Positions 1-64,000 of a stretch of 64,000 bases of DNA are shown here, one piece after another (position 1 is the stretch's first letter; every line of letters starts with the position of its first letter). Position numbers and translations under genes: made by a program. The notes under the pieces are model-generated. The model had not been told where the DNA came from, did not search any database, and saw only the letters and a program-made list of their open reading frames with translations. Source of the DNA: Terriglobus roseus (GTDB lineage Bacteria; Acidobacteriota; Terriglobia; Terriglobales; Acidobacteriaceae); assembly GCF_900105625.1 (NCBI RefSeq), contig NZ_FNSD01000001.1, positions 744,001 to 808,000 of the forward strand, written 5' to 3'.

Positions 1-2375
1 TTCACCTGCACCGGAATCTCGATCTCGTTCTCACGAGCCAATTCCGCATCGGCCACAGGCCATGGCTGACGGAAGACGATACCGTCATGGCCCAACTCGG
101 TCCACAACTCCTGCGCCAGGAACGGAGCGAAAGGCGCGAGCATCAGCGTCAACACTCGGAAGACCTCGCGCTGCGTCGCCGGCGAGATATCACCGTTGTC
201 CATCGCCGCTTCGTTTGTCACGATCTCGTTGACGAGGATCATGATGCTCGCAATGCAGGTATTGAAGTGCCAGCGTCCACTGAAGTCCTGGGTCAGCTTC
301 GCAATGGTCTGGTGCAACGTGCGCAGCAGCTTCTGGCCGTCGACAGACAAGCCTTCCAGCGTCTGCGTGTGCTCACTCGCGCGCATCGCGGGAGCGTACT
401 TCGTAGCCAGGCGATGGATGCGCGACAGGAAGCGATAGACGCCGGCAACACCCTCCTCCTGCCACTCCAGATCACGGTCCGGTGGAGCAGCGAAGAGCGA
501 ATACATGCGCGTCGCATCCGCGCCATACTTCGCAATCATGTCGTCAGGCGAGACTACGTTTCCCTTGCTCTTCGACATCTTCGCGCCGTTCTTGATCACC
601 ATGCCCTGCGTGAACAGGCGCGTCGCAGGCTCGCTGTTGTTGATGAGGCCGATGTCGCGCATCACCTTCGTCCAGTAGCGCGAGTAGATCAGGTGAAGGA
701 TCGCGTGCTCGACGCCACCGATGTACTGATCGATCGGGAACCAGTAGTTCGCAGCCTCACTCGCAAACGGAGCTTTGTCGTTCTTCGCGTCCGTGTAGCG
801 ATAGAAGTACCAGCTCGAATCCACGAAAGTATCCATCGTGTCGGTCTCGCGACGCGCGGGCCCATCGCACTGCGGACAAGTGGTATTCACAAACTCCGGC
901 ACACGCGCCAGCGGCGATCCGTCGACATCCGCCAGGTCGATGTTCTCCGGCAGCAGCACCGGCAACTGGTCTTCCGGCACCGGCTGCATCCCGCACTTGT
1001 CGCAGTACACAACGGGAATCGGCGTGCCCCAATACCGCTGGCGCGAGACGCCCCAGTCCTTCAGGCGATAGGTCGTCGTGGCCTTGCCGAAGCCATTTGC
1101 CTCGGCATACTTCGCCATCTTCTCCTGCGCTTCCAGAGCAGCCTCACCGGTCCACTCGCCACTGTCGATCAGCACGGCCTCAGCCTTGCCGGTATATGGC
1201 AAGGCGACGTCGTCGGTGTCGATGTTCGCAGCGACGACGCGCTTGATCGGCAGGTCATACTTCGTCGCAAACTCAAAGTCACGCTCATCGTGCGCAGGCA
1301 CGGACATGATGGCGCCTGTGCCGTAGTCGGCGAGGATATAGTTCGCGCACCAGATCGGCATCTGCTCGCCCGTGAACGGGTTCGTCGCATACTTGCCGGT
1401 GAAGACACCGTGCTTCGGCAGCTCACCCAGCATGTCCGTATCGCGAGCGGTCTTCTGCTCCGCGATCATCGCGTCGAGAGCCTCGCCAAGGTGCGCGTCT
1501 TCGACCGCGAAGGCCTTCGCCAGCGCATGCTCCGGCGCCAACTGGATCGACGTTGCACCAAAGATCGTATCGATGCGCGTCGTGAAGACGGTGATCGTAT
1601 CCTGCGTGCCGGTGACGTGGAACTGCACCTCCGCGCCTTCGCTGCGGCCGATCCAGTTGCGCTGCATGGTGCGGACCTTCTCCGGCCAGCCTTCCATCGT
1701 GTCCAGGCCGTCCAGAAGCTCGTCCGCGTACTTCGTAATGCGGAAGAACCACTGCGTCAGGTCGCGCTGCTCGACGAGCACGTCTTCATGACGCCAGCAG
1801 CAACCGCTGACGACCTGCTCATTCGCCAGCACCGTATTGCAACTCGGGCACCAGTTCACCTTGCTCTTCCGCCGGAAGGCCAGGTCGCGCTTCAGCATCT
1901 CCAGGAAGATCCACTGGTTCCAGCGGTAGTACTCCGGCAGGCACGTCGTAACCTCGCGAGCCCAGTCATAGCTCAGGCCCATGCGCTGCATCTGCTTGCG
2001 CATCTCCGCGATGTTGTTCAGCGTCCACTCGCGCGGAGCGGTGTTGTTCTTGATCGCAGCATTCTCAGCGGGCAGGCCGAACGAATCCCAGCCCATGGGA
2101 TGCAGCACGTTGAAGCCGTTCATCCACTGGTAGCGAGCTAACGCATCGCCAATGCTGTAGTTGCGCACATGGCCCATGTGCAGCTTGCCGGACGGATACG
2201 GCAGCATCTCGAGCACGTAGTACTTCGGCTTGCCGCTGCTATGCGGTTCCGCAGCGTACAGCGCAGGATTCGCATCCCAAACGGCCTGCCATCTCGGCTC
2301 GATCTCGTTGGGTGTGTAACGCTTTGTCTCTTCGGTCAGTAAGGCAGAAATATTTTCGTCGGGCATCAACTTCAT
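1..2375 (-). CDS. leuS: Leucyl-tRNA synthetase, 3' end cut by window
   Basis: Class I aminoacyl-tRNA synthetase that charges tRNA-Leu in the cytoplasm. About 791 residues are visible, so only the last several dozen of a usual ~860-residue protein are missing beyond the left edge. The HIGH-type motif HMGH lies near residue 66 after PYPSGK, and the KMSKS loop lies near residues 598-602 (KMSKSKGN). The editing domain between them is present, and a zinc-type CPSC/CC pattern follows the N-terminal core. The ATG at 2375 is preferred over the in-frame ATG at 2366 because an AGGA lies about 14 bases upstream of it. The frame is open throughout. A very long ORF on the opposite strand is a GC-bias artefact. 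Identity is certain; only the C-terminal end is unseen. Confidence 0.97.
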   Translation of the reverse strand, partial: MKLMPDENISALLTEETKRYTPNEIEPRWQAVWDANPALYAAEPHSSGKPKYYVLEMLPYPSGKLHMGHVRNYSIGDALARYQWMNGFNVLHPMGWDSFGLPAENAAIKNNTAPREWTLNNIAEMRKQMQRMGLSYDWAREVTTCLPEYYRWNQWIFLEMLKRDLAFRRKSKVNWCPSCNTVLANEQVVSGCCWRHEDVLVEQRDLTQWFFRITKYADELLDGLDTMEGWPEKVRTMQRNWIGRSEGAEVQFHVTGTQDTITVFTTRIDTIFGATSIQLAPEHALAKAFAVEDAHLGEALDAMIAEQKTARDTDMLGELPKHGVFTGKYATNPFTGEQMPIWCANYILADYGTGAIMSVPAHDERDFEFATKYDLPIKRVVAANIDTDDVALPYTGKAEAVLIDSGEWTGEAALEAQEKMAKYAEANGFGKATTTYRLKDWGVSRQRYWGTPIPVVYCDKCGMQPVPEDQLPVLLPENIDLADVDGSPLARVPEFVNTTCPQCDGPARRETDTMDTFVDSSWYFYRYTDAKNDKAPFASEAANYWFPIDQYIGGVEHAILHLIYSRYWTKVMRDIGLINNSEPATRLFTQGMVIKNGAKMSKSKGNVVSPDDMIAKYGADATRMYSLFAAPPDRDLEWQEEGVAGVYRFLSRIHRLATKYAPAMRASEHTQTLEGLSVDGQKLLRTLHQTIAKLTQDFSGRWHFNTCIASIMILVNEIVTNEAAMDNGDISPATQREVFRVLTLMLAPFAPFLAQELWTELGHDGIVFRQPWPVADAELARENEIEIPVQV

Positions 2376-2406
2376 TGTATGGTTCGCTTTCCTAGGCGAC
2401 GAGTCC

Positions 2407-2424
2407 GGGAGGGGTACCCCTCCC
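2407..2424. repeat. Perfect 18-bp palindrome upstream of leuS
   Basis: GGGAGGGGTACCCCTCCC is its own reverse complement. It sits 32 bases upstream of the leuS start, immediately before an AT-rich repeat array. It could be a cruciform-forming site, part of the leuS leader, or the end of the neighbouring repeat family. No T-run follows, so a classical terminator is unlikely. Confidence 0.6.
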
Positions 2425-2432
2425 CCTGAAAA

Positions 2433-2530
2433 CTGTAAAAATTAGATTCCAAAGGAGTTGACGATTCCCGAAACTGCAAAAATTAGATTCAAAAACACTT
2501 ACACGCAAAAATTAGATAACAAACGAGTTA
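2433..2530. repeat. Three-copy AAAAATTAGAT direct repeat array
   Basis: The core AAAAATTAGAT occurs exactly at 2437, 2478 and 2507. Each copy follows a YGY/CGC triplet and is followed by a CAAA...RSTTR stretch, giving units of roughly 30 bases, the first with about 11 extra bases. The stretch is AT-rich against a GC-rich background and starts beside the palindrome at 2407. It is intergenic; no ORF crosses it convincingly. It may be a dispersed intergenic repeat family or a leader/regulatory array for leuS. Confidence 0.6.
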
Positions 2531-2544
2531 GCAGCTAAAAACGA

Positions 2545-2573
2545 AAGCGGAAGGGCTTTCAGCCCCTCCGCTT
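2545..2573. repeat. REP-like hairpin
   Basis: The two 13-base arms 2545-2557 and 2561-2573 pair with one mismatch around a TTC loop. The core GGGCTTTCAGCCC resembles the palindromes that flank the transposase further along. It could act as a terminator or be a stray repeat copy. Confidence 0.5.
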
Positions 2574-2909
2574 GCGGTGTATCTGTACTCATTGAGTGTA
2601 TCGCGCGTGTCAAGGGTTTGTGTCGTCGAACAGCAACCAAGAGCCCCGTCCGGCGTCGGCTGTCCGCACCTCGCGCGGCACCCTGGCTTGGTCAATCTTT
2701 TAGGAGACACGCATGGATGCCGCGCTGTCGGCGCACGACTCCCCGCCCAGTGCACGGGCGTGACAACGAGGTCCGCTGCCACACAGCATCATTCAAGCGA
2801 AAGGCCCTCTCAACGAACCGCGTATCTCCGCCTCGCGGTACTCCTGCCCTGGAACTCGTCTCTACCCCGGGCATTGGCACGACCACGCGACCCCTGCTGT
2901 GCGGGATCC
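2574..2909. other. Intergenic stretch with no supported gene
   Basis: ORFs of up to 129 codons open here on both strands, but they overlap one another, lack recognisable motifs and run into the repeat array that begins at 2910. I see no RNA gene and no convincing promoter. It is probably non-coding sequence between leuS and the repeat island. Confidence 0.5.
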
Positions 2910-3266
2910 GCGCGCTGTAGGCGCGACTTCCCAGTCAGAGCAACGCCCTGGGTTACCGTCGTCTAGCGGGATGAGCGGGCTGTAGGCCCGCGACAACCCA
3001 CCCGTGGAAGACCACAACGTCGCGACATCGCGAGAGTCAGGCGCGCTGCAGGCCCGCGACCTCCAGCCTAGGGCAACGCTCCTGAGTCACGTCCCTATGA
3101 CAGGATCAAGCTGACTCAGGCCCACGACTTCCTAGTCCCAGGCAATGCGCTGGGTCACCGTCGTCCAGCGGGATCTAAGCGGGCTGCAGGCCCGCGACTT
3201 CCCAGCCCAGGGCAACGCCCTGGGTTATCGTCATGTAGCGGGATGAGCGGGCTGTAGGCCCGCGAC
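2910..3266. repeat. Tandem array of ~65-69 bp units with two hairpins each
   Basis: Units begin at about 2910, 2975, 3041, 3110, 3179 and 3247 (spacings 65, 66, 69, 69, 68). The better-preserved units carry two palindromes: GCGGGCTGYAGGCCCGC, and about 10 bases later CCCAGGGCAACGCCCTGGG. A partly conserved tail with a GTCGTC-type stretch and AGCGGGATGA follows. The units at 3041 and 3110 are degenerate, and the last is only the first hairpin, ending at the transposase stop codon. This is the architecture of a REP/BIME-type array. Its position beside a Y1 transposase supports that reading. Confidence 0.75.
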
Positions 3267-3813
3267 AAAAGGCTCAAGACCAAACGAACCTCTCGTCGAA
3301 GTCAACGTCATAGGCTGCAAACATGGCGCGCATCTCTGCCTGAAAGTCACGTCGCACGTGATGCGTCGCCTGGTTATCGATGTATTCGATCAATGCTGCC
3401 TTGTCTCTCAGCCCAACGGAGAACACGGCGTAGCCCTTCTGCCATGCAAAGTTCGAGAATTCCGGATCCTTTGCCTTGATCCATTTCGAGGACGAGACCT
3501 TTAGACGCTCAACCAGTCTGGCGACCGGTTCCGTTCTCGCTAGATAGACGGCAAGATGCACATGGTCCGCAACTCCACCAACGCGCAGCAGAACATCGTC
3601 TGCCTGCACGGTTCCTACCAGATACGCGTGCATCTCGAGACGGATTGCGTCCGACAACCATGGGCGACGTTCCTTGGTACTAAAGACGATGTGCACCAAC
3701 ACCCGCGAGAGAGACTGCGACATGCCGGCAGTCTAGCGTGGGTTTTCACTGACCTCATCCTGTTGAACGACACAGGTCGAAGGCAGGCCTTTTGTCGCGG
3801 GCCTTCAGCCCGC
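3247..3813. mobile_element. Transposase gene bracketed by inverted REP palindromes (RAYT-type element)
   Basis: The 27 bases at 3247-3273 and the reverse complement of 3787-3813 differ at one position only. Each contains the GCGGGC/GCCCGC stem followed by GCGACAAAAGGC. They enclose a single HUH/Y1 transposase gene, with one copy touching its stop codon and the other 64 bases upstream of its start. Enclosure of a REP-associated tyrosine transposase by inverted REPs is the known layout of RAYT loci. Whether this copy is mobile, or only acts on REPs, cannot be told from sequence. Confidence 0.7.
3274..3723 (-). CDS. HUH/Y1 transposase, IS200-like, REP-associated
   Basis: A 149-residue single-domain Y1 transposase that would nick single-stranded DNA at palindromes and form a 5'-phosphotyrosine link. 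The HUH motif is H54-V55-H56 followed by L, and the catalytic tyrosine is Y114 in EYIDNQATHH. The conserved SSSKWIK and FAWQKGYAVFSV blocks typical of the family are present in order, and all key residues are intact. Flanking inverted REP palindromes make a RAYT more likely than a free IS200. No TnpB partner is present. Its codon use does not stand out by eye. Likely a domesticated or REP-mobilising enzyme. Confidence 0.85.
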   Translation of the reverse strand: MSQSLSRVLVHIVFSTKERRPWLSDAIRLEMHAYLVGTVQADDVLLRVGGVADHVHLAVYLARTEPVARLVERLKVSSSKWIKAKDPEFSNFAWQKGYAVFSVGLRDKAALIEYIDNQATHHVRRDFQAEMRAMFAAYDVDFDERFVWS

Positions 3814-3879
3814 TTGATGTATGGCTGCCCTAACCCAGGGCGTAGCCCTGGGCTGGGAAGTCGCACGCCTTCAGCGCGC
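3787..3879. repeat. Inverted copy of the two-hairpin repeat unit
   Basis: Read on the minus strand this carries the same parts as the array on the other side of the transposase. A GCGCGCTGAAGGCGTGC-type hairpin (3860-3879) comes first, then CCCAGCCCAGGGC...GCCCTGGG, then the GCGGGC/GCCCGC hairpin at 3787-3813. It therefore lies in opposite orientation to the array at 2910-3266. Confidence 0.75.
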
Positions 3880-3901
3880 TGGCGCTGCGGAGCGACGGTG
3901 C

Positions 3902-4150
3902 AAGGGACGGTACCCGGCCACGCATTGCGTTTGCGTTAGCGACACATCGGAAGGAATGATGTTCCGCTAGCATAAGCGACACATCGGAAGGGACGATACC
4001 CGGCCACGCGTCGCGTTTGCGTTAGCGACACATGTGAAGGAATGATGTTTTGCTAGCGTTAGCGACACACCGGAAGGGACGGTGCCCGGCCACGCGTTCC
4101 GTTTGCGTTAGCGGCAGATCGTAAGGGCATGGCGTTAGCCGTGCCGACAT
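3902..4150. repeat. 86-bp tandem repeat, about 2.8 copies
   Basis: AAGGGACGRTRCCCGGCCACG recurs at 3902, 3988 and 4074, exactly 86 bases apart. Each copy continues through GTTTGCGTTAGCGACACA to AAGGAATGATGTTYYGCTAG. The unit itself has two related halves that both end in TTAGCGACACA or a close variant, so it looks like an old duplication that was amplified again. The third copy decays after about 50 bases. No ORF uses the repeat. It lies between the transposase element and the 3' end of the fumarase gene. Confidence 0.8.
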
Positions 4151-4337
4151 CTGTCCAAACGAAGTGGGCTTCAGCCCCCTGAGGTCCGTCTGGACATCCC
4201 CAGCACGTACCTCAGCAGCTGAAGCCGCTCCTTGGTCTTGCGATTAAAACTTCTCTGCCCGCGTTCTCTGGCCTTTTCTCTGCGCTCGTTCTCTGGCCCC
4301 GCAAGATGCCGGGCCAGGACCGTCGCGGTCTGAGCCT
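4151..4337. other. Non-coding tail of the repeat island
   Basis: It contains a further GGGCTTCAGCCC palindrome near 4168 and a short direct repeat of CGTTCTCTGGCC (about 4261 and 4288). An open frame running from 4395 to 4171 on the minus strand overlaps the fumarase C-terminus, is Arg-rich and has no motif, so I do not call it a gene. Confidence 0.45.
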
Positions 4338-5870
4338 CTACTGCAGGATCGGCACGCCTGCCAGGCTCCCGCCGCCGGCGATGCGCGCTGCCCACTCTGC
4401 CGGGCCGGTGGTGTGGACGCTGGTGCCGTCGGCGCTTACCGCTACCGTCACCGGCATATCGACCACTTCAAACTCGTAGATAGCTTCCATTCCCAGGTCT
4501 TCAAAGGCGAGCACACGCGAAGCCTTGATTGCTTTCGAAACGAGGTAGGCCGCGCCGCCGACAGCCATCAAGTAAACGGCTCCGTTGTCACGGATCGCAT
4601 CGATCGCCTCGGGGCCGCGCTCGCTCTTGCCGACCATGCCGAGCAGGTGCGTCGTCTCCAGCATCTGGCGGGTGAACTTGTCCATGCGTGTAGCAGTGGT
4701 TGGGCCTGCGGGACCGACGACTTCTTCGCGAACAGGATCCACCGGACCGACGTAGTAGATGAAGCGATTGGTGAAGTCGACCGGCAGCTTCTCACCGCGG
4801 TTCAACATGTCGATCATGCGCTTGTGCGCAGCGTCGCGGCCGGTCAGCAGCTTACCGTTCAGCAGCACAACCTCCCCGGCCTTCCACGTCGCCACTTCCG
4901 CGCGAGTCACCGTGTCGAGATTCACGCGGCGCGCATTCAGCGGGTTGTAGGTCAGCTCTGGCCAATCGGCCAGTGATGGTGCCTCCAGCTTCGCGGGGCC
5001 GCTGCCACCCAGGTGAAAGTGCGCATGACGCGTGGCTGCACAGTTCGGGATCATGGCAACCGGCAGGTTTGCTGCGTGAGTCGGCGCGTCGAGAATCTTG
5101 ATGTCGAGCACGGTGGTCAGGCCGCCGAGCCCCTGCGCTCCGATACCGAGGGCGTTCACCTTCTGGTAGAGCTCGATGCGCAACTCTTCGATCTTCGACT
5201 GCGGTCCACGCGCGATCAGCTCCTGCATATCGATGGGATCCATGAGGGCTTTCTTCGCCAGCAGCATTGCCTTTTCTGCCGTGCCGCCGATGCCGATGCC
5301 GAGCATGCCCGGCGGACACCAGCCCGCGCCCATCTGCGGCACCATCTTCATCACCCAGTCAACGATGCTGTCCGACGGGTTCAGCATGGCAAACTTGCTC
5401 TTCGCCTCGCTGCCACCGCCCTTTGCCGCCACGATGACGTCAACGCCATTGCCCGCAACCAGCTCCGTCACCACGCACGATGGCGTGTTGTCCTTCGTGT
5501 TTTTGCGGCTGAATGCAGGGTCTGCGAGAACCGAAGCGCGCAGCGGATTGTCCTTGTCGCCATAGGCGCGTCGAACGCCTTCGTCGCACATGCCCTGGAT
5601 GTCCATGGTCGCGTCGGCAAATTGCACGCCCATGCCGATCTTCAGGAAGATGGTGACGATGCCGGTGTCCTGGCAGATGGGCCGGTGGCCCTCCGCGCAC
5701 ATGCGGCTGTTGATCAGGATCTGAGCGATCGCGTCCTTGGCCGCGACCGACTCCTCCAACTCGTACGCACGAGCCAGATTCCGGATGTAGTCGGCCGGGT
5801 GATAGAAGCTGATGTACTGCAGCGCGTCCGCCACGCTGCTGATGAAGTCTTCCTGCTTGATCTGGGTCAT
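4338..5870 (-). CDS. fumA: Fumarate hydratase, class I (iron-sulfur)
   Basis: Interconverts fumarate and malate in the TCA cycle. The 510-residue protein has the alpha and beta parts of class I fumarases fused in one chain. The three expected [4Fe-4S] cysteines are visible: C66 in ICQDTG, C185 in GWCPPG and C277 in NCAATRH. The beta-part signature VGPAGPTTATRMDKF is near residue 385. Length matches FumA/FumB (~550) within family variation. The gene is oxygen-sensitive by family, and a separate class II-type lyase lies about 2 kb away. It is divergent from the amidase across about 140 bases. The start ATG at 5870 is the only strong candidate. Confidence 0.93.
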   Translation of the reverse strand: MTQIKQEDFISSVADALQYISFYHPADYIRNLARAYELEESVAAKDAIAQILINSRMCAEGHRPICQDTGIVTIFLKIGMGVQFADATMDIQGMCDEGVRRAYGDKDNPLRASVLADPAFSRKNTKDNTPSCVVTELVAGNGVDVIVAAKGGGSEAKSKFAMLNPSDSIVDWVMKMVPQMGAGWCPPGMLGIGIGGTAEKAMLLAKKALMDPIDMQELIARGPQSKIEELRIELYQKVNALGIGAQGLGGLTTVLDIKILDAPTHAANLPVAMIPNCAATRHAHFHLGGSGPAKLEAPSLADWPELTYNPLNARRVNLDTVTRAEVATWKAGEVVLLNGKLLTGRDAAHKRMIDMLNRGEKLPVDFTNRFIYYVGPVDPVREEVVGPAGPTTATRMDKFTRQMLETTHLLGMVGKSERGPEAIDAIRDNGAVYLMAVGGAAYLVSKAIKASRVLAFEDLGMEAIYEFEVVDMPVTVAVSADGTSVHTTGPAEWAARIAGGGSLAGVPILQ

Positions 5871-6010
5871 CGCAGATCTATTGTATTTGCCGGTCGATCC
5901 CTCCTGCGTTGTTACGGTTCACGCTACTCGCCAGACGCACAAGCATGTGCGGAGTCCGGCACAGACCGCTCCGGCACAAAACGATCGGCAGCCGACCTAC
6001 AATGAGGGGC

Positions 6011-7351
6011 ATGCAACCCCTCGCGCACACGCTCAACGCGCTCCGCAACGGCGAGATCACCAGCCAGTCGCTGGTACACACCTGCGTAGCCGCCATCGCC
6101 GCCCCCGGGGGCGAAGGTGCACGTGCGTTTACCCGCATCAGCGACACCGCGCTCCAACAGGCGGCAGCTGCCGATGCCCTGCTGCGCGAAGGCGGCGGCA
6201 AAGACCTGCCGCTGCTGGGTCTGCCCATCTCGGTAAAAGACCTCTTCGATGTTGCGGGTGAGGTCACCACCGCCGGATCGGTCGTGCTTGCCAACGCGGC
6301 GCCTGCTGCGAAGGATTCCACCGTCGTCACGCGCCTGCGGGCTGCGGGCGCCGTCATCATCGGCCGCACCAATATGACCGAGTTCGCCTATAGCGGCCTG
6401 GGCTTGAACCCGCACTACGGCACGCCCGCGAACCCGTGGGATCGGGTGAACCGGCGGATCCCTGGCGGGTCGTCGTCGGGAGCAGCGGTCTCCGTCACCG
6501 ACGGCATGGCAGCTGCTGCCATCGGAACCGACACGGGTGGGTCGGTGCGGATTCCAGCCGCGCTGTGCGGGCTGGTTGGCTTCAAGCCCACGGCAAAGCG
6601 TATCCCCATGGACGGCATCGTGCCGCTCGCGCGCAGCCTCGACTCCGTTGGGCCGCTGGCGCCAACGGTCGCCTGCTGCGTGCGTCTCGACGCGGTCCTC
6701 AGCGGCAACTTCTATCGCCTCCTCGAACCAAAGTCGCTGACCAGGATGCGCTTTGGCATCCTGCAGGGCTACGTGCTGGAGAGTCTCGATGAGCCGACAG
6801 CCTTCGCCTTCCAGGAGGCGCTGCTCGCCATCCAGGCAGCGGGCGCACACACGGAACCGGTACATCTCGATGCGCTCAACCGCATCCCTGCGAGTAACCA
6901 GACCGCTGCGGCCGAGGCCTTCGCGTGGCATCGCAACCTACTGGAATTGAGCGGCCATCACTACGACCCGCACGTCTCCGCACGCATCCTGCATGGCGCC
7001 GGCATGCTCGCCGCAGACTTTCTCGACCTGATGCAGGCTCGTCGCGAGATCATCGCGGAGGCTGAAAAGACCTTCGAACCCTACGACGCCATCCTGCTGC
7101 CAACCACGCCGTGCATCGCACCACGCATCGCCGATCTGGAAGCAAGTGACGACGCATACTTTCACGCTAACGGAGCCATGCTGCGCAACACCAGCATCTT
7201 CAACTTCCTGGACGGCTGTGGTCTGTCCCTTCCCATTCACCGGCACGGAACAGCCCCTGTGGGACTGATGATCGCGGGCAGCGGCGGGCTCGATCGTCAG
7301 ATCCTGGAAGCGGGCGCAGCAATCGAAGCCGTTCTGCAACGCCATCGCTAG
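6011..7351 (+). CDS. Amidase signature family hydrolase
   Basis: A 446-residue member of the amidase signature family (GatA/AtzE-like), hydrolysing an unidentified amide. The Ser-cisSer-Lys triad is complete: K76 in ISVKDLFD, S155 in GGSSSG and nucleophile S178 in GTDTGGSVRIPA. GatA itself is unlikely because no gatC/gatB genes are adjacent and the C-terminal half is short and divergent. The ATG at 6011 follows GAGGGG closely; an in-frame ATG at 6002 is the alternative. The aspartase-like gene nearby suggests release of ammonia from amides, but that link is inference. The gene ends in a hairpin shared with the convergent gene at 7421. Confidence 0.85.
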   Translation: MQPLAHTLNALRNGEITSQSLVHTCVAAIAAPGGEGARAFTRISDTALQQAAAADALLREGGGKDLPLLGLPISVKDLFDVAGEVTTAGSVVLANAAPAAKDSTVVTRLRAAGAVIIGRTNMTEFAYSGLGLNPHYGTPANPWDRVNRRIPGGSSSGAAVSVTDGMAAAAIGTDTGGSVRIPAALCGLVGFKPTAKRIPMDGIVPLARSLDSVGPLAPTVACCVRLDAVLSGNFYRLLEPKSLTRMRFGILQGYVLESLDEPTAFAFQEALLAIQAAGAHTEPVHLDALNRIPASNQTAAAEAFAWHRNLLELSGHHYDPHVSARILHGAGMLAADFLDLMQARREIIAEAEKTFEPYDAILLPTTPCIAPRIADLEASDDAYFHANGAMLRNTSIFNFLDGCGLSLPIHRHGTAPVGLMIAGSGGLDRQILEAGAAIEAVLQRHR

Positions 7352-7362
7352 AGGAACCGAAA

Positions 7363-7394
7363 CAGGTAAGCCCGGCGCAAGGCCGGGCTCCCTG
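7363..7394. terminator. Hairpin between convergent genes
   Basis: AGCCCGGC (7369-7376) pairs perfectly with GCCGGGCT (7382-7389) around GCAAG, with an outer ACAGG/CCTGT extension. It lies between the 3' ends of the amidase and the minus-strand gene at 7421. There is no U-tract. Confidence 0.5.
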
Positions 7395-7420
7395 TACATC
7401 CGTTTATCGGCAAAAGGTAC

Positions 7421-7867
7421 CTATTCGACTTTCAGGTCTCGCGTCACTTCGGTCTTGGTATCGAAGGAGCTGATGACCTTCTCCGCACTCTTCTTGTCCG
7501 CAGCCTGCGCCCACAACTTGTAGTCGTCCTTCAGCGGCACCTGCACAAAGCGGAATTTGCCCGTCTCGTCGACGGAGACGCTCTGGACCTTGGCGGTGCG
7601 GTCGTTCTTCAGGTAGACCATCGCACCTTTGAGGGCTTCGCCTTTGCTGTTCTGCACGACGCCCTGCACGGCGCGCACTGTCGGCGGCGGCAGGTACTTC
7701 TCATTGCCGGAAACGCCACCGCGGCCGATGCCCCAGCCGGGGGTGCTGTTTGCCGGGCCCACCTGCTGCGCCATGGCGGCGCCACCTGCGACGGACAGAA
7801 CTACCAAGGCGGCAGCCAACGCGAGACGTACAGGGTGGCCGCAAACTGTGCGAGAGAGGGTCTTCAT
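7421..7867 (-). CDS. Secreted carboxypeptidase-regulatory-like domain protein
   Basis: A 148-residue protein with a signal peptide (hydrophobic core LALAAALVVLSVAGG, cleavage after AMA). A single Ig-like CarboxypepD_reg-type fold follows, starting at VRAVQGVVQNSKGEAL with the usual GA-VYL and DETGKFRF strands. Such domains are often N-terminal parts of TonB-dependent receptors; here it stands alone. The ATG at 7867 is chosen over an earlier one at 7903 because it begins the signal peptide. It is divergent from the aspartase-like gene, with the two starts about 60 bases apart. Function beyond export is unknown. Confidence 0.75.
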   Translation of the reverse strand: MKTLSRTVCGHPVRLALAAALVVLSVAGGAAMAQQVGPANSTPGWGIGRGGVSGNEKYLPPPTVRAVQGVVQNSKGEALKGAMVYLKNDRTAKVQSVSVDETGKFRFVQVPLKDDYKLWAQAADKKSAEKVISSFDTKTEVTRDLKVE

Positions 7868-7926
7868 GCAATCAAGTTTAGCGCCAAATGCCGCCGCACA
7901 CATCTAACTTTGCAGTGAGGCAGACA

Positions 7927-9339
7927 GTGTCCGGATTTGCAGGAGCAACACGCCAGGAGAAAGACTCCCTTGGCCTCGTCGAAGTGCCAGCCGAAGCCCT
8001 CTACGGCGCACAAACGGCACGCGCCCTTGAGAACTTCCCCATCAGCGGTCTGCGCGCCAGCCCGTTCCTGATCCGCGCCATCGCAATGATCAAGTACGCG
8101 GCAGCGAAGGCGAACGGCGATCTTGGGCTCATCACGAGGCAGCAGTCGGACGCTATCCTGCAAGCCGCGGAAGAGATTCTTGACGGCAAGAATCTCGACC
8201 AGTTCGTCGTCGATGTCTTCCAGGCCGGGGCCGGCGTCAGCTTTCACATGAACGCGAACGAGGTACTCGCGAATCGGGCCTCACAGATTCTGGGCGGCGC
8301 GCCGGGCGAGTACAAACTGGTGCACCCGAACGACCACGTGAACTACGGTCAGAGCACCAATGACGTCTTCCCCTCAGCTATGCGGCTTTCAGCTGCCCTC
8401 GCGCTGCAGCAGCTTTATCCCGTGCTCGATTCCTTCGCGGAAGGCCTCGAGGGCAAGGCGCAGGAGTTCGACGGGATCCTGAAGTCCGGACGCACACACA
8501 TGCAGGATGCGGTACCCATCCGCCTGGGGCAGGAGTTCGCCGCATATGCCGTCGCCATCCGGCGCGCGAAGGACGCCCTGCAGTACGCCGAGTCAACTCT
8601 GTGGGAGCTTGGCCTCGGCGGCTCAGCCGTTGGCACTGGGATCAACACGCATCCCGACTATCGCGAAAAGGCCATCGCGTACCTGAAAGAGCTGAGCGGT
8701 GTCCCAGTCTGGCCGTCGGACGACATGCGCTTCGCCATGCAATGCTGCGCGCCCATGGCCACGGTCTCCGGCGCTTTACGCACGCTGGCACTTGAGGTCG
8801 TTCGCATCTCGAACGATCTCCGGCTCCTTTCGTCGGGGCCGAACACCGGCTTCCGCGAGATTGACCTGCCTGGCCTGCAGCCGGGGTCGTCCATCATGCC
8901 CGGCAAGGTCAATCCGGTTCTGCCGGAACTGGCAGCGATGATCGGCTTCCAGGTTGTCGGGAATGACGCGGCAGTTGCGATGGCCGTGCAGGCGGGCCAG
9001 CTTGAACTGAATGTGATGATGCCCACCATGGCGCACAACGTGTTGCAGTCCATCACGATCCTTACCAACACGCTTCGTGAGTTGGATCACCGCTGCATAC
9101 GCGGCATCACGGCCAACGCAGATCGCTGCGCCATGTATGCGCAATCGACCGTGTCACTGGCGACGGCGCTGAATCCGTACATCGGGTACGCGCGCGCGGC
9201 TCAGGTAGTGAAGGAGTCGGTCGCAACGGGCAGGTCCATCATTGATATCGTGCGTGACGAAAAGCTGCTGACCGCTGACCAGATCGCAACCATCCTGGAC
9301 GCACGCGCCATGACCGAGCCGCGCGCCAAAGAGTCCTGA
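7927..9339 (+). CDS. aspA: Aspartate ammonia-lyase / class II fumarase family
   Basis: A 470-residue member of the aspartase/fumarase superfamily. The signature GSSIMPGKVNP is near residue 319, and the TGINTHPDY and SGRTHMQDA blocks are in place. The GQLELNVM block after the signature and the QSTNDVFPSAMRL block read more like aspartase than FumC. A GTG at 7927 is preferred: GAGG lies six bases upstream, while the upstream ATG at 7888 has no such site. Aspartase would release ammonia and fumarate, and fumarate feeds the class I fumarase encoded nearby. FumC activity cannot be excluded. Confidence 0.85.
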   Translation: MSGFAGATRQEKDSLGLVEVPAEALYGAQTARALENFPISGLRASPFLIRAIAMIKYAAAKANGDLGLITRQQSDAILQAAEEILDGKNLDQFVVDVFQAGAGVSFHMNANEVLANRASQILGGAPGEYKLVHPNDHVNYGQSTNDVFPSAMRLSAALALQQLYPVLDSFAEGLEGKAQEFDGILKSGRTHMQDAVPIRLGQEFAAYAVAIRRAKDALQYAESTLWELGLGGSAVGTGINTHPDYREKAIAYLKELSGVPVWPSDDMRFAMQCCAPMATVSGALRTLALEVVRISNDLRLLSSGPNTGFREIDLPGLQPGSSIMPGKVNPVLPELAAMIGFQVVGNDAAVAMAVQAGQLELNVMMPTMAHNVLQSITILTNTLRELDHRCIRGITANADRCAMYAQSTVSLATALNPYIGYARAAQVVKESVATGRSIIDIVRDEKLLTADQIATILDARAMTEPRAKES

Positions 9340-9349
9340 TGCAAAAGCA

Positions 9350-9375
9350 AAAGGCCTCGCAGATACGAGGCCTTT
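9350..9375. terminator. Bidirectional terminator
   Basis: AAAGGCCTCG (9350-9359) and CGAGGCCTTT (9366-9375) form a perfect 10-bp stem with a six-base loop, with A residues before and T residues after. It separates the aspartase-like gene from the convergent outer-membrane gene. Confidence 0.8.
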
Positions 9376-9394
9376 GCCCTTCAACGTGGCGAAT

Positions 9395-10105
9395 CTACTT
9401 CTGCCGACCGAACCGGTAGACCAGCCCCAGGTTCACGCCCAGGTTGTTCTGCACGGTGTTGCCAAAGGTCGTACCCAGGTATGTGGGCTGAATGCGAAAG
9501 GCGAAGTTGTTGTAGATGTTGTAGTCCATGATGACGCTCGCGGAGAAGGCTACCTTCGCGTTCGAATCGGGCCACATGCCCAGATCCTCCGACCGCAGGC
9601 CCTTGGCGTCGCCACCAAACTTGGACAGACCAACGCCCACGCCAGCCGTCGCGCTCAACGAATACTTCTCACGCGTCATGAAGCGGTACTGGGGCCCGGC
9701 CGTCACAGTGTATTCGCTGATCTGCGGGCTGAACACGCCGTTCTTCTGATCGATGTTATTGATCTTTGCGCTGCCGTACATGCCGCGCACATCGAGCGCA
9801 GCCGACCAGCGGGGATTGAGATTGTAGGTCGGCGTCACGAAGAAACTGATCTCATTCGTCCGCTGTTCAAAGGGACCCGTACGGTAGCGCAGATAGCCGC
9901 CGCCGCCGGCGACTTCCCAGCGGTGAGAGTAAGCGTCCTCAATGTTGCGCTGAATGCGAGCCTTGCGATTCGCATTGATGCGCCGGCTGCGACCCGGTGC
10001 GGGCGTGCCGTTGGGCGCGGCCTGGGCAAAGGCTGCGGAGGTGACGAAGAAGATTGCGGCAGTGGCCAAAAGCGCGCGCGGCGCAGGTACGGTGAAACGG
10101 AACAT
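9395..10105 (-). CDS. Predicted outer-membrane beta-barrel protein
   Basis: A 236-residue exported protein with a signal peptide (LLATAAIFFVTSAAFAQA). A basic stretch (RSRRINANRKAR) follows, then alternating amphipathic strands rich in Tyr, Phe and Gly, ending in the aromatic C-terminus VYRFGRQK. This pattern fits the OmpA-like or OmpW-like eight-stranded barrel families. The ATG at 10105 has GAGGAG about nine bases upstream; the longer upstream frame is not used. Role unknown, probably structural or a small pore. It converges with the aspartase-like gene and is divergent from the cytochrome gene. Confidence 0.7.
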   Translation of the reverse strand: MFRFTVPAPRALLATAAIFFVTSAAFAQAAPNGTPAPGRSRRINANRKARIQRNIEDAYSHRWEVAGGGGYLRYRTGPFEQRTNEISFFVTPTYNLNPRWSAALDVRGMYGSAKINNIDQKNGVFSPQISEYTVTAGPQYRFMTREKYSLSATAGVGVGLSKFGGDAKGLRSEDLGMWPDSNAKVAFSASVIMDYNIYNNFAFRIQPTYLGTTFGNTVQNNLGVNLGLVYRFGRQK

Positions 10106-10285
10106 CAACCAATACTCCTCAAGTTGCCCGCGGGCTTGGTACGTTGATTCCAGTGCGTTCTGTTTAGACGCAGGCGCCAACGCTTTCTGCGCGGGCATCG
10201 GTCCCGCCAGACCACAACCCCCATTAGAACATCCGGGCGCGGCAGGTGCACGCTCCCCTGTCCGGCGCACACGCAAAGGAACACG

Positions 10286-10891
10286 TTGGCAAAGCAGAAC
10301 AGAGCCCCGGCAAGAGGAACACGACGCAGCAACAGCGGGGGTGGCGCAGGCAAACTGTTGCTCGGCATCGTGCTTGGCGTGGGCCTCACGCTGGCCGGAA
10401 TCGCTGCCTACATGCGCTTTGGGAATCCGCCGGTCGGCGTTACCGATGCTTCTTCCCTGTGGGAGCCACTTGTCGCGTCCGTCCCATTGAATGCACGCGC
10501 ACATTCTGAGGCCAAATCCGCTCCCTTTGCAGCGGATGAAGATGTGTTCGAAGGCGCTGCCCATACTTACCGCGCACAATGCGCCAATTGCCACGGTACG
10601 CCGGGACGCGATGCCGCGCTGGGCCGGTCGATGGTGCCGCACGCACCGCAGTTCTTCGAGCCACGCGATGCGCGCATCACCGCAGCCCAAACGCCCGGTG
10701 AACTCTACTGGAAGACGGCTCACGGCGCCCGCCGCAGCGGCATGCCCGCCTACGCCAAAGCGTTGACGGATACGCAGCTCTGGCAGCTCGCACTGCTGCT
10801 GCACAGCACCCGCGATGAGTTGCCGGATCCGGTGCGCCGCATCCTGACCGACGGTGTGCCGCCTCCGCAGCCCACCGTGGTCAAGCCCTAG
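10286..10891 (+). CDS. Membrane-anchored mono-haem cytochrome c
   Basis: A 201-residue protein with an N-terminal membrane anchor (residues ~22-43) and one c-type haem site, C99-A-N-C102-H103. M153 in SGMPAY is a plausible distal ligand. It belongs to the cytochrome c/cbb3-type class (electron carrier on the periplasmic side). The start is TTG at 10286, supported by AAAGGA five bases upstream. The C-terminus is Pro-rich and covers no further domain. Neighbours give no partner oxidase, so the electron acceptor is unknown. Confidence 0.85.
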   Translation: MAKQNRAPARGTRRSNSGGGAGKLLLGIVLGVGLTLAGIAAYMRFGNPPVGVTDASSLWEPLVASVPLNARAHSEAKSAPFAADEDVFEGAAHTYRAQCANCHGTPGRDAALGRSMVPHAPQFFEPRDARITAAQTPGELYWKTAHGARRSGMPAYAKALTDTQLWQLALLLHSTRDELPDPVRRILTDGVPPPQPTVVKP

Positions 10892-10893
10892 CT

Positions 10894-12090
10894 CTATCGC
10901 AGCGAGTAGGTCAGGCCCGTCGTGAACGTGAAGCTGTTCTTCTGATAGCCGGGTGACGGGTTGTTGATGAAGCTGTCGGTCGTTGTCACGTTCATGGACA
11001 GGCGATGGAAGAGTGGCGCCACCAGTGACGATGTACCGCTCGCGGAGAAGGCGTGGAAGTTGTTGTAAGCGGGCAGAACCGAGGCCTGCTCCGTGAAGGT
11101 CATCCGCAGGGGCAGGCTCCGCCGGTAGCTCTCCGAAAACGTCGAGCCGATGAGGTTCTGATCCAGCGAACGGTCGAACAACTGCTGTTTTTCGTAGTGA
11201 ACGTCAGCCTTGATATCGAGCTGGTGCTTGCCGTTGTTGAACGCTGTCCAACCGAAGCCGCCACCATAGATCTGTTGCAGGTCCATGCTTTGTGAGTAGT
11301 TGTGATCGAACGAGGTGATCGCGAGTGCGTAGAAGGTCTTGGTGAAGTACTCATCACGTTCCGCATCCGCGTGCATGATGCTCGTCTTCGACTGCGAATC
11401 GGTCGTCGTGCCGGCGAGCGCTGCCGGCGTGGTCAGCACGCCGTAGTTCTCCTGGAAGTTCAGGATGGTCCTGTTGCGCGCGCGGAAATAGGTCAGCACC
11501 GGCACCTGCCGTACCAGCGCGAAGCCACCGGTCAGCGAGCCGCCGTGGATCGTGGACTGGGAGAAGTTCGTCCCCAGGTTCACCGTGCCGCCCCAACCCT
11601 CCCACGGACTGATGGCGTGAACCAGATCGCGGTTGAAGGTCTCCGCGTCGATCAGGTAGGCAACATCCTTCACCGGGACGCTTGCTCCGGTGCCACCGTC
11701 ATTCGCGACCACGGACACCTCCGTGCTATTCAGCACGATCTTGCCCGGCACAACCTTACGAGAGACGGCAACGGGGTCGTTATGCTTCAGGATGGCAAAC
11801 GCACCCTGCGTTCGCAGCTCTTTAATCTTCGCCAGCGGTACGGTGATCTCGCCAGCCATATCGCTTTTGAACAAAACGTTATCGCCTACGCTTCGTTCCA
11901 GCGTGCCGCTGAGCTGGTCGCCATTTGTAAAGACGAGCAGGTCCTTCGGAGCCGGTGGTGGCGCGGGCGGCGCCTGTGCCGCCACGACGACCGGACCACT
12001 GACCAAAACCAACAGAGCAACAAGGCGGACAACCCTTCGCTCCAAATCTTTTCCGTGCGCAATCATGTTGTAGCCCATGGTAGGTAGCAT
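10894..12090 (-). CDS. DUF481-like exported outer-membrane protein
   Basis: A 398-residue protein with a signal peptide (VVRLVALLVLVSGPVVVAAQA) and a Pro/Ala-rich spacer. An N-terminal module follows (DLLVFTNGDQLSGTLERS, a beta motif often found before DUF481 barrels), then a long region of amphipathic strands ending TYSLR. It is probably a salt-stress-type (YdiY/DUF481) barrel. An ATG at 12090 is preceded by GAGG at nine bases; ATGs at 12078 and 12066 are alternatives. Its stop lies two bases from the convergent cytochrome gene stop, so the two genes have no terminator between them. Confidence 0.7.
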   Translation of the reverse strand: MLPTMGYNMIAHGKDLERRVVRLVALLVLVSGPVVVAAQAPPAPPPAPKDLLVFTNGDQLSGTLERSVGDNVLFKSDMAGEITVPLAKIKELRTQGAFAILKHNDPVAVSRKVVPGKIVLNSTEVSVVANDGGTGASVPVKDVAYLIDAETFNRDLVHAISPWEGWGGTVNLGTNFSQSTIHGGSLTGGFALVRQVPVLTYFRARNRTILNFQENYGVLTTPAALAGTTTDSQSKTSIMHADAERDEYFTKTFYALAITSFDHNYSQSMDLQQIYGGGFGWTAFNNGKHQLDIKADVHYEKQQLFDRSLDQNLIGSTFSESYRRSLPLRMTFTEQASVLPAYNNFHAFSASGTSSLVAPLFHRLSMNVTTTDSFINNPSPGYQKNSFTFTTGLTYSLR

Positions 12091-12125
12091 AGCTTGGAGC
12101 CTCATCCGATTCGCCAGTCGAAGCC

Positions 12126-12833
12126 ATGCTAATCCTTGCCACATTCCTCGGACAGTTCCCGCAGATCGTTGAGCGGATCCCGCTGCCGCAACGCGCGCAT
12201 ATCTCCCAGGTGCTCTTCCATTTCTTTGAGATCGCCGCCATCTCGCTTGGTGCCCTTGGCGGCGCGTTGGCGCTGCGCCGGGAACGACGCTCGAAATATG
12301 ACGTGATTGGCCTGCTTGGGCTCGGGCTGCTGAGTGGCGTGGGAGGTGGCATCGTCCGCGACATTCTGCTGGGTGATGGGCCTCCCCTGGCGCTGCAACA
12401 CCCCTCGTACCTGGCTTACGCACTGATTGGCGCGTTGGTTGCGATCCTCTTTGGACACACCGTTGGTCCCCGCGCACTGGCCACTATGAACATCGTCGAT
12501 GCCCTGGCACTCGGCCTGTTCACCATCACGGGCAGCACGCGTGCCATGAATGCGGGACTGGGCTTCCTGCCCTGCCTGATGCTTGGCGTGACGACCGCCG
12601 TAGGAGGTGGTTCGCTGCGCGACCTGTTCAGCGGACGTTCCCCCGCCATCTTTCAAGAGGGCGAGCTGTACGCACTGGTTTCAACCATTGCTGCGGCCGC
12701 ATTCCTGGGCGTGCAGCGGATGGGTGTCCCGGTCAATCGCGCTGCAGTTATCGGAACCCTTGTCGGCTTTGGTCTGCGTCTGCTGGCCATCCGTTATGGC
12801 TGGCGCACGCGCGCAGTCGGAACACTCGCGTAA
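12126..12833 (+). CDS. TRIC-type channel (UPF0126, YadS/YicG family)
   Basis: A 235-residue inner-membrane protein with about seven hydrophobic segments and the two internal repeats typical of the prokaryotic trimeric intracellular cation channel family. The repeat signatures GVGGGIVRDILLGDGPP and AVGGGSLRDLFSGRSP occur at about residues 77 and 157. It would conduct monovalent cations (K+). An acidic pore residue in each repeat is retained. It is divergent from the DUF481-like gene and monocistronic. Confidence 0.88.
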   Translation: MLILATFLGQFPQIVERIPLPQRAHISQVLFHFFEIAAISLGALGGALALRRERRSKYDVIGLLGLGLLSGVGGGIVRDILLGDGPPLALQHPSYLAYALIGALVAILFGHTVGPRALATMNIVDALALGLFTITGSTRAMNAGLGFLPCLMLGVTTAVGGGSLRDLFSGRSPAIFQEGELYALVSTIAAAAFLGVQRMGVPVNRAAVIGTLVGFGLRLLAIRYGWRTRAVGTLA

Positions 12834-13058
12834 ATATCCCTGGAAAACTGAACCCATTTGTAACCTGATGGAATAAAACCATAACGGCACGGAGGTTGCA
12901 GGTAATAGACGCTTGCCAATCGTTGTTTTGTGCGCTTACTATTCGCTTCGGTTCGGGGTGCGACAACAATTGCCCGGGACTCCTCAGGGATCGGGGATGG
13001 TCCTACGTATGTGCGGGAGACTCGCACAACGTGCAGCGCATTTGGGAGAGTCACCAAG

Positions 13059-13799
13059 ATGTCGTGGTATGCATACTGCATCGCGGAAAGGTCATCCTTT
13101 CCGGAGCTTCTTCGCCATCGTCGCCCCATGCCACTTACGGGGATATCCGGTCTTTTCGGAAACCAGACTTTCGTTTTTCCAGCCAGTGACTTAGCCGTCG
13201 TCGTCTCCGAGCATAGCCCGGAAGATAACAACCGGATGGATCAGCAGGCGCAGCGCGATCACGCGCGTGTCATCGCAGAATGTTTCCATCACTCTACTGT
13301 TCTTCCGTTTCGCTTCGGCACACACTTCGATGATGATGATGCCCTGCGCCGCTCCGTTCGTTCCAATCACCGCCACTTCATTCACAACGTGGAAAGACTT
13401 CGCGGCAAGGCCGAGATGCACCTGAAGGTGCTGGTCGACGACACCTGCCCGGAAACTCACAAAGTCCTCTCCGGGACGGTTGGCAAGGAATATCTCGCAA
13501 GCCTCCGCGAAAGCGCCAGCGCACAGCGTGAACGCCAGAGCAAGGCACGCGCACTGCAACTGCAGATGCACCGCATGTTCCTGCCCGATGCAGAAGAAGT
13601 GACCTGCAAGCGCGCCGGTGAAGGCAAGATGCTGCTGGACATTGCACACCTTGTCGATCGCAAGAACGTGGAGCGCTACCAGAACAAATACACGTCTGCC
13701 ACGGATCTCCTGAAAGACTGCCGCATGCAGCTCTCAGGCCCATGGCCGCCGTATCATTTCGTGCAAAGGCACCAGCCCGCGCACAACCCCACCAACTAA
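13059..13799 (+). CDS. Orphan GvpL/GvpF-like protein
   Basis: A 246-residue protein matching the layout of the gas-vesicle protein GvpL/GvpF family: an N-terminal YAYCIAE strand, LAVVVSEHSP, a histidine-bearing helix before VLPFRFGTHF, a KAEMHLKVLVDD strand, an Arg/Gln-rich helical middle and the signature SGPWPPYHFV near the C-terminus. The ATG at 13059 has GGGAGAG eight bases upstream. In gas-vesicle clusters GvpF/L assist shell assembly, but no gvpA, gvpN or other gvp gene is visible here, so the role is probably different. The neighbours (TRIC channel, GH28) give no clue. Confidence 0.75.
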   Translation: MSWYAYCIAERSSFPELLRHRRPMPLTGISGLFGNQTFVFPASDLAVVVSEHSPEDNNRMDQQAQRDHARVIAECFHHSTVLPFRFGTHFDDDDALRRSVRSNHRHFIHNVERLRGKAEMHLKVLVDDTCPETHKVLSGTVGKEYLASLRESASAQRERQSKARALQLQMHRMFLPDAEEVTCKRAGEGKMLLDIAHLVDRKNVERYQNKYTSATDLLKDCRMQLSGPWPPYHFVQRHQPAHNPTN

Positions 13800-13817
13800 A
13801 CCCGGTTGGTCCTTAGT

Positions 13818-13855
13818 AACAGGAAAGCCCACTCAAACGAGTGGGCTTTCCTGTT
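13818..13855. terminator. Strong bidirectional terminator
   Basis: A perfect 17-bp stem (13818-13834 with 13839-13855) closes around AAAC between two convergent genes, with CCTGTT at the end of one arm. It is the strongest intrinsic hairpin in the window. Confidence 0.85.
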
Positions 13856-13871
13856 GCTTAGCCAGATCAAC

Positions 13872-15497
13872 TTACAGCGTCTGACCTTCCGCACTGCTTA
13901 TCACGGCATCCTTCGCTGCCCTGCTCCAACCGATGCGCACGTCCTTCACATGGCGCAGGTCGATGGCATTCGGTGTCGGTGCAGTTACTGCGAAGAAGTC
14001 GGCCCGGGTGACATCTTCCAGAACAAAGGACGGTCTCGCATCGTTCGACATGGGCGTGATTTCAACGTGGCTCATTTCAAGATTGCGGACGTGACGCAGG
14101 AAGAATCCGCCCGCGGGCATCGGGCCGAACATGCCTGGATCGGGATATTTCTCGACTTCTTCCGGCGGCACGATCTTTGCCTTGTCGGCGGTGGCGCCGC
14201 CCTTGTGCTGCATATAGAAGTTACTGATCTTGATATCTTCGATGGGGAAATCCGGAATACCGGAGAGGATGTTACAGAGCTTCGAATCCGAGTTATACGA
14301 AGTAATGTTCTGCACCACGATGCGACGCAGTGTGCCGACTTTCGTCTCCGGCTTCGGGCCACGCAGACGCGCGCCCAGACGGAAGAAGAGCGGCCCCCCA
14401 ATCAAATCACGCATGGTGATGTTACTGATTGCGATGTCCTCGCACAGCGCGCCGTCTTCACTCTCAAGCGAAAGACTGTTGCAACCATCGAAGACACAGT
14501 TGCTGATGCTGATGTTCTTGAAACCGCCATTCGATTCCGTACCGCACTTGATGCGACCGGTGCGATAGACCATCGGAGCATCCGGCGCAAAGTGCTTGTA
14601 AGTGCCGTCCAACACGGTTCCTAACATGTAATTACCGCTGACCGTGCAGCCAGTGATCGTCACATTTTCCGTGGCGCGTGCATAGCCCAGCGCATAACTT
14701 GACTTCGGGCAGATACCGTCATCCCAGGGCGAGTTGACCGTGCAGTTCGACACATGAACGTTCTTGCAACAATCAATGTCCATGCCATCGCGGTCGGTGT
14801 CGATCAGCAACCCGTCCATCACGAGGTTATCGACGCCGGTCAGCAAGAAGCCGAAGTGGCCTCCCTTCAGCAGGCGGAACTCTTTGAAGGTGACATTGCG
14901 GCAATTCTTGAGGGCGATCGCTTTATTCCCCACGCCCGCCTGCTCCGCGACATAGATCGGGTAGTCGCCACGAGGCGCGCGGTTTGCGCCGTATGAGAGC
15001 CCCTTGCCGTAGATCAGACCGGGGCCGGTGATCGAGACATTCTCAATCCCCTCACCCCAGATCAGCGAATTGTGCCAGTGGTTGTGGCCGTAGTCCTGGT
15101 AGGCGTCGTAGCTCGTCACAGGCTCGGCTGCGTCGTAGACACCGCCCATCTGCCCCGTGGTCTCTCCGCGTTTGGGCGACTCTGCGGCCAGGATCACCGC
15201 ACCTTGCGACAGGTACAGGTGCACATTGCTTTTCAGTCGGATGGAGAAGCAGAGGTACGTGCCGGCCGGGAAGACAACGGTGCCGCCACCGGCCGCGCTT
15301 GCTGCCGCAATGGCGGCGTTCACGCCTGGCGTGTCGAGAGACTTCCCCGTGCCGGTCGCGCCATACATTCGTACGTCAAAAAACATTGGTGACGAGGGTG
15401 CGGGCGATCCGGAGACCTGCCCGGAGGCGAGGCTCGGGGCGAAGGCGGCAAGGGCGAGCGGGGAGAGTTTCAGAAGGTCGCGGCGCTGGCTGTTCAT
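13872..15497 (-). CDS. Glycoside hydrolase family 28 (polygalacturonase-like), Tat-exported
   Basis: A 541-residue right-handed beta-helix enzyme of GH28, which cleaves galacturonan-type pectic chains. The N-terminus MNSQRRDLLKL plus a hydrophobic stretch is a twin-arginine signal. The catalytic-region motifs are DRDGMDID (~residue 235), SPWDDG (~255, the adjacent Asp pair) and GRIKCGTES (~315). The classical GHG motif is not evident between the last two, being replaced by an MLGTVLDG stretch, so specificity may differ. Repeated short Asn/Val rungs fit the helix. The start at 15497 is chosen for the Tat motif. It suggests plant-polymer degradation. Confidence 0.85.
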   Translation of the reverse strand: MNSQRRDLLKLSPLALAAFAPSLASGQVSGSPAPSSPMFFDVRMYGATGTGKSLDTPGVNAAIAAASAAGGGTVVFPAGTYLCFSIRLKSNVHLYLSQGAVILAAESPKRGETTGQMGGVYDAAEPVTSYDAYQDYGHNHWHNSLIWGEGIENVSITGPGLIYGKGLSYGANRAPRGDYPIYVAEQAGVGNKAIALKNCRNVTFKEFRLLKGGHFGFLLTGVDNLVMDGLLIDTDRDGMDIDCCKNVHVSNCTVNSPWDDGICPKSSYALGYARATENVTITGCTVSGNYMLGTVLDGTYKHFAPDAPMVYRTGRIKCGTESNGGFKNISISNCVFDGCNSLSLESEDGALCEDIAISNITMRDLIGGPLFFRLGARLRGPKPETKVGTLRRIVVQNITSYNSDSKLCNILSGIPDFPIEDIKISNFYMQHKGGATADKAKIVPPEEVEKYPDPGMFGPMPAGGFFLRHVRNLEMSHVEITPMSNDARPSFVLEDVTRADFFAVTAPTPNAIDLRHVKDVRIGWSRAAKDAVISSAEGQTL

Positions 15498-15558
15498 GGC
15501 GCGAGAATCGTAGCAGAAGCACACGCCGGAATCGATTGAACGAACCGGCGGGATGGGT

Positions 15559-15789
15559 CTACTCGTCCTCTTCCAGCACCAGGTCTTCCGCTACACGCTG
15601 CTCGCCGCGGCCGCGCTGCAGCAGCACTTCCACGCGTCCTTCGGCTGCTTCGAGCTCCTTCTTGCAGGCATCCGAGAGTGTCACGCCCTGCTCGAAGAGA
15701 GCGAGCGATTCTTCCAGCGCAAGGTCGCCCTTCTCCAGGCGCTCCACCACTGTTTCCAAAGTCTTTAACTGCTCTTCAAATGTTGCCAT
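15559..15789 (-). CDS. xseB: Exodeoxyribonuclease VII small subunit
   Basis: A 76-residue protein with the XseB core FEEQLKTLETVVERLEKG and LEESLALFEQGV, followed by a Cys/Lys helix and an acidic tail. It pairs with XseA to degrade single-stranded DNA. xseA is not in the window. The gene lies 22 bases after the methyltransferase/reductase gene, on the same strand, so the two are probably co-transcribed. Confidence 0.93.
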   Translation of the reverse strand: MATFEEQLKTLETVVERLEKGDLALEESLALFEQGVTLSDACKKELEAAEGRVEVLLQRGRGEQRVAEDLVLEEDE

Positions 15790-15811
15790 CGTCGTTCCCT
15801 GATCTTACGCG

Positions 15812-17683
15812 TTAGAGCATCGCCTGCAGCACTTCAGCCGCAGCGGCATAGCGTGCAAAGGGAGCGCTTACCTGCACGCCCTGCACCATGGACCGCGCCT
15901 CGCTCAGCATCTCCTGCGCGATGAGAATGCCCTCCGCGCGAGAGTGCTCCGGTGTCTCGGCGTGCGCCGCCATCCGCGACAGGATCTCGTCCGGCATGCG
16001 CACCTTCAGATCGTTCTTCATGAACTCCGCGTTCTTCACGCTCGTCAGCGGCCAGATGCCCGCAACGATGGGAATACGAAAGCTCTCGATGCGCTTCAGG
16101 AATGTCTCCAGCAGGCGCATGTCGAAGACCGGCTGCGTGATGCCGAACTCGGCACCCGCCTCCACCTTCGCGGCAAAGCGGCGCACCTCCGCATCCAGGT
16201 CCGGCACGCCGGGGTTAGCCGCAACCGCAATGACAAAGCCAGTGCTGGACCCAATGCTGTTGCCGCCGATGTCGAGACCGTGATTCATGTCGCGCACGAT
16301 GCGGGTCAAGCCAACTGCATCGACATCGAAGACTGCCGTAGCGTCGGGGTAGCTGCCCATCTTCGGCGGATCGCCGGTCAGGCAGAGGACATTGCGCAGC
16401 CCCAGGGATGACGCGCCGAGGAGTTCGCTTTGAATCCCGAGCAGGTTTCGGTCGCGGCACGTGTAGTGGATGACCGTCTCAATGCCGACCTTCTGTTCGA
16501 TCTGCAGGCACATGCTGCCGGCGCTCATACGAGTGCTGGCGCGAGGGCTGTCCGGGACATTGATGGCGTGGATGCCGAGTTCCTTCAGCATGCGCGCGCC
16601 CTCAAGTTCCCGCGTGGCGTCGATGCCCTTGGGCGGTACGATCTCGACCATGCTGACGAATTCGCCGCGCGCGATGCGGCCTCCCAGCGTGGATCGTTCG
16701 GCCAGCGGCACGGGTTCTATCGCGCTTGCAGCAGGCTTCGCACCGGCTGACAGAACACCTTCCGCCTGCGCCTGAATGGCCTTCACGCTCGAACGCATTG
16801 CTTTGATGTGTTTCGGCGTGGTGCCGCAGCAGCCGCCGATGATGGTCGCGCCAACGCGCATCGCCTTTCGCGCAAAACTGGCGAGGTATTCCGGCGACGA
16901 AAGATAGATGCTGCGGCCGTCAACGCAATTCGGCAGACCAGCGTTGGGCATGGCGGCGATGGGTAGTTTAGTTACCTTCCGCATGCGCTCGATGGTGTCC
17001 AGCACCTGCATTGGTCCATCGCTGCAGTTGCAGCCGACCGCGCGTGCGCCCCACTCCTCGAACAGACGAGCCGCGTCCTCTGGCGATGTCCCATCGGCCA
17101 CTATGCCGGCGTCCGTCACCGTGATCATTGCGATCACGGGCAGTTCCGGCGCGGCATCGCGTGCGGCCTGGATGGCAGCCTTTGCCTGTGCCAGAGACGT
17201 GATGGTTTCCACGACAAAAAGATCGACGCCCGCGGCGACCAGTGCATTCACCTGTTCGGTGTAGGCCGCCAGCATCATTGCGGGGTCAGCATCCTTCTTG
17301 TCGAAGCCCAGCGAACCCAGAGCGCCGGCCACGAAAGCCTGGTGCGCGTGCTTTTCGCGGACGCCATTCACGGCCGCGCGGGCGATGCGGACGGCAGCTG
17401 TATTAATCTCCGCCACCTTACCTTCGAGACCGAAGCGCTTCAAACGAGCGGCGTTTGCGCCGAAGGTATTGGTCTCAATCACCTCAGCCCCGGCCAGCAG
17501 ATATTCCTCGTGCAACTCGCGCACCATCTGCGGATCGGTCAGGTTTAACTCGTCAAAGCAGCGGTTAATAAAGACGCCGCGCGCATAGAACATCGTGCCC
17601 ATGGCACCGTCGCACAGGACTGGCGAGGGGCCGAAGAGCCGCTCAACATCGTGGGTTTTGCTTTGGGATATGGTCTCAGGCAT
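15812..17683 (-). CDS. Bifunctional homocysteine S-methyltransferase / methylenetetrahydrofolate reductase
   Basis: A 623-residue two-domain protein of the YitJ type. Residues ~1-305 are the homocysteine S-methyltransferase barrel, with DGAMGTMFYARG at the start and the zinc cysteines in GCNCSDGP (~217) and GGCCGTTP (~283). Residues ~335-620 are the FAD-dependent methylene-THF reductase barrel. It would make methyl-THF and may methylate homocysteine. There is no cobalamin-binding domain, so it is not complete MetH. MetH-type activity elsewhere in the genome is probable. The ATG at 17683 starts the conserved core. Confidence 0.9.
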   Translation of the reverse strand: MPETISQSKTHDVERLFGPSPVLCDGAMGTMFYARGVFINRCFDELNLTDPQMVRELHEEYLLAGAEVIETNTFGANAARLKRFGLEGKVAEINTAAVRIARAAVNGVREKHAHQAFVAGALGSLGFDKKDADPAMMLAAYTEQVNALVAAGVDLFVVETITSLAQAKAAIQAARDAAPELPVIAMITVTDAGIVADGTSPEDAARLFEEWGARAVGCNCSDGPMQVLDTIERMRKVTKLPIAAMPNAGLPNCVDGRSIYLSSPEYLASFARKAMRVGATIIGGCCGTTPKHIKAMRSSVKAIQAQAEGVLSAGAKPAASAIEPVPLAERSTLGGRIARGEFVSMVEIVPPKGIDATRELEGARMLKELGIHAINVPDSPRASTRMSAGSMCLQIEQKVGIETVIHYTCRDRNLLGIQSELLGASSLGLRNVLCLTGDPPKMGSYPDATAVFDVDAVGLTRIVRDMNHGLDIGGNSIGSSTGFVIAVAANPGVPDLDAEVRRFAAKVEAGAEFGITQPVFDMRLLETFLKRIESFRIPIVAGIWPLTSVKNAEFMKNDLKVRMPDEILSRMAAHAETPEHSRAEGILIAQEMLSEARSMVQGVQVSAPFARYAAAAEVLQAML

Positions 17684-17806
17684 GTCGTGTCGCTATCCTT
17701 CATCCTACTGCGTCACACACATGATCCCCATCCGCCCCCTCCCGCTTTGGTATACTTCGGCAGGGCGCGGCAAGGGAGATTTCCCGCAGCACCGTTGAGG
17801 TTTCCG

Positions 17807-19303
17807 TTGAAAAGTGTTTCCGTTGCGCGGTCTGCAACCGCCCTTCTGTTTGCAACCGTCGTCACTCTGCTGACGGGTTGTGGATACCGCCCTTACAAGA
17901 CCACTGAGAATCAGTTCGCCGGCCGGCCTGTTCCGCCCTCGAAGCTGACCCAGCGCGTGATGGTCGCCATCTCGCAGTCGAGTCTGCTCTCCGGCTCGCT
18001 GGAGGTCCTGGACGCGAAGCGTGATATCCGCTCGAACGTTTACGTGGCGAACAGCACCACGACGATCTCCGCGTATACCGGCCAGGCGCAGTCCATCATC
18101 AACTATCCTGAACAGACACGTGGCTTTGTCTACAGTAGCGATGGCAATATCAACACCATCAACTACTCGACGGAAGCGGGCCTGGGCCCTACGGCCACGT
18201 CGACCGGCGTGGTGTCGTCGTACTTCGTTCCGGAAGACACCCAGTCGGTATACACAGCAACGGAGCGCACGGGCACGGTAAACATCGCGCCTCCCGCGAC
18301 GGCCTCGGCGACGGCGAACTCGACTGCGACAGCCCTCGCGTTCGCGGTACCCAGCGTCTACAAGATCGTTGCGAATCCGTCGCACACCGTCATCCTGATG
18401 ATGCTGCGCAACTCCAACATGGTCTATCGCATGCTGCAATTGAACAGCAACCAGGTAGCACCGCCGAACGCGCTGACCTGCCAGCCGGTCAACAAGCCCA
18501 CCTTCTGCGTGATCCCTGTGGGTGCGACGCAAAGCGATGGCAGCGTCCGCGAGCCCTCGTTCCACCGGCCATCCAACGCATACTTTTCGCCTGACGGCAC
18601 GCAGGTTTACTTCCTGAGCTGCGGCCGCGAGTGTGGCGGTTCCGCTGCTACGGGCGACGATGTGCCAGCAGTGAACTTCGCGAATCTTGCCAACCTGCGC
18701 ATCGACTACTATCCGCCGAGCGCGACCTACGTTTCGCCCGTGGTCAGCTCGACCGCTGTTCCCGGCGGTGCAACAACGGCTCTTTCGGACGGTGCCACGC
18801 TCTACGTTGCGGGTCAGTCGCTGCAGGCCGACGGCTACTTCGGCGGCAACCTGTCGGTCATTCCTCTGTCGACCAAGACGGTCTCGCAGACGTTCTCGAT
18901 CTCTGACGGCGAGCACACGAAGATGCTCTTCGCCGACAACAACACGCTTTGGATCGGCGCGAACAACTGCGCCAGCGGCGAGCGTTACCAGCACGGCCAG
19001 AACTATAACTGCCTGACCCGCTACGACATCACGAACAAGGCAGCAGCGATCGTTCCGGCAGTCACGCCCGGTGGCGCAACCCATGTTCCCTATCCCAATG
19101 AAAACCTGGATCAGTATTACTACGGCAGTCTGACGGGTCTTTGCTGGGTTGAGAACCTGAACAAGGTCTACACGGCGTATGGCGGTCAGGTGCATGCCTT
19201 CAACACCGTGGATGGTTCGGAGATCGATAATACGAACATCACGGTCCAAGGCACGGCGAACGATGTGGCATACATGGACGCATCGACCAACGTCGCGAAC
19301 TAA
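17807..19303 (+). CDS. Lipoprotein of unknown function, propeller-like
   Basis: A 498-residue predicted lipoprotein. A TTG at 17807 is preceded by GAGG with a six-base spacer and gives a clean signal peptide ending in the lipobox LLTG-C25. The upstream frame to 17651 overlaps the divergent gene and is not used. The mature part has repeated short strands (VYVANSTTTISAY, RPSNAYFSPDGTQVYF, ATLYVAGQS, NTLWIGANN, NKVYTAYGGQVHAF) that suggest a YVTN/WD-like beta-propeller. There is a Thr/Ala-rich segment around residue 160. No catalytic motif is visible. Surface or periplasmic role; function unknown. Confidence 0.7.
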   Translation: MKSVSVARSATALLFATVVTLLTGCGYRPYKTTENQFAGRPVPPSKLTQRVMVAISQSSLLSGSLEVLDAKRDIRSNVYVANSTTTISAYTGQAQSIINYPEQTRGFVYSSDGNINTINYSTEAGLGPTATSTGVVSSYFVPEDTQSVYTATERTGTVNIAPPATASATANSTATALAFAVPSVYKIVANPSHTVILMMLRNSNMVYRMLQLNSNQVAPPNALTCQPVNKPTFCVIPVGATQSDGSVREPSFHRPSNAYFSPDGTQVYFLSCGRECGGSAATGDDVPAVNFANLANLRIDYYPPSATYVSPVVSSTAVPGGATTALSDGATLYVAGQSLQADGYFGGNLSVIPLSTKTVSQTFSISDGEHTKMLFADNNTLWIGANNCASGERYQHGQNYNCLTRYDITNKAAAIVPAVTPGGATHVPYPNENLDQYYYGSLTGLCWVENLNKVYTAYGGQVHAFNTVDGSEIDNTNITVQGTANDVAYMDASTNVAN

Positions 19304-19323
19304 GCACCACTTTGTTGCCTTAT

Positions 19324-19355
19324 CAGAAGAGCCGCCCATCTGGGCGGCTCTTCTG
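19324..19355. terminator. Bidirectional terminator
   Basis: CAGAAGAGCCGCCC (19324-19337) pairs perfectly with GGGCGGCTCTTCTG (19342-19355) around ATCT. It lies after the lipoprotein gene and before the convergent NTPase gene. Confidence 0.8.
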
Positions 19356-19414
19356 CTTTGTAGCGAAGGAATGGTGCCCGTGTCTCGCGCTTAAGACATG
19401 GGGCTGCGCGCAGT

Positions 19415-20050
19415 CTAGGCGACGCTTGGCATGCGCGGCATACAGCGTGACGTGAGCCAGGCGTCCGCATCGGGCGACAGCCCATCCTCGCGGAGTTCGA
19501 AGACCAGCTTGGCGCGATAAACCGACGGAGCGATGTCCTGCCACGCTGCCTCGCTCAGATCGATGCCGTTGGGAACAAAGAGAGCATCGGCACGGTCGAG
19601 ATAGCGCAGTGCCGATGGCTTGAAGTCAGCGACGGTTGGGTCAAGCACCGCGAGATAAAGGTCCGGACGAAGGAAGCGCAGAATGCTGTTGGACTCCACC
19701 AGCACATTCTCTGCAGCGGTGATCTCCTTTCGCAAACGCGGCATGGCTTCGCTCAACGAGCCCGCCGCAAGCTCGCCTTGCTGCGTTCGAACCCAAAGAA
19801 CCTTCGCAGCACCGGCGACGAGCATGCGAGAGGTGTCGGTGCCGCTGTCGCGCTTACGTTCTTCGCTGATGGCGACTGTGTGGTCAGCGGTCGCGCAGTC
19901 GCAGGCCTCGCCGTTCGCAGAACAGATGCCGTGGCCATACTGCGTGATCTTCATCGCAGTCCACTGCATCCCCGGGAAGGCGGAGATCACCTGCGTCGAC
20001 AGGGTGGTCTTGCCGATGTTGCGGGTGTGTCCACCAACGACGACAAGCAT
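19415..20050 (-). CDS. P-loop NTPase of unknown function, linked to lpxL-lpxD
   Basis: A 211-residue protein starting with the beta strand and loop LVVVGGHTRNIGKTTL, a P-loop slightly longer than the G-x4-GK-T consensus, as in MobB-like and other SIMIBI-type NTPases. A cysteine-containing region (HGICSANGEACDCA, residues ~40-53) could bind metal. VLVESNSIL near residue 120 may be the Walker B-like strand. The ATG is two bases from the lpxD stop, so it is probably the last gene of an lpxL-lpxD unit. Its role is unknown; a lipid A-related or regulatory ATPase/GTPase is only a guess from context. Confidence 0.7.
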   Translation of the reverse strand: MLVVVGGHTRNIGKTTLSTQVISAFPGMQWTAMKITQYGHGICSANGEACDCATADHTVAISEERKRDSGTDTSRMLVAGAAKVLWVRTQQGELAAGSLSEAMPRLRKEITAAENVLVESNSILRFLRPDLYLAVLDPTVADFKPSALRYLDRADALFVPNGIDLSEAAWQDIAPSVYRAKLVFELREDGLSPDADAWLTSRCMPRMPSVA

Positions 20051-20052
20051 GG

Positions 20053-20967
20053 CTACTTCCCCCGGCTTAGCCGCGCCAGGTCACGCAGATACTGCTTGAG
20101 TGGACGCGCGGGACGACCCCAGAAGACTTGTCCTGCTCCATAAAGCTTCTTGTTGCTAAGCACACCTGCGCCACCGCCGAGGATGACGCCAGGACCGACG
20201 ATCGCGTGCTCGCCCATGCCGACCTGTCCGCCCAGGATTGCACCGTCCTCGACGACGCTGGAGCCGCTGATGCCGGTCTGCGCAGCAATGATCACATTGC
20301 GGCCGATGCGTACGTTATGGCCGATGTGAACCAGGTTGTCGATCTTCGTTCCGGCACCGATGCGTGTCTCACCCAGGGCACCACGGTCGATGGTGGTGTT
20401 CGCGCCGATCTCGACATCGTCTTCAATGACGAGCGCGCCCTGTTGCGGAAACAGCAGGTAACTACCGTCCGGCCGCCGAGCGTAGCCGAAGCCGCGTGAA
20501 CCAAGCACGGCGCCTGCCTGCACCTGAACGCGATCTCCCAGCACTACCCCTGCCTCGATGACGACTCGCGCGCCAATGGTGCATCCGGTGCCGATCGTGA
20601 CGGCCTCGCCAACGACCGTTCCGGGGCCGACGCTTACACCGTCGCTCAACTTCGTTGAGGGAGCGATCTGCGCCGTTGGATCGATCTGTGCGGACACACG
20701 CGGACGCAGACGGTCGGCCACGACAGAGAATGCCAGCCGGGCATCGGCCACATGCATCACCCTCGGATCGTCACTGGCAAGCTTTGCGCTCGCCAGCACC
20801 AGCCCGGCCGCAGACGCCAACGCAGATGCGAGGGCCTCTGCTGATGTTGCGAAGACCACTGCGTCCGCCGAGGCGGACTCCGGCGCGGCAACACGCAGGA
20901 TCTCGGCGGAAGTCGCTCTGCCGATCTCGGCCCCAAGCCACGCTGCAATCTCGGGTCTGGTTGCCAT
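20053..20967 (-). CDS. lpxD: UDP-3-O-acylglucosamine N-acyltransferase
   Basis: Third enzyme of lipid A synthesis: adds the N-linked hydroxyacyl chain to UDP-3-O-acylglucosamine. The 304-residue protein has an N-terminal uridine-binding part (~1-95), a left-handed beta-helix of hexapeptide repeats from about residue 95, and the catalytic-histidine segment [12 protein letters not shown] near residue 220. It is somewhat shorter than E. coli LpxD (341) because the C-terminal helix is reduced. It starts two bases after the lpxL stop, indicating translational coupling. Confidence 0.93.
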
Positions 20968-20969
20968 CG

Positions 20970-22019
20970 TTAACGCGTCTCCGCCGATAGGATCGAACTG
21001 TTCTTTGCATCCACACCGCTCCGCGCGCCCGATGCCGTGCTCGCCGAGCGCCGCGTGTAAATCGGTGGCTCACCGGGAGGACGTGTCTTCCAGCGGCGAT
21101 GCAGCCACAACCACTGCTCCGGATAACGGCGGACGTATGCCTCCGTGGTGGCCGCGAAGAGCGCGGTGTTTGCGAGTGCATCTGCCTCGGCATCGGAGGT
21201 GTGCTGAATCTTAAGCTCCTCGCCGAAGTGGAGCACGTAGCGCTGCTCTTCCTGCGACCAGAGCAGGAAGCCCGGAACCACTGCCGCACCCGTCTTCCGC
21301 GCAACGCGGGCCAGACCGCTGGCCGTGCATGCAGGAACACCGAAGAATGGCACGAAGACTCCCTGGGGTGGCGTCATGTTGGTATCCATCAGGATGCCAA
21401 CGGTTTCGCCCTTGTGCATCGCGCTGATCAACCCGCGAGCGAAGTCATCCTTGTGCAGGACACGATTGCCGTGCAGACACCGGATCGCGTTCACCATGTC
21501 ATCGACCAGTGGATTGTCCAGGCGCCGGATGACCATCCCCATGGGGTGTCCCAGCAGAGAGTGTACGAAGCTGGATAGCTCCCAGGCTCCCAGATGGCCC
21601 GTAAGCACCAGCACGCCCTTACCGCGCGCTTCGGCCGTCAGGAAGTTCTCCAGCCCGTCATATCGCATGACTTTTTCGCGAACGAACTCCGCCGAATAGT
21701 TGGACATCTGACAGAACTCAGCGAGCTGCCACCCCAACGAGCGGAAAGTACCGCGAAGAACAGCTTGCCTTTCCGACGTTGAGAGATGCGGGAAGGCCAG
21801 CTGCAGGTTGCGGTCGCCCGTGCCGGAGAGACGTCCTGCAAGGGCGCCTGCGGCTGCTCCGATGGCAGCGCCCGCAGACCGCGCCACAGACCTCGGGAGC
21901 ACACGCAGTGCAGACACAGCCGCGACGACCGCTGCATATTCCAACCGCTGACGGAAGGTGACCGTCCGCTCCTGACGTGATGCCGGAAGACTCAAGGCTT
22001 CAGTGTAATCCCGCGCCAA
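20970..22019 (-). CDS. lpxL: Lipid A secondary acyltransferase, LpxL/HtrB family
   Basis: A roughly 349-residue membrane-associated acyltransferase of the LpxL/LpxM family. The H-x4-[DE] motif is in [10 protein letters not shown] (~residue 145), and the [23 protein letters not shown] and [12 protein letters not shown] blocks are in order. The first plausible start is a TTG at 22019 with no good ribosome binding site, so the true start may be further in (another TTG lies near codon 26). It heads a tight lpxL-lpxD-NTPase unit. Which hydroxyl of lipid A it acylates cannot be told. Confidence 0.88.
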
Positions 22020-22020
22020 T

Positions 22021-22050
22021 ACGAAAGGGCCCCCTACGGAGGCCCCTCGT
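22021..22050. terminator. Imperfect hairpin between SYLF gene and lpxL
   Basis: ACGA...GGGCC pairs with GGCCC...TCGT with a small bulge, just beyond the 3' end of the SYLF gene and right at the lpxL start. It could terminate the SYLF transcript on the minus strand. It lacks a U-tract. Confidence 0.4.
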
Positions 22051-22066
22051 GTGATTCGTTCGAATG

Positions 22067-22756
22067 CTACTGACGGCTGGAGACGAAGTACTTCGCAACC
22101 GTGCCGACAAAGGGCTTTGCGTCATCCGGTGTGCGCTGTCCGCCACCCAGTACCGTCTTGAAGGGGATGTTTGCACCGTAGAACGTGCGCGTATCATCCT
22201 CGTTCTGCGAGAGCACCGTTCCGTCGAGATCGATACCTGCGAACAGGCCCTTCGAACGCGAGTAGGTCAGGAACTCCGCATTGAGCTTCCAGTCGGTGCC
22301 GGCCTGGGCGTTACGGCCAACCGGGCCTGCCGAAGCAGCAGCATCGCCACCGATCTTGAACTTGTTGGTCAGCATGTGCTGCAGACCGTTCTGGTTCATT
22401 GCAACCAGAACGAGGTCAGTCGACTGTCCGCCGATCTGGAAACCGAAGCTGCCACCGGCGAGCTGCACGAACACAGGTGCGCTCCAACCGTGGCCGGTGC
22501 GGCATGTCGCGACACCCTGACCGTACTGTGCACCAACAACGAAGGCGCCCTTCTTGAAGGCCGGGATCACGACGACGCAGTTTGCGCCGCTCAGAATCTG
22601 GCTGGGGATCGACTTGTCGGGAGTCGCCATGATCTCGTGCAGAATGTTCTGCGAATCGGTAAGGCGCTCATCAAGCTTCGCCTTGTCGGCGGCCATGGCG
22701 GGCAGTGCGGTCGCTACAAGCGTCAACGCACACAGTGCAGCTTTGATACGGTTCAT
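22067..22756 (-). CDS. Exported SYLF-domain lipid-binding-type protein
   Basis: A 229-residue protein with a signal peptide (MNRIKAALCALTLVATALPAMA). A SYLF (Ysc84-like) domain follows, covering nearly all the rest: IPSQILSGANCVVVIPAFKKGAF, GQGVATCR, GGSFGFQIGGQSTDLVLVAMN and KGLFAGIDLDGTVL. SYLF domains bind phosphoinositides in eukaryotes; the bacterial ligand is unknown. The ATG at 22756 has AAAGGTGAT just upstream. It lies between two hairpins, so it is probably monocistronic. Confidence 0.88.
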   Translation of the reverse strand: MNRIKAALCALTLVATALPAMAADKAKLDERLTDSQNILHEIMATPDKSIPSQILSGANCVVVIPAFKKGAFVVGAQYGQGVATCRTGHGWSAPVFVQLAGGSFGFQIGGQSTDLVLVAMNQNGLQHMLTNKFKIGGDAAASAGPVGRNAQAGTDWKLNAEFLTYSRSKGLFAGIDLDGTVLSQNEDDTRTFYGANIPFKTVLGGGQRTPDDAKPFVGTVAKYFVSSRQ

Positions 22757-23067
22757 CTTTATCACCTTTTCTGCGGCACCCCATGGGCGCACGCTCACAT
22801 CGCTACTTGTGATGGATGAGACGCGAGTCAAGTTGTACGGGATCGAAAGGGACGGCTGCTGAAGCGTCGTCAAAGGTCTACATTGGGGGCGACCATAGGC
22901 AAAAAAATGGGGCTGCAGTCTGGGCTCTCACCCCGGCCGACAGCCCCTCTTCTCCCAGGTCTGTGTTACGTAGATCTAAGATGCGGCCTATAGAAGTAAC
23001 CTGCAAGTTACGTAGGTCCCAAGACTATTGAATACTGCTTCCTCCCTTTTTGGCACGCACTTTCTGG
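22757..23067. other. Gene-free stretch between TonB-like and SYLF genes
   Basis: About 310 bases without a supported gene. It holds the minus-strand terminator at 22901-22947 and, beyond that, the leader of the SYLF gene. GTTACGTAG occurs twice (about 22964 and 23012). I see no known riboswitch pattern. Confidence 0.5.
22901..22947 (-). terminator. Intrinsic terminator after the TonB-like gene
   Basis: On the minus strand GGGGCTG (from 22947) pairs with CAGCCCC (to 22909) across about 25 bases that include a GGGG/CCC inner pairing. An A and seven T residues follow, which is the U-tract of a rho-independent terminator. It is about 120 bases after the upstream gene. Confidence 0.6.
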
Positions 23068-23751
23068 TCACTCCTCTAAGGCGAAGCACTCCCAGCCGCA
23101 ATTCTCATTACGACGACGGTCAAAGTGGAAGCGCAGTTCACGCTCGCTCGCAACGGCATGGCCGTTTCGCATTGCGGGGTGGAAGAGCCAACGCTCGACC
23201 GTCGCGACGACCAGGTCGTCGATCTGCGCACCCATACCGCGACGGGCATGTACCTGCGCAACGTGGCCTGTGTCATCGATCTCAACCTCCACGATGACAT
23301 CGCCGGTCGTTCCGGCGCCGGACAGATCCGGTTTCTGCCCTGGAAACGCCTGCACATACAGCAAGCTGACAGTGCCGGTGCCGAGAGCATCGTTGCCCTG
23401 CACCGGAGGGGCCGCGCTGGCATCGTCCGCCACCACCGGAAGTACGTTTGCTCTTGGGTAACGCCGCGCCATTGCACGGCGAGGCGGTGTCGGCGGCAAG
23501 GGCGCGGGCTTGCCCGGGTTGTAGGTCACCAGAACGTGCCGCCCCGTGGCCGTGCCGGCCGGCTTGAGTCGCGGCGCCCCCATCCACCAGGCATTCACGA
23601 GAACGAGCAACGCCAGCAGGTGCAGACAAGCCGAGAACATTGCGCGGCCAGGCAGCGTCTCAAGCCACCGAACGCCGCGGGCTCGCGGCGCTGCGGCGGG
23701 GATCAGGGCCAAACGGCGGCGAAGATCGCTGAGGCGAAGCATGCGGCTCAT
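23068..23751 (-). CDS. TonB-like energy transducer
   Basis: A 227-residue protein with a cytoplasmic N-terminus, one membrane segment (FSACLHLLALLVLVNAWW, residues ~43-60), a Pro-rich spacer (KPAPLPPTPPRR) and a C-terminal TonB-type domain (GDVIVEVEIDDTGHV ... VATVERWLFHPA). The order matches TonB proteins that couple the proton-motive force to outer-membrane receptors. ExbB/ExbD genes are not nearby. ATGs at 23751 and 23742 are both possible starts. It could also be a TonB-like paralogue with another role. Confidence 0.7.
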   Translation of the reverse strand: MSRMLRLSDLRRRLALIPAAAPRARGVRWLETLPGRAMFSACLHLLALLVLVNAWWMGAPRLKPAGTATGRHVLVTYNPGKPAPLPPTPPRRAMARRYPRANVLPVVADDASAAPPVQGNDALGTGTVSLLYVQAFPGQKPDLSGAGTTGDVIVEVEIDDTGHVAQVHARRGMGAQIDDLVVATVERWLFHPAMRNGHAVASERELRFHFDRRRNENCGWECFALEE

Positions 23752-23817
23752 CGTATCGCAAGGGCACAACGCCGCGATGCTGGTCTGCAGTCGCAGCCGT
23801 TGAGTAGACTGCTCCGC

Positions 23818-24369
23818 ATGAGATCGTCCCTGCTCCTTGTCGTCCTGTCTTTGCCGCTGGCAAGTCTCTCCGCACAGCCGCCCCGCACCGCGCGCGGAGC
23901 AACGACGGCCACGCTGCCTGCGTTCTCCGGCACGTGGGTTTTGGACCCAGCTCGCAGCAAAGTCGTGCAGCACACCAATGGAGAGAGCCGAGCCATCATC
24001 CAGTACGACGGCAAGACGTGGCACTACATCCACACGCACCAGGCCGAAGAAGAGGAAAAGCCGGACGCGTGGCAGACCACGCTGGTCGTCGACTCCCCGA
24101 CGCCACACGTTGTTCACGGCGAGGACATTACGTTTCGGTCGCGCATCCAGCGTGTTGGGCAAGCCATGCTTCTGACGGAGACCGGTGTCACGCTCAACGG
24201 CCAGAAGACCTCCAACACCGTGCGATACACGCTCGAAGACGGCGGCAACACGTTGGTGGAGACGGAGACGGCCGTGGGCCCACTCGGCAAACAGGTGAAC
24301 GTCTATGTTCTGAAGCGCGAAGGGCCCCTGCCGGAAATCGGGACGAAGACAGACAAGAAAGACGACTAA
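23818..24369 (+). CDS. Small exported protein, unknown function
   Basis: A 183-residue protein with a signal peptide (LLLVVLSLPLASLSA). A compact beta-rich domain beginning FSGTWVLDPARSKV follows, resembling lipocalin-like or avidin-like folds that start with a 'GTW' strand. It ends in a charged, Lys/Asp-rich tail. No catalytic residues are evident. It is divergent from the TonB-like gene and abuts the convergent regulator gene. Confidence 0.65.
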   Translation: MRSSLLLVVLSLPLASLSAQPPRTARGATTATLPAFSGTWVLDPARSKVVQHTNGESRAIIQYDGKTWHYIHTHQAEEEEKPDAWQTTLVVDSPTPHVVHGEDITFRSRIQRVGQAMLLTETGVTLNGQKTSNTVRYTLEDGGNTLVETETAVGPLGKQVNVYVLKREGPLPEIGTKTDKKDD

Positions 24370-24370
24370 C

Positions 24371-25009
24371 TCAATTACGACCGTCGATCTGCATCTCAAT
24401 GGCGCGAACAGTGAGCGCCACACGATTGGCGACGCCAAACTTCTGCAGCAGCCTGCCGACGTGCGACTTAACGGTCTTCGTCTCAACGCCAAGTGTTGCG
24501 GCGATCTCACGATTGGCGCGACCGTCAATCAGCAGGTCGATCACTTCACGCTCCCGCGGCGTCAGCTTGATCTCAGGCGGCCTGGGATCGTCGGGCGCGA
24601 TCGTGTCAATCAGGCTCGCCAGCACCTTGCGCGGGGCCCAGATGGAACCGTCCGCGACCACGTCGACCGCCATCACAATCTCACGCGGACTGGCCGTGTA
24701 CTGCAGGTAGCCCTTGGCCCCGCTGGCCACGACGCGCTGAATGAATGACGGATCCGTGCGGCTGCCCAGCACGATCAGCCGAAGGCCGGGGCGAGCGCGA
24801 CGGAAAGCCGCCATCATGGGGAAGAGATCTTCTTCACGCGTGTCGATCAGGACCATGGACAGGTCACCTTCGCGCAGGGTGTCCGGTGCGGTCAGCGGCA
24901 ACAGGTCGCAATCGGACAGCACCGCGCACAGGCCCTCCACGCGCAGGGGGTCGCTCGACAGCACCCCCACCCGCAGCCGTGGCCTCGTGTTGTCCAGTTC
25001 TGTCCCCAT
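24371..25009 (-). CDS. LuxR/NarL-type regulator with degenerate receiver
   Basis: A 212-residue protein with a receiver-like domain (~12-130) and a C-terminal LuxR-type helix-turn-helix (LTPREREVIDLLIDGRANREIAATLGVETKTVKSH is the span, residues ~148-185). The receiver keeps the phospho-acceptor position (D56 in VLIDTRE). The acidic pair that binds Mg2+ is replaced by serines (LSSDPLRVEG) and the conserved lysine by tyrosine (GYLQYTASPRE). Phosphorylation-independent control is therefore likely. No kinase is adjacent. The start at 25009 is four bases after the dcd stop, so it is probably expressed with dcd. Confidence 0.85.
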   Translation of the reverse strand: MGTELDNTRPRLRVGVLSSDPLRVEGLCAVLSDCDLLPLTAPDTLREGDLSMVLIDTREEDLFPMMAAFRRARPGLRLIVLGSRTDPSFIQRVVASGAKGYLQYTASPREIVMAVDVVADGSIWAPRKVLASLIDTIAPDDPRPPEIKLTPREREVIDLLIDGRANREIAATLGVETKTVKSHVGRLLQKFGVANRVALTVRAIEMQIDGRN

Positions 25010-25013
25010 AGAG

Positions 25014-25568
25014 TTAGAGCTTCGGCAGAACGATGCCCTGTTGCTTTTGGTACTTGCCCTTGCGGTCGGCGTAGCTGGTCTCGCACACTTCGTCCGACTG
25101 GAAGAAGAGAATCTGGCAGAGGCCTTCGTTCGCGTAGATCTTTGCGGGCAGCGGCGTGGTGTTTGAGATCTCAAGTGTCACATAGCCCTCCCATTCCGGC
25201 TCGAACGGCGTCACGTTTACGATGATGCCGCAGCGCGCATAAGTGCTCTTGCCAACGCAGATCGTCAGGACATCGCGCGGAATGCGAAAGTACTCGATGG
25301 AACGCGCCAGCGCAAACGAGTTCGGCGGAACAATGACACTATCCGCATCGACGCTGACAAACGAGCGCTCATCAAACGCCTTCGGATCGATGATGGCGCT
25401 ATTCACATTCGTAAAAATCTTGAACTCACGCGAGACGCGGAGATCGTATCCATAGGAAGACAGCCCGTAGGAAATACAACCCGCGTTGACCTGCTTCTCA
25501 CTGAACGGTTCGATCATGCCGTGCTTGACGGCCTGCTCGCGAATCCACTTATCGGCCTTGATCGACAT
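25014..25568 (-). CDS. dcd: dCTP deaminase
   Basis: A 184-residue trimeric dUTPase-fold enzyme that deaminates dCTP to dUTP for dTTP synthesis. The signature blocks [27 protein letters not shown] and [15 protein letters not shown], with the catalytic Glu, are intact. The length is normal. The ATG at 25568 (MSIKADKW) is the usual start for the family; the upstream in-frame Met is ignored. It probably forms an operon with the LuxR-type regulator downstream. Confidence 0.95.
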
Positions 25569-25676
25569 GCAACTCCCTGCCACGGTTACCCATGTGGCTC
25601 TGTGTTTCGTTTCGTGTCATCTTACGACAACACTCGATTCCCATCTTTCTTAGAAATGATCTCTACCGGACAATGG

Positions 25677-25705
25677 TTGACACCGGCGCCAGTCGTTCCT
25701 AACAT
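25677..25705 (+). promoter_or_regulatory. Sigma-70-type promoter for HU
   Basis: TTGACA (25677-25682), a 17-base spacer and TAACAT (25700-25705) make a full-consensus -35 and a 4/6 -10. The likely start of transcription leaves a leader of about 45 bases to the HU start codon. Confidence 0.6.
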
Positions 25706-25758
25706 CGGACGAAGCGCCCCAGTCAAAGCGGCCGCGAGAGCCGGAAGGGACAGCACAC

Positions 25759-26040
25759 GTGATCAAGCAGGACCTGATTCAACGGGTAGTCGATCGCACA
25801 GGTCTGCCTCGCACACGGGCCGAACAGGCCGTGGAAGAGATTCTGAAGGGCATGAAGAAGGCCCTGACCAACGGCGAACGCATCGAGCTTCGCGGCTTTG
25901 GCGTCTTCACCGTCAAGCCACGCAAGACCGGCATCGGTCGCAATCCGCGCACGGGCACGGAAGTCGATATCGAACCAGGTCGCGCCGTCCGCTTCAAACC
26001 CGGCAAGGATCTGCAAGTCCTCGACAAGGCACCCGAGTAA
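25759..26040 (+). CDS. HU/IHF-family DNA-binding protein
   Basis: A 93-residue nucleoid protein. The HU signature is clear: LRGFGVFTVKPRKTGIGRNPRTG with the DNA-arm proline in GRNPRTG, then VRFKPGKDL. The start is GTG at 25759, with GAAGGGA about nine bases upstream. The promoter at 25677 fits. It bends and compacts DNA, probably as a homodimer. It is divergent from dcd. Confidence 0.93.
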   Translation: MIKQDLIQRVVDRTGLPRTRAEQAVEEILKGMKKALTNGERIELRGFGVFTVKPRKTGIGRNPRTGTEVDIEPGRAVRFKPGKDLQVLDKAPE

Positions 26041-26130
26041 GTTCGCGTCCTTCGACCCCGCGTCCTTCGATGAATCGGGTGCCCCATCCATGCGTAGTCT
26101 CATCGCACGTGTGTGGGTTGGCGCGAAGCG

Positions 26131-28614
26131 CTACATCAGGCTGATCGGATCCACATCAACCACCAGCGCCTTGCGCGGAATCCCCTGCGTGTCCGCGTAT
26201 TGCAACATGGCTCTTAGACCGGCTTGCACATCGCTGCGACGCTGCGCCTTGAGCAGCAGGTGGAAGCGATAGATCCGCTTCAGTCGTGACACCGGTGCCG
26301 GCGCCGGACCCAGCACGCGCACGCCCTGCACCGTTCGGCCTGCGAACCATCGGCCAAGCTGGCCGCTCCAGGCCATCGCTTCATTCAGTTCCTGCGACTG
26401 CACCAGCACGTTCGCCAGCACGCCAAAGGGCGGATAGAAGAAGGGTCTGCGGAACTGCATCTCGCGGCGCGCAAAGCCCAGGTAGTCGTGCTCCGCAGCC
26501 ATGCGGACGGCGTAGTGGTCCGGGTGGTAACTCTGCACCAGAACCTTGCCCGGCAGATCGCCGCGGCCGGCGCGACCACTGACCTGGGTCAGCAGTTGAA
26601 AGACACGTTCGGCTGCGCGAAAGTCCGGCATGCCCAATGCATGATCGCAACCCACGACGCCAACCGTCGTGACGCCATGAATGTCATGCCCCTTCGCGAT
26701 CATCTGCGTGCCCACCAGCAGGTTGATCTCGCCGGAGTGGAGACGTTGCAGCAGTCGCTCCATGTCACCGCGTCCACGCACCGTATCGCGATCCATGCGG
26801 CCGATGCGTGCAGCGGGAAAGATCTCCTGCAACCGCTCCTCTCCCTGCTGGGACCCTGCGCCCATGTAGTACAGGTGCTCACTCTGGCACTTTGGACAAG
26901 CCTTCGGCACGGTGCGCCGATACCCGCAGTAGTGGCACTCCAACCGCTCGCCCGGTTCTGCGTGCAGATCGGAGTCCACGACGGGCTTGTGAAAGGTCAT
27001 CGCAATGGCGCAGTTCTCGCACTCGATCTTGTCTCCGCATGCGCGGCACATTACCACGTAGCTGTAGCCGCGCCGATTCAGCAGGATGATCGCCTGCTCG
27101 CCGCGGTCCAGTGTTGCCTGCGTCTCTTCGATCAGTCGACGACTGAAGATGTTCTCCGCACCCGTCTGCGCGAACTCTGCGCGCATGTCGACAAGTTCCA
27201 CCGCCGGCAACGGACGATCCATTACGCGTTGCTCCATCTTCAGCAGCGCATAGCGGCCGCTCTGCGCGTTGTTCCAGCTCTCCAGCGACGGTGTCGCAGA
27301 ACCCAGCACCACAGGTATGCCGAGCAACTTGGCACGCATCACGGCGACATCGCGGCCGTTGTAGCGTGGCGTCTCCTCCTGCTTGTAGCTGCCATCGTGC
27401 TCTTCATCGACAATGATGAGGCCGAGCGCAGGCACAGGTGCGAACACGGCAGAGCGTGTGCCCACGACGATGCGCGCCTCGCCGCGTCGGATACGGTGCC
27501 ACTGCTCCGCCCGCTCATCGGGTGAGAGCTGCGAATGCAACAGCGCCACCTCATGACCGAAGGCGGCGTGCATCTGCCCCGCCATCGCAGGTGTCAGCCC
27601 GATCTCCGGCACCAGCAGCAGCGATGCCTTGTCCGCGTCCAGCATGCGGCGCATCGCCGCGAAGTATACGGCGGTCTTGCCACTACCGGTGATGCCATAC
27701 AGCAGGTGCGGCTTGAACCCGCCCTCGCCCATCGCTGCGGCGATACCGGCGAGTGCCTCGGTCTGTGTCTCGTTCAGTGCATGTTCGTGCGAGTGCTTCT
27801 TGCCGGGAGCATGGACACCTCCCAGATGAAAGGATTCCGGCACGTCTTCCACCTGCACCAATCCGCGCTTCACCAGCGTAGCCAGCGTCGATTGCGGCAC
27901 GTCGAGCGAACGCAGGTCCAACACACGCATTCGTCCGCCCACCGCGCTCAACTCCGCCATGATCTTCATCTGGTTTTCGTTCAGCTTTGGCAGGCGGACA
28001 TCGTCCACCAGTACGGCGATCTTCTCCAGCCGGCGCGCATCGCGCTCGTCCGCCTCGACCTCACGCGTCAGCCAGCGCTTCTTCACCATGCCTTCCAACA
28101 GCGCCTTGTTGGCGCCGGTGGAGCTACGCAAGGAGGTCAGCTTAACCGCGCCACCGCCCTCCAGCGCATTGAGCACGGCATACTCCTTGTTCTGGTCTTC
28201 GGCGGAAAGTTTCGATCGTCGGGACGAGCCCTTCGCTGCGCCCTCATACAGCACGCGACGGCCTTGCTCTGCGATGCGATAGAGCAACGTGCGGCGTATC
28301 TCAGCGTTCAGGGGCAGCATGCCCCGCAGCACTTCGCCGAGAGGCGCGACGTAGTATTGCGCGATCCACTCGGCCAGCTTCATCAACTCGTCCGGCAGCA
28401 GCGCAGCGTCGTCCAGCACCTGCTGCACAGGCTTCACTTCGAAGCCGTCCGTCGGCTGCACGTCATGAACACGCACCACGACACCCATGAGACGCTGCCC
28501 GCTGAAGGGCACCAGCACGCGCGCGCCGACCGGGGGCGCATCAGCGCCGCTCACCGAATAGGTGAACGCCCGCTCCAGCGGCACGGGCAACGCAACATCC
28601 ACGAACAAGGGCAC
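26131..28614 (-). CDS. priA: Primosomal replication-restart helicase PriA
   Basis: An 827-residue superfamily 2 DNA helicase that reloads the replisome at stalled forks. The N-terminal 3'-DNA-binding domain is present. Walker A is GITGSGKTAVY (~310) and the DEEHD box is near 400, followed by the aromatic-rich loop. Two zinc clusters lie in the CRACGDKIECENC and CHYCGYRRTVPKACPKC region (~520-575). Length is somewhat above E. coli PriA (732) owing to insertions in the N-terminal half. All helicase motifs are intact. The ATG at 28614 begins the conserved LFVDVALPVPL. Confidence 0.95.
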   Translation of the reverse strand: MPLFVDVALPVPLERAFTYSVSGADAPPVGARVLVPFSGQRLMGVVVRVHDVQPTDGFEVKPVQQVLDDAALLPDELMKLAEWIAQYYVAPLGEVLRGMLPLNAEIRRTLLYRIAEQGRRVLYEGAAKGSSRRSKLSAEDQNKEYAVLNALEGGGAVKLTSLRSSTGANKALLEGMVKKRWLTREVEADERDARRLEKIAVLVDDVRLPKLNENQMKIMAELSAVGGRMRVLDLRSLDVPQSTLATLVKRGLVQVEDVPESFHLGGVHAPGKKHSHEHALNETQTEALAGIAAAMGEGGFKPHLLYGITGSGKTAVYFAAMRRMLDADKASLLLVPEIGLTPAMAGQMHAAFGHEVALLHSQLSPDERAEQWHRIRRGEARIVVGTRSAVFAPVPALGLIIVDEEHDGSYKQEETPRYNGRDVAVMRAKLLGIPVVLGSATPSLESWNNAQSGRYALLKMEQRVMDRPLPAVELVDMRAEFAQTGAENIFSRRLIEETQATLDRGEQAIILLNRRGYSYVVMCRACGDKIECENCAIAMTFHKPVVDSDLHAEPGERLECHYCGYRRTVPKACPKCQSEHLYYMGAGSQQGEERLQEIFPAARIGRMDRDTVRGRGDMERLLQRLHSGEINLLVGTQMIAKGHDIHGVTTVGVVGCDHALGMPDFRAAERVFQLLTQVSGRAGRGDLPGKVLVQSYHPDHYAVRMAAEHDYLGFARREMQFRRPFFYPPFGVLANVLVQSQELNEAMAWSGQLGRWFAGRTVQGVRVLGPAPAPVSRLKRIYRFHLLLKAQRRSDVQAGLRAMLQYADTQGIPRKALVVDVDPISLM

Positions 28615-28739
28615 AGCTCTAGTGTATGAGTCCGGTGGCTACTTCGAACCACGGGACGCGCGCGGACGTGTGCCCCGTAAGATGGGTACCCCGCTGGATG
28701 AATGCCACTGGATGGTCCACCCAATGTCCGAGGGGCAGA

Positions 28740-29228
28740 CTAAGCCAGGTCGATCTTCATGAAGACGTCGGCGCGGTCGTACTTCATTTCCGGCAGATCG
28801 CTGGGCGGAACATGCCGGAAACCGAGCGACTCGTAGAGGTGGATGGCGTTTACCAGCTTTGTGCTGCTGCCCAGAAAGACGGTGTGAGCACCCAGCGCCC
28901 GCGCCTGCTCCAGCACGTACGCGAGCAGCTTTCGTCCAACTCCCTGCCCGCGCGTCTCAGGAGAGACAGCCATCTTCGACAGCTCATAGATGCCGTCGCC
29001 AAAGCGAATCAAGGCTGCGGTTCCCAGGACACGATCGCCATCCGTGGCGACATAGACCTGTCCGCCAGTCGCGATGATCTTTCCGCGTGGGTCGCCGAGC
29101 GTTGTGGCGTCTTTCTCCTCGATGCGAAACCACTTTGAAATCCACTCTTCATTCAGCGTGCGGAAGGCTTCGGCATCCGACTCGGTTGCCATGGGGCGCA
29201 TCATCAATTCGACAGTGGTGGCGGTCAT
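28740..29228 (-). CDS. GNAT-family N-acetyltransferase
   Basis: A 162-residue acyl-CoA-dependent acetyltransferase. The acetyl-CoA pyrophosphate-binding loop is RGQGVGRKLL (~100-110), preceded by the ELSKMAVSPE strand and followed by NAIHLYESLGF. The ATG at 29228 has AGGAGTT a few bases upstream. Substrate unknown. It is divergent from the LysR regulator at 29311, which makes the LysR protein a candidate controller of this gene. Confidence 0.88.
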   Translation of the reverse strand: MTATTVELMMRPMATESDAEAFRTLNEEWISKWFRIEEKDATTLGDPRGKIIATGGQVYVATDGDRVLGTAALIRFGDGIYELSKMAVSPETRGQGVGRKLLAYVLEQARALGAHTVFLGSSTKLVNAIHLYESLGFRHVPPSDLPEMKYDRADVFMKIDLA

Positions 29229-29279
29229 AACGAACTCCTGTTGCTCAAATCTAGCGATCGTTACCATGCACGTCCAATA

Positions 29280-29296
29280 TCTTGATTCTCTTGATT
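29280..29296. promoter_or_regulatory. Candidate LysR operator (direct repeat)
   Basis: TCTTGATT occurs twice, at 29280 and 29289, nine bases apart, in the 82-base divergent region between the GNAT and LysR genes. It is AT-rich and ends 14 bases before the LysR start. Binding by the LysR protein is inference only. Confidence 0.35.
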
Positions 29297-29310
29297 GATA
29301 CTCTAAAACT

Positions 29311-30216
29311 ATGAATGCAGAGATCGAGTTGCGGCACCTGCGTTACTTCACCGCGGTCGCCGAAGAGCTCCACTTCGGACGCGCTGCGAAACGGCTTTAC
29401 CTGGCCCAGCCCGCGCTCTCACAACAGATTCGCAAGCTCGAGGAGATTGTCGGCGCTCCCCTGTTCCTGCGCACCTCGCGCTCCGTCACACTGACTGCCG
29501 CCGGTGAGATCTTTCTGGAGCGCTCCCGGCGGACTCTGCGCAGCGTACAGCACGATGTCGAGGAGGCGCGCAGCATTGGCCGCGGCGAGAGCGGATCGCT
29601 GAACGTGGGCTTTATCGGATCGGGCATGCTGGGCAGTCTGCCTGCGGTGCTGCAGGGCTACCGTGCCGCGTATCCACGCGTGCAATTGCAGCTGCATGAG
29701 TCGTTCACCTCGCGCGTCGTCACAGGTCTTACCAGTGGCGTACTGGACGCGGGTCTGCTGCGTGATAGTGATCCGCATCCAGACCTGCATACCGAAGTGC
29801 TTTTCTCAGAGCGCTTCATCGCGGTCTTGCCAGCCGATCATCCGCGCGCAACGCAGCGAAGCATCGCCGCAACAGCTCTGCGCAACGAGCCGTTCGTATT
29901 CCACTCAAGGGCTGCCGGCGCGCTGGCATGGGACAAACCGCTGAGCATGTGCGGAGAGGCGGGCTTCTTTCCGCGCGTGGTTCAGGAAGCGTCGAACTGG
30001 CTCAGCATCCTACAGTTGATTGCAGTCGGCTTCGGCGTTTCCATCGCGCCGGAGTGCGTGCGGAGCGTTGCCATGGAGGGCGTCGTCTGCCTGCCGTTGC
30101 GCGGAGCAACGGAAGTCAGCCATGTGGAACTGGCCCATCGCAAGGGAGAGACGCGTCCCATCGTGCAGGCCTTCGCACAAATCGCCCGCAAGATTGCCGG
30201 CGCTCGGAATGACTAG
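29311..30216 (+). CDS. LysR-type transcriptional regulator
   Basis: A 301-residue regulator: N-terminal winged helix-turn-helix (LRYFTAVAEELHFGRAA, then AQPALSQQIRKLEE) and a C-terminal periplasmic-binding-protein-like effector domain. This composition is typical of the family. Effector unknown. It faces the GNAT gene, the usual layout for LysR regulators and their targets. Its TAG stop shares CTAG with the convergent uracil-DNA glycosylase stop. Confidence 0.92.
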   Translation: MNAEIELRHLRYFTAVAEELHFGRAAKRLYLAQPALSQQIRKLEEIVGAPLFLRTSRSVTLTAAGEIFLERSRRTLRSVQHDVEEARSIGRGESGSLNVGFIGSGMLGSLPAVLQGYRAAYPRVQLQLHESFTSRVVTGLTSGVLDAGLLRDSDPHPDLHTEVLFSERFIAVLPADHPRATQRSIAATALRNEPFVFHSRAAGALAWDKPLSMCGEAGFFPRVVQEASNWLSILQLIAVGFGVSIAPECVRSVAMEGVVCLPLRGATEVSHVELAHRKGETRPIVQAFAQIARKIAGARND

Positions 30217-31253
30217 GCGCGTGCGGGCGGCTTCAGACCGAGCTCGACCATGACGCGCTGCAGATCCTTCCACGCCTCGCCCTTCTGCCGGGGATCGCGC
30301 AGCAGGAATGCCGGATGGTAGGTGACGGCACACTTGGCGCCGCGCACGTCATGCCACTGCCCGCGGAGTGCGGTGAGCGGCTGCTTTACACCGAGCAGAT
30401 ATGTTGCTGCGGTGGCACCGAGAGCCACGACGATCTTCGGCTGCACGATGTCGATCTGCTGCAGCAGGAATGGCGAGCAGGTGTTTGCCTCTGCCGGTTC
30501 CGGCACACGATTTTTGGGCGGACGGCACTTGACGATATTCGCGATGTAGACCTCTTCACGCTTCAGTCCCATCGCATGGATCATGTTGTTGAGCAGCTGC
30601 CCGGCCTTGCCGACAAACGGCACGCCGCTCTCATCCTCGTCGGCACCGGGGCCTTCGCCGACAAACATCAGCTGGGCGTTCGGGTCACCATCGGCAAAGA
30701 CAATGGTGTGCCGACCGGCATAGGCAAGCGGACAACGCGTGCAATCGCCGATGATGTCGCGCACCGCCTGCAGGGCTGCAGCTTTGTCCTGGGGTACAGT
30801 GCGTGAGGCAGGCAGAGGGGCAAGCTGATTGAAGCTGACAAGCGGCATGGAGGGCGGCGCGAAGGGTCCTGTCTCTGGGATGAAGTCATCGAAAGCAGCG
30901 GGGGCTGCTGGCGCGGTAGCGGCAGGTGGGATGGTGCGTTGTGGCGTGCTGGCAGCCATGGGCGCAATCACGATCTCCGGACCGGCTCCGGGACGTGGTG
31001 ATGCGGGCCGCACCGGAGCGGGGCGTTGCGCAAGCGATGGAGAGGATGAGGGCCGGGGAGCGGCCACGGCGCTGCTGCGTTGCGCCGCGCCGGGAGCAGC
31101 AGAAACGGTGGGGCGCGATGCCGGTGCAAGCGACTGCAGCCACGCATGTAACTCCGGACTGTCTGCCGGTGCGCCCTGCCGGTACATGTCGTAAACGCCC
31201 ATGTCGCGGAGGTAATCGATGTAACCGCGAAGCGCTTCTGCACTCAGATCCAT
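30213..31253 (-). CDS. Uracil-DNA glycosylase, family 4 (Fe-S), with long N-terminal extension
   Basis: A 346-residue protein. The C-terminal ~200 residues are a type 4 UDG that excises uracil from DNA: CTRCPLA (~170), GEGPGADEDESGVPFVG, CRPPKNR (~243), CSPFLL (~257) and TYHPAFLLR. The four cysteines match the [4Fe-4S] site. The first ~165 residues are an extension with a short helical start and a low-complexity Pro/Ala-rich stretch. The start at 31253 (MDLSAEALRGY) excludes an unsupported longer frame. It is the last gene of the rpoZ-gmk run. Confidence 0.9.
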   Translation of the reverse strand: MDLSAEALRGYIDYLRDMGVYDMYRQGAPADSPELHAWLQSLAPASRPTVSAAPGAAQRSSAVAAPRPSSSPSLAQRPAPVRPASPRPGAGPEIVIAPMAASTPQRTIPPAATAPAAPAAFDDFIPETGPFAPPSMPLVSFNQLAPLPASRTVPQDKAAALQAVRDIIGDCTRCPLAYAGRHTIVFADGDPNAQLMFVGEGPGADEDESGVPFVGKAGQLLNNMIHAMGLKREEVYIANIVKCRPPKNRVPEPAEANTCSPFLLQQIDIVQPKIVVALGATAATYLLGVKQPLTALRGQWHDVRGAKCAVTYHPAFLLRDPRQKGEAWKDLQRVMVELGLKPPARA

Positions 31254-31344
31254 AACCCTGATTCTAAGACCGCAGAAGATCGCGCCGCCCGTGGCGGGTG
31301 ATGCAATGGAGGAAAACCCCGCAGCGGTAGAGCTGCTTGCGGCG

Positions 31345-31584
31345 TTACAGCGCCGAGAGTGCGATGGCCTTGGGCGACGGCATGACAACGAAGCGCACAT
31401 GGCCCGTGCGAATTTCGTCCTGTGCCACGCGGCATGCCTTCATGCTTGTGGTTGCCATCAGCGGCAGAGCGCCGGACTGTAATTGGCGCGCACGGCGTGC
31501 GGCACCCTTTACCAGACTGTACTTGTTGTGGAGTGCATCTGGACCGAACATCGCGTCGTGACCGTTCAAAGCATCGTGGCTCAT
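31345..31584 (-). CDS. rpoZ: RNA polymerase omega subunit
   Basis: A 79-residue protein. The omega core is readable: HNKYSLVKGAARRARQLQSG, then MKACRVAQDEIRTGHV, close to the acidobacterial style of RpoZ. It stabilises RNA polymerase assembly. Adjacency to gmk, as in many bacteria, supports the call. The ATG at 31584 is chosen because the upstream extension is not family-like. Confidence 0.85.
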   Translation of the reverse strand: MSHDALNGHDAMFGPDALHNKYSLVKGAARRARQLQSGALPLMATTSMKACRVAQDEIRTGHVRFVVMPSPKAIALSAL

Positions 31585-31702
31585 CACTTGCCTCCGTACC
31601 GCATAGGCACACTGTACCGCAGAATTGACGCAAAGTGGCGCGATAGGCAAACTTTCATCGGAAGTAGTGGTACCAAACCGGGAGAGCGCTGGCAATAGCC
31701 GA

Positions 31703-32380
31703 CTAAACCGTGAGATCCGTGGCCGTGAACTCGTCCAGTACCCGCTTCAGGCGTGCCGGCGACTCGGAGGTGCGGCAGCAATGGGACAACTCCAGGGCGG
31801 AGGCGTCCGTGTCCCCGCGTGCCTGCAGAACGATCGCCCGCAACTCTGCGGCTGCGGTATCCAGTACGTCATTCACTATGGCGAACTGGTATCGATCCAC
31901 ATATTCCAGTTCGCTGCGCGCCTGCTGCAGACGGCGTTCGATCACGGCCTCATCCGTCATGTGTTCGGCCGCGCTGCGATTGCGCAGACGCGTTTCCAGC
32001 ACACGCGGACCGGGCGGCATGATGAAGATCGAAACGGCTGCAGGCATCCGCTCCATGACTTGCATCGCTCCCTGCACATCGATATCCAGCAGCAAATCAC
32101 GTCCATGCTCGGCGGCCAGGGCAAGAGCGGACCGCGCTGTCCCGTAGTAGTTGCCGAAGACTTCGGCCCATTCCAGGAAGGAGTCGTTGGCAATCATCTG
32201 CTCGAAGTGTTCGCGCGACGTGAAGTGATACTCGCGGCCATTCTCCTCACTGCCCCGGGGCGCACGCGTGGTGTAGCTCACGGAGAACTCGAGGCCCTCG
32301 ACATACTTGCGAAGTTCGCCTACGAGGGTGGATTTGCCCGATCCACTGGGTGCCGAGATGATGAAAAGAATGCCAGCCAT
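31703..32380 (-). CDS. gmk: Guanylate kinase
   Basis: A 225-residue kinase converting GMP to GDP. The P-loop SAPSGSGKST is at residues ~9-18; the GMP-binding block SVSYTTRAPRGSEENGREYHF and LLLDIDVQGA are in order. It is slightly longer than E. coli Gmk because of a C-terminal tail. It is followed by rpoZ on the same strand. Confidence 0.95.
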   Translation of the reverse strand: MAGILFIISAPSGSGKSTLVGELRKYVEGLEFSVSYTTRAPRGSEENGREYHFTSREHFEQMIANDSFLEWAEVFGNYYGTARSALALAAEHGRDLLLDIDVQGAMQVMERMPAAVSIFIMPPGPRVLETRLRNRSAAEHMTDEAVIERRLQQARSELEYVDRYQFAIVNDVLDTAAAELRAIVLQARGDTDASALELSHCCRTSESPARLKRVLDEFTATDLTV

Positions 32381-32416
32381 GATTGTTGATTGAATGCAGT
32401 TTATACGCCTGAGCGC

Positions 32417-34306
32417 CTACTGCGCTGCAGATGCTGCGATCGCTGCCGACGCATCGCCTGCTTCTACGTTCGCAGCATCCTCGGCCGCGTCGGCAAACTG
32501 CATGGAGTAGAGGCGATGGTAGACGCCGCCCTTCGCCAGCAACTCTGCGTGCGAACCGGTCTCGGCGATGCGGCCGCGCTCGATCACAATGATGCGATCC
32601 GCCTTGCGGACAGTCGACAGGCGGTGCGCGATGACCAGCACGGTGCGATGCGTCATCAGGTTGCTGAGGGCTTCCTGTACCAGCGATTCACTCTCGGCGT
32701 CCAGTGCCGATGTGGCCTCGTCGAGGATAAGGATCGGCGCGTCCTTCAGGATGGCCCGCGCGATCGCGAGGCGCTGACGCTCGCCGCCGGAGAGGCGGAA
32801 GCCCTTTTCGCCGATCACCGTGTTGTAGCCGTCCGGCATGCGCAGGATGAAGTCATGGGCCAGCGCGGCGCGAGCCGCTGCTTCGACACGCTCCATGGGC
32901 ACGTCCGGCTGCCCGTACGCGATATTGTTCCGCACCGTGTCGTTGAACAGCACCGTCTCCTGCGTCACGGAGCCGATCAGCCTGCGGAGGCTGGCCACCT
33001 GGACATCGCGCAGGTCGTGGCCATCGATGGTGATGGCGCCGTCCGTCGGATCAAAGAAGCGAGGGATCAGGTTGACGAGCGTGGATTTACCGCCGCCACT
33101 CGGACCCACGACCGCGACGACTTCGCCGCGCTGAACGTAGAGGCTCAGGCTGTGCAGCACCTGGTGGAAGTCGTGCTCATCTTCCTCGTCACGATAGCCA
33201 AAACTGACATCACTGAAGCGAAGTCCCTCCTGGAATTCGAGGAGCTCGACGGCGCCCTTTTTCTCGGGAACTTCGTCCTGTTCGTCCAGGAACTGGAAGA
33301 TCTTGTCACTGGCGCCCAGTGCCTGCTGAAAGCTGTTGTAGTACATCGCAAATTTGCGGACAGGATCGTACAGAGAGAACACCGCGACCAGGAACGCGAT
33401 AAAGGATCCGGCTGTCATCTGGTGATGCACGATGCGAACCCGGCCAATCCACAAAAGCAGCGCGATCGCCACGGAACCGAGAGCGTCCATCAACGGCGAG
33501 GAGATGGAACTGACGCCAATGGCCCGCATGTTCGCGCGCAAAAGGCGGCGAGCTGCGCGGCGGAAGCGCGCCATCTCCCACAGTTCCATGCCGAACGCTT
33601 TGACGATGCGGTTGCCGGTCAGCGTTTCATGCAGGATGTTCTGAATGTCAGACAGTTTGTCCTGGCCGCCGCGCGTGGTGCGGCGCACGCCCCTGCCGAT
33701 GCGGCGCGCGGAAAAGAAGATGACGAGCACGAAGCCGAGCAGGATCCACGCAAGCTGCCCGCCGTAGATGATGACCACCACCGACAGGAAGACAAAGGTG
33801 AAAAACTGCTGCAGGAAGTCGCTCAGCACGGTCGACATGGCGACCTGCACACGCTCAATGTCGTTGATGAGGGTGGAGAGCAGTGAACCGGTGGTGTAAC
33901 GCTGGAAGAACGCGACGGAGCGGCGCAGTACAGCACTATAAAGATCGTTGCGCAGGTCCGTGATCATGCCGAAGCCGGCGTAGTTCACCAGGTACGTTCC
34001 CGCGTAGTCGCAGACAGATTTCACCGCCGCGGAGAGTACCAGGGCGTACGCAACGATGTTCCAGGCGTTGTGAAAGTGGTGAGGCACAAGCCACTGCAAA
34101 TTCAACGTCCAGTGCGTATGCGGGATGGGAAAAATCAGCAGCTTCACCGGCTGCATCTCCGCGCTGAGCACGTTATCCAGGATGGGCTTCACGAGCAGCA
34201 GGCGCAGCGCAGCCATGGCTCCCACCACCGCCATCAGCAGAACAGACAGAAATGTCGGCAGGAGATAGGGACGCAGGTAGCGGAGCAGGCGCAGGATACG
34301 TTTCAT
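32417..34306 (-). CDS. msbA: MsbA-like ABC exporter (lipid A flippase type)
   Basis: A 629-residue half-transporter with a six-helix membrane domain (~1-330) and a nucleotide-binding domain. Walker A is GPSGGGKST (~400), the signature is LSGGERQRLA (~503) and Walker B is ILILDEAT. It ends in an Ala-rich tail. Its place beside rapZ/gmk and the lipid A/LPS genes of this window supports a lipid A-core flippase, but related multidrug exporters look alike. It lies 36 bases before gmk. Confidence 0.85.
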   Translation of the reverse strand: MKRILRLLRYLRPYLLPTFLSVLLMAVVGAMAALRLLLVKPILDNVLSAEMQPVKLLIFPIPHTHWTLNLQWLVPHHFHNAWNIVAYALVLSAAVKSVCDYAGTYLVNYAGFGMITDLRNDLYSAVLRRSVAFFQRYTTGSLLSTLINDIERVQVAMSTVLSDFLQQFFTFVFLSVVVIIYGGQLAWILLGFVLVIFFSARRIGRGVRRTTRGGQDKLSDIQNILHETLTGNRIVKAFGMELWEMARFRRAARRLLRANMRAIGVSSISSPLMDALGSVAIALLLWIGRVRIVHHQMTAGSFIAFLVAVFSLYDPVRKFAMYYNSFQQALGASDKIFQFLDEQDEVPEKKGAVELLEFQEGLRFSDVSFGYRDEEDEHDFHQVLHSLSLYVQRGEVVAVVGPSGGGKSTLVNLIPRFFDPTDGAITIDGHDLRDVQVASLRRLIGSVTQETVLFNDTVRNNIAYGQPDVPMERVEAAARAALAHDFILRMPDGYNTVIGEKGFRLSGGERQRLAIARAILKDAPILILDEATSALDAESESLVQEALSNLMTHRTVLVIAHRLSTVRKADRIIVIERGRIAETGSHAELLAKGGVYHRLYSMQFADAAEDAANVEAGDASAAIAASAAQ

Positions 34307-34379
34307 CGGGCGCTCCGCACGATCGCGTGTGGCTGGTGTGGCACGGTCCTATCTTATCGAAGTCTGCGGGACGCAACCG

Positions 34380-35336
34380 CTATCGCGGCATGTCGCGGTG
34401 GCTTACCTTCGCACGATAGCCTGCTTCGGTGAGCCGCTTCTTCATCTCTTCCGCCAGCGCCACCGAGCGGTGCTGGCCGCCAGTGCAGCCGAAGGCAATG
34501 GTCAGGTAGCTCTTTCCTTCGGCCACGTAGTGCGGCAACAGGAACTTGAGCATGTCCGTCGTGCGGTCGAGGAACTCTTTCGTCTGCGGGAAGCCCATCA
34601 CGTACGCAGCCACCTCGGCATCGCGCCCCGTCAGCGGACGGAACTCCGGGATGAAGTGCGGGTTCGGCAGGAACCGTACATCAAAGACCAGGTCCGCCTC
34701 AGGCGGGACACCGTTCTTGAAGCCGAAGCTCATGGTCGACAGCAGCAGCGTCTGTTCGCCCTGCTTGCGGCTGAATTGCGCGTTGATGTGTGCTCGCAGT
34801 TCGTGCACGTTGAAGCGCGAGGTGTCGAGGAGCACATCGGCGACGTTGCGGATGGGTTCCATGCGCTTGCGCTCTGCCGCGATGGACTCACTGACCAGTT
34901 CGTCTCGTCGCAGCGGATGCGGCCTGCGCGTCTCGGAGTAGCGCCGCACCAGGATGTCATCCGACGCTTCAAGGTAGACGACCGAGGTCGGCAAAACGTT
35001 CCGCACCTGTTGCAGGATCAGGGGAAACTTGTCGATCAGGCCCTCGCGCACATCGACGCCCAGAACGGCGCGCGTGATCTCGTTGGAGCCACGCACCAGG
35101 TCCGCGAACTGCGGGATCAACTCCAGTGGCAGGTTGTCCACGGCGTAGAAGCCAAGATCTTCGAAGGTCTTCAGGGCAGAGAGCTTGCCGGCGCCGGAGA
35201 GCCCGGTCAGCACGACCAGTTCGCCGTGTGCCACTCCCGGGGGCGGGACAACACTGTTGGCCGGCGTAACAGCCTTTGCAGGGGAGACCTTGACCGCCGA
35301 CGTCTTCTCAGCGGGTTTCGCAGGACGCTTCGCCAT
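34380..35336 (-). CDS. rapZ: RNase adapter protein RapZ
   Basis: A 318-residue P-loop protein of the RapZ/YvcJ family, which in E. coli senses glucosamine-6-phosphate and targets small RNA GlmZ for cleavage. The first ~35 residues are a Lys/Ala-rich extension. The P-loop is GLSGAGKLSALK, where the Ser/Thr that usually follows the lysine is leucine and a serine follows one place later. The C-terminal block TIAFGCTGGQHRSVALAEEM is intact and diagnostic. It lies between hpf and msbA. Confidence 0.93.
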   Translation of the reverse strand: MAKRPAKPAEKTSAVKVSPAKAVTPANSVVPPPGVAHGELVVLTGLSGAGKLSALKTFEDLGFYAVDNLPLELIPQFADLVRGSNEITRAVLGVDVREGLIDKFPLILQQVRNVLPTSVVYLEASDDILVRRYSETRRPHPLRRDELVSESIAAERKRMEPIRNVADVLLDTSRFNVHELRAHINAQFSRKQGEQTLLLSTMSFGFKNGVPPEADLVFDVRFLPNPHFIPEFRPLTGRDAEVAAYVMGFPQTKEFLDRTTDMLKFLLPHYVAEGKSYLTIAFGCTGGQHRSVALAEEMKKRLTEAGYRAKVSHRDMPR

Positions 35337-35489
35337 GCCGAAATGCTAGCACCCGTCTGGGGCTGCTCCATGACAGGAACGAAGAAGAGCGCCCGCGGAG
35401 TGCGTGAAGTTCCTGCCGATGGCGCAATCAAAGCGACTCACCTTACATGAACTCCGCGACTTCGAGGGCGCTCCGGGTACTCCGAACGG

Positions 35490-35969
35490 CTAGGCGGCTT
35501 CGATGTCCTGCTCGTCACCGAAGTCACCATCATCGATGGCTGCAATGGCCTTGCCAACGCCTGTTTTGCTCTGCGACAGGCGTTTGGATTCAGGGTCGGT
35601 CTTACTCTTCACCGTGTTGGCTTCATCGGCGTCGGTGGTCTGCAATCGGATGGATCCAGTCGCAGTGTGTTCCGGATGATGGCTGTTGGTGAGAACTTTC
35701 TTGCGGGCCTTTACCGCCTGCTGTTCCACCTTATCCAGCGCGTCTTTCAGCGCGACCTCAATCTCCTTCGCGGAAGTCCTGGAGGAAAAGTCCGCAATGG
35801 TGTTGCGGACGGTCACCTCGACCTCGCAGCGGTTCTTCTCGCAACTGAGAACGATCTTGGCCACGCATTTGGGACCAAGTACTTTCTCGATGCGTGCCAG
35901 GCCTTCCTCCGCCTGCTGCCGTAGTTTCGCCGTGACCTGTGTGCCTCTACCGGTGATCTCAAGATCCAT
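35490..35969 (-). CDS. hpf: Ribosome hibernation-promoting factor
   Basis: A 159-residue protein with an S30AE/HPF domain (residues ~1-100: MDLEITGRG, then the KDALDKVEQQAVKARKK helix). A disordered acidic C-terminus follows in place of the dimerisation domain of long HPFs. It binds 30S subunits and stops translation in stationary phase. It follows rpoN by 171 bases, as in E. coli. Confidence 0.9.
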   Translation of the reverse strand: MDLEITGRGTQVTAKLRQQAEEGLARIEKVLGPKCVAKIVLSCEKNRCEVEVTVRNTIADFSSRTSAKEIEVALKDALDKVEQQAVKARKKVLTNSHHPEHTATGSIRLQTTDADEANTVKSKTDPESKRLSQSKTGVGKAIAAIDDGDFGDEQDIEAA

Positions 35970-36140
35970 TCCTGATACCTCCTACTACCGTTCCTAGGAT
36001 GCCGTTGGTTGTCTTTCACGAAGCCTGTGAACGGCCTGTGAAAGCGACATCCGGAGGTGTTGTTTTAGTCCTCGGCGGAGGGTCGCGTCAATGGGAAGGA
36101 AATTCCGGATCGCCGGATGATATCCGCACGATCGCCAACG

Positions 36141-37697
36141 TTACTGCCGTTGGCGACGTTGATGCGTACTCGCGATGTTCATATCTTCGCGATACTTTGC
36201 CACGGTGCGGCGGGTCACCTGGATGCCCTGCCGCTGCAGTTCGGCTGCAAGTGCGTCGTCCGTCAGCGGCTTGCGTGGATCTTCATCGTCGATCAGCTTG
36301 CGGACCTTCTTCTTCAGCAGAGGCAGCGGAAGATCTCCGCCCTCGGGACCGTTGACGCCTTCCGCGAAAAAGAATCGCAGTTCATAGACGCCTTGTGGCG
36401 TGTGCACATACTTGTTCGCCACCGCGCGGCTGACGGTAGAAGGATGCACACCGATCTCCTCTGCAACCTCTTTGATCATCATGGGCCGCATGGCGTCGAC
36501 GCCCCGTTCCAGGAAGTCGCCCTGACGGCGCACGATGCACTCGCACGTGCGCACGATGGTGTTCTTGCGCTGCTCGATGTTCCTTAGCAGTTGGATCGCC
36601 GACCGGTAGCGTTCCTTGACGTACTCTTTCACCTCGCGTTCGGTGTCTTTCTGCCGCAGCATTTTCCGATAACCCGCGTTGAGGCGCAGGGCCGGAAGGT
36701 CTTCCTCGTTCATCACGACAACCCAGTCGTCCCCACGCTTCACGAAGGCCACATCGGGCTCGATCAGCCGCGTCTCCGACAGGTTGTAGCGCTGGCCAGG
36801 TCGTGGGTCCAACTGGCGGATGCATTCAATGGCATTGTTCACAGGCTCCGCCTGCGAGCCAAGCAGGCGCATCAGTTCGCGCAGGTCACGCTTCTGCAGG
36901 AGCTGCAGGTGGTCTGTGACGATGCGGCACGCCAGCTTCAGCTGGCTGCGCCTGGCCTCCAGCGCTGGAAACGCATCCGGCACACCCTCTTCCCCATCGC
37001 GTCGCACCGACTGCGCACGCGCCCGGATCATCGCAACCTCAACCTCTTTCAAGCACGCCCGCACCTGCAGCAGCAGACACTCGCGCAGGTCCGCAGCGCC
37101 TACGCCGATCGGGTCGAGCGATTGCACGACGGCACGCGCCTCTGCGAACAGTTGCGGCGTGGCGACGCCGCGATCGTCGTGAGCGGCAAGCTCCTCATCG
37201 CTGACCAGCAGGTAGCCGTTGTCTTCGAGGTTTCCGACGATGACTTCCGTAGCCATCCGGAGCTCCGGCCGCAACGACATACTGCCCAACTGCCAAAGCA
37301 GATGGTCACTCAGCGTGCTGGGCTTGGAGAGAAAATTTTCAAACGATGGCGCATCGACGTCTTCGAAGGACGGACCAGCCACGCGGAAGCCAGGATCCAG
37401 GTAATCCTGAAAGTATTCACCCATATCGATCTCGTCGAATGGGTCCTTCTCTTCCCGTTCCTTTTCGGTTTTCTGCTGTTCCGCCGTGAGCTCGCGATCG
37501 CCTTCGCGACCGGCCTGTTCCTCGTAGGTTTCCGAGTTGTCTTCAATCTCCTCAAGAACAGGATTTTCAACGACTTCCGCGTTGATCATCTCTTTCAGTT
37601 CGAGTTTATTCAGGGCGAGCACGCTCACCATCTGCACCAGGCCAGGCGTGAGCACCTGGCGTTGTGATACCCGCAGATTGAGCTTCGGTGTAAGCAA
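36141..37697 (-). CDS. rpoN: RNA polymerase sigma-54 factor
   Basis: A 518-residue sigma-54. Region I is helical and Gln/Leu-rich at the N-terminus (QRQVLTPGLVQMVSVLALNK), region II is acidic, and the core-binding and DNA-binding domains follow. The RpoN box reads TRRTVAKYRED near residue 497. Enhancer-binding activators of the family are not in the window. Neighbours hpf and rapZ downstream and lptB upstream match the common gene order. Confidence 0.95.
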   Translation of the reverse strand: MLTPKLNLRVSQRQVLTPGLVQMVSVLALNKLELKEMINAEVVENPVLEEIEDNSETYEEQAGREGDRELTAEQQKTEKEREEKDPFDEIDMGEYFQDYLDPGFRVAGPSFEDVDAPSFENFLSKPSTLSDHLLWQLGSMSLRPELRMATEVIVGNLEDNGYLLVSDEELAAHDDRGVATPQLFAEARAVVQSLDPIGVGAADLRECLLLQVRACLKEVEVAMIRARAQSVRRDGEEGVPDAFPALEARRSQLKLACRIVTDHLQLLQKRDLRELMRLLGSQAEPVNNAIECIRQLDPRPGQRYNLSETRLIEPDVAFVKRGDDWVVVMNEEDLPALRLNAGYRKMLRQKDTEREVKEYVKERYRSAIQLLRNIEQRKNTIVRTCECIVRRQGDFLERGVDAMRPMMIKEVAEEIGVHPSTVSRAVANKYVHTPQGVYELRFFFAEGVNGPEGGDLPLPLLKKKVRKLIDDEDPRKPLTDDALAAELQRQGIQVTRRTVAKYREDMNIASTHQRRQRQ

Positions 37698-37736
37698 TTA
37701 CGGAGTCTCCCTCAAAGCAAACCAAAGGCGCTGGTC

Positions 37737-37754
37737 GGCACTTCCAGAAGTGCC
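37737..37754. repeat. Short hairpin between rpoN and lptB
   Basis: GGCACTT and AAGTGCC pair perfectly around CCAG, in the 197-base gap upstream of rpoN. It lacks a U-tract. It could be a transcript-stabilising or weak attenuating hairpin. Confidence 0.35.
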
Positions 37755-37895
37755 AGCCTACCGCTGGAGTTGATGCAGCCGAACATCCGGATTTTACTCC
37801 GACAAGAGCCGTCGCGCACACATAATGGCATGCAACGTGCTTACACGGTTTTTGGGAATAGTCCCAAAGAGGGATTTCCAGGGAAGAATTGAAAA

Positions 37896-38666
37896 CTACA
37901 TGCGGAAACTTTCGCCAAGGTAAATGCGCTTCACCTCAGCATCACGTCCCAGTTCGCCCGGCGTTCCGTGGCGGAAAATGCGGCCTTCCGTGATGATGTA
38001 GGCGCGATCGGTCACACTTAAGGTCTCTCGGACGTTGTGATCGGTGATCAGTACGCCAATGCCGCTGTTCTTCAGCCCGTGGATGATCTCCTGCAGATCC
38101 AGCACAGCGATCGGGTCGATACCGCTGAAAGGTTCATCCAGCAGAATGAACTTGGGATCGATGCATAGGCATCGTGCGATCTCAACACGCCGCCTCTCGC
38201 CGCCGCTGAGCGCATACCCCTGCGTTTTGCGCACGTGGCCCAGGTTCAACTGCTCAATCAGGGTCGACGTACGATTACGCCGGGCCTCCCAACTGAGCGG
38301 CTGCGTTTCCAGGATCGCAAGAATGTTTTCCTCGACGGTGAGCTTACGAAAGACGCTCGGTTCCTGCGGCAGGTAGCTGATGCCGAAGTTGCGCGCGCGC
38401 AGGTACATCGGCACGCGGCTGATGTCTTCGCCACCGATCTGCACCTGTCCGCTGTCCGGACGCACCAAGCCCACGATCATGTAGAAGGTGGTTGTTTTGC
38501 CCGCACCATTTGGACCCAGCAGGCCAACCACTTCGCCCTGTGCGATGTTGATGCTGACACCGCGAACGACCTCGCGACCGCTGTAACTCTTGCCGATGTT
38601 GTCCGTCGACAGCGTAAGCCGCTGCCGAACGGGCGCCGGCGAAAGTACATCCGTGGAGGTGCTCAT
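37896..38666 (-). CDS. lptB: LPS export ABC transporter ATPase
   Basis: A 256-residue ATPase of the LptB2FG complex that drives LPS from the inner membrane to the surface. Walker A is GPNGAGKTT (~47), the signature is [12 protein letters not shown] (~152) and Walker B is [13 protein letters not shown]. The [11 protein letters not shown] block is typical of LptB. Start choice is uncertain: the ATG at 38666 gives a normal length, a GTG at 38708 has a weak AAGAGA site, and an ATG at 38819 gives an unlikely extension. It follows the lptC-like gene. Confidence 0.93.
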
Positions 38667-38842
38667 GGGTTCAATCAGTTCGACGGGGGATGGGACGGGT
38701 AGGTTCACAATTTCTCTTGTTTCGCGTAAATCGTTGCTGAGATGAGGAGAATTCCGGCCTCGGCACTGTTGTGATGCATCCCAAGGGATTTCTGCTTCAA
38801 CGAACTCCGGATAAGTCATCGAGGGCCAGCGTGGTTTCAGGT

Positions 38843-41329
38843 CTACCTGCCCTTTGCGGGCTTCGCGACCTCCATCTCCGTACGCACGCGATGGCCCGCT
38901 TCGCCAGAAACCTCAACGCTGTCATCTGCTCCGTGAAACACGAGCACCGCGCCCGTCACGTTGCCACGCTGGCTGTCCTGAACCTGTGGCGGCGCTGCGG
39001 CAGTCCCGGTGAGTTCGTATCGTTGATCTGCAGCGGTATAGACCAGCCGCTCGCCCGTGCCACTGCGGCCCGGTTGCTGCAGGTGGACATCGCCGGCGGC
39101 GGTGACCGTCTGGATATTGCCGCCGGACAATGGGGAAGCTGTCCTGGCCGCGGCAGGTGCGGCACCTGCGATCGTTGCAACCGCTGACTTCGCGGTGAGT
39201 TGGGTCCCGGGGCTGTCCAGGCGTATACCGCCACTAACGTCTGCATGCGCGGGGCCGTGGGTGTCGGCTGGCGTGTAGATCAGCGTGGTTCCTGTGATGC
39301 GGACACTGCCCGTCGCGGTCGATGCCGTCTTGCCGGGCGCAGCCTGAACCGGCAGGAGCATGCGGACCGTGCCGGCTTCAGCGCCCGCTGCGTGTGCGAA
39401 TAGCTTGCCGGTCGCGCGCTCAGTTTCGATGACCGGCGCTTCCATCTGCGCGGTCGAAGTCCACATGCGCGCCAGCTTGGCGGGAGTGCCGAAGAGCTTC
39501 GCGGACGACCCGCCACCGCTGACCGTCACGTGATCGGCCAACAGGTGCACCGGGTCAGCCGGCTTGCCCGAAGGCGCCGAAGCAGCGAGGTACACACCGC
39601 GAACAGACCCGGTCGCCTCGGCGTCGCCGCTGCCCTGCGGCAGAACAATGCGATCTGCGGCGAGTTGCATCAACGGCGATGTCACCTGCGGCGCACCCGT
39701 GAGAATAACGCCGCCGGTTGCGTTATCGAACTCTGCCCGTGCGGACGTGGCGCGGGTCTCGCCAGCGGGCTGCGTACCTTTCGCAGGGGAACGCTGCGTG
39801 ACAACGACATGGCCCGTCTGCACCGCGGTCTGCACCTGACCGGCAGGGCTGGACCTCGGAACGGACTCGGTCTTCTGATCCTTCGTTTTTGTCGGCGGAG
39901 CGGCGAGTGTCGCGTGAAGATCATCGCCCGAGCTGGTGCGGACTGTGCCGGCACCGTCGTCCTGTACCAACTGTGTGTTGCCCGTGCCAGTGATCTCTGA
40001 CACGTAGGTGGCGCCATTGCGCTGCGCAGTCAACGCGTGCAGGGTGTTGCCCCGCAATGTTGTCAACTGGGTCGTCTGTGGCTGACCAGCCTCTGCCGCA
40101 ACAAGCTCAGACGTCCGGACGATCGCGGAACCCGTTGCCGTCGCCTCGCGCATGAACGAGTGCCCGGCTGCATCTTTCGCGAGCAGTGTCACCACGTGTC
40201 CCGCTGCGACGGAACGATGCGCCGTTGCAGTGGCCTGGTCAAGTTGAACGCCCCCGTCGAATTCCGCGGAGGTCGCGACTCCCTGCGCGTCAAAGTGGAC
40301 CGTGGCACGGTTCGAGTTGCCCTTCGCGCCCGATGTATTGCCGAACTGCACGCCGCCCTGCATCAGCACATCATGCAGCTTGCCGGCTGTGCTCATCTGG
40401 GCGTCCATCTTCGGCGCCTGCGCGGTCATGCCGTCCTTGCTCTCAAGGCGCGCATGGCCCTCCGCATGGACGCTTTCGATACCGCCCGTCTTCGCCATCC
40501 CAAGGATCATCAGATCGCCTGACGCGCCGTCCGCATCGGTGGTGATGTGCGCGCCATGCAGCGTCGCACGCTGCGCTGTGCGATCCATCTCGGCCGCGGC
40601 CGCGCGCAGGTGGACGGTCTGCCGATTCTGCGTCCCGTTCATCTCCACGGCGCTATGCAATTTCAGAAAGCCGGTGTTGCTCTCGTAATCCGCGCCCGTT
40701 GCCGACCCGCGCATGTCACCGTAGACAATCTGCATTGGCTGGTCGGTCTGTGCGATGCCCTCTTTTTGCAGAAAGGTGAGGCCGCTGGTCGTCACACGGA
40801 TTCGCTTGCTTTCGTCGATGGGCTTTGGGGCGTCCGCCTTGGGATCAGCCGCCGTAGTCGATTGCAGGGCAGATTTCACATCGCTGACCGAGTTCACCGA
40901 TGGAGTCGGAGCTGCGAGGTCGAGATGAACTTCTCCCGCGGCCCGCACGATGCCGTTCGGCTGGTCGTACTCAAACTCCGCGCCGCTGATGCTGTCGGTA
41001 CGGTTGGTTCCGGGGGCACCGTAGAGCGTGATGGCAACGTCGTGCAGCGTGGTCTTGCCGTTTTCCCGCTGGATCGCCTTCGCGGCATGGATGGTGAAGA
41101 TGGTGTGTCCCTTGACCGACTGCGACCAGGTGAAACCATCCGTAACGCTCTTAATGTCGATGCCCAGGCGATGCGGCAGGTCCGTCAGGAGCTTGCGTGC
41201 CTTCCAACGCGTGTAGCCGATCAGGCCAGCCAGCACCGACAGCAGCATGATGACGCCGGCCAGGAGCCAACGCCGCACGCGAGCCACCGATATACTGCCC
41301 GCCTTGCCTCGCCTGCTGCCCATTGCCAT
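38843..41329 (-). CDS. lptC: LptC with fused OstA/LptA-type beta domains
   Basis: An 828-residue bitopic inner-membrane protein. Residues ~20-42 are a membrane anchor, ~45-140 an LptC domain ([14 protein letters not shown], then [12 protein letters not shown]). Further repeats of the same beta-jellyroll type (OstA/LptA) follow to the C-terminus, broken by Ala/Thr-rich linkers. The last repeat contains [11 protein letters not shown] and [17 protein letters not shown], a typical LptA ending. It would form much of the periplasmic LPS bridge in one chain. E. coli LptC is 191 residues. It is upstream of lptB. Confidence 0.82.
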
Positions 41330-41497
41330 CGCTGTCTATCTTCTCAGGGAACAGGGATCGGGGAACAGGCCGGCGAGTCGATAATCCGGTGACTTCCCCT
41401 ATTGCACTGTTCCCTCGCTCTCCCCTTGTTCCCTACTCTCGCTCCCTGCTCCTGCTCCCAAAGAAGCCAAACCCTCCGCAGCGCATCCAATCTTTCT

Positions 41498-42127
41498 ATG
41501 GCCGATCAGCTCTATCTAAGCCTCTGGTTTCCGAACTTCCGCTTCGCTTCGCTACCGGAGAAGCTCATCTCTGTCCTGCAGCAGTTTGGCAAGGTCAGCG
41601 GCAACTATCGCATCAGCGTCTCGTCCGCTATTCCGCTGGGATGGAATGAGTCCCCCGTCTTCCAGCGCATCTTCGTGCTCGACGATCGTTCCGAGCCAAG
41701 CGAAGAGTCGTTGGCGCAGAATGCAGTCGCCGAAGCGACCGAAGCGCTTCACGAGGACTCTGCTTATGAGTTCGAAGTGAAGTGGCAGCTCTGGCAGCCC
41801 GTAGTCGCCGGCGAAGGCCTGGACGCGACGTGGAAGCTGGAAGTCGCCACCGTCAAGATCACCGGTTTCGGACCGGAGTTCGATGACTCCACCTTTGAAC
41901 AGAACGGCCATATCCGCGTGGACTTCGGCCTGGACACGCCCTTCGTCCAGGAAGAGAACGACCTTGACGAGGATGGCAGGAAGCGCCTGCAGCAGAACAT
42001 TGAGAAGCTGCTTGCGTTCGTGCTCAGCGTAGAGAAGCACTGCGGCATCTCATCCCGCCTGTTGTGGACGGAGAGCGGCGAGCCTCTGGCCGAAAAACTG
42101 ATTGCACGCCTGCAGCGCGTGAACTAA
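41498..42127 (+). CDS. Conserved-looking protein of unknown function
   Basis: A 209-residue soluble protein with no signal peptide or membrane segment. It has alternating strands and helices (LYLSLWFPNFRF, YEFEVKWQLWQP, WKLEVATVKITGFG, HIRVDFGLDTPF) and an acidic, leucine-rich C-terminus. I do not recognise a family. The ATG at 41498 starts the first structured segment. It runs just before an SDR gene with 15 bases between, so the two are probably co-transcribed. Function unknown. Confidence 0.65.
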   Translation: MADQLYLSLWFPNFRFASLPEKLISVLQQFGKVSGNYRISVSSAIPLGWNESPVFQRIFVLDDRSEPSEESLAQNAVAEATEALHEDSAYEFEVKWQLWQPVVAGEGLDATWKLEVATVKITGFGPEFDDSTFEQNGHIRVDFGLDTPFVQEENDLDEDGRKRLQQNIEKLLAFVLSVEKHCGISSRLLWTESGEPLAEKLIARLQRVN

Positions 42128-42142
42128 CGGAAGGAACACCTT

Positions 42143-42922
42143 ATGGATCTGGGTCTACGCGGCAAGCGCGCTCTGGTTACGGGATCGACGGCAGGCATTG
42201 GTTTAGCCATTGCCAAGGCACTCGCAGCAGAAGGCGCAACGGTATGGGTCAATGGACGGACGCAGGAGCGGGTGGATGCGGCGGTGCTCGAGGTCGGTAA
42301 CGGTTCCAAGGGCGTTGTCGCCGATCTGGGAACCGCAGCCGGTTGCGACACGCTCTTCGCCTCGCTGCCGGAGATCGACATCCTTGTGAATAACCTTGGC
42401 ATCTTCGAGACGAAGCCATTCCTTGAGATTGGCGATGAGGAGTGGTCTCGCTTCTTTGAGACCAACGTGCTTAGCGGCGTTCGCGTGACAAGGCAGTACC
42501 TGAAGGGCATGCTCGACGGCAAGTGGGGTCGCGTGTTGTTTATTTCGAGCGAAAGCGGTGTGCAGATTCCCGAGGAGATGGTCCACTACGGAGTCACCAA
42601 GGCAGCACAGATCGCGTTGGCGCGCGGTATCGCGGAGTCGGTTCCGGCGAGCGGCGTGACGGTCAACAGCCTGTTGCCCGGTCCGACGGAGAGTGAGGGT
42701 GTCAGCACGCTCATCGGAAAGATCGCGAAGGAAAAGGGTGTCTCCGTCGAACAGGTGGAGAGCGACTTTATTCGCGATGCACGGCCTTCCAGCCTGATCA
42801 AGCGGCTGGCAAAGGTGGAAGAAGTGGCCGCGATGGCTACTTATCTGTGCAGTGAGCAAGCCAGCGCGACCAACGGCTCGCCCATCCGCGTGGATGGTGG
42901 AGTTGTGAAGAGCGCCTACTAA
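42143..42922 (+). CDS. Short-chain dehydrogenase/reductase
   Basis: A 259-residue classical SDR. The nucleotide-binding glycine motif TGSTAGIG is near residue 14, NNLGIF corresponds to the NNAG motif, the catalytic Ser is in ISSESG (~137), and Y149-x3-K153 is in YGVTK. The C-terminal PIRVDGGVVKSAY is typical. Substrate not determined; the family covers FabG-like and sugar or steroid dehydrogenases. A terminator follows. Confidence 0.93.
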   Translation: MDLGLRGKRALVTGSTAGIGLAIAKALAAEGATVWVNGRTQERVDAAVLEVGNGSKGVVADLGTAAGCDTLFASLPEIDILVNNLGIFETKPFLEIGDEEWSRFFETNVLSGVRVTRQYLKGMLDGKWGRVLFISSESGVQIPEEMVHYGVTKAAQIALARGIAESVPASGVTVNSLLPGPTESEGVSTLIGKIAKEKGVSVEQVESDFIRDARPSSLIKRLAKVEEVAAMATYLCSEQASATNGSPIRVDGGVVKSAY

Positions 42923-42935
42923 TCGACCTGAGCAG

Positions 42936-42965
42936 AAAGGGCGGCTCCGATGGGAGCCGCCCTTT
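42936..42965. terminator. Bidirectional terminator
   Basis: A perfect 13-bp stem (42936-42948 with 42953-42965) with loop GATG and T residues on one side and A residues on the other lies between the convergent SDR and glyS genes. Confidence 0.85.
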
Positions 42966-42984
42966 TGTTTTCTCACATCGCCTT

Positions 42985-45111
42985 TTAGCCCGCGATCACG
43001 ATCTCCGAGAAGTCTGCAACCTTGCCGTAGTCCAGCAGGATCCGTTGCAGCAGGCCGAGTCGAGCGGCGCGCACCGTTGGTTCTGGCGCCATGACCATCA
43101 CCTTTTCGAAGAACTGGTCGACATAAGGCCGCAGTTCCGCAATGGTCGCGAGCGCCATCTTGTAGTCTCCGTCTTTGCGAAGGCCTTCGACCCACGCGGC
43201 ACGCCGGCCGCTCTCCTCGGAGAGCGTACGCTCGACGGGCTCCGTCAGGAACTCACGGTGTCCGCCCGGGGTGAAGGTTTCCCCCTTGGCCCTGGCCTGG
43301 TCAATGAGGTTTTTCATCCGTTTGAACGCTGCGGCAATGGCTGCGAAGTCTTCGCTGCTGCGCGCGGCGGCGACCGCGTCGACACGCGCGATCGTGTCCC
43401 GCACGTCGTCTGGATTGGCAGCCATAACGGCCTTCACGACGTCGTAAGCGGCGCCACGCACCTCGCGCAGATACCACTCAAGACGCTCGGCGAGGAATGC
43501 CTTCACGTTATCGCAAAGAGCTGCGTCTGCGCCTGTCGCGGCGGTTGCAATCTCACTCAGAGTAAGTGGCAGGGTGCTCTCTGCCAGCATCTTCACGATG
43601 CCGTTGGCCGCGCGCCGCAGCGCGAACGGATCCTTCGATCCGGTGGGCTGCAGACCCAGGCCGAACATGCCGCTGATGGTGTCGACCTTATCGGCGATGG
43701 CCAGCAACAGCCCCTCTGCCGTGGGCGGAATCGCGTCGTCCATGCCCACGGGCTGGTACTGTGCATAGATTGCCTGCGAGACGACTTCGCCGTGTCCCTG
43801 CGCCTTTGCGTACAAGCCACCGATGACGCCCTGCAGCTCCGTGAATTCCTTTACCAGCTCGGTCGTCAGATCCGTCTTGGCCAGTGTTGCGGCGGTGTCG
43901 AGTGCTTCAAGATCCAGCCCGCTTCCCTGTTCCTTCGTCGCCGGCCTAGTCAGCCAATGTTCCTTGGCGATGATGCCCAGCTTTGCGGCCACAGACCGTA
44001 CGCGTTCGCTCTTGGCGGCATAGCTGCCCAGTTCCTTCTGGAAGGTCACGTTCTCCAGCAGTGCGCTTCGGTCGGCGAGCGGCACGCGCTGATCGAACTC
44101 GTAAAAGAAACGAGCGTCGTTGAAGCGCGCACGCAGAACGCGCTCGTTGCCGTGGCGGATGATCTCCGTTGCCTTTTCGCTTGGCTCCGTATTCAGCACG
44201 GCGAGGAAGTAGGGTGCGAGCTTGCCGTCGGCATCTTCCACGGCGAAGTAGTTCTGGTGGTCACGCATCACGGTGACGAGAACTTCTTCGGGCAGCGCCA
44301 GGAACTCTGCTTCGAAGGACCCGAGGATGATACCTGGCCACTCGGTCAGGTGCGTGACCTTGTCGACCAGCGGATGGTCCTCACGCCAGCGCGCGCCTTC
44401 GACTTGGCGCATGACCTTATCGAGCGCCTTGCGAATTTTCTCGCGGCGATGCTCGACATTGGCCATCACCTTCGCTTCGTAAAGCTTGTGCGCGTACTCC
44501 GTCGGCGAGACAATTGTGATGGGCGCATAGCCGTACAGGACACGATGACCGTAGGTCACGTTTGAGGCGGCGGTGCCAGCCCACTCAACGGAAATGACCG
44601 AAGCATCGAGAAGCGCAAGCATCCACTGGATGGGCCGCACAAAACGCTCGGGCTGCCCTGGACGCCAGCGCATATTCTTCGCCCAGTAGAGTGCAGCGAT
44701 CTCCTTCGGCAGCTCCGCCTGAATCAATTCGGCAAAGCTGCGGCCAGCGCGTTTTGCCGTGGCGGCGAGGTATTCACCCTTTGCGTTTGTGACCGTGCGC
44801 AAAGCATCTACGGTAACGCCGGCCTTCTCTGCGAAGGCTTCGGCAGCCTTGGTCGGTTTTCCATCCTTATAGGCAGCCTTTACCGGCGGTCCGAGCAGTT
44901 CCTCTTCTACGTCTGCCTGTCCAGCGAGGACGCCCTTCACCAGAACAGCGATGCGGCGCGGTGTCGAAAAGCTCTCGGTCACGCTGCCCTCTGCGAGCAG
45001 GCGCTCGCGCGTCAAAAGATCCGTAACGCGCCTGGCAAGCTCTGCCTGCGCCGCCGGCAACATGCGTGCGGGCACTTCTTCCAAACCAATCTCAAAGAGA
45101 AAATCAGCCAT
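42985..45111 (-). CDS. glyS: Glycyl-tRNA synthetase beta subunit
   Basis: A 708-residue beta chain of the tetrameric alpha2beta2 bacterial GlyRS, carrying the tRNA-binding and HD-like regions. The start MADFLFEIGLEEVPARM and the FRPxQWMLALL and MRDHQNYF blocks match GlyS. The ATG overlaps the glyQ stop as TAATG, so translation is coupled and equal subunit amounts are expected. The length matches E. coli GlyS (689). Confidence 0.97.
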   Translation of the reverse strand: MADFLFEIGLEEVPARMLPAAQAELARRVTDLLTRERLLAEGSVTESFSTPRRIAVLVKGVLAGQADVEEELLGPPVKAAYKDGKPTKAAEAFAEKAGVTVDALRTVTNAKGEYLAATAKRAGRSFAELIQAELPKEIAALYWAKNMRWRPGQPERFVRPIQWMLALLDASVISVEWAGTAASNVTYGHRVLYGYAPITIVSPTEYAHKLYEAKVMANVEHRREKIRKALDKVMRQVEGARWREDHPLVDKVTHLTEWPGIILGSFEAEFLALPEEVLVTVMRDHQNYFAVEDADGKLAPYFLAVLNTEPSEKATEIIRHGNERVLRARFNDARFFYEFDQRVPLADRSALLENVTFQKELGSYAAKSERVRSVAAKLGIIAKEHWLTRPATKEQGSGLDLEALDTAATLAKTDLTTELVKEFTELQGVIGGLYAKAQGHGEVVSQAIYAQYQPVGMDDAIPPTAEGLLLAIADKVDTISGMFGLGLQPTGSKDPFALRRAANGIVKMLAESTLPLTLSEIATAATGADAALCDNVKAFLAERLEWYLREVRGAAYDVVKAVMAANPDDVRDTIARVDAVAAARSSEDFAAIAAAFKRMKNLIDQARAKGETFTPGGHREFLTEPVERTLSEESGRRAAWVEGLRKDGDYKMALATIAELRPYVDQFFEKVMVMAPEPTVRAARLGLLQRILLDYGKVADFSEIVIAG

Positions 45112-46100
45112 TACGCACCTGCCTTTTCGTTCAGAGCAGATACGCGATCGCCCTGCTGCGCGAACGCCTTTGCCACGCCGACGATCAGCGTGCGGATGCG
45201 TGCCATAACACCGACGCGCTCCGTCACCGAGATGGCGCCGCGGGCGTCGAGCGTATTGAACAGATGCGAGCACTTCAGCGCAAGCTCATACGCACCGAGC
45301 ACAGGGAAACGCTTTAAACGGGTAGCATCTGCGTCCTCGGGCATCGCCTTTGCCGCATCCAGCAGTGCCAGGCACTCAGCCTCGTATAGACCCAGGTGCT
45401 CCCACAGCTTGCTTACATCGGCGTAGTCGAAGCTGTAGGCCGAAAGCTGCTGCTCTTCAAACAGCCGCACCTCGCCGTAGGTGGTGATCTTGCCGGTGTC
45501 CGGCTCCTTCGCCCACTCGATCTCGTAAATGGATTCCTTGTCCTGCAGGAACTGCGTCAGGCGTTCCAGACCATAGGTGATCTCGCCGCTGATGGGATCG
45601 AGATCCAGGCCGCCGCACTGCTGAAAATAGGTGAATTGGGTGATTTCCTGGCCATCCATCATGACCTGCCAGCCAACGCCCCAGGCCCCGCCCACCGGCC
45701 ACTCCCAGTTGTCTTCCTCGAACTTGATGTCGTGGTCAGCCAGCACAATGCCGATGGCTTCGAGGCTCTGCAGGTAGAGCTCCTGGATGTTGAGCGGTGG
45801 TGGTTTCAGGATCACCTGGAACTGGGTGTGCTTGTACAGGCGGTTAGGATTCTCACCGTAGCGGCCATCCGCGGGACGGCGCGAGGGCTGCGCGTACGCG
45901 ATGCGGACAGGCTTCGGACCAAGCACACGCAAAAAGGTGTCCGGCGACATGGTGCCTGCGCCCACCTCGGTGTCATAGGGCTGTTGCAATACGCAGCCGC
46001 GCTCCGCCCAGAAACGCTGCAGGGCAAAAAGCGTCTCCTGAAAGGTCAAGGCAGTGGGCAATTTGGATGGGGTTTCAGCGGCTTCTGCGACGGCAGACAT
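45111..46100 (-). CDS. glyQ: Glycyl-tRNA synthetase alpha subunit
   Basis: A 329-residue catalytic alpha chain. The class II motifs are readable: LALQRFWAERGCVLQQPYD, then ETGVGTM-type EVGAGTMSPDTFLRVLGP, and YAQPSRRPADGRYGENPNR. The DEEDNWE-like EEDNWEWPVGGAWG and GLDLDPISGEITYGLERL follow. It forms the active site with the beta subunit encoded next. Confidence 0.97.
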   Translation of the reverse strand: MSAVAEAAETPSKLPTALTFQETLFALQRFWAERGCVLQQPYDTEVGAGTMSPDTFLRVLGPKPVRIAYAQPSRRPADGRYGENPNRLYKHTQFQVILKPPPLNIQELYLQSLEAIGIVLADHDIKFEEDNWEWPVGGAWGVGWQVMMDGQEITQFTYFQQCGGLDLDPISGEITYGLERLTQFLQDKESIYEIEWAKEPDTGKITTYGEVRLFEEQQLSAYSFDYADVSKLWEHLGLYEAECLALLDAAKAMPEDADATRLKRFPVLGAYELALKCSHLFNTLDARGAISVTERVGVMARIRTLIVGVAKAFAQQGDRVSALNEKAGA

Positions 46101-46236
46101 GGTGGTTTCGTGCTCCTAACGGTGTCCCCTCAGTCTACCGCGCGGAGCCGCACCACGGATTCACGCCCCTTACGACAAGCCGCGCAGGTCTGTACCAGCC
46201 CCTGCGCCGCATGGAATCACCGTAAAGGCGAATGGA

Positions 46237-46485
46237 CTAGATGTGAATGCCCCAGCTCAGTTCGCTGATCTGCGTCTCAATCTCAAGCAGCGCAGCTTCC
46301 AGAGCGGAGCGGCGGTGAGGACTGGAGGTACGTTCGCTCAGGATGCGCTCGCGCTGCAGATTCAGGCCCTGCAGCTTACGCTGGCGGTCCCGTTCCGTGA
46401 TGCGGTTTTCATCTGCCGTTGCGGCCTTTTGGGCCTCAGTCTGTTCCGGCAGATCGACGTCTTCTTTTTCCGTGCCTCGAGCCAT
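46237..46485 (-). CDS. Small charged protein, unknown function
   Basis: An 82-residue hydrophilic, mostly helical protein rich in Arg, Glu and Gln (ITERDRQRKLQGLNLQRERIL, then ALEAALLEIETQISEL). No signal peptide or membrane segment. It is a possible coiled coil. The coding frame is open and plausible, and the gene is divergent from the RND pump gene 188 bases away. I do not recognise a family. Confidence 0.55.
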   Translation of the reverse strand: MARGTEKEDVDLPEQTEAQKAATADENRITERDRQRKLQGLNLQRERILSERTSSPHRRSALEAALLEIETQISELSWGIHI

Positions 46486-46673
46486 ACAGCGATTCTACGC
46501 TTCGGTGTCGGGGACCGGTGTGAAGGTGTGTCGCGAAAGAGCGCCCCGAGAGAGCGTTTATCGCCGCCAACCGCCGCAGGAGCCCCGCAGGATGTCTCAC
46601 ATTTGGCACAATGGACTGCACGGCATCTCGCCGTGCTTTCAATCGCACCAATAGCAACCGGAGCCCGTCCGCC

Positions 46674-49600
46674 ATGTGGATCGTCCGCCTCGCACTTCGA
46701 CGCCCCTACACCTTCGTGGTGATGGCCGTACTGATCCTTGTCATGGGCGTGGTCTCCATTGAGACGATGTCGACCGACATCTTCCCGACCATCGATATTC
46801 CCGTCGTCACGGTGATCTGGCAGTACAACGGGACCAGCCCGGACGAGATGGAGAAGCGCTTCACGACCATCAGTGAGCGCGCCATGACGACGACCGTTAA
46901 CGACATCGAACACATCGAGTCGCAGTCCGTCTCCGGCATCTCCATCATCAAGATCTTCTTCCAGCCGGGCGTGAAGATTGAAGCAGCCGTCGCCCAGGTA
47001 ACGGCCGTCAACCAGACGATTTTGCGCGTGCTGCCGACGGGCACGACACCGCCGTTCATCCTGCAGTTCTCCGCGTCCAACGTGCCGATCCTGCAGGCGG
47101 TCATGTCATCCGACCGGCTCTCTGAAACCGAACTGTACGACCTCGGAGCACAGTTTGTCCGCACGCAGCTCGCCACCGTGCAGGGCGCGCAGGTGCCCAA
47201 TCCCTACGGTGGCAGGGCGCGCCAGGTTTCGGTGGATATCGATACGGTTGCCATGCAGGCGAAGGGGGTCTCCCCGTCGGACGTGGTGAATGCGCTCACC
47301 GCGCAGAACCTGATCCTCCCTGCGGGCGATGCCCGAATAGGCGACCGCGATTACCTTGTCCGGACGAACGCTTCGCCGCTGATCGCGGCTCAGCTCAACG
47401 ACATCCCCATCAAGCAGGTTAACGGCGCCACTATCTATATGCGCGATGTCGCGCAGGTGCACGAGGGCAGTGCCGTACAGCTCTCCATTGTGCGTGCGGA
47501 TGGTCGCCGCGCGGTGCTGCTCACCATTTTGAAGGCGGCTTCGGCCTCCACGCTGGACATTGTCAAGCGCGTGAAGGCCGTCCTGCCGAAGATCCTGGCA
47601 AACCTGCCGCCGCCTGCGCCGGACATCAAGATCCTGTTTGACCAGTCGATCTTCGTGCAGGCTGCGTTGACGGGCGTGGTTAAGGAAGCTGCCATCGCAG
47701 CCGGCCTGACCGCCATCATGATCCTGCTCTTCCTCGGATCCTGGCGATCGACGGTCATCATCGCAGTGTCGATTCCGCTGTCGATCCTCGTATCGATCAT
47801 CATCATGAAGGCTCTGGGCCAGACGTTGAATACGATGACGCTCGGCGGCCTTGGCCTGGCGGTCGGAATCCTGGTGGACGATGCCACAGTGGAGATCGAG
47901 AACATCCATCGAAACCTGGGTCTCGGCAAGGAGATTGAACCGGCCATCCTCGACGGCGCCGCTCAAATCGCTGTCCCGGCGTTCGTCTCTACGCTGGCCA
48001 TCTGTATCGTGTTCGTGCCGGTCGTCTTCCTGTCAGGAGCCGCTCGCAGCCTATTTACGCCACTGGGCATGGCCGTCGTCTTCGCCATGATGGCGTCGTA
48101 CTTCCTGTCGCGCACGCTGGTGCCGACGATGGTCAAGTTTCTGCTCGCAGCGGAAGTCGAAGTCTACGCACTGGCCGAAGCGGAACATGGCGATCACCCG
48201 CTAACGGCGGAAGAGATGGCCGAGATCGAGCAGAAGCGCCGTGGTCTCGGCCTCATCTGGCGGACGCACTTTGCGTTCAACAGGGTCTTTGAAGCCATTC
48301 GGTCGCGCTATCAGCGGTTCCTTGACTGGACGCTGGTTCACACCAGCTTCACTCTTGGATGTTTCGGCCTCTTCATCCTGATCTCGTTCTGCACCATCCC
48401 GTTCATCGGCCGCGACTTCTTCCCGGACGTCGACGCGGGCAGCTTCCGTCTGCACGTCCGCTGTCCACCCGGCACCCGTCTCGAACGGACCGAAGAGATC
48501 TTCGGGCAAGTCGATCAGACGATTCGCGACGTTATTCCGGCGGATGAGTTGGGCGGCATCCTGGACAACATGGGTGTTCCGCAGGGCTTCAACCTGGCCT
48601 TCGGCGACGGTTCCCTCACCGACGTGCAGGACGGCGAAATACTCGTCAGTCTGAATGAGGAGCACCACAAGCCCACCGCAGGCTACCGAGCAAAGCTGCG
48701 TGAAGTGCTGCGTAAGAAGTTTCCGGAAGAGGTCTTCTACTTCCAGGCCTCGGACATCGTCAACCAGATCCTGAACTTCGGTCTGCCTGCACCGATCGAC
48801 ATCCAGATCAGCGGCCGTCTGGCCCAGGCCAACTACGCAACGGCGCAGGAAATTGCCAAGGCAGTCTCGCAAGTGCCGGGCGCCGTAGATGTGCACGTCC
48901 ACCAGATTATGTACGCGCCCGAGTTGCGCGTGAATGTGGACCGCACGCGCGCACAGCAGGTGAATCTGACCGAGTCCAGTGTGGCGAATGCCATGCTCAC
49001 GGCCCTTTCCGGTTCCGGCCAGGCCACACCGAACTACTGGTTGAATCCGACCAACGGTGTGAATTACCAGGTCGTTGTGCAGGTGCCGCTGTCCCAGATC
49101 AATTCGGTCGCCAGCCTGAACAGCATTCCCATCACGACAGGTGGGGCCAGCGCGGCGCCGCCACAGTTCAACGGCGGAACGCCGGCGCCCGGCAACGCAC
49201 AACTGCTCTCGAACCTTGCGCAGATCCAGCATGCTGCCAGCCCGGGCATCACGAATCACTACAACGTGCAGCCTGTGTACGACGTGTTCGTAAACGTGCA
49301 GGGACGCGACCTGGGTGGCGTAGCCACGGACGTCGACAAAGTGTTGAAGAGCTTCGAGCCGAAGCTGTCCAAGGGTGCGACCATGACGGTGCGCGGACAG
49401 GTGAAGAGCATGCAGGACAGCTTCACCGGCTTGGGTCTGGGCATGATTTTCGCCGTTCTGCTGGTTTACCTGCTGATGGTGGTCAACTTCCAGAGCTGGC
49501 TTGATCCGTTCATCATCCTGATGGCGCTGCCGGGCGCTGCCTGCGGCATCCTGTGGATGCTGTTCCTGACGAGCACGCGATTCTCCGTGCCCTCTCTGAT

Positions 49601-49970
49601 GGGCGCCATCATGACCGTCGGCGTCGCCACGGCAAACTCGATCCTGATGGTGACGTTCGCGAATGATCAGCGTTCACTGGGGCTGAACAGCCTGCAGGCA
49701 GCCTCCGCTGCGGGCTTCACACGTCTGCGGCCCGTTATGATGACGGCCCTGGCGATGATCCTCGGCATGCTTCCCATGTCCCTGGGTATGGGCGAGGGTG
49801 GCGAGCAGAATGCACCGCTGGGGCGCGCCGTCATCGGCGGACTGCTGGTGGCAACGGCCACCACGCTGGTCATCGTCCCCATCTTCTACTCGCTGCTGCG
49901 TAAGGCCCCGCCGTTGAGCATGCAGGTTGACGCCAATACCGAGCAGGAGGAGTACTTTGAACATGCATAG
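46674..49970 (+). CDS. RND-family efflux pump, inner-membrane subunit
   Basis: A 1098-residue RND pump of the AcrB/HAE1-like type. It has twelve predicted membrane segments and two large periplasmic loops. The TM4 proton-relay motif GILVDDATVEIENIHRN (two Asp) is intact. The extra residues of the cytoplasmic loop (~500-545, acidic and Glu-rich) are unusual. The ATG at 46674 (MWIVRLALRRPYTFV) is the family-like start. It is the first gene of an operon with an adaptor and an ABC-2 pair. No TolC-type outer-membrane gene is adjacent. Confidence 0.95.
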   Translation: MWIVRLALRRPYTFVVMAVLILVMGVVSIETMSTDIFPTIDIPVVTVIWQYNGTSPDEMEKRFTTISERAMTTTVNDIEHIESQSVSGISIIKIFFQPGVKIEAAVAQVTAVNQTILRVLPTGTTPPFILQFSASNVPILQAVMSSDRLSETELYDLGAQFVRTQLATVQGAQVPNPYGGRARQVSVDIDTVAMQAKGVSPSDVVNALTAQNLILPAGDARIGDRDYLVRTNASPLIAAQLNDIPIKQVNGATIYMRDVAQVHEGSAVQLSIVRADGRRAVLLTILKAASASTLDIVKRVKAVLPKILANLPPPAPDIKILFDQSIFVQAALTGVVKEAAIAAGLTAIMILLFLGSWRSTVIIAVSIPLSILVSIIIMKALGQTLNTMTLGGLGLAVGILVDDATVEIENIHRNLGLGKEIEPAILDGAAQIAVPAFVSTLAICIVFVPVVFLSGAARSLFTPLGMAVVFAMMASYFLSRTLVPTMVKFLLAAEVEVYALAEAEHGDHPLTAEEMAEIEQKRRGLGLIWRTHFAFNRVFEAIRSRYQRFLDWTLVHTSFTLGCFGLFILISFCTIPFIGRDFFPDVDAGSFRLHVRCPPGTRLERTEEIFGQVDQTIRDVIPADELGGILDNMGVPQGFNLAFGDGSLTDVQDGEILVSLNEEHHKPTAGYRAKLREVLRKKFPEEVFYFQASDIVNQILNFGLPAPIDIQISGRLAQANYATAQEIAKAVSQVPGAVDVHVHQIMYAPELRVNVDRTRAQQVNLTESSVANAMLTALSGSGQATPNYWLNPTNGVNYQVVVQVPLSQINSVASLNSIPITTGGASAAPPQFNGGTPAPGNAQLLSNLAQIQHAASPGITNHYNVQPVYDVFVNVQGRDLGGVATDVDKVLKSFEPKLSKGATMTVRGQVKSMQDSFTGLGLGMIFAVLLVYLLMVVNFQSWLDPFIILMALPGAACGILWMLFLTSTRFSVPSLMGAIMTVGVATANSILMVTFANDQRSLGLNSLQAASAAGFTRLRPVMMTALAMILGMLPMSLGMGEGGEQNAPLGRAVIGGLLVATATTLVIVPIFYSLLRKAPPLSMQVDANTEQEEYFEHA

Positions 49971-50027
49971 ACGCACGCTCGACCTACCCTCATTCTTCCA
50001 ATCAAGTCCGCAAGGAGCCGCGTAGGC

Positions 50028-51278
50028 ATGGCGCAGAACTTCATCGACGCACCGGCAACCGCCGGCGAGCATAATCCCGTGAACACCCCCACAACACCTG
50101 AACCCGTGGGGCGCGGCGCCATCATCGCTGCTGGAGCTTTTTTCCTGCTGCTGATCGTGATCGGCATCGCCTTCCTTCTGCCCAAGCTCCGCCACAAGGA
50201 GACGCTGCAGGAAGACGTACGTGCCAACGCCGGTCCGCCACCCGTGGCTGTCACCAAGGTGAGCCTGGGCCAGGCGACAAATGTCCTCGACCTGCCAGGC
50301 ACGGTTCAGGCGTTCTCGCAGACACCCATCTTCGCCCGCACCAACGGCTACATCTCCAAGCGCTTCGTCGACATTGGCGATCACGTGAAGGCGGGCCAGT
50401 TGCTCGCCATCATTGAAGATCCGCAGACGGAACAGCAGCTGCGCCAGGCGCGTGCGACCGTACTGCAGCTGAAGGCACAGCTGGTGCAGGCGCAGGCCAA
50501 CGCCAAGCTGTCCACCCTGAATAACGTCCGCAACCAGCAACTGCAGCAGGAAGGCGTCATCTCGCAGGCCTCTGCAGATACCTTCACCGCTCAGGCCGGT
50601 GCGAACGATGCCACGGTAAACGCCGCCATCGCGAACATCGCCGCAGGGGAAGCCAACGTACGGTCACTGGAAGAACAGGCAAGCTTTGCACGCGTGACGG
50701 CTCCCTTCTCCGGCGTGATCCTGTCGCGCGGCATCGATGTTGGATCGCTCATCACGTCAGGCTCCGCCAACTCCGTGACACAACTGTTCACCATCGGCCA
50801 GTCGGGGACGGTGCGTGTCTTCGTCAATGTGCCACAGGCAAATGCGCCGGACGTTATGACCACAGACACTGCCAAGGTTACCTTCCGCGAACTGCCGGGC
50901 CAGGCCTTCAGTGGCAAGGTGACGCGATCCGCCAGTGCGATCGACATCACGTCGCGCACCATGCTGACGGAAATCGATCTGCCCAATCCGAAGAACTCCA
51001 TTCTTCCTGGCATGTTTGCGACCGTAAGCTTCAACACGCGTGATGCGAAGCCACCCGTACTGATCCCGGCCAACGCACTCTTCGTTCGCACCGCCGGCCC
51101 CCAGACGTTTGTGGTCGATTCCAACAACATTGCGCATCTCCGCAGCCTGACGCTTGGGCGGGACTACGGCAGCTTCACACAGGTCCTCACCGGGTTAAAG
51201 CCCGGTGATACCGTGGTGCTGTCGCCCTCCGATGCCGTCGCCGACAACGTCAAGGTCGATCCTCAGGTATTGAAGTAA
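50028..51278 (+). CDS. RND efflux periplasmic adaptor (membrane fusion protein)
   Basis: A 416-residue adaptor anchored by one segment (AIIAAGAFFLLLIVIGIAFLL, ~27-48). It has a barrel-sandwich hybrid domain (ISKRFVDIGDHVKAGQLLA and TAPFSGVI-like VTAPFSGVILSRGID), an alpha-hairpin between them, and C-terminal beta-barrel and membrane-proximal domains (PLPTARIDIT-like regions, LTGLKPGDTVV). It would link the RND pump to an outer-membrane channel. It starts 57 bases after the pump gene. Confidence 0.92.
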   Translation: MAQNFIDAPATAGEHNPVNTPTTPEPVGRGAIIAAGAFFLLLIVIGIAFLLPKLRHKETLQEDVRANAGPPPVAVTKVSLGQATNVLDLPGTVQAFSQTPIFARTNGYISKRFVDIGDHVKAGQLLAIIEDPQTEQQLRQARATVLQLKAQLVQAQANAKLSTLNNVRNQQLQQEGVISQASADTFTAQAGANDATVNAAIANIAAGEANVRSLEEQASFARVTAPFSGVILSRGIDVGSLITSGSANSVTQLFTIGQSGTVRVFVNVPQANAPDVMTTDTAKVTFRELPGQAFSGKVTRSASAIDITSRTMLTEIDLPNPKNSILPGMFATVSFNTRDAKPPVLIPANALFVRTAGPQTFVVDSNNIAHLRSLTLGRDYGSFTQVLTGLKPGDTVVLSPSDAVADNVKVDPQVLK

Positions 51279-51315
51279 CGCTTTCAGCGGATCGCCGCTG
51301 GAGCATAGGAGCAGC

Positions 51316-52275
51316 GTGAGCAGCGATATGAATTCTCCTGGCATCGTGAGCCTTCGCGGCCTGCGGAAGGTGTACGACGGCAAGCCGTCCGTTACGGCGG
51401 TCGACGGGATCGATCTCGACGTTCGTGAGGGCGAGATTTACGGGCTGCTGGGCCCGAATGGCGCCGGCAAGACGACGACCATCTCGGTCTGCACCACGCG
51501 TGTTCTGCCGACAGCGGGAACGGCCCACATCGCGGGCATCGACGTCGTTCGCAACCCCAGCGAGGCACGCCGCTTCATGGGTGTGGTGCCGCAGTACAAC
51601 ACCCTGGAACGTGCCTGCACGGTCGCGGAAAACATTCAGTTTCACTGTCTATACTTTGGATTTTCGAAGGCAGAGGCGAAGACGCGCACGGCGGAACTGC
51701 TCGACCAGTTCCACCTGACAGAACGCGCCGGATCGTATCCCGCGCAATTGTCCGGCGGCCTGGCGCAGCGGGTACAGATCGCCCGCGCCATCGCGCACCG
51801 GCCCCGCGTCCTGTTCCTGGACGAGCCCTCCGCAGGTCTGGATCCACAGAGCCGCATCGCCATGTGGGAGGCCGTACAGCGGCTGCACACGGAGGGCATT
51901 ACCGTCGTCCTGACGACACACTATATGGAAGAGGCTGACGAGCTGTGCGACCGGCTCTCCATCGTCGATCATGGCCGCGTGCTCGTGGAAGATACGCCGC
52001 AGGCGCTGAAGAACTCCGTTGGAGCCAGCACGCTGTATGAGTTGGATCTGCGCGAGCCAACCGAGTCGCTCATTCCCCTGCTTGGCGCGCTGCCTCACGT
52101 GACCGGGGTCGAAAGCACGCCCAAGGGCCTGCGCGTCATGGCTGGAAACGCCGACGGCCTTCTGCCACAGGTCGTCTCTGCGGCGACGCCATATGGTCTG
52201 CGCGACCTGAGCATTACCGAGCCCACGCTCGAGACAGTCTTCATCCGCCTAACCGGCCGAGACCTCCGGGAGTAG
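51316..52275 (+). CDS. ABC-2 type exporter ATPase (DrrA-like)
   Basis: A 319-residue ATPase. Walker A is GPNGAGKTT (~46), the signature is LSGGLAQRVQIA (~145) and Walker B is VLFLDEPSAGLDP (~165), with the H-loop in LTTHYMEEADELC. A C-terminal ~90-residue extension is common in DrrA/NodI-like ATPases. The start is GTG at 51316, with AGGAG close upstream. It partners the permease downstream. Substrate unknown; it could be a drug or a lipid/polysaccharide. Confidence 0.92.
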   Translation: MSSDMNSPGIVSLRGLRKVYDGKPSVTAVDGIDLDVREGEIYGLLGPNGAGKTTTISVCTTRVLPTAGTAHIAGIDVVRNPSEARRFMGVVPQYNTLERACTVAENIQFHCLYFGFSKAEAKTRTAELLDQFHLTERAGSYPAQLSGGLAQRVQIARAIAHRPRVLFLDEPSAGLDPQSRIAMWEAVQRLHTEGITVVLTTHYMEEADELCDRLSIVDHGRVLVEDTPQALKNSVGASTLYELDLREPTESLIPLLGALPHVTGVESTPKGLRVMAGNADGLLPQVVSAATPYGLRDLSITEPTLETVFIRLTGRDLRE

Positions 52276-52475
52276 GGCTTCTGGTCATGCGTGGCTTCCG
52301 CCATCGATGGAGCGCCAGCAGGCAGCCAGGCTTCAGTTCCGGATGGAGTAGGCTTTCCATCGACCGGCTGGTCGCCAACTGAGAGAGCGGAGCTTTCGGG
52401 GAAGCACGGCTTCGGCCATGTCATCCAGCAACACCAAGCAATCGGGCTTTCGCCCCTGAGGGATTCAAGCGCGCC

Positions 52476-53324
52476 ATGACGACGACCATCCGCAAAACGG
52501 CCTCCCCCGGAACGCAATATCTCCGCGCCTTCCTCGGTATGTTCCTTCGCGACCTGCATGTGCTGCGCCGCGAGATCTTTCCGTTCATCATCCGCATCGT
52601 GATGAACCCGCTGCTGTTCCTCTTTGTATTCACGTACATCATGCCGCACATGAGCAACGGCGCCGCGATGAACCCGACGCAGGGCATGGCGGCGAACGCC
52701 GGCGCCAACTTCTCGACGGTCCTGCTGCCAGGCCTGATGGCAGTGGCCATCATGTTCAGTGGCATTGCGGCGGTCGCACTGCCGCTGGCGGTCGACTTCG
52801 GCTCGACACGCGAGATCGATGACCGCGTCATGTGCCCTTTGCCGACGGCGATGGTGGCGATTGAGAAGATCATCTTCTCTGCCCTGCAGTCGATGATTGC
52901 CGCGGCTATCGTCTTTCCGCTTGCGTACTACATCCCATCCACCCCGGTGTACGCGCACGTCACCAGCTGGCCATTTCTGATCGCGGTGGTTGTCCTCGCA
53001 TCGCTGGTCGCGGGGGCACTGGGTCTGACCATCGGCACCAGCGTCAAGCCCGCACAGATCGGCCTGATCTTCGGCGTTGTCGTTATGCCCATCACCTTCC
53101 TGGGTTGCGTCTACTATCCGTGGAAGGCGCTGGGTGCGATCAAGTGGCTGCAGATGGGCGTGTTGATCAACCCCATCGTGTACATGAGCGAGGGCTTACG
53201 CGCTGCGTTGACCCCGACTCTTCCGCACATGCATCCCGCGCTGATTCTGCTGATGCTCACGTTCTTCCTGTGCCTGTTGACCTGGATCGGTACACGCGGA
53301 TTTCTGCGCAGAGTTATCGGATAG
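52476..53324 (+). CDS. ABC-2 type transporter permease (DrrB-like)
   Basis: A 282-residue permease with a cytoplasmic N-terminus and about six membrane segments. The family-typical AVALPLAVDFGSTREIDDRVMCPLPT segment is a span around residues 105-130. It pairs with the ATPase ahead of it. A 200-base gap separates the two; it contains a hairpin at 52342-52361 and an open frame ending in an ATGA overlap, which I do not trust as a gene. Confidence 0.9.
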   Translation: MTTTIRKTASPGTQYLRAFLGMFLRDLHVLRREIFPFIIRIVMNPLLFLFVFTYIMPHMSNGAAMNPTQGMAANAGANFSTVLLPGLMAVAIMFSGIAAVALPLAVDFGSTREIDDRVMCPLPTAMVAIEKIIFSALQSMIAAAIVFPLAYYIPSTPVYAHVTSWPFLIAVVVLASLVAGALGLTIGTSVKPAQIGLIFGVVVMPITFLGCVYYPWKALGAIKWLQMGVLINPIVYMSEGLRAALTPTLPHMHPALILLMLTFFLCLLTWIGTRGFLRRVIG

Positions 53325-53434
53325 CTGAGGACACTTCTTTCACGGGCCCCCGAGGAAAGAGTTGCCGATGACCGAGCCTGCACCGGAGCGACCACACTTC
53401 GAGATGCCGTGCGGGTTCCCGCTCCTGCGAGTTG

Positions 53435-55330
53435 TTACACCACATGATCCGCGAGCACCTGCGCAGCGCTCTGCACAATGCGCGGACCGCGGGGCACTCC
53501 GTCCCATGGGAAGTAGATGGAGAAGACCGTACCCGATGAGCGGTCATTCTCAAAGCGAGCGCGCCGGCTGCGCACCAGCGCACAGGCGTGGTGACGATCC
53601 AGGATCTCTTCGCTTGCCCACAGCCCCAGCCCCGTGCCGGAATGCTCCTTCGTGGTGAAGAACGGTTGAAAGATGCGCTCTCGAACGCTCTCGGACATGC
53701 CAACCCCGTTGTCGGCCACGGTGATGCGGACGCCGCGCCTGCCGTCGACCCATGCGAGTCGCGCGCGAAGATGCAGCGTGCCGCCATTGGGCATTGCGTC
53801 AATGGCGTTGCCAATCAGGTTGGCGAACAACTGTCTCAGCTCGCCTGCATAGCCAAAGAGGACGAGGTTGTCCGCGAAACGCAGGCGGACGTCGATCCTG
53901 GGCGATTGCATGCGCCCGTTGTGCAGTACCAGCACACTGCGCAAGATGTCCACGATGCGGACGTCTGCGGGGTGGCTCGGTTGGCGGTAGAAGCGTAGCG
54001 TCTGCTGCGTGATCTCGCCGACACGCGACAGTTCCTGCTGGGCCATGGCGGCGTACTCCTGCACCTGCGGCGAACTGGTTCCCCCGGAGCGGATGAGGTA
54101 CAGCAGATTGCTGACGGCCTCCAGCGGGTTGTTGATCTCGTGCGCGATCGACGCTGCCAGGCGACCTGCTGCGGCCTGTTTCTCGCTGCGGCGCATGGAC
54201 TCCTCCGCCTGCACACGTTGCGTCACCTCGCTGGCGATGACGCCAACCCAGCGGATGTCGTCGTTCACGGTGACCGGGAAGTAGCTGACCAGCCAGGTTC
54301 GCCTGGCCTCGTCACCCGGCAACACGCCGGAGAGCTGGTATTCGGCAATTGCCTCGCCTGTGGCGAAGACGCGCTGCACCAGGCGCTCCACTTCATCCGC
54401 AACGCGGGTCGAAGCGCCACGCGGGATCAGATCGCGAAAGCGTCGGCCGATGTGCTTTTCCATGGGAACGCCATGCATCGCGGCCAGGCGCTCGTTGATG
54501 CGCACGTACCGGAGCTGACGGTCGTAGAACGCAAATCCAATGGGAGCACCGCTCAGCATGGCGTCCAGCAGATTCAGCGTCTCCTGCGTGCCGCGGCGCT
54601 GCAGTGCGATCTCGTTCACCATGGCGTTGAAACTGGCTGTGAGTGCTCCCGCCTCATTGCGTGCGACGACCGGCAGCGGGAAGGGCGACAGGTCATTTGG
54701 ATCGTGCTGCACCTTCAATGTCGCCAGGCTCAGCTGCCGCAGCGGGCGAGTCATGGTTGGCGCCAGCATGTAGACCAGTAGCAGATTCCCGAACAGCGCA
54801 CACGCAGCGTAGATCAGCAGGCTCTGGAGTACGGTCACGGGTGTCCTTGTGACCAGCTGGTTGTCCTGCGTCATCCACACGATGCCACGCACGACGCCTG
54901 CGGTCACGACCGGCTGCACACCCTCGTCATCTCCATCGTCCTGCCGCATGCGGACGTAGTGTTCGTTGCGATTCAGCAGTGGCAGCAGTTTGCGTTCGTG
55001 AGGCGTCAGCTCTGACGGTATGTCCGTTCCGCTGATGCGCAGCGTGTTGCCCTGCGCGTCCGTGACGCGCGCACTCTTGATGGTTGTTGTCAGCTGGATG
55101 GCGCGAAAGACGTGATCGAGCAGATCCGTATCGTTGTCCGTCAAAGGCTCCGCGAGCAGGCCGGCTATGATGCCTGTCTGGCTCTGGAGACGATTGCGGT
55201 CATGCGCCTTACCGTCACGGAACTGCTGCCGCACGCTGAAGAACAGGAAGATACTGAAGACGAGCAACTGCACGATTACGGTGCCGCCAATCAACTGGCC
55301 CATAATGCTGCGTGGTGCGCTCAGTCTCAT
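53435..55330 (-). CDS. PAS-containing sensor histidine kinase
   Basis: A 631-residue kinase with two membrane segments (~9-31 and ~165-190) around a periplasmic sensor, then a HAMP-like region, a PAS domain (~265-380), an H-box IAHEINNPLEAVSN (His ~395) and a HATPase_c domain (NLIGNAIDAMPNG, DNGVGMSE, GTGLGL). All ATP-binding boxes are intact. No response regulator is adjacent. It converges with the exporter operon but does not obviously belong to it. Confidence 0.93.
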   Translation of the reverse strand: MRLSAPRSIMGQLIGGTVIVQLLVFSIFLFFSVRQQFRDGKAHDRNRLQSQTGIIAGLLAEPLTDNDTDLLDHVFRAIQLTTTIKSARVTDAQGNTLRISGTDIPSELTPHERKLLPLLNRNEHYVRMRQDDGDDEGVQPVVTAGVVRGIVWMTQDNQLVTRTPVTVLQSLLIYAACALFGNLLLVYMLAPTMTRPLRQLSLATLKVQHDPNDLSPFPLPVVARNEAGALTASFNAMVNEIALQRRGTQETLNLLDAMLSGAPIGFAFYDRQLRYVRINERLAAMHGVPMEKHIGRRFRDLIPRGASTRVADEVERLVQRVFATGEAIAEYQLSGVLPGDEARRTWLVSYFPVTVNDDIRWVGVIASEVTQRVQAEESMRRSEKQAAAGRLAASIAHEINNPLEAVSNLLYLIRSGGTSSPQVQEYAAMAQQELSRVGEITQQTLRFYRQPSHPADVRIVDILRSVLVLHNGRMQSPRIDVRLRFADNLVLFGYAGELRQLFANLIGNAIDAMPNGGTLHLRARLAWVDGRRGVRITVADNGVGMSESVRERIFQPFFTTKEHSGTGLGLWASEEILDRHHACALVRSRRARFENDRSSGTVFSIYFPWDGVPRGPRIVQSAAQVLADHVV

Positions 55331-55362
55331 CGATCCCCTGCTCTCGTCCGGACTTTACAGCC

Positions 55363-56388
55363 TTATACCGTCTGAAACTTCGCTTTCAGATCACGAGCGA
55401 TCAGCTCGCCGTGAAATCTGCCGTTTTCAATAAAGATCTCGTTGGTGCGTTCGCCCGCAACGACTACGCCCGCCATGTAGATGCCTTTCACGTTGGACTC
55501 CAGTGTCGCCGGGTCGCACTGCGGGCAGCGGTCGTTCTCCGGGTCCAGGTGAACGCCCATCCGCTCCAGGAAATCGAAGTCGGGATGGTAGCCCGTGAGT
55601 GCAAACACGAAATCGTTCGGAATGGTGCGCTCACCCTCAGGCGTGCTGAGCGTGACATTATCTTCCGTGATCAGCTTGACCGTCGACGAGAAGTGGGCCG
55701 TGACCTCGCCGTTCTTCACGCGATTGTTGATGTCCGGCAGGATCCAGTACTTCACATGCCGGTGCATGGCTTCCCCGCGATGGACCAGCGTCACCTTTGC
55801 GCCATGACGCCAAAGATCCAGCGCCGCAATGGCAGCCGAGTTCTTGCCACCGATCACCAGAACATTCAGGCCGTAGAACGGATGCGGTTCGTTGTAGTAG
55901 TGGTGGACTTTGCTCAGCCCCTCGCCCGGGATGCCAAGGTAGTTCGGCAGATCGTAGTAGCCGGTCGAGACAATCAGCTTCTTCGCCTGGAAGACCTGCA
56001 GGCGGCCGAAGCGATCGGTCGTATGCACGTTAAAGTTCCCATCCGTACCGCTTACGTGGCCGACCAGGTGATACTGCCGCACATCCAGCGCGAAGTGTTC
56101 GGCGACTTTGCGGTAGTACTCCAGTGCCTCGCTGCGTGTTGGCTTCTGGTTGGGGCTGCTGAACGGCATGTTGCCGATCTCAAGCAGCTCCGGCGTGGTG
56201 AAGAAGGTCATGTGTGCCGGGTAGTGGAAGAGGCTGTTGCACAGGCACCCCTTGTCCACCAGCACCACGCTCAGGCCGGCGTTTTGCGCATCAATGGCGC
56301 ATGCCAGTCCCGTAGGCCCGGCTCCGATTACCAATACATCGAACGCAACGGACTCCTGGGTGGAGAATTCTTCAGCAATAGGTCCCAT
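55363..56388 (-). CDS. YpdA-family FAD/NAD(P) disulfide reductase
   Basis: A 341-residue flavoprotein of the YpdA/bacillithiol-disulfide reductase type. The FAD dinucleotide motif VIGAGPTGLAC is near residue 20, followed by the family block GCLCNSLFHYPAHMTFFTTPELLEIG. A second NAD(P) motif is VIGGKNSAA. It does not have the CxxC active site of thioredoxin reductases. Family knowledge suggests reduction of bacillithiolated or similar thiol disulfides. It is divergent from a nitroreductase gene and near trxA. Confidence 0.9.
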   Translation of the reverse strand: MGPIAEEFSTQESVAFDVLVIGAGPTGLACAIDAQNAGLSVVLVDKGCLCNSLFHYPAHMTFFTTPELLEIGNMPFSSPNQKPTRSEALEYYRKVAEHFALDVRQYHLVGHVSGTDGNFNVHTTDRFGRLQVFQAKKLIVSTGYYDLPNYLGIPGEGLSKVHHYYNEPHPFYGLNVLVIGGKNSAAIAALDLWRHGAKVTLVHRGEAMHRHVKYWILPDINNRVKNGEVTAHFSSTVKLITEDNVTLSTPEGERTIPNDFVFALTGYHPDFDFLERMGVHLDPENDRCPQCDPATLESNVKGIYMAGVVVAGERTNEIFIENGRFHGELIARDLKAKFQTV

Positions 56389-56420
56389 AACCCCTTATTG
56401 AAGCACGCACCACCATAAAA

Positions 56421-56448
56421 CATGATGTCTGGATTACGACATCTCATG
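56421..56448. promoter_or_regulatory. Candidate operator between YpdA-like and nitroreductase genes
   Basis: GATGTC (56424-56429) and GACATC (56438-56443) form an inverted repeat with an eight-base spacer inside an AT-richer 170-base divergent region. A shared redox-responsive regulator could bind here; this is inference. Confidence 0.35.
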
Positions 56449-56560
56449 ACCTTTTCCGCAGTGCCGATGTCGCGTCCCACCGATAGACCACTCCGACAGC
56501 ATCGTGTTCGCTCTAAGAGACATCTGAAAGCCCATATCCCTGAGGAGTCTCCACAGCCCA

Positions 56561-57175
56561 ATGTCCGACATCACCGCACTGGAACAAACGAAGCACGGCA
56601 CCGCCGATGCACCCGTCCTCGACCTGATCCTCAGCCGCTGGAGCCCGCGATCCTTCGCGGAGAAGCCCGTCTCCGACGCCGACCTTAAGACCATCTTTTC
56701 CGCCGCCGCATGGGCCGCGTCGAGTTACAACGAGCAGCCATGGCGCTTCCTGGTCGGCCGGAAGGGCGATGAAACCTACACCAAGATTTTCAACTCGCTG
56801 ATGCCGATGAACCAGGCCTGGGCGAAGTCCGCGCCAGTGCTCTACTGCTCGTTCGGTAAGAAGACTTTTAGCGCCAACGGTCAGCCCAACGGCTACGGCC
56901 TCCATGACACTGGCCAGGCCTCTGCGACAATCTCGCTCCAGGCTCAGGCTCTTGGCCTGCACACGCACGGCATGGGTGGCTTCGATAAAGAGACACTGCG
57001 CGCCTTCTTCGGCGTCCCGACAGATTTTGACGCGGGTGCCTGCTGGGCACTCGGCTATTTGGGTGATCCGGAGAATGTGCCTGAGAACTTCAAGACGGCA
57101 GAGCTTGCACCGCGCACCCGCAAAGCTCTGTCGGAGTTCGTCTTCAGCGACTGGGAAAAGCCCGCCGCGCTCTAG
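56561..57175 (+). CDS. Nitroreductase-family flavoprotein
   Basis: A 204-residue FMN-dependent reductase. The family blocks SRWSPRSFAEKPVSDADL, AAWAASSYNEQPWRF and ALGLHTHGMGGFDKE are in order and the FMN phosphate-binding Arg/Ser residues are present. It may reduce nitro compounds, quinones or flavins; physiological substrate unknown. The start at 56561 follows a strong GAGG-type site (CTGAGGAGTC). A terminator follows. Confidence 0.92.
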   Translation: MSDITALEQTKHGTADAPVLDLILSRWSPRSFAEKPVSDADLKTIFSAAAWAASSYNEQPWRFLVGRKGDETYTKIFNSLMPMNQAWAKSAPVLYCSFGKKTFSANGQPNGYGLHDTGQASATISLQAQALGLHTHGMGGFDKETLRAFFGVPTDFDAGACWALGYLGDPENVPENFKTAELAPRTRKALSEFVFSDWEKPAAL

Positions 57176-57189
57176 CAATGTGAACGCAG

Positions 57190-57217
57190 AAAGGCCCGGA
57201 GTCGCCTCCGGGCCTTT
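57190..57217. terminator. Bidirectional terminator
   Basis: AAAGGCCCGGAG (57190-57201) pairs perfectly with CTCCGGGCCTTT (57206-57217) around TCGC, between convergent nitroreductase and trxA genes. Confidence 0.85.
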
Positions 57218-57237
57218 GTCCTGCAACCTCTCGAAAT

Positions 57238-57570
57238 TTACGCCAGGACCTTGGTGATGGTCTTGTCGATGGTGTCCTTGGGGACGAAGCCGACAATCTG
57301 CTCGGCGACCTTGCCATCCTTGAAGAGCAGCAGGGCGGGAATACCACGGATGCCGTAGCGACCGGGTGTCGCGTTGTTGCGATCCACGTCCATCTTCATG
57401 ACCTTGATCTGGCCGTTGTACTCCGTGGCAACCTGGTCGACGACGGGAGCCAGCGCGCGGCAAGGTCCGCACCAAGTGGCCCAGAAGTCCACAAGAACGG
57501 GGGTCGCACTCTTCAACACCTGCTCTTCAAAATCTGCATCGTTTACTTCGGTTACAAACTGTCCTGCCAT
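57238..57570 (-). CDS. trxA: Thioredoxin
   Basis: A 110-residue cytoplasmic thioredoxin. The active site WCGPC is at residues 33-37, followed by the DVDRNN and cis-Pro GIPALLLF blocks. It reduces disulfides and needs a thioredoxin reductase, not in the window, or possibly a YpdA-like partner nearby. The ATG at 57570 has GAAGG eight bases upstream; the longer upstream frame is not used. Confidence 0.96.
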   Translation of the reverse strand: MAGQFVTEVNDADFEEQVLKSATPVLVDFWATWCGPCRALAPVVDQVATEYNGQIKVMKMDVDRNNATPGRYGIRGIPALLLFKDGKVAEQIVGFVPKDTIDKTITKVLA

Positions 57571-57747
57571 GGTGTCCGCCTTCTCTCGGGATTTCGCTTG
57601 ACCAGAACGCTGCGTTGTGTGCAGCCTTGCGATCATCCTCATCAATAGATGCAAGCCCGGAGAAAGAGTTTCATATCCGTCAAAGTGACGCCGTCCGGGC
57701 CTGCGGAATGACAACAGCGCTTGGCCGGTTACCGGTGTGCTGCGATC

Positions 57748-58479
57748 ATGGATGGTATGACTTCCACAGTATCTGCGCGCACCCTTTCCGACCAGCAATT
57801 TCTCGATGCCGTCCGCGCCGGCAGGCCCCGTACGGCCGTCTTTGACTTCGACGGGACGCTCTGGCCCGGGGATGCAGGGTCCGGATTTCTGCATTGGACC
57901 ATCGCCACCGGGCTGCTGCCAGAAGCCGCCACACGTCAGATCCTGGACCGACACGCCCTTTATCACCGCGGCGAGGTGGATGAAATCACCATCTGCGGCG
58001 AAATGACGTCGATCTACAGCGGACTCAGCGAAAAGGCCATCCGGGCCAGCGCCGCGCACTACTTCCGCGATCACGTGCGGCATCGCCTGTATCCCGTAAT
58101 GATGGCCCTGGTGCATGAACTGCAGGATGCCGGCGTGGAGGTCTGGGCGGTCTCGTCGACCAATAACTGGATGATCGAAGAGGGCGTACGGGAGTTGCGC
58201 ATTCCGGCTGAGCGCGTTCTGGCCGCTGCCGTTGCGGTGCAGGACGACCTTGTAACGGACACGATCGTCGACATTCCCAGCGATGAGGGCAAGGCCGCAG
58301 CCCTGCGCCGCGTGGGTCTGACGCACCCTGACGCAGTCTTCGGCAACAGCGTGCACGACTTCCACATGCTGGAGATGGCGCGCATGCCGTTTCCGGTCAA
58401 CCCGTCTCCTGCACTCGCAGCAAAGGCGGGTGAACTGGGCTGGCCGGTCTTCTATCCGAAGGAAACGGAAGTCCTTTAG
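57748..58479 (+). CDS. HAD-superfamily phosphatase (SerB-like)
   Basis: A 243-residue HAD hydrolase. Motif I is AVFDFDGTLWPGD (nucleophile and acid/base Asp), motif II is AVSSTNNW and motif III/IV runs through DEGKAAALRR to VFGNSVHDFHMLEMA. The cap is helical as in phosphoserine-phosphatase-type enzymes. The metal-binding Asp in motif IV is H-D-F here rather than D-D. Substrate unknown. ATGs at 57748 and 57757 are both possible; an upstream TTG is unlikely. Confidence 0.82.
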   Translation: MDGMTSTVSARTLSDQQFLDAVRAGRPRTAVFDFDGTLWPGDAGSGFLHWTIATGLLPEAATRQILDRHALYHRGEVDEITICGEMTSIYSGLSEKAIRASAAHYFRDHVRHRLYPVMMALVHELQDAGVEVWAVSSTNNWMIEEGVRELRIPAERVLAAAVAVQDDLVTDTIVDIPSDEGKAAALRRVGLTHPDAVFGNSVHDFHMLEMARMPFPVNPSPALAAKAGELGWPVFYPKETEVL

Positions 58480-58693
58480 AGCGTGCCTTTGCGGATGCGC
58501 GCAGCGGCTTGTTGTGCCGTGCAGGCCGCTGCTGCATCTACACTGCTGTGACAGTATCTGCGCGAAGTTCACGCAGTGAACTGCACTGTGACGGCTATGG
58601 GACGGCCAAGGGTTGAAGAAGAAACAGGCAATCCGAAGGCTTGACGCACGCCGAAACGGCGCTGCCGGCCCGCGCCCGCCTAAGGCGCTTCGG

Positions 58694-59104
58694 ATGGTCG
58701 TCGCCGCGCTGATCCTGCGGCCGGACGCGTCCGGCGGTGAGGAAGTCCTGATCTGCCAACGCAAGGCAGATCAGCCGATGGCGCTGAAGTGGGAATTTCC
58801 CGGCGGCAAAATCGAAGCGGGCGAAGGCCCGGAAGAGGCGCTGCATCGCGAACTGAATGAAGAACTCGGCATCTTTGCCGAGATCGGTCCGCCGCTGACG
58901 CGCATCCGCCACAACTATCGCAACGGCGGCGCGGTCGATCTGCAGTTCTTTACCGTCCGCAGCTACACCGGCGACCTGGAGAACCGCATCTTCCGCCAGA
59001 TCCTGTGGTCCGGCTTCGGCGCACTCCCGGAGTACGACTTCCTGGCAGCCGATCTGGGCCTGATTCGTGACCTTGCCGACGGTAAGTTGAAGGTCACGGC
59101 CTAG
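58694..59104 (+). CDS. mutT: MutT-like Nudix pyrophosphohydrolase
   Basis: A 136-residue Nudix enzyme. The Nudix box reads GGKIEAGEGPEEALHRELNEELGI as a span near residues 37-60 and is complete, with the REL-EE core. The WEFPGGKIEAG context is typical of MutT, which cleans 8-oxo-dGTP from the nucleotide pool. The ATG at 58694 has AAGG eight bases upstream and gives the usual length; a TTG at 58613 would add a basic tail of 27 residues with no good ribosome site. Confidence 0.88.
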   Translation: MVVAALILRPDASGGEEVLICQRKADQPMALKWEFPGGKIEAGEGPEEALHRELNEELGIFAEIGPPLTRIRHNYRNGGAVDLQFFTVRSYTGDLENRIFRQILWSGFGALPEYDFLAADLGLIRDLADGKLKVTA

Positions 59105-59226
59105 CCCCGAAGCGAAGGCAGGCCGCTCCGTCCATCACAAATTTCTAGCGCGGTCTAAGATGACGTTCGCAACGCGACAGCAGATATTCGTGTGAAGCGC
59201 AAACCCGAACCCTGCTATAAGTGCGC

Positions 59227-60555
59227 ATGCGCCGTCTGTTAACGATTCTCGTTCTCCTGCTGGCCTTCACTCCGCTCCACGCCGCCACCACGCCCGCGGA
59301 AAAGCTGGCGAACGACGCCGCGCAGCGCGAACTCGACAGTTCACCGCGCGACGGAAACATCCCGTCCTACAGTCTGTCCCCTGAAAACCTGGCGAAGGGC
59401 CGGCACCTGGAACACGTTGGCAACGTCATGCACTTTGGCGGAGCGCTGTGGGGCATTGCTTACCTGACACTCTTGCTCTTACTGGGTGTGGTGGGAATTG
59501 TCCAGCGAGAGGCGACTCGCCGCTTCCGCAACCGGTGGCTCCAGTGCTTCTACTTCCTGCTGCTTTTCGGCGCTATCACCACGGTGCTTGACCTTCCACT
59601 CGCCGTCTACGGCCACTGGCTGCGGCTGCACTATGGGCTTTCAGTCCAGGGTTGGGGAAGCTGGACTTTGGACCAGTTGAAGAGTTCCGCGATCGGCTGG
59701 CTTGTGGGTGGTCTGCTGATCATGCTGCTCTTCTTCATCATCCGTAAGCTGCCGCGGGGCTGGTGGTTCGCCTTCTGGCTCTGCTCCATCCCGATCATTC
59801 TGGCTGGCATCTTCGTCACGCCGTACATCATCGATCCCCTCTTCAATAAATTCGAGCCACTCTCGCAGTCGAATCCCGAGCTCGTCCAGCGGCTGGAACA
59901 GGTCGTGCATCGCGGCAACATGGACATCCCGCCCGAGCGCATGTTCCTGATGAAGGCATCGGCAAAAGTGACGACGCTGAATGCCTATGTCACCGGCTTC
60001 GGCTCGTCCAAGCGCGTGGTCGTTTGGGACACGTCCATCAGCAAGGGCACGCCGGATGAAATCATGTTCATCTTCGGGCATGAGAGTGGGCACTACGTTC
60101 TGAACCACATCGTGCAGGGCATCCTGTTTTCGACCGTGATCCTGCTGGTGTCGTTCTACCTTGGCTATCGCTTTGTTACCTGGGCGATCCGGCGCTTCGG
60201 TGCTTCCTGGGGCGTGACCTCCCAGACGGAGTGGGGCATGCTGCCCATTCTTCTGCTCGCCTTCTCCCTCTTCAGCCTGGCGCTCGAGCCCGTCACATCC
60301 ACCGCGACGCGCACGCACGAACATGACGCAGACGTGTACGGTCAGGAGGCAATTCACGGCTTGGTGACCAATCCGCAGGCGGTCGCACGCGATGCATTCC
60401 AAGTGCTTGGTGACACGAGCTTTGATGACCCGAATCCGTCCCAGTTCATCGAATTCTGGACATACTCACACCCGAGCATCGGCAGGCGCGCAGCATTTGC
60501 GGCGCATTACGATCCGTGGGCTGGCGGCTTCGAGCCGAAGTACTTCAAACGCTAG
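59227..60555 (+). CDS. M48-family membrane metalloprotease (Ste24-like)
   Basis: A 442-residue polytopic membrane protease. It starts with a signal-like segment and has several further hydrophobic segments. The zinc site is HESGH (~residue 285, HEXXH) with a third ligand in EHDADVYG (~365). It resembles CAAX-type Ste24 proteases; bacterial members process membrane proteins. The ATG at 59227 or the GTG at 59221 could start it; neither has a clear ribosome site. It appears monocistronic. Confidence 0.9.
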   Translation: MRRLLTILVLLLAFTPLHAATTPAEKLANDAAQRELDSSPRDGNIPSYSLSPENLAKGRHLEHVGNVMHFGGALWGIAYLTLLLLLGVVGIVQREATRRFRNRWLQCFYFLLLFGAITTVLDLPLAVYGHWLRLHYGLSVQGWGSWTLDQLKSSAIGWLVGGLLIMLLFFIIRKLPRGWWFAFWLCSIPIILAGIFVTPYIIDPLFNKFEPLSQSNPELVQRLEQVVHRGNMDIPPERMFLMKASAKVTTLNAYVTGFGSSKRVVVWDTSISKGTPDEIMFIFGHESGHYVLNHIVQGILFSTVILLVSFYLGYRFVTWAIRRFGASWGVTSQTEWGMLPILLLAFSLFSLALEPVTSTATRTHEHDADVYGQEAIHGLVTNPQAVARDAFQVLGDTSFDDPNPSQFIEFWTYSHPSIGRRAAFAAHYDPWAGGFEPKYFKR

Positions 60556-60695
60556 GAACGGGAGGGGGGCACACAAAATGGCGTCCCATTCTTTTGCCAG
60601 GCAAATGGTCCGTATCGCGAGGGAGATTGACCTGATTCACTCCCCGATGAATGTGTTTCGCGCCGCGCGAATTCCACGCTCGGTCTTCGCTAAAC

Positions 60696-61946
60696 CTATC
60701 CCCGCAACGACTGCCACACCAGCACCAGCGAAAGTCCCGTCACAATTGCCGCCGTTCCCCACGCGATGATGTTGAACCATAGCCGGTTGTGGAACTCGCC
60801 CATCAATTCCTTGTTGTTGATCAACCGCAGCATGAAGTACATGACAACTGGCAGCAGCAGACCGTTCAACACCTGCGACAGGATTGCCATGCTGACCAGT
60901 GGGAAGTTGGGGATGAGCACAACCGCCGCGCCCGCGACGATAAGGCCGGTATAGAGCCAGTAGAAGACCGGTGCCTGCTTCCACGTACGGTTCAGCCCGC
61001 TCTCAAATCCGAGGCCCTCACAGACGGTGTAGGCCGTCGACAGCGGCAGGATCGAAGCCGCGAACAGCGACGCGTTAAACAGCCCGGCTGCGAAGAGCAG
61101 GAAGGCATAGTCGCCCGCTATGGGACGGAGTGCTTCGGCCGCATCGGCTGGTACGTTGATCTGCCGGACACCGTGGACGAACAGCGTCGCAGCACAGACA
61201 ACGACGATGAACCAGGCAACGACATCGGTAAAGATCGATCCGATGATGACGTCGAGCCGTGTCGCTTTGTACTGCCGAACGGTCACGCCCTTTTCGACAA
61301 TCGAGGATTGCAGGTAGAACTGCATCCACGGCGTAATTGTGGTGCCGATGACGCCGATCGTCATATAGACGTAGTTGTGATCCTTCCACGCGGAGCGATT
61401 CGGCAGCTTGACCGTCTCAACCATCGCAGCATGCCAGTCAGGGCGGCCAAGTACGCCAGCAACGATGTACGCCAGATACACCACGGACGCAAAGAGGAAT
61501 ATCTTCTCTACGCTCTTGTAATCGCCCTTAACGACCATGACCCACACCAGCGCAGCGGCAGCCGGTACGGCGATGTACTTACTCACATGGAAGAGCTGCA
61601 TGGATCCAGCGATCCCAGTGAACTCCGCGATGACGTTGCCGAAGTTCACGATGACCAGCAGAAACATGATCACAGCAGTCATGCGCAGGCCGAACTCTTC
61701 ACGAATCAGATCGCTGAGGCCCTTGCCGGTCACAGCGCCCATGCGGGCACACATCTCCTGCACCACGATCAGCGCCAGCGTGATGGGAATCATCGTCCAC
61801 AACAGCGAGTAACCGTACTGCGCACCCGCCTGCGAATACGTCAGAATGCCGCCGGCATCATTGTCCACATTAGCCGTGATGAAGCCCGGCCCCAGCGCAG
61901 CCAGGAAGAAAAGTATCCTGACTTTCCAACTCTTAAACATCTTCAT
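60696..61946 (-). CDS. Nramp-related divalent metal transporter with altered metal site
   Basis: A 416-residue membrane protein with eleven or so hydrophobic segments and the LeuT-type layout of the Nramp family. The TM1 metal motif DPGN reads D30-A-G-G33, so Asn is replaced by Gly. The TM6 MPH-type motif reads TITPWMQ, so the soft-metal methionine is replaced by threonine. Such changes occur in Nramp-related magnesium transporters, so Mg2+ or another hard cation is plausible; this is inference. Its ATG overlaps the AKR stop as ATGA. Confidence 0.85.
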   Translation of the reverse strand: MKMFKSWKVRILFFLAALGPGFITANVDNDAGGILTYSQAGAQYGYSLLWTMIPITLALIVVQEMCARMGAVTGKGLSDLIREEFGLRMTAVIMFLLVIVNFGNVIAEFTGIAGSMQLFHVSKYIAVPAAAALVWVMVVKGDYKSVEKIFLFASVVYLAYIVAGVLGRPDWHAAMVETVKLPNRSAWKDHNYVYMTIGVIGTTITPWMQFYLQSSIVEKGVTVRQYKATRLDVIIGSIFTDVVAWFIVVVCAATLFVHGVRQINVPADAAEALRPIAGDYAFLLFAAGLFNASLFAASILPLSTAYTVCEGLGFESGLNRTWKQAPVFYWLYTGLIVAGAAVVLIPNFPLVSMAILSQVLNGLLLPVVMYFMLRLINNKELMGEFHNRLWFNIIAWGTAAIVTGLSLVLVWQSLRG

Positions 61947-62923
61947 ACGGTGAATTCCGTCGGGATTTGATCGGCCTCTGCTTGTACCAACCGGTAGAGC
62001 TCCATAGCCTTCGCATTGGCAGCGGATGGCTCAGCCAGCAGTGCGTTGGAGCGAATGTGTGCGTTGTCCTTCGACGAGAAGAGCACGATGCCCACCGGGT
62101 TTGTCCCGAGCGCCGCGCGCATCATCAGCTCGCCAAGGACCCCGGGAGCACGCAGGTCTGTGCCTGTTGCGGCAGACCAGCGTTTGGCTATGTCTTCTGA
62201 AGCGAGATATCGCTCCAGCCGGCGGCGGTTGCCTGCCAGCGACCGATGGTGAATCTTGAATGTGTCGATATCCTCCACGCCATCGAACACGGACCACTCA
62301 CGCTGAACGACACGCGCGTATGCGGGCGACTCCGCAAGGATCGCACTGGCATGTCCACGGTCTGTACCCACGCCGAACGCGCCAATACTTCCCTTCTGCT
62401 TTGCGTTCTCCAGGAACCCAAGCAGCGGCGAGTCTCGGACTTCACCAGCAGTCGCATCGTGCAACAGAAAGAGATCGATCCGATCGACGCGAAGGTTGCG
62501 CAGGCTGCTTTCAAGCGATGCCTGCGCCTTTTGGATGGAAAGGTCGCGCTTTGCTGGAACAGCCGCGACCACCGACGCTGCGCGCTGCGCTTTCGCCTTA
62601 AGAGCCGGAATGGCTTTGATCAAAGGTCGCGCCAGGTTGCGTGCAATACCGATGAGCCCTGGATTTTTCGCGGGCGCTATGCCGAATTTCGTTGTTACTG
62701 TGACTTCTTCGCGATGTTGCGACAGGAATTCCCCGAGGCACCCCTCTGCTTCTCCGTAGCCATAGGCGGGCGCGACATCGAAGTGCCGCACACCGGCGTC
62801 AAAAGCCCATTGGAGCGTTTGAAGCGACTCACGCCGGCCCATGGAACCCATGATGCTGGAGCAGCCGAAGCCAAGGCGCGTGGTGCGGCGGCCAGTATCT
62901 GCGAAATCGATCGTCGGCATCAT
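61943..62923 (-). CDS. Aldo/keto reductase
   Basis: A 326-residue AKR. The catalytic tetrad is readable: Asp in HFDVAPAYGYG (Tyr next), Lys in VTTKFG and His in LFLLHDAT. It reduces carbonyls with NADPH; substrate unknown. It lies between a GMC oxidoreductase gene and the Nramp-like gene in one tight operon, with a four-base overlap downstream. Confidence 0.9.
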   Translation of the reverse strand: MMPTIDFADTGRRTTRLGFGCSSIMGSMGRRESLQTLQWAFDAGVRHFDVAPAYGYGEAEGCLGEFLSQHREEVTVTTKFGIAPAKNPGLIGIARNLARPLIKAIPALKAKAQRAASVVAAVPAKRDLSIQKAQASLESSLRNLRVDRIDLFLLHDATAGEVRDSPLLGFLENAKQKGSIGAFGVGTDRGHASAILAESPAYARVVQREWSVFDGVEDIDTFKIHHRSLAGNRRRLERYLASEDIAKRWSAATGTDLRAPGVLGELMMRAALGTNPVGIVLFSSKDNAHIRSNALLAEPSAANAKAMELYRLVQAEADQIPTEFTV

Positions 62924-62946
62924 CGGAGGATTCTTTCAGTGAGCAA

Positions 62947-64000
62947 TTAGACTGCGGCAGTCTGCCGCGCCAGTCGTCTGGCAAGCCGGACCGCTAGTGC
63001 AAGCACGGTGTGGGTCGGGTTGGAGTAGCCGCCCGTCGGGAAGACGGAGGCACTGCAAAGAGAGAGATTGGGTATGCCGTGCAATCGCAGGTCGACGTCC
63101 ACGACACCGTCCGTGGGTATCGCTGACATTCTCGTACCGCCGATATGGTGCAGCCCGTCATCACAGCGTTCGCGTAGAGCTGCATCATCCCGCAGGTCAA
63201 TGGTCGGCACAAGCTCCGCGATTTTCTGCTCCTTCAGGTTACGCCCTGCCACATCGAGAAACGTGCGAATGGTGTCCAGTTCCGTCAACGAGATTCGCCA
63301 GTCGAGCCGCGCACGGCGCATCCCCAGAGCGTCGCGCTCGTCAGCCAGCGTGACGCGGCTGGCGCCATCCGGTTCCTGCTCGCAGTGGACACGCAATGAC
63401 AGGGCTGCATCTGGGCTGTTGTAGACGCGATGGTTCACCTTATACGACCAGGCTTGTCGGAGCAGCATTGGGAAGTTAGCCAGCAGATGTACCACCTGTG
63501 CCCCATCCATCTCGCCCCACGCCCCGCGCAGCAAGCGTCGTCCTGTTGACTTGATCGCCCCGGCGATTTCATCCGAGCTATCGCGAAAGGCGAAGGTGCC
63601 GGCGACATTCAGGACACGATATTCGCTCTGTGCCAGAGACGAGAGCCGAAACTTCGGATGGTACTTGTAGCCGCCGAGAAGAACATTGGTGAAACTGCCA
63701 AGGAAACGTTCGCGGTCCAGCGGACGTACGTTAACGACGTCACAATCGACGTGATCCTGGAAGCCGGTACCAACCAGTCCATTTGGGTTCCAGCGTTCGT
63801 CATGCGATTCCTGCAAATGCAATAGCAGCCGCGACGTTTCGATGGCGCCGATGGCGAGGACAAATTCCCGGGCACGCACCGTGGCCTGATTACCGTTGAG
63901 ACTGCGGAAGACTGCCTTCCGCACGTGCACACCGTCATCCTCAAGCACGACGTCCATGAGATTCGCATGGACCACGGAAGAGACACGCGATGAGGCAGCC
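62947..64000 (-). CDS. GMC-family oxidoreductase, 5' end beyond window
   Basis: About 350 C-terminal residues of a GMC (glucose-methanol-choline) flavoprotein are visible; the N-terminal FAD-binding part is beyond the right edge. VLAIGAIETSRLLL is the mid-protein signature. The catalytic-base region is HHIGGTRMSAIPTDGVVD, and the C-terminal histidine/asparagine is in GGYSNPTHTVLALAVRLA. These enzymes oxidise sugars, alcohols or sterols. It ends 23 bases before the AKR start, so the two probably act in one pathway. Confidence 0.9.
   Translation of the reverse strand, partial: AASSRVSSVVHANLMDVVLEDDGVHVRKAVFRSLNGNQATVRAREFVLAIGAIETSRLLLHLQESHDERWNPNGLVGTGFQDHVDCDVVNVRPLDRERFLGSFTNVLLGGYKYHPKFRLSSLAQSEYRVLNVAGTFAFRDSSDEIAGAIKSTGRRLLRGAWGEMDGAQVVHLLANFPMLLRQAWSYKVNHRVYNSPDAALSLRVHCEQEPDGASRVTLADERDALGMRRARLDWRISLTELDTIRTFLDVAGRNLKEQKIAELVPTIDLRDDAALRERCDDGLHHIGGTRMSAIPTDGVVDVDLRLHGIPNLSLCSASVFPTGGYSNPTHTVLALAVRLARRLARQTAAV

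Follow-up and report, generated by a model that had tools for sequence, protein, structure and literature searches.

Introduction

Three groups of P-loop proteins bear comparison with the product of the gene analysed here. In PMC13197769, E. coli MobB, the adaptor of molybdopterin-guanine dinucleotide biosynthesis (PF03205/TIGR00176), is presented as a protein that binds GTP and assists the MobA step without being essential, and MobB of Methylorubrum extorquens is said to be needed, together with MoeA1, for the tungsten-dependent formate dehydrogenase and not for the molybdenum route. The other two groups are LpxK, the tetraacyldisaccharide 4'-kinase, and the nickel-handling GTPases HypB and UreG. 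PMC3087551, which surveys the Kdo2-lipid A pathway, covers typical lpx clusters along with duplications of lpxD, and the part of its text available mentions no P-loop partner. Our literature search found no paper joining MobB and lpxD, and the matches listed for MobB with Acidobacteri-, and for SIMIBI, MobB, LpxK and dethiobiotin synthetase, contained no title that looked relevant.

A P-loop gene of Terriglobus roseus directly follows lpxL and lpxD. We argue that it probably, if by no means certainly, represents an unannotated MobB-related family, likely a molybdenum-cofactor accessory, which rides behind lpxL–lpxD in the taxonomic family of its host.

Organization of the locus

The window (the whole stretch of 64,000 nucleotides that was analysed, positions 744,001 to 808,000 of contig NZ_FNSD01000001.1) belongs to a genome of 4.81 Mb in two contigs. 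On its minus strand an lpxL/HtrB-type gene, lpxD and the P-loop gene follow one another in this order, with the features listed below.

20970..22019, minus strand: lpxL/HtrB-type late acyltransferase gene (349 aa; PF03279, E 7.8e-59)
20053..20967, minus strand: lpxD, UDP-3-O-acylglucosamine N-acyltransferase (304 aa; TIGR01853, 247.8 bits against a cut-off of 242.5)
19415..20050, minus strand: P-loop NTPase gene, divergent MobB-like (211 aa; PF03205, 16.6 bits, sub-threshold; hhalign to the MobB alignment, 94–99%)
20006..20032, minus strand: Walker A motif (P-loop) GHTRNIGKT, residues 7–15 of the P-loop protein (from the sequence)
19880..19924, minus strand: Cys cluster and His, C43-x(6)-C50-x-C52 ... 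H57 (from the sequence)
19808..19846, minus strand: SGTDTSRMLVAGA motif, residues 69–81 of the P-loop protein, counterpart of PGKDS...AGA in MobB (alignment to E. coli MobB)

The initial annotation had described three genes two bases apart, the third encoding a P-loop protein with a Cys cluster; both gaps are indeed of two bases (20968–20969 between lpxL and lpxD, 20051–20052 between lpxD and the P-loop gene), and the third gene does encode a Walker A motif and a Cys cluster (C43, C50 and C52). The order of the three genes is not due to chance, since it recurs across genera, and we infer that they form one transcript. The first gene scores 164.3 bits with TIGR02207, under the model cut-off of 297.8. 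Its start is uncertain, at TTG 22019 or at the in-frame TTG 21995; a GC-rich hairpin, spotted by eye, immediately precedes TTG 22019 and is absent from the output of the promoter/terminator scan of the locus, in which no signal exceeded chance. An Rfam search of 18500–24500 returned no family, the Moco riboswitch included, at E values up to 1. The MobA-like gene of this genome lies about 0.24 Mb, and moaA about 3 Mb, from the P-loop gene. On the plus strand, 17651–19303 holds an ORF of 550 residues that looks propeller-like by eye and has no Pfam match at E 0.001.

The P-loop protein and its relation to MobB

Of the 249 genomes of the order Terriglobales, 196 encode a relative of the P-loop protein, yet neither the window's protein nor the 15 relatives scanned pass any Pfam or NCBIfam cut-off. 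MobB is the sole family that the window's protein matches in these collections, below both curated cut-offs (PF03205, 16.6 versus 26.6 bits; TIGR00176, 12.5 versus 76.2 bits), and is also the family matched by most of the close relatives (nine of 16 in Pfam and ten of 16 in NCBIfam), all weakly (best E values of 0.0023 and 0.0021). Neither the protein nor the 16 relatives match LpxK (PF02606) in Pfam. A divergent member, L173, forms a bridge: it passes the PF03205 cut-off (27.3 versus 26.6 bits) and matches alignment A1, which comprises 16 close relatives.

Profile–profile comparison with hhalign used an alignment of E. coli MobB and 32 other sequences. Against it, a 42-sequence set of the P-loop family, which contains the bridge L173 and may be pulled towards MobB by it, scores 98.0–98.8% (E 1.7e-13 to 6e-16), and the 16 close relatives alone score 94.4%; the alignment spans the whole length (153–164 columns). 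The corresponding values are 72 and 0% against LpxK, and 0.0 and 0.1% against a small HypB alignment. As the MobB alignment itself reaches 82% with HypB and 52% with LpxK, the MobB score of the P-loop family exceeds the cross-family level. A comparison of A1 with E. coli MobB alone is uninformative (5%, E 0.0075). As the protein fails the curated MobB cut-offs, we call it a relative of MobB and not MobB itself.

The hallmarks of MobB are all present in a 28-row diverse alignment (A2): the Walker A motif, the Glu that ends the Walker B strand and the G-x-D-(S/T)...AGA motif, which in MobB and in this family takes the form (S/P)G-x-D-(S/T)...AGA. K14, T15, G80 and E119 are invariant in A2, and G7, G13, R75, A79 and A81 are conserved in at least 90% of its rows; G7, H8, R10, G13, K14 and T15 are invariant in A1. 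The family differs from MobB in having VESNS where MobB has VEGFK and, in many members, about 24 extra residues with the Cys cluster. According to the profile–profile alignment, this insertion follows the second strand and precedes the G-x-D-(S/T)...AGA motif; it reads C43-S-A-N-G-E-A-C50-D-C52 in the window's protein, with H57 further on. C43, C50, C52 and H57 are invariant in the 16 sequences of A1, and a Cys motif of the same kind is present in all 80 close loci (the best 80 of 354). In our own reading of A2, however, paired Cys residues are missing from 12 of the 28 diverse members, and a copy from the genus of the window (L187) is kept behind lpxD with its Cys cluster lost.

The AF2 model of the protein is confident (mean pLDDT 87.9) except in the Cys loop, where residues 47–49 fall below 50. 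In the fold comparison (VIA) the top rows are tied (LpxK 4ehy, Z 13.3 over 164 residues with an rmsd of 3.1; cDPGS, 13.0; IcmF, 12.8), with HypB (11.8) and UreG (11.5) in lower rows. Foldseek places HypB (4lps) first and LpxK second, at 7.2e-5 each; the MobB homologue 1xjc comes 43rd (E 2.1e-3) but has the top target-normalised TM-score (0.59) of the 50 best rows. As far as a predicted model can tell, the fold is shared, and the comparison does not choose a family member. We take the class of this P-loop NTPase to be SIMIBI. A search of solved structures by sequence gave no match at E below 0.1.

Linkage to lpxD within the order

Among the 30 best-scoring loci, lpxD lies immediately upstream on the same strand in all 30 (in L028 it is truncated by the contig end) and LpxL falls inside the 1.5-kb flank in 26. 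The pattern holds in a larger sample of 80 named loci (L040–L119), which as the best 80 of 354 are biased to close relatives: the P-loop gene is downstream of a same-strand lpxD in 78, the exceptions being L066, where the contig starts, and L092. The gap between the two genes is at most 50 bp in 46 of these loci (overlaps included), at most 300 bp in 74 (these 46 included) and above 300 bp in four; 2 bp is the commonest value, found seven times, and a lone –320 stems from an artefact of the alignment. The coupling to lpxL–lpxD noted in the initial annotation is thus recurrent.

The conserved block extends beyond the three genes. Where the flanks are complete (48 loci), no neighbour is kept more often than lpxD (47), followed by lpxL (41, of which 38 on the same strand), ysc84 (40, of which 37 on the same strand) and, in 30 loci each, a homocysteine methyltransferase/MTHFR gene, the propeller-like gene and dcd; the 6-kb flanks restrict the counts for distant neighbours. 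The linkage to lpx genes is therefore real but partly a matter of general synteny. No plasmid-borne copy of the P-loop gene was found. All 27 other genomes of the same family that were searched contain, besides the lpxD of the operon, a further LpxD-like match (E < 1e-20, mostly of about 35–44% identity); by analogy with them, the window's genome probably has two lpxD-like genes, that of the operon being one.

The lpx genes persist where the P-loop gene is lost. A search for LpxD covered 30 genomes, 29 of them without the P-loop gene. In the 29 lpxD loci of the latter, an lpxL homologue is present inside the 1.5-kb flank in 23, and the broad family HMM detected no P-loop gene in these flanks. 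In three loci of the window's genus (L180–L182), lpxD is followed by what, judged by eye, is the propeller-like gene that in the window lies beyond the P-loop gene. The order contains 53 gene-less genomes, of which 43 were tested for MoaA, MobA, PF00384, MobB and A2, the ten omitted being mostly of low completeness. A whole-genome search of the 43 with A2 gave two partial matches only (44 and 36 positions), and all five gene-bearing control genomes were detected. The P-loop gene is accordingly not retained whenever lpxL–lpxD stay: lpxD, mostly with lpxL, remains without it, which argues against the proposal of the initial annotation that its product regulates or chaperones lipid A synthesis.

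Members outside the order

A phylum-wide search of 297 genomes with the A1 profile yields members in 53, of which 24 belong to the window's taxonomic family and 29 lie outside its order. We examined 27 of these loci, 26 of them outside the order, with flanks of up to about 5 kb or to the contig end. In the flanks of the 26, the search detected neither LpxD nor LpxL; L168 has a weak MsbA-type ABC match. Four of them show a fusion or adjacency to MobA, or adjacency to moaA or a molybdoenzyme operon. In L161 the P-loop member is fused to a MobA domain (PF12804, 1.8e-35), in L174 it starts within about 15 bp after a MobA gene and in L152 it is directly upstream of moaA. In L158 it stands directly behind a molybdoenzyme operon that encodes a molybdopterin oxidoreductase (PF00384), a 4Fe–4S subunit (Fer4_11), an ethylbenzene-dehydrogenase-type subunit (EB_dh) and a nitrate-reductase-delta-type chaperone (Nitrate_red_del). 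A MobA-like gene is also present within about 3 kb in L173 and L176; in the remaining 20 loci no Moco gene was recognised, MobA alone having been searched for in all.

In another clade, a Lon protease gene directly precedes the P-loop member in all four loci tested (L153–L155 and L157), and the members of L153–L155 are without the Cys cluster. The housekeeping genes beside which the P-loop gene has settled therefore vary from clade to clade, and its lpx neighbours by themselves say little about its function. Tight lpx linkage has so far been seen only in the window's taxonomic family, in a survey of this family and of the 26 loci outside the order.

Distribution of MobA and MobB

A MobA-like gene (E < 1e-12, a threshold chosen after the values were seen) is present in all 117 gene-bearing genomes tested within the order, out of 196 and in batches of 37 and 80, compared with 32 of the 43 gene-less genomes (Fisher test, 1.9e-7; genus-stratified, 2e-4). 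The stratified figure comes from shuffles within genera and rests on three genera with both MobA-less and gene-bearing genomes; more generally, close genomes are not independent samples, and relatedness inflates the association figures for both MobA and MobB. The MobA match reached the TIGR02665 cut-off in none of the 160 genomes. As 32 gene-less genomes retain a MobA-like gene, the P-loop gene is not needed for MobA. Eight of the 11 MobA-less genomes have at most one PF00384 match, and a single match there may, we presume, be a NuoG homologue; the other three have two (G239), five (G009) and three (G013) matches, all weak in the last two. MoaA is found in 76 of 80 genomes and PF00384 in 79 of 80, and such nearly universal genes make co-occurrence uninformative, except that the four genomes without MoaA are also without the P-loop gene.

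Canonical MobB exceeds the PF03205 cut-off in 74 of the 297 genomes of the phylum, in some barely. It is found in one of the 53 family-positive genomes (G314) versus 73 of the 244 family-negative ones (Fisher test, 2e-6; 8e-4 outside the window's taxonomic family), a near-exclusion that fits replacement of MobB by the P-loop family. Displacement in the opposite direction, by canonical MobB within the order, was rejected as the cause of most losses: three of 80 genomes pass the cut-off, two with fusions to MobA (G094 and G224) and one with a protein that resembles HypB by eye (G093).

Possible function and alternative explanations

The profiles and the genome distribution both point to MobB and molybdenum-cofactor maturation, and the third gene more likely has its role with molybdenum enzymes than in the outer membrane. 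Like MobB, its product would be an accessory in late cofactor maturation, would most likely bind GTP or ATP, and could have as partners MobA, which attaches GMP to form bis-MGD, and perhaps MoeA. By analogy with MobB, it might handle Mo/W-MPT between MoeA and MobA in a nucleotide-dependent manner. The inserted Cys/His loop may bind a metal or hold a thiol-bound intermediate; with 12 of the 28 diverse members devoid of paired Cys, it would tune the function and not define it. The position behind lpxL–lpxD, a further difference from MobB, is probably historical or related to expression. The initial annotation would have given up its proposal on a clear assignment to MobB or another pathway together with an absence of recurrent linkage to lpx genes: the assignment to the MobB group largely holds, below the curated cut-offs, whereas the lpx linkage does recur.

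A role in lipid A is unlikely, despite this linkage and its commonest spacing of two bases. As a lipid A enzyme or regulator, the protein would be either a soluble kinase resembling LpxK or an NTPase chaperoning LpxD or LpxL, an explanation that we consider quite improbable even with LpxK at the head of the fold comparison and second in Foldseek. The leading Z scores are tied, the close relatives have no profile similarity to LpxK and the broad set has less than it has to MobB. Replacement of a missing LpxK was rejected: a genuine LpxK (PF02606) is encoded elsewhere in 237 of the 249 genomes of the order, that of the window included. The persistence of lpxL and lpxD in gene-less genomes, the absence of LpxD and LpxL near the 26 members outside the order, and the loss of the Cys loop from L187 in an unchanged place also speak against it. 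The Cys/His loop, in a P-loop NTPase with a fold of the HypB/UreG type, could instead suggest a metallochaperone or metal-sensing GTPase of this kind, the loop delivering a metal to some enzyme that is not a molybdoenzyme. The first rank of HypB in Foldseek and the metal-handling role of the listed structures are in line with this, which we nevertheless judge unlikely: the family shows no profile similarity to HypB, the one of the two covered by the profile comparison, while MobB itself reaches the same HypB alignment. A metal site formed by Cys residues cannot be the core function when so many diverse members have no paired Cys, and the distribution of MobA and MobB is a further argument against it.

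It could also be that this MobB-like NTPase serves the Moco pathway in other clades and, in the window's taxonomic family, was recruited to a different task within the lpx operon. The restriction of tight lpx linkage to this family, and the gene-less genomes that manage MobA without the P-loop gene, would agree with such a recruitment; it has little chance of being right given that every gene-bearing genome tested in the window's own order has a MobA-like gene. That the Cys-loop, MobB-like NTPase of the lpxL–lpxD operon couples lipid A acylation in Acidobacteriota, physically or by regulation, to the status of the molybdenum cofactor (or of metal) is highly improbable; if true, outer-membrane remodelling and molybdoenzyme maturation would be co-controlled. 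Returning to the MobB-related accessory, a replacement of MobB would help to explain the bis-MGD enzymes of Acidobacteriota, where canonical MobB is patchy, and would offer a Cys-bearing variant with which to probe the uncertain step served by MobB. The very strong operon linkage seen here probably points to the wrong pathway.

Other observations on members of the family

In seven genomes (G065, G149, G034, G069, G008, G061 and G101), the P-loop gene and the MobA-like gene share a contig and are only about 14–90 kb apart, which may reflect an old neighbourhood. In a sister subfamily (L162, L164, L166, L175 and similar loci), RGHYRSCGKDPxxCCVS replaces the CSANGEACDC loop, and an unsystematic look at the neighbours brought no common pathway to notice. 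Homologues with in-frame stops in G043, G272, G472 and G479 reflect either decay of the copies or errors of assembly. Among the matches listed (named records), the window's protein has its closest relative in Terriglobus roseus DSM 18391, with 82% identity.
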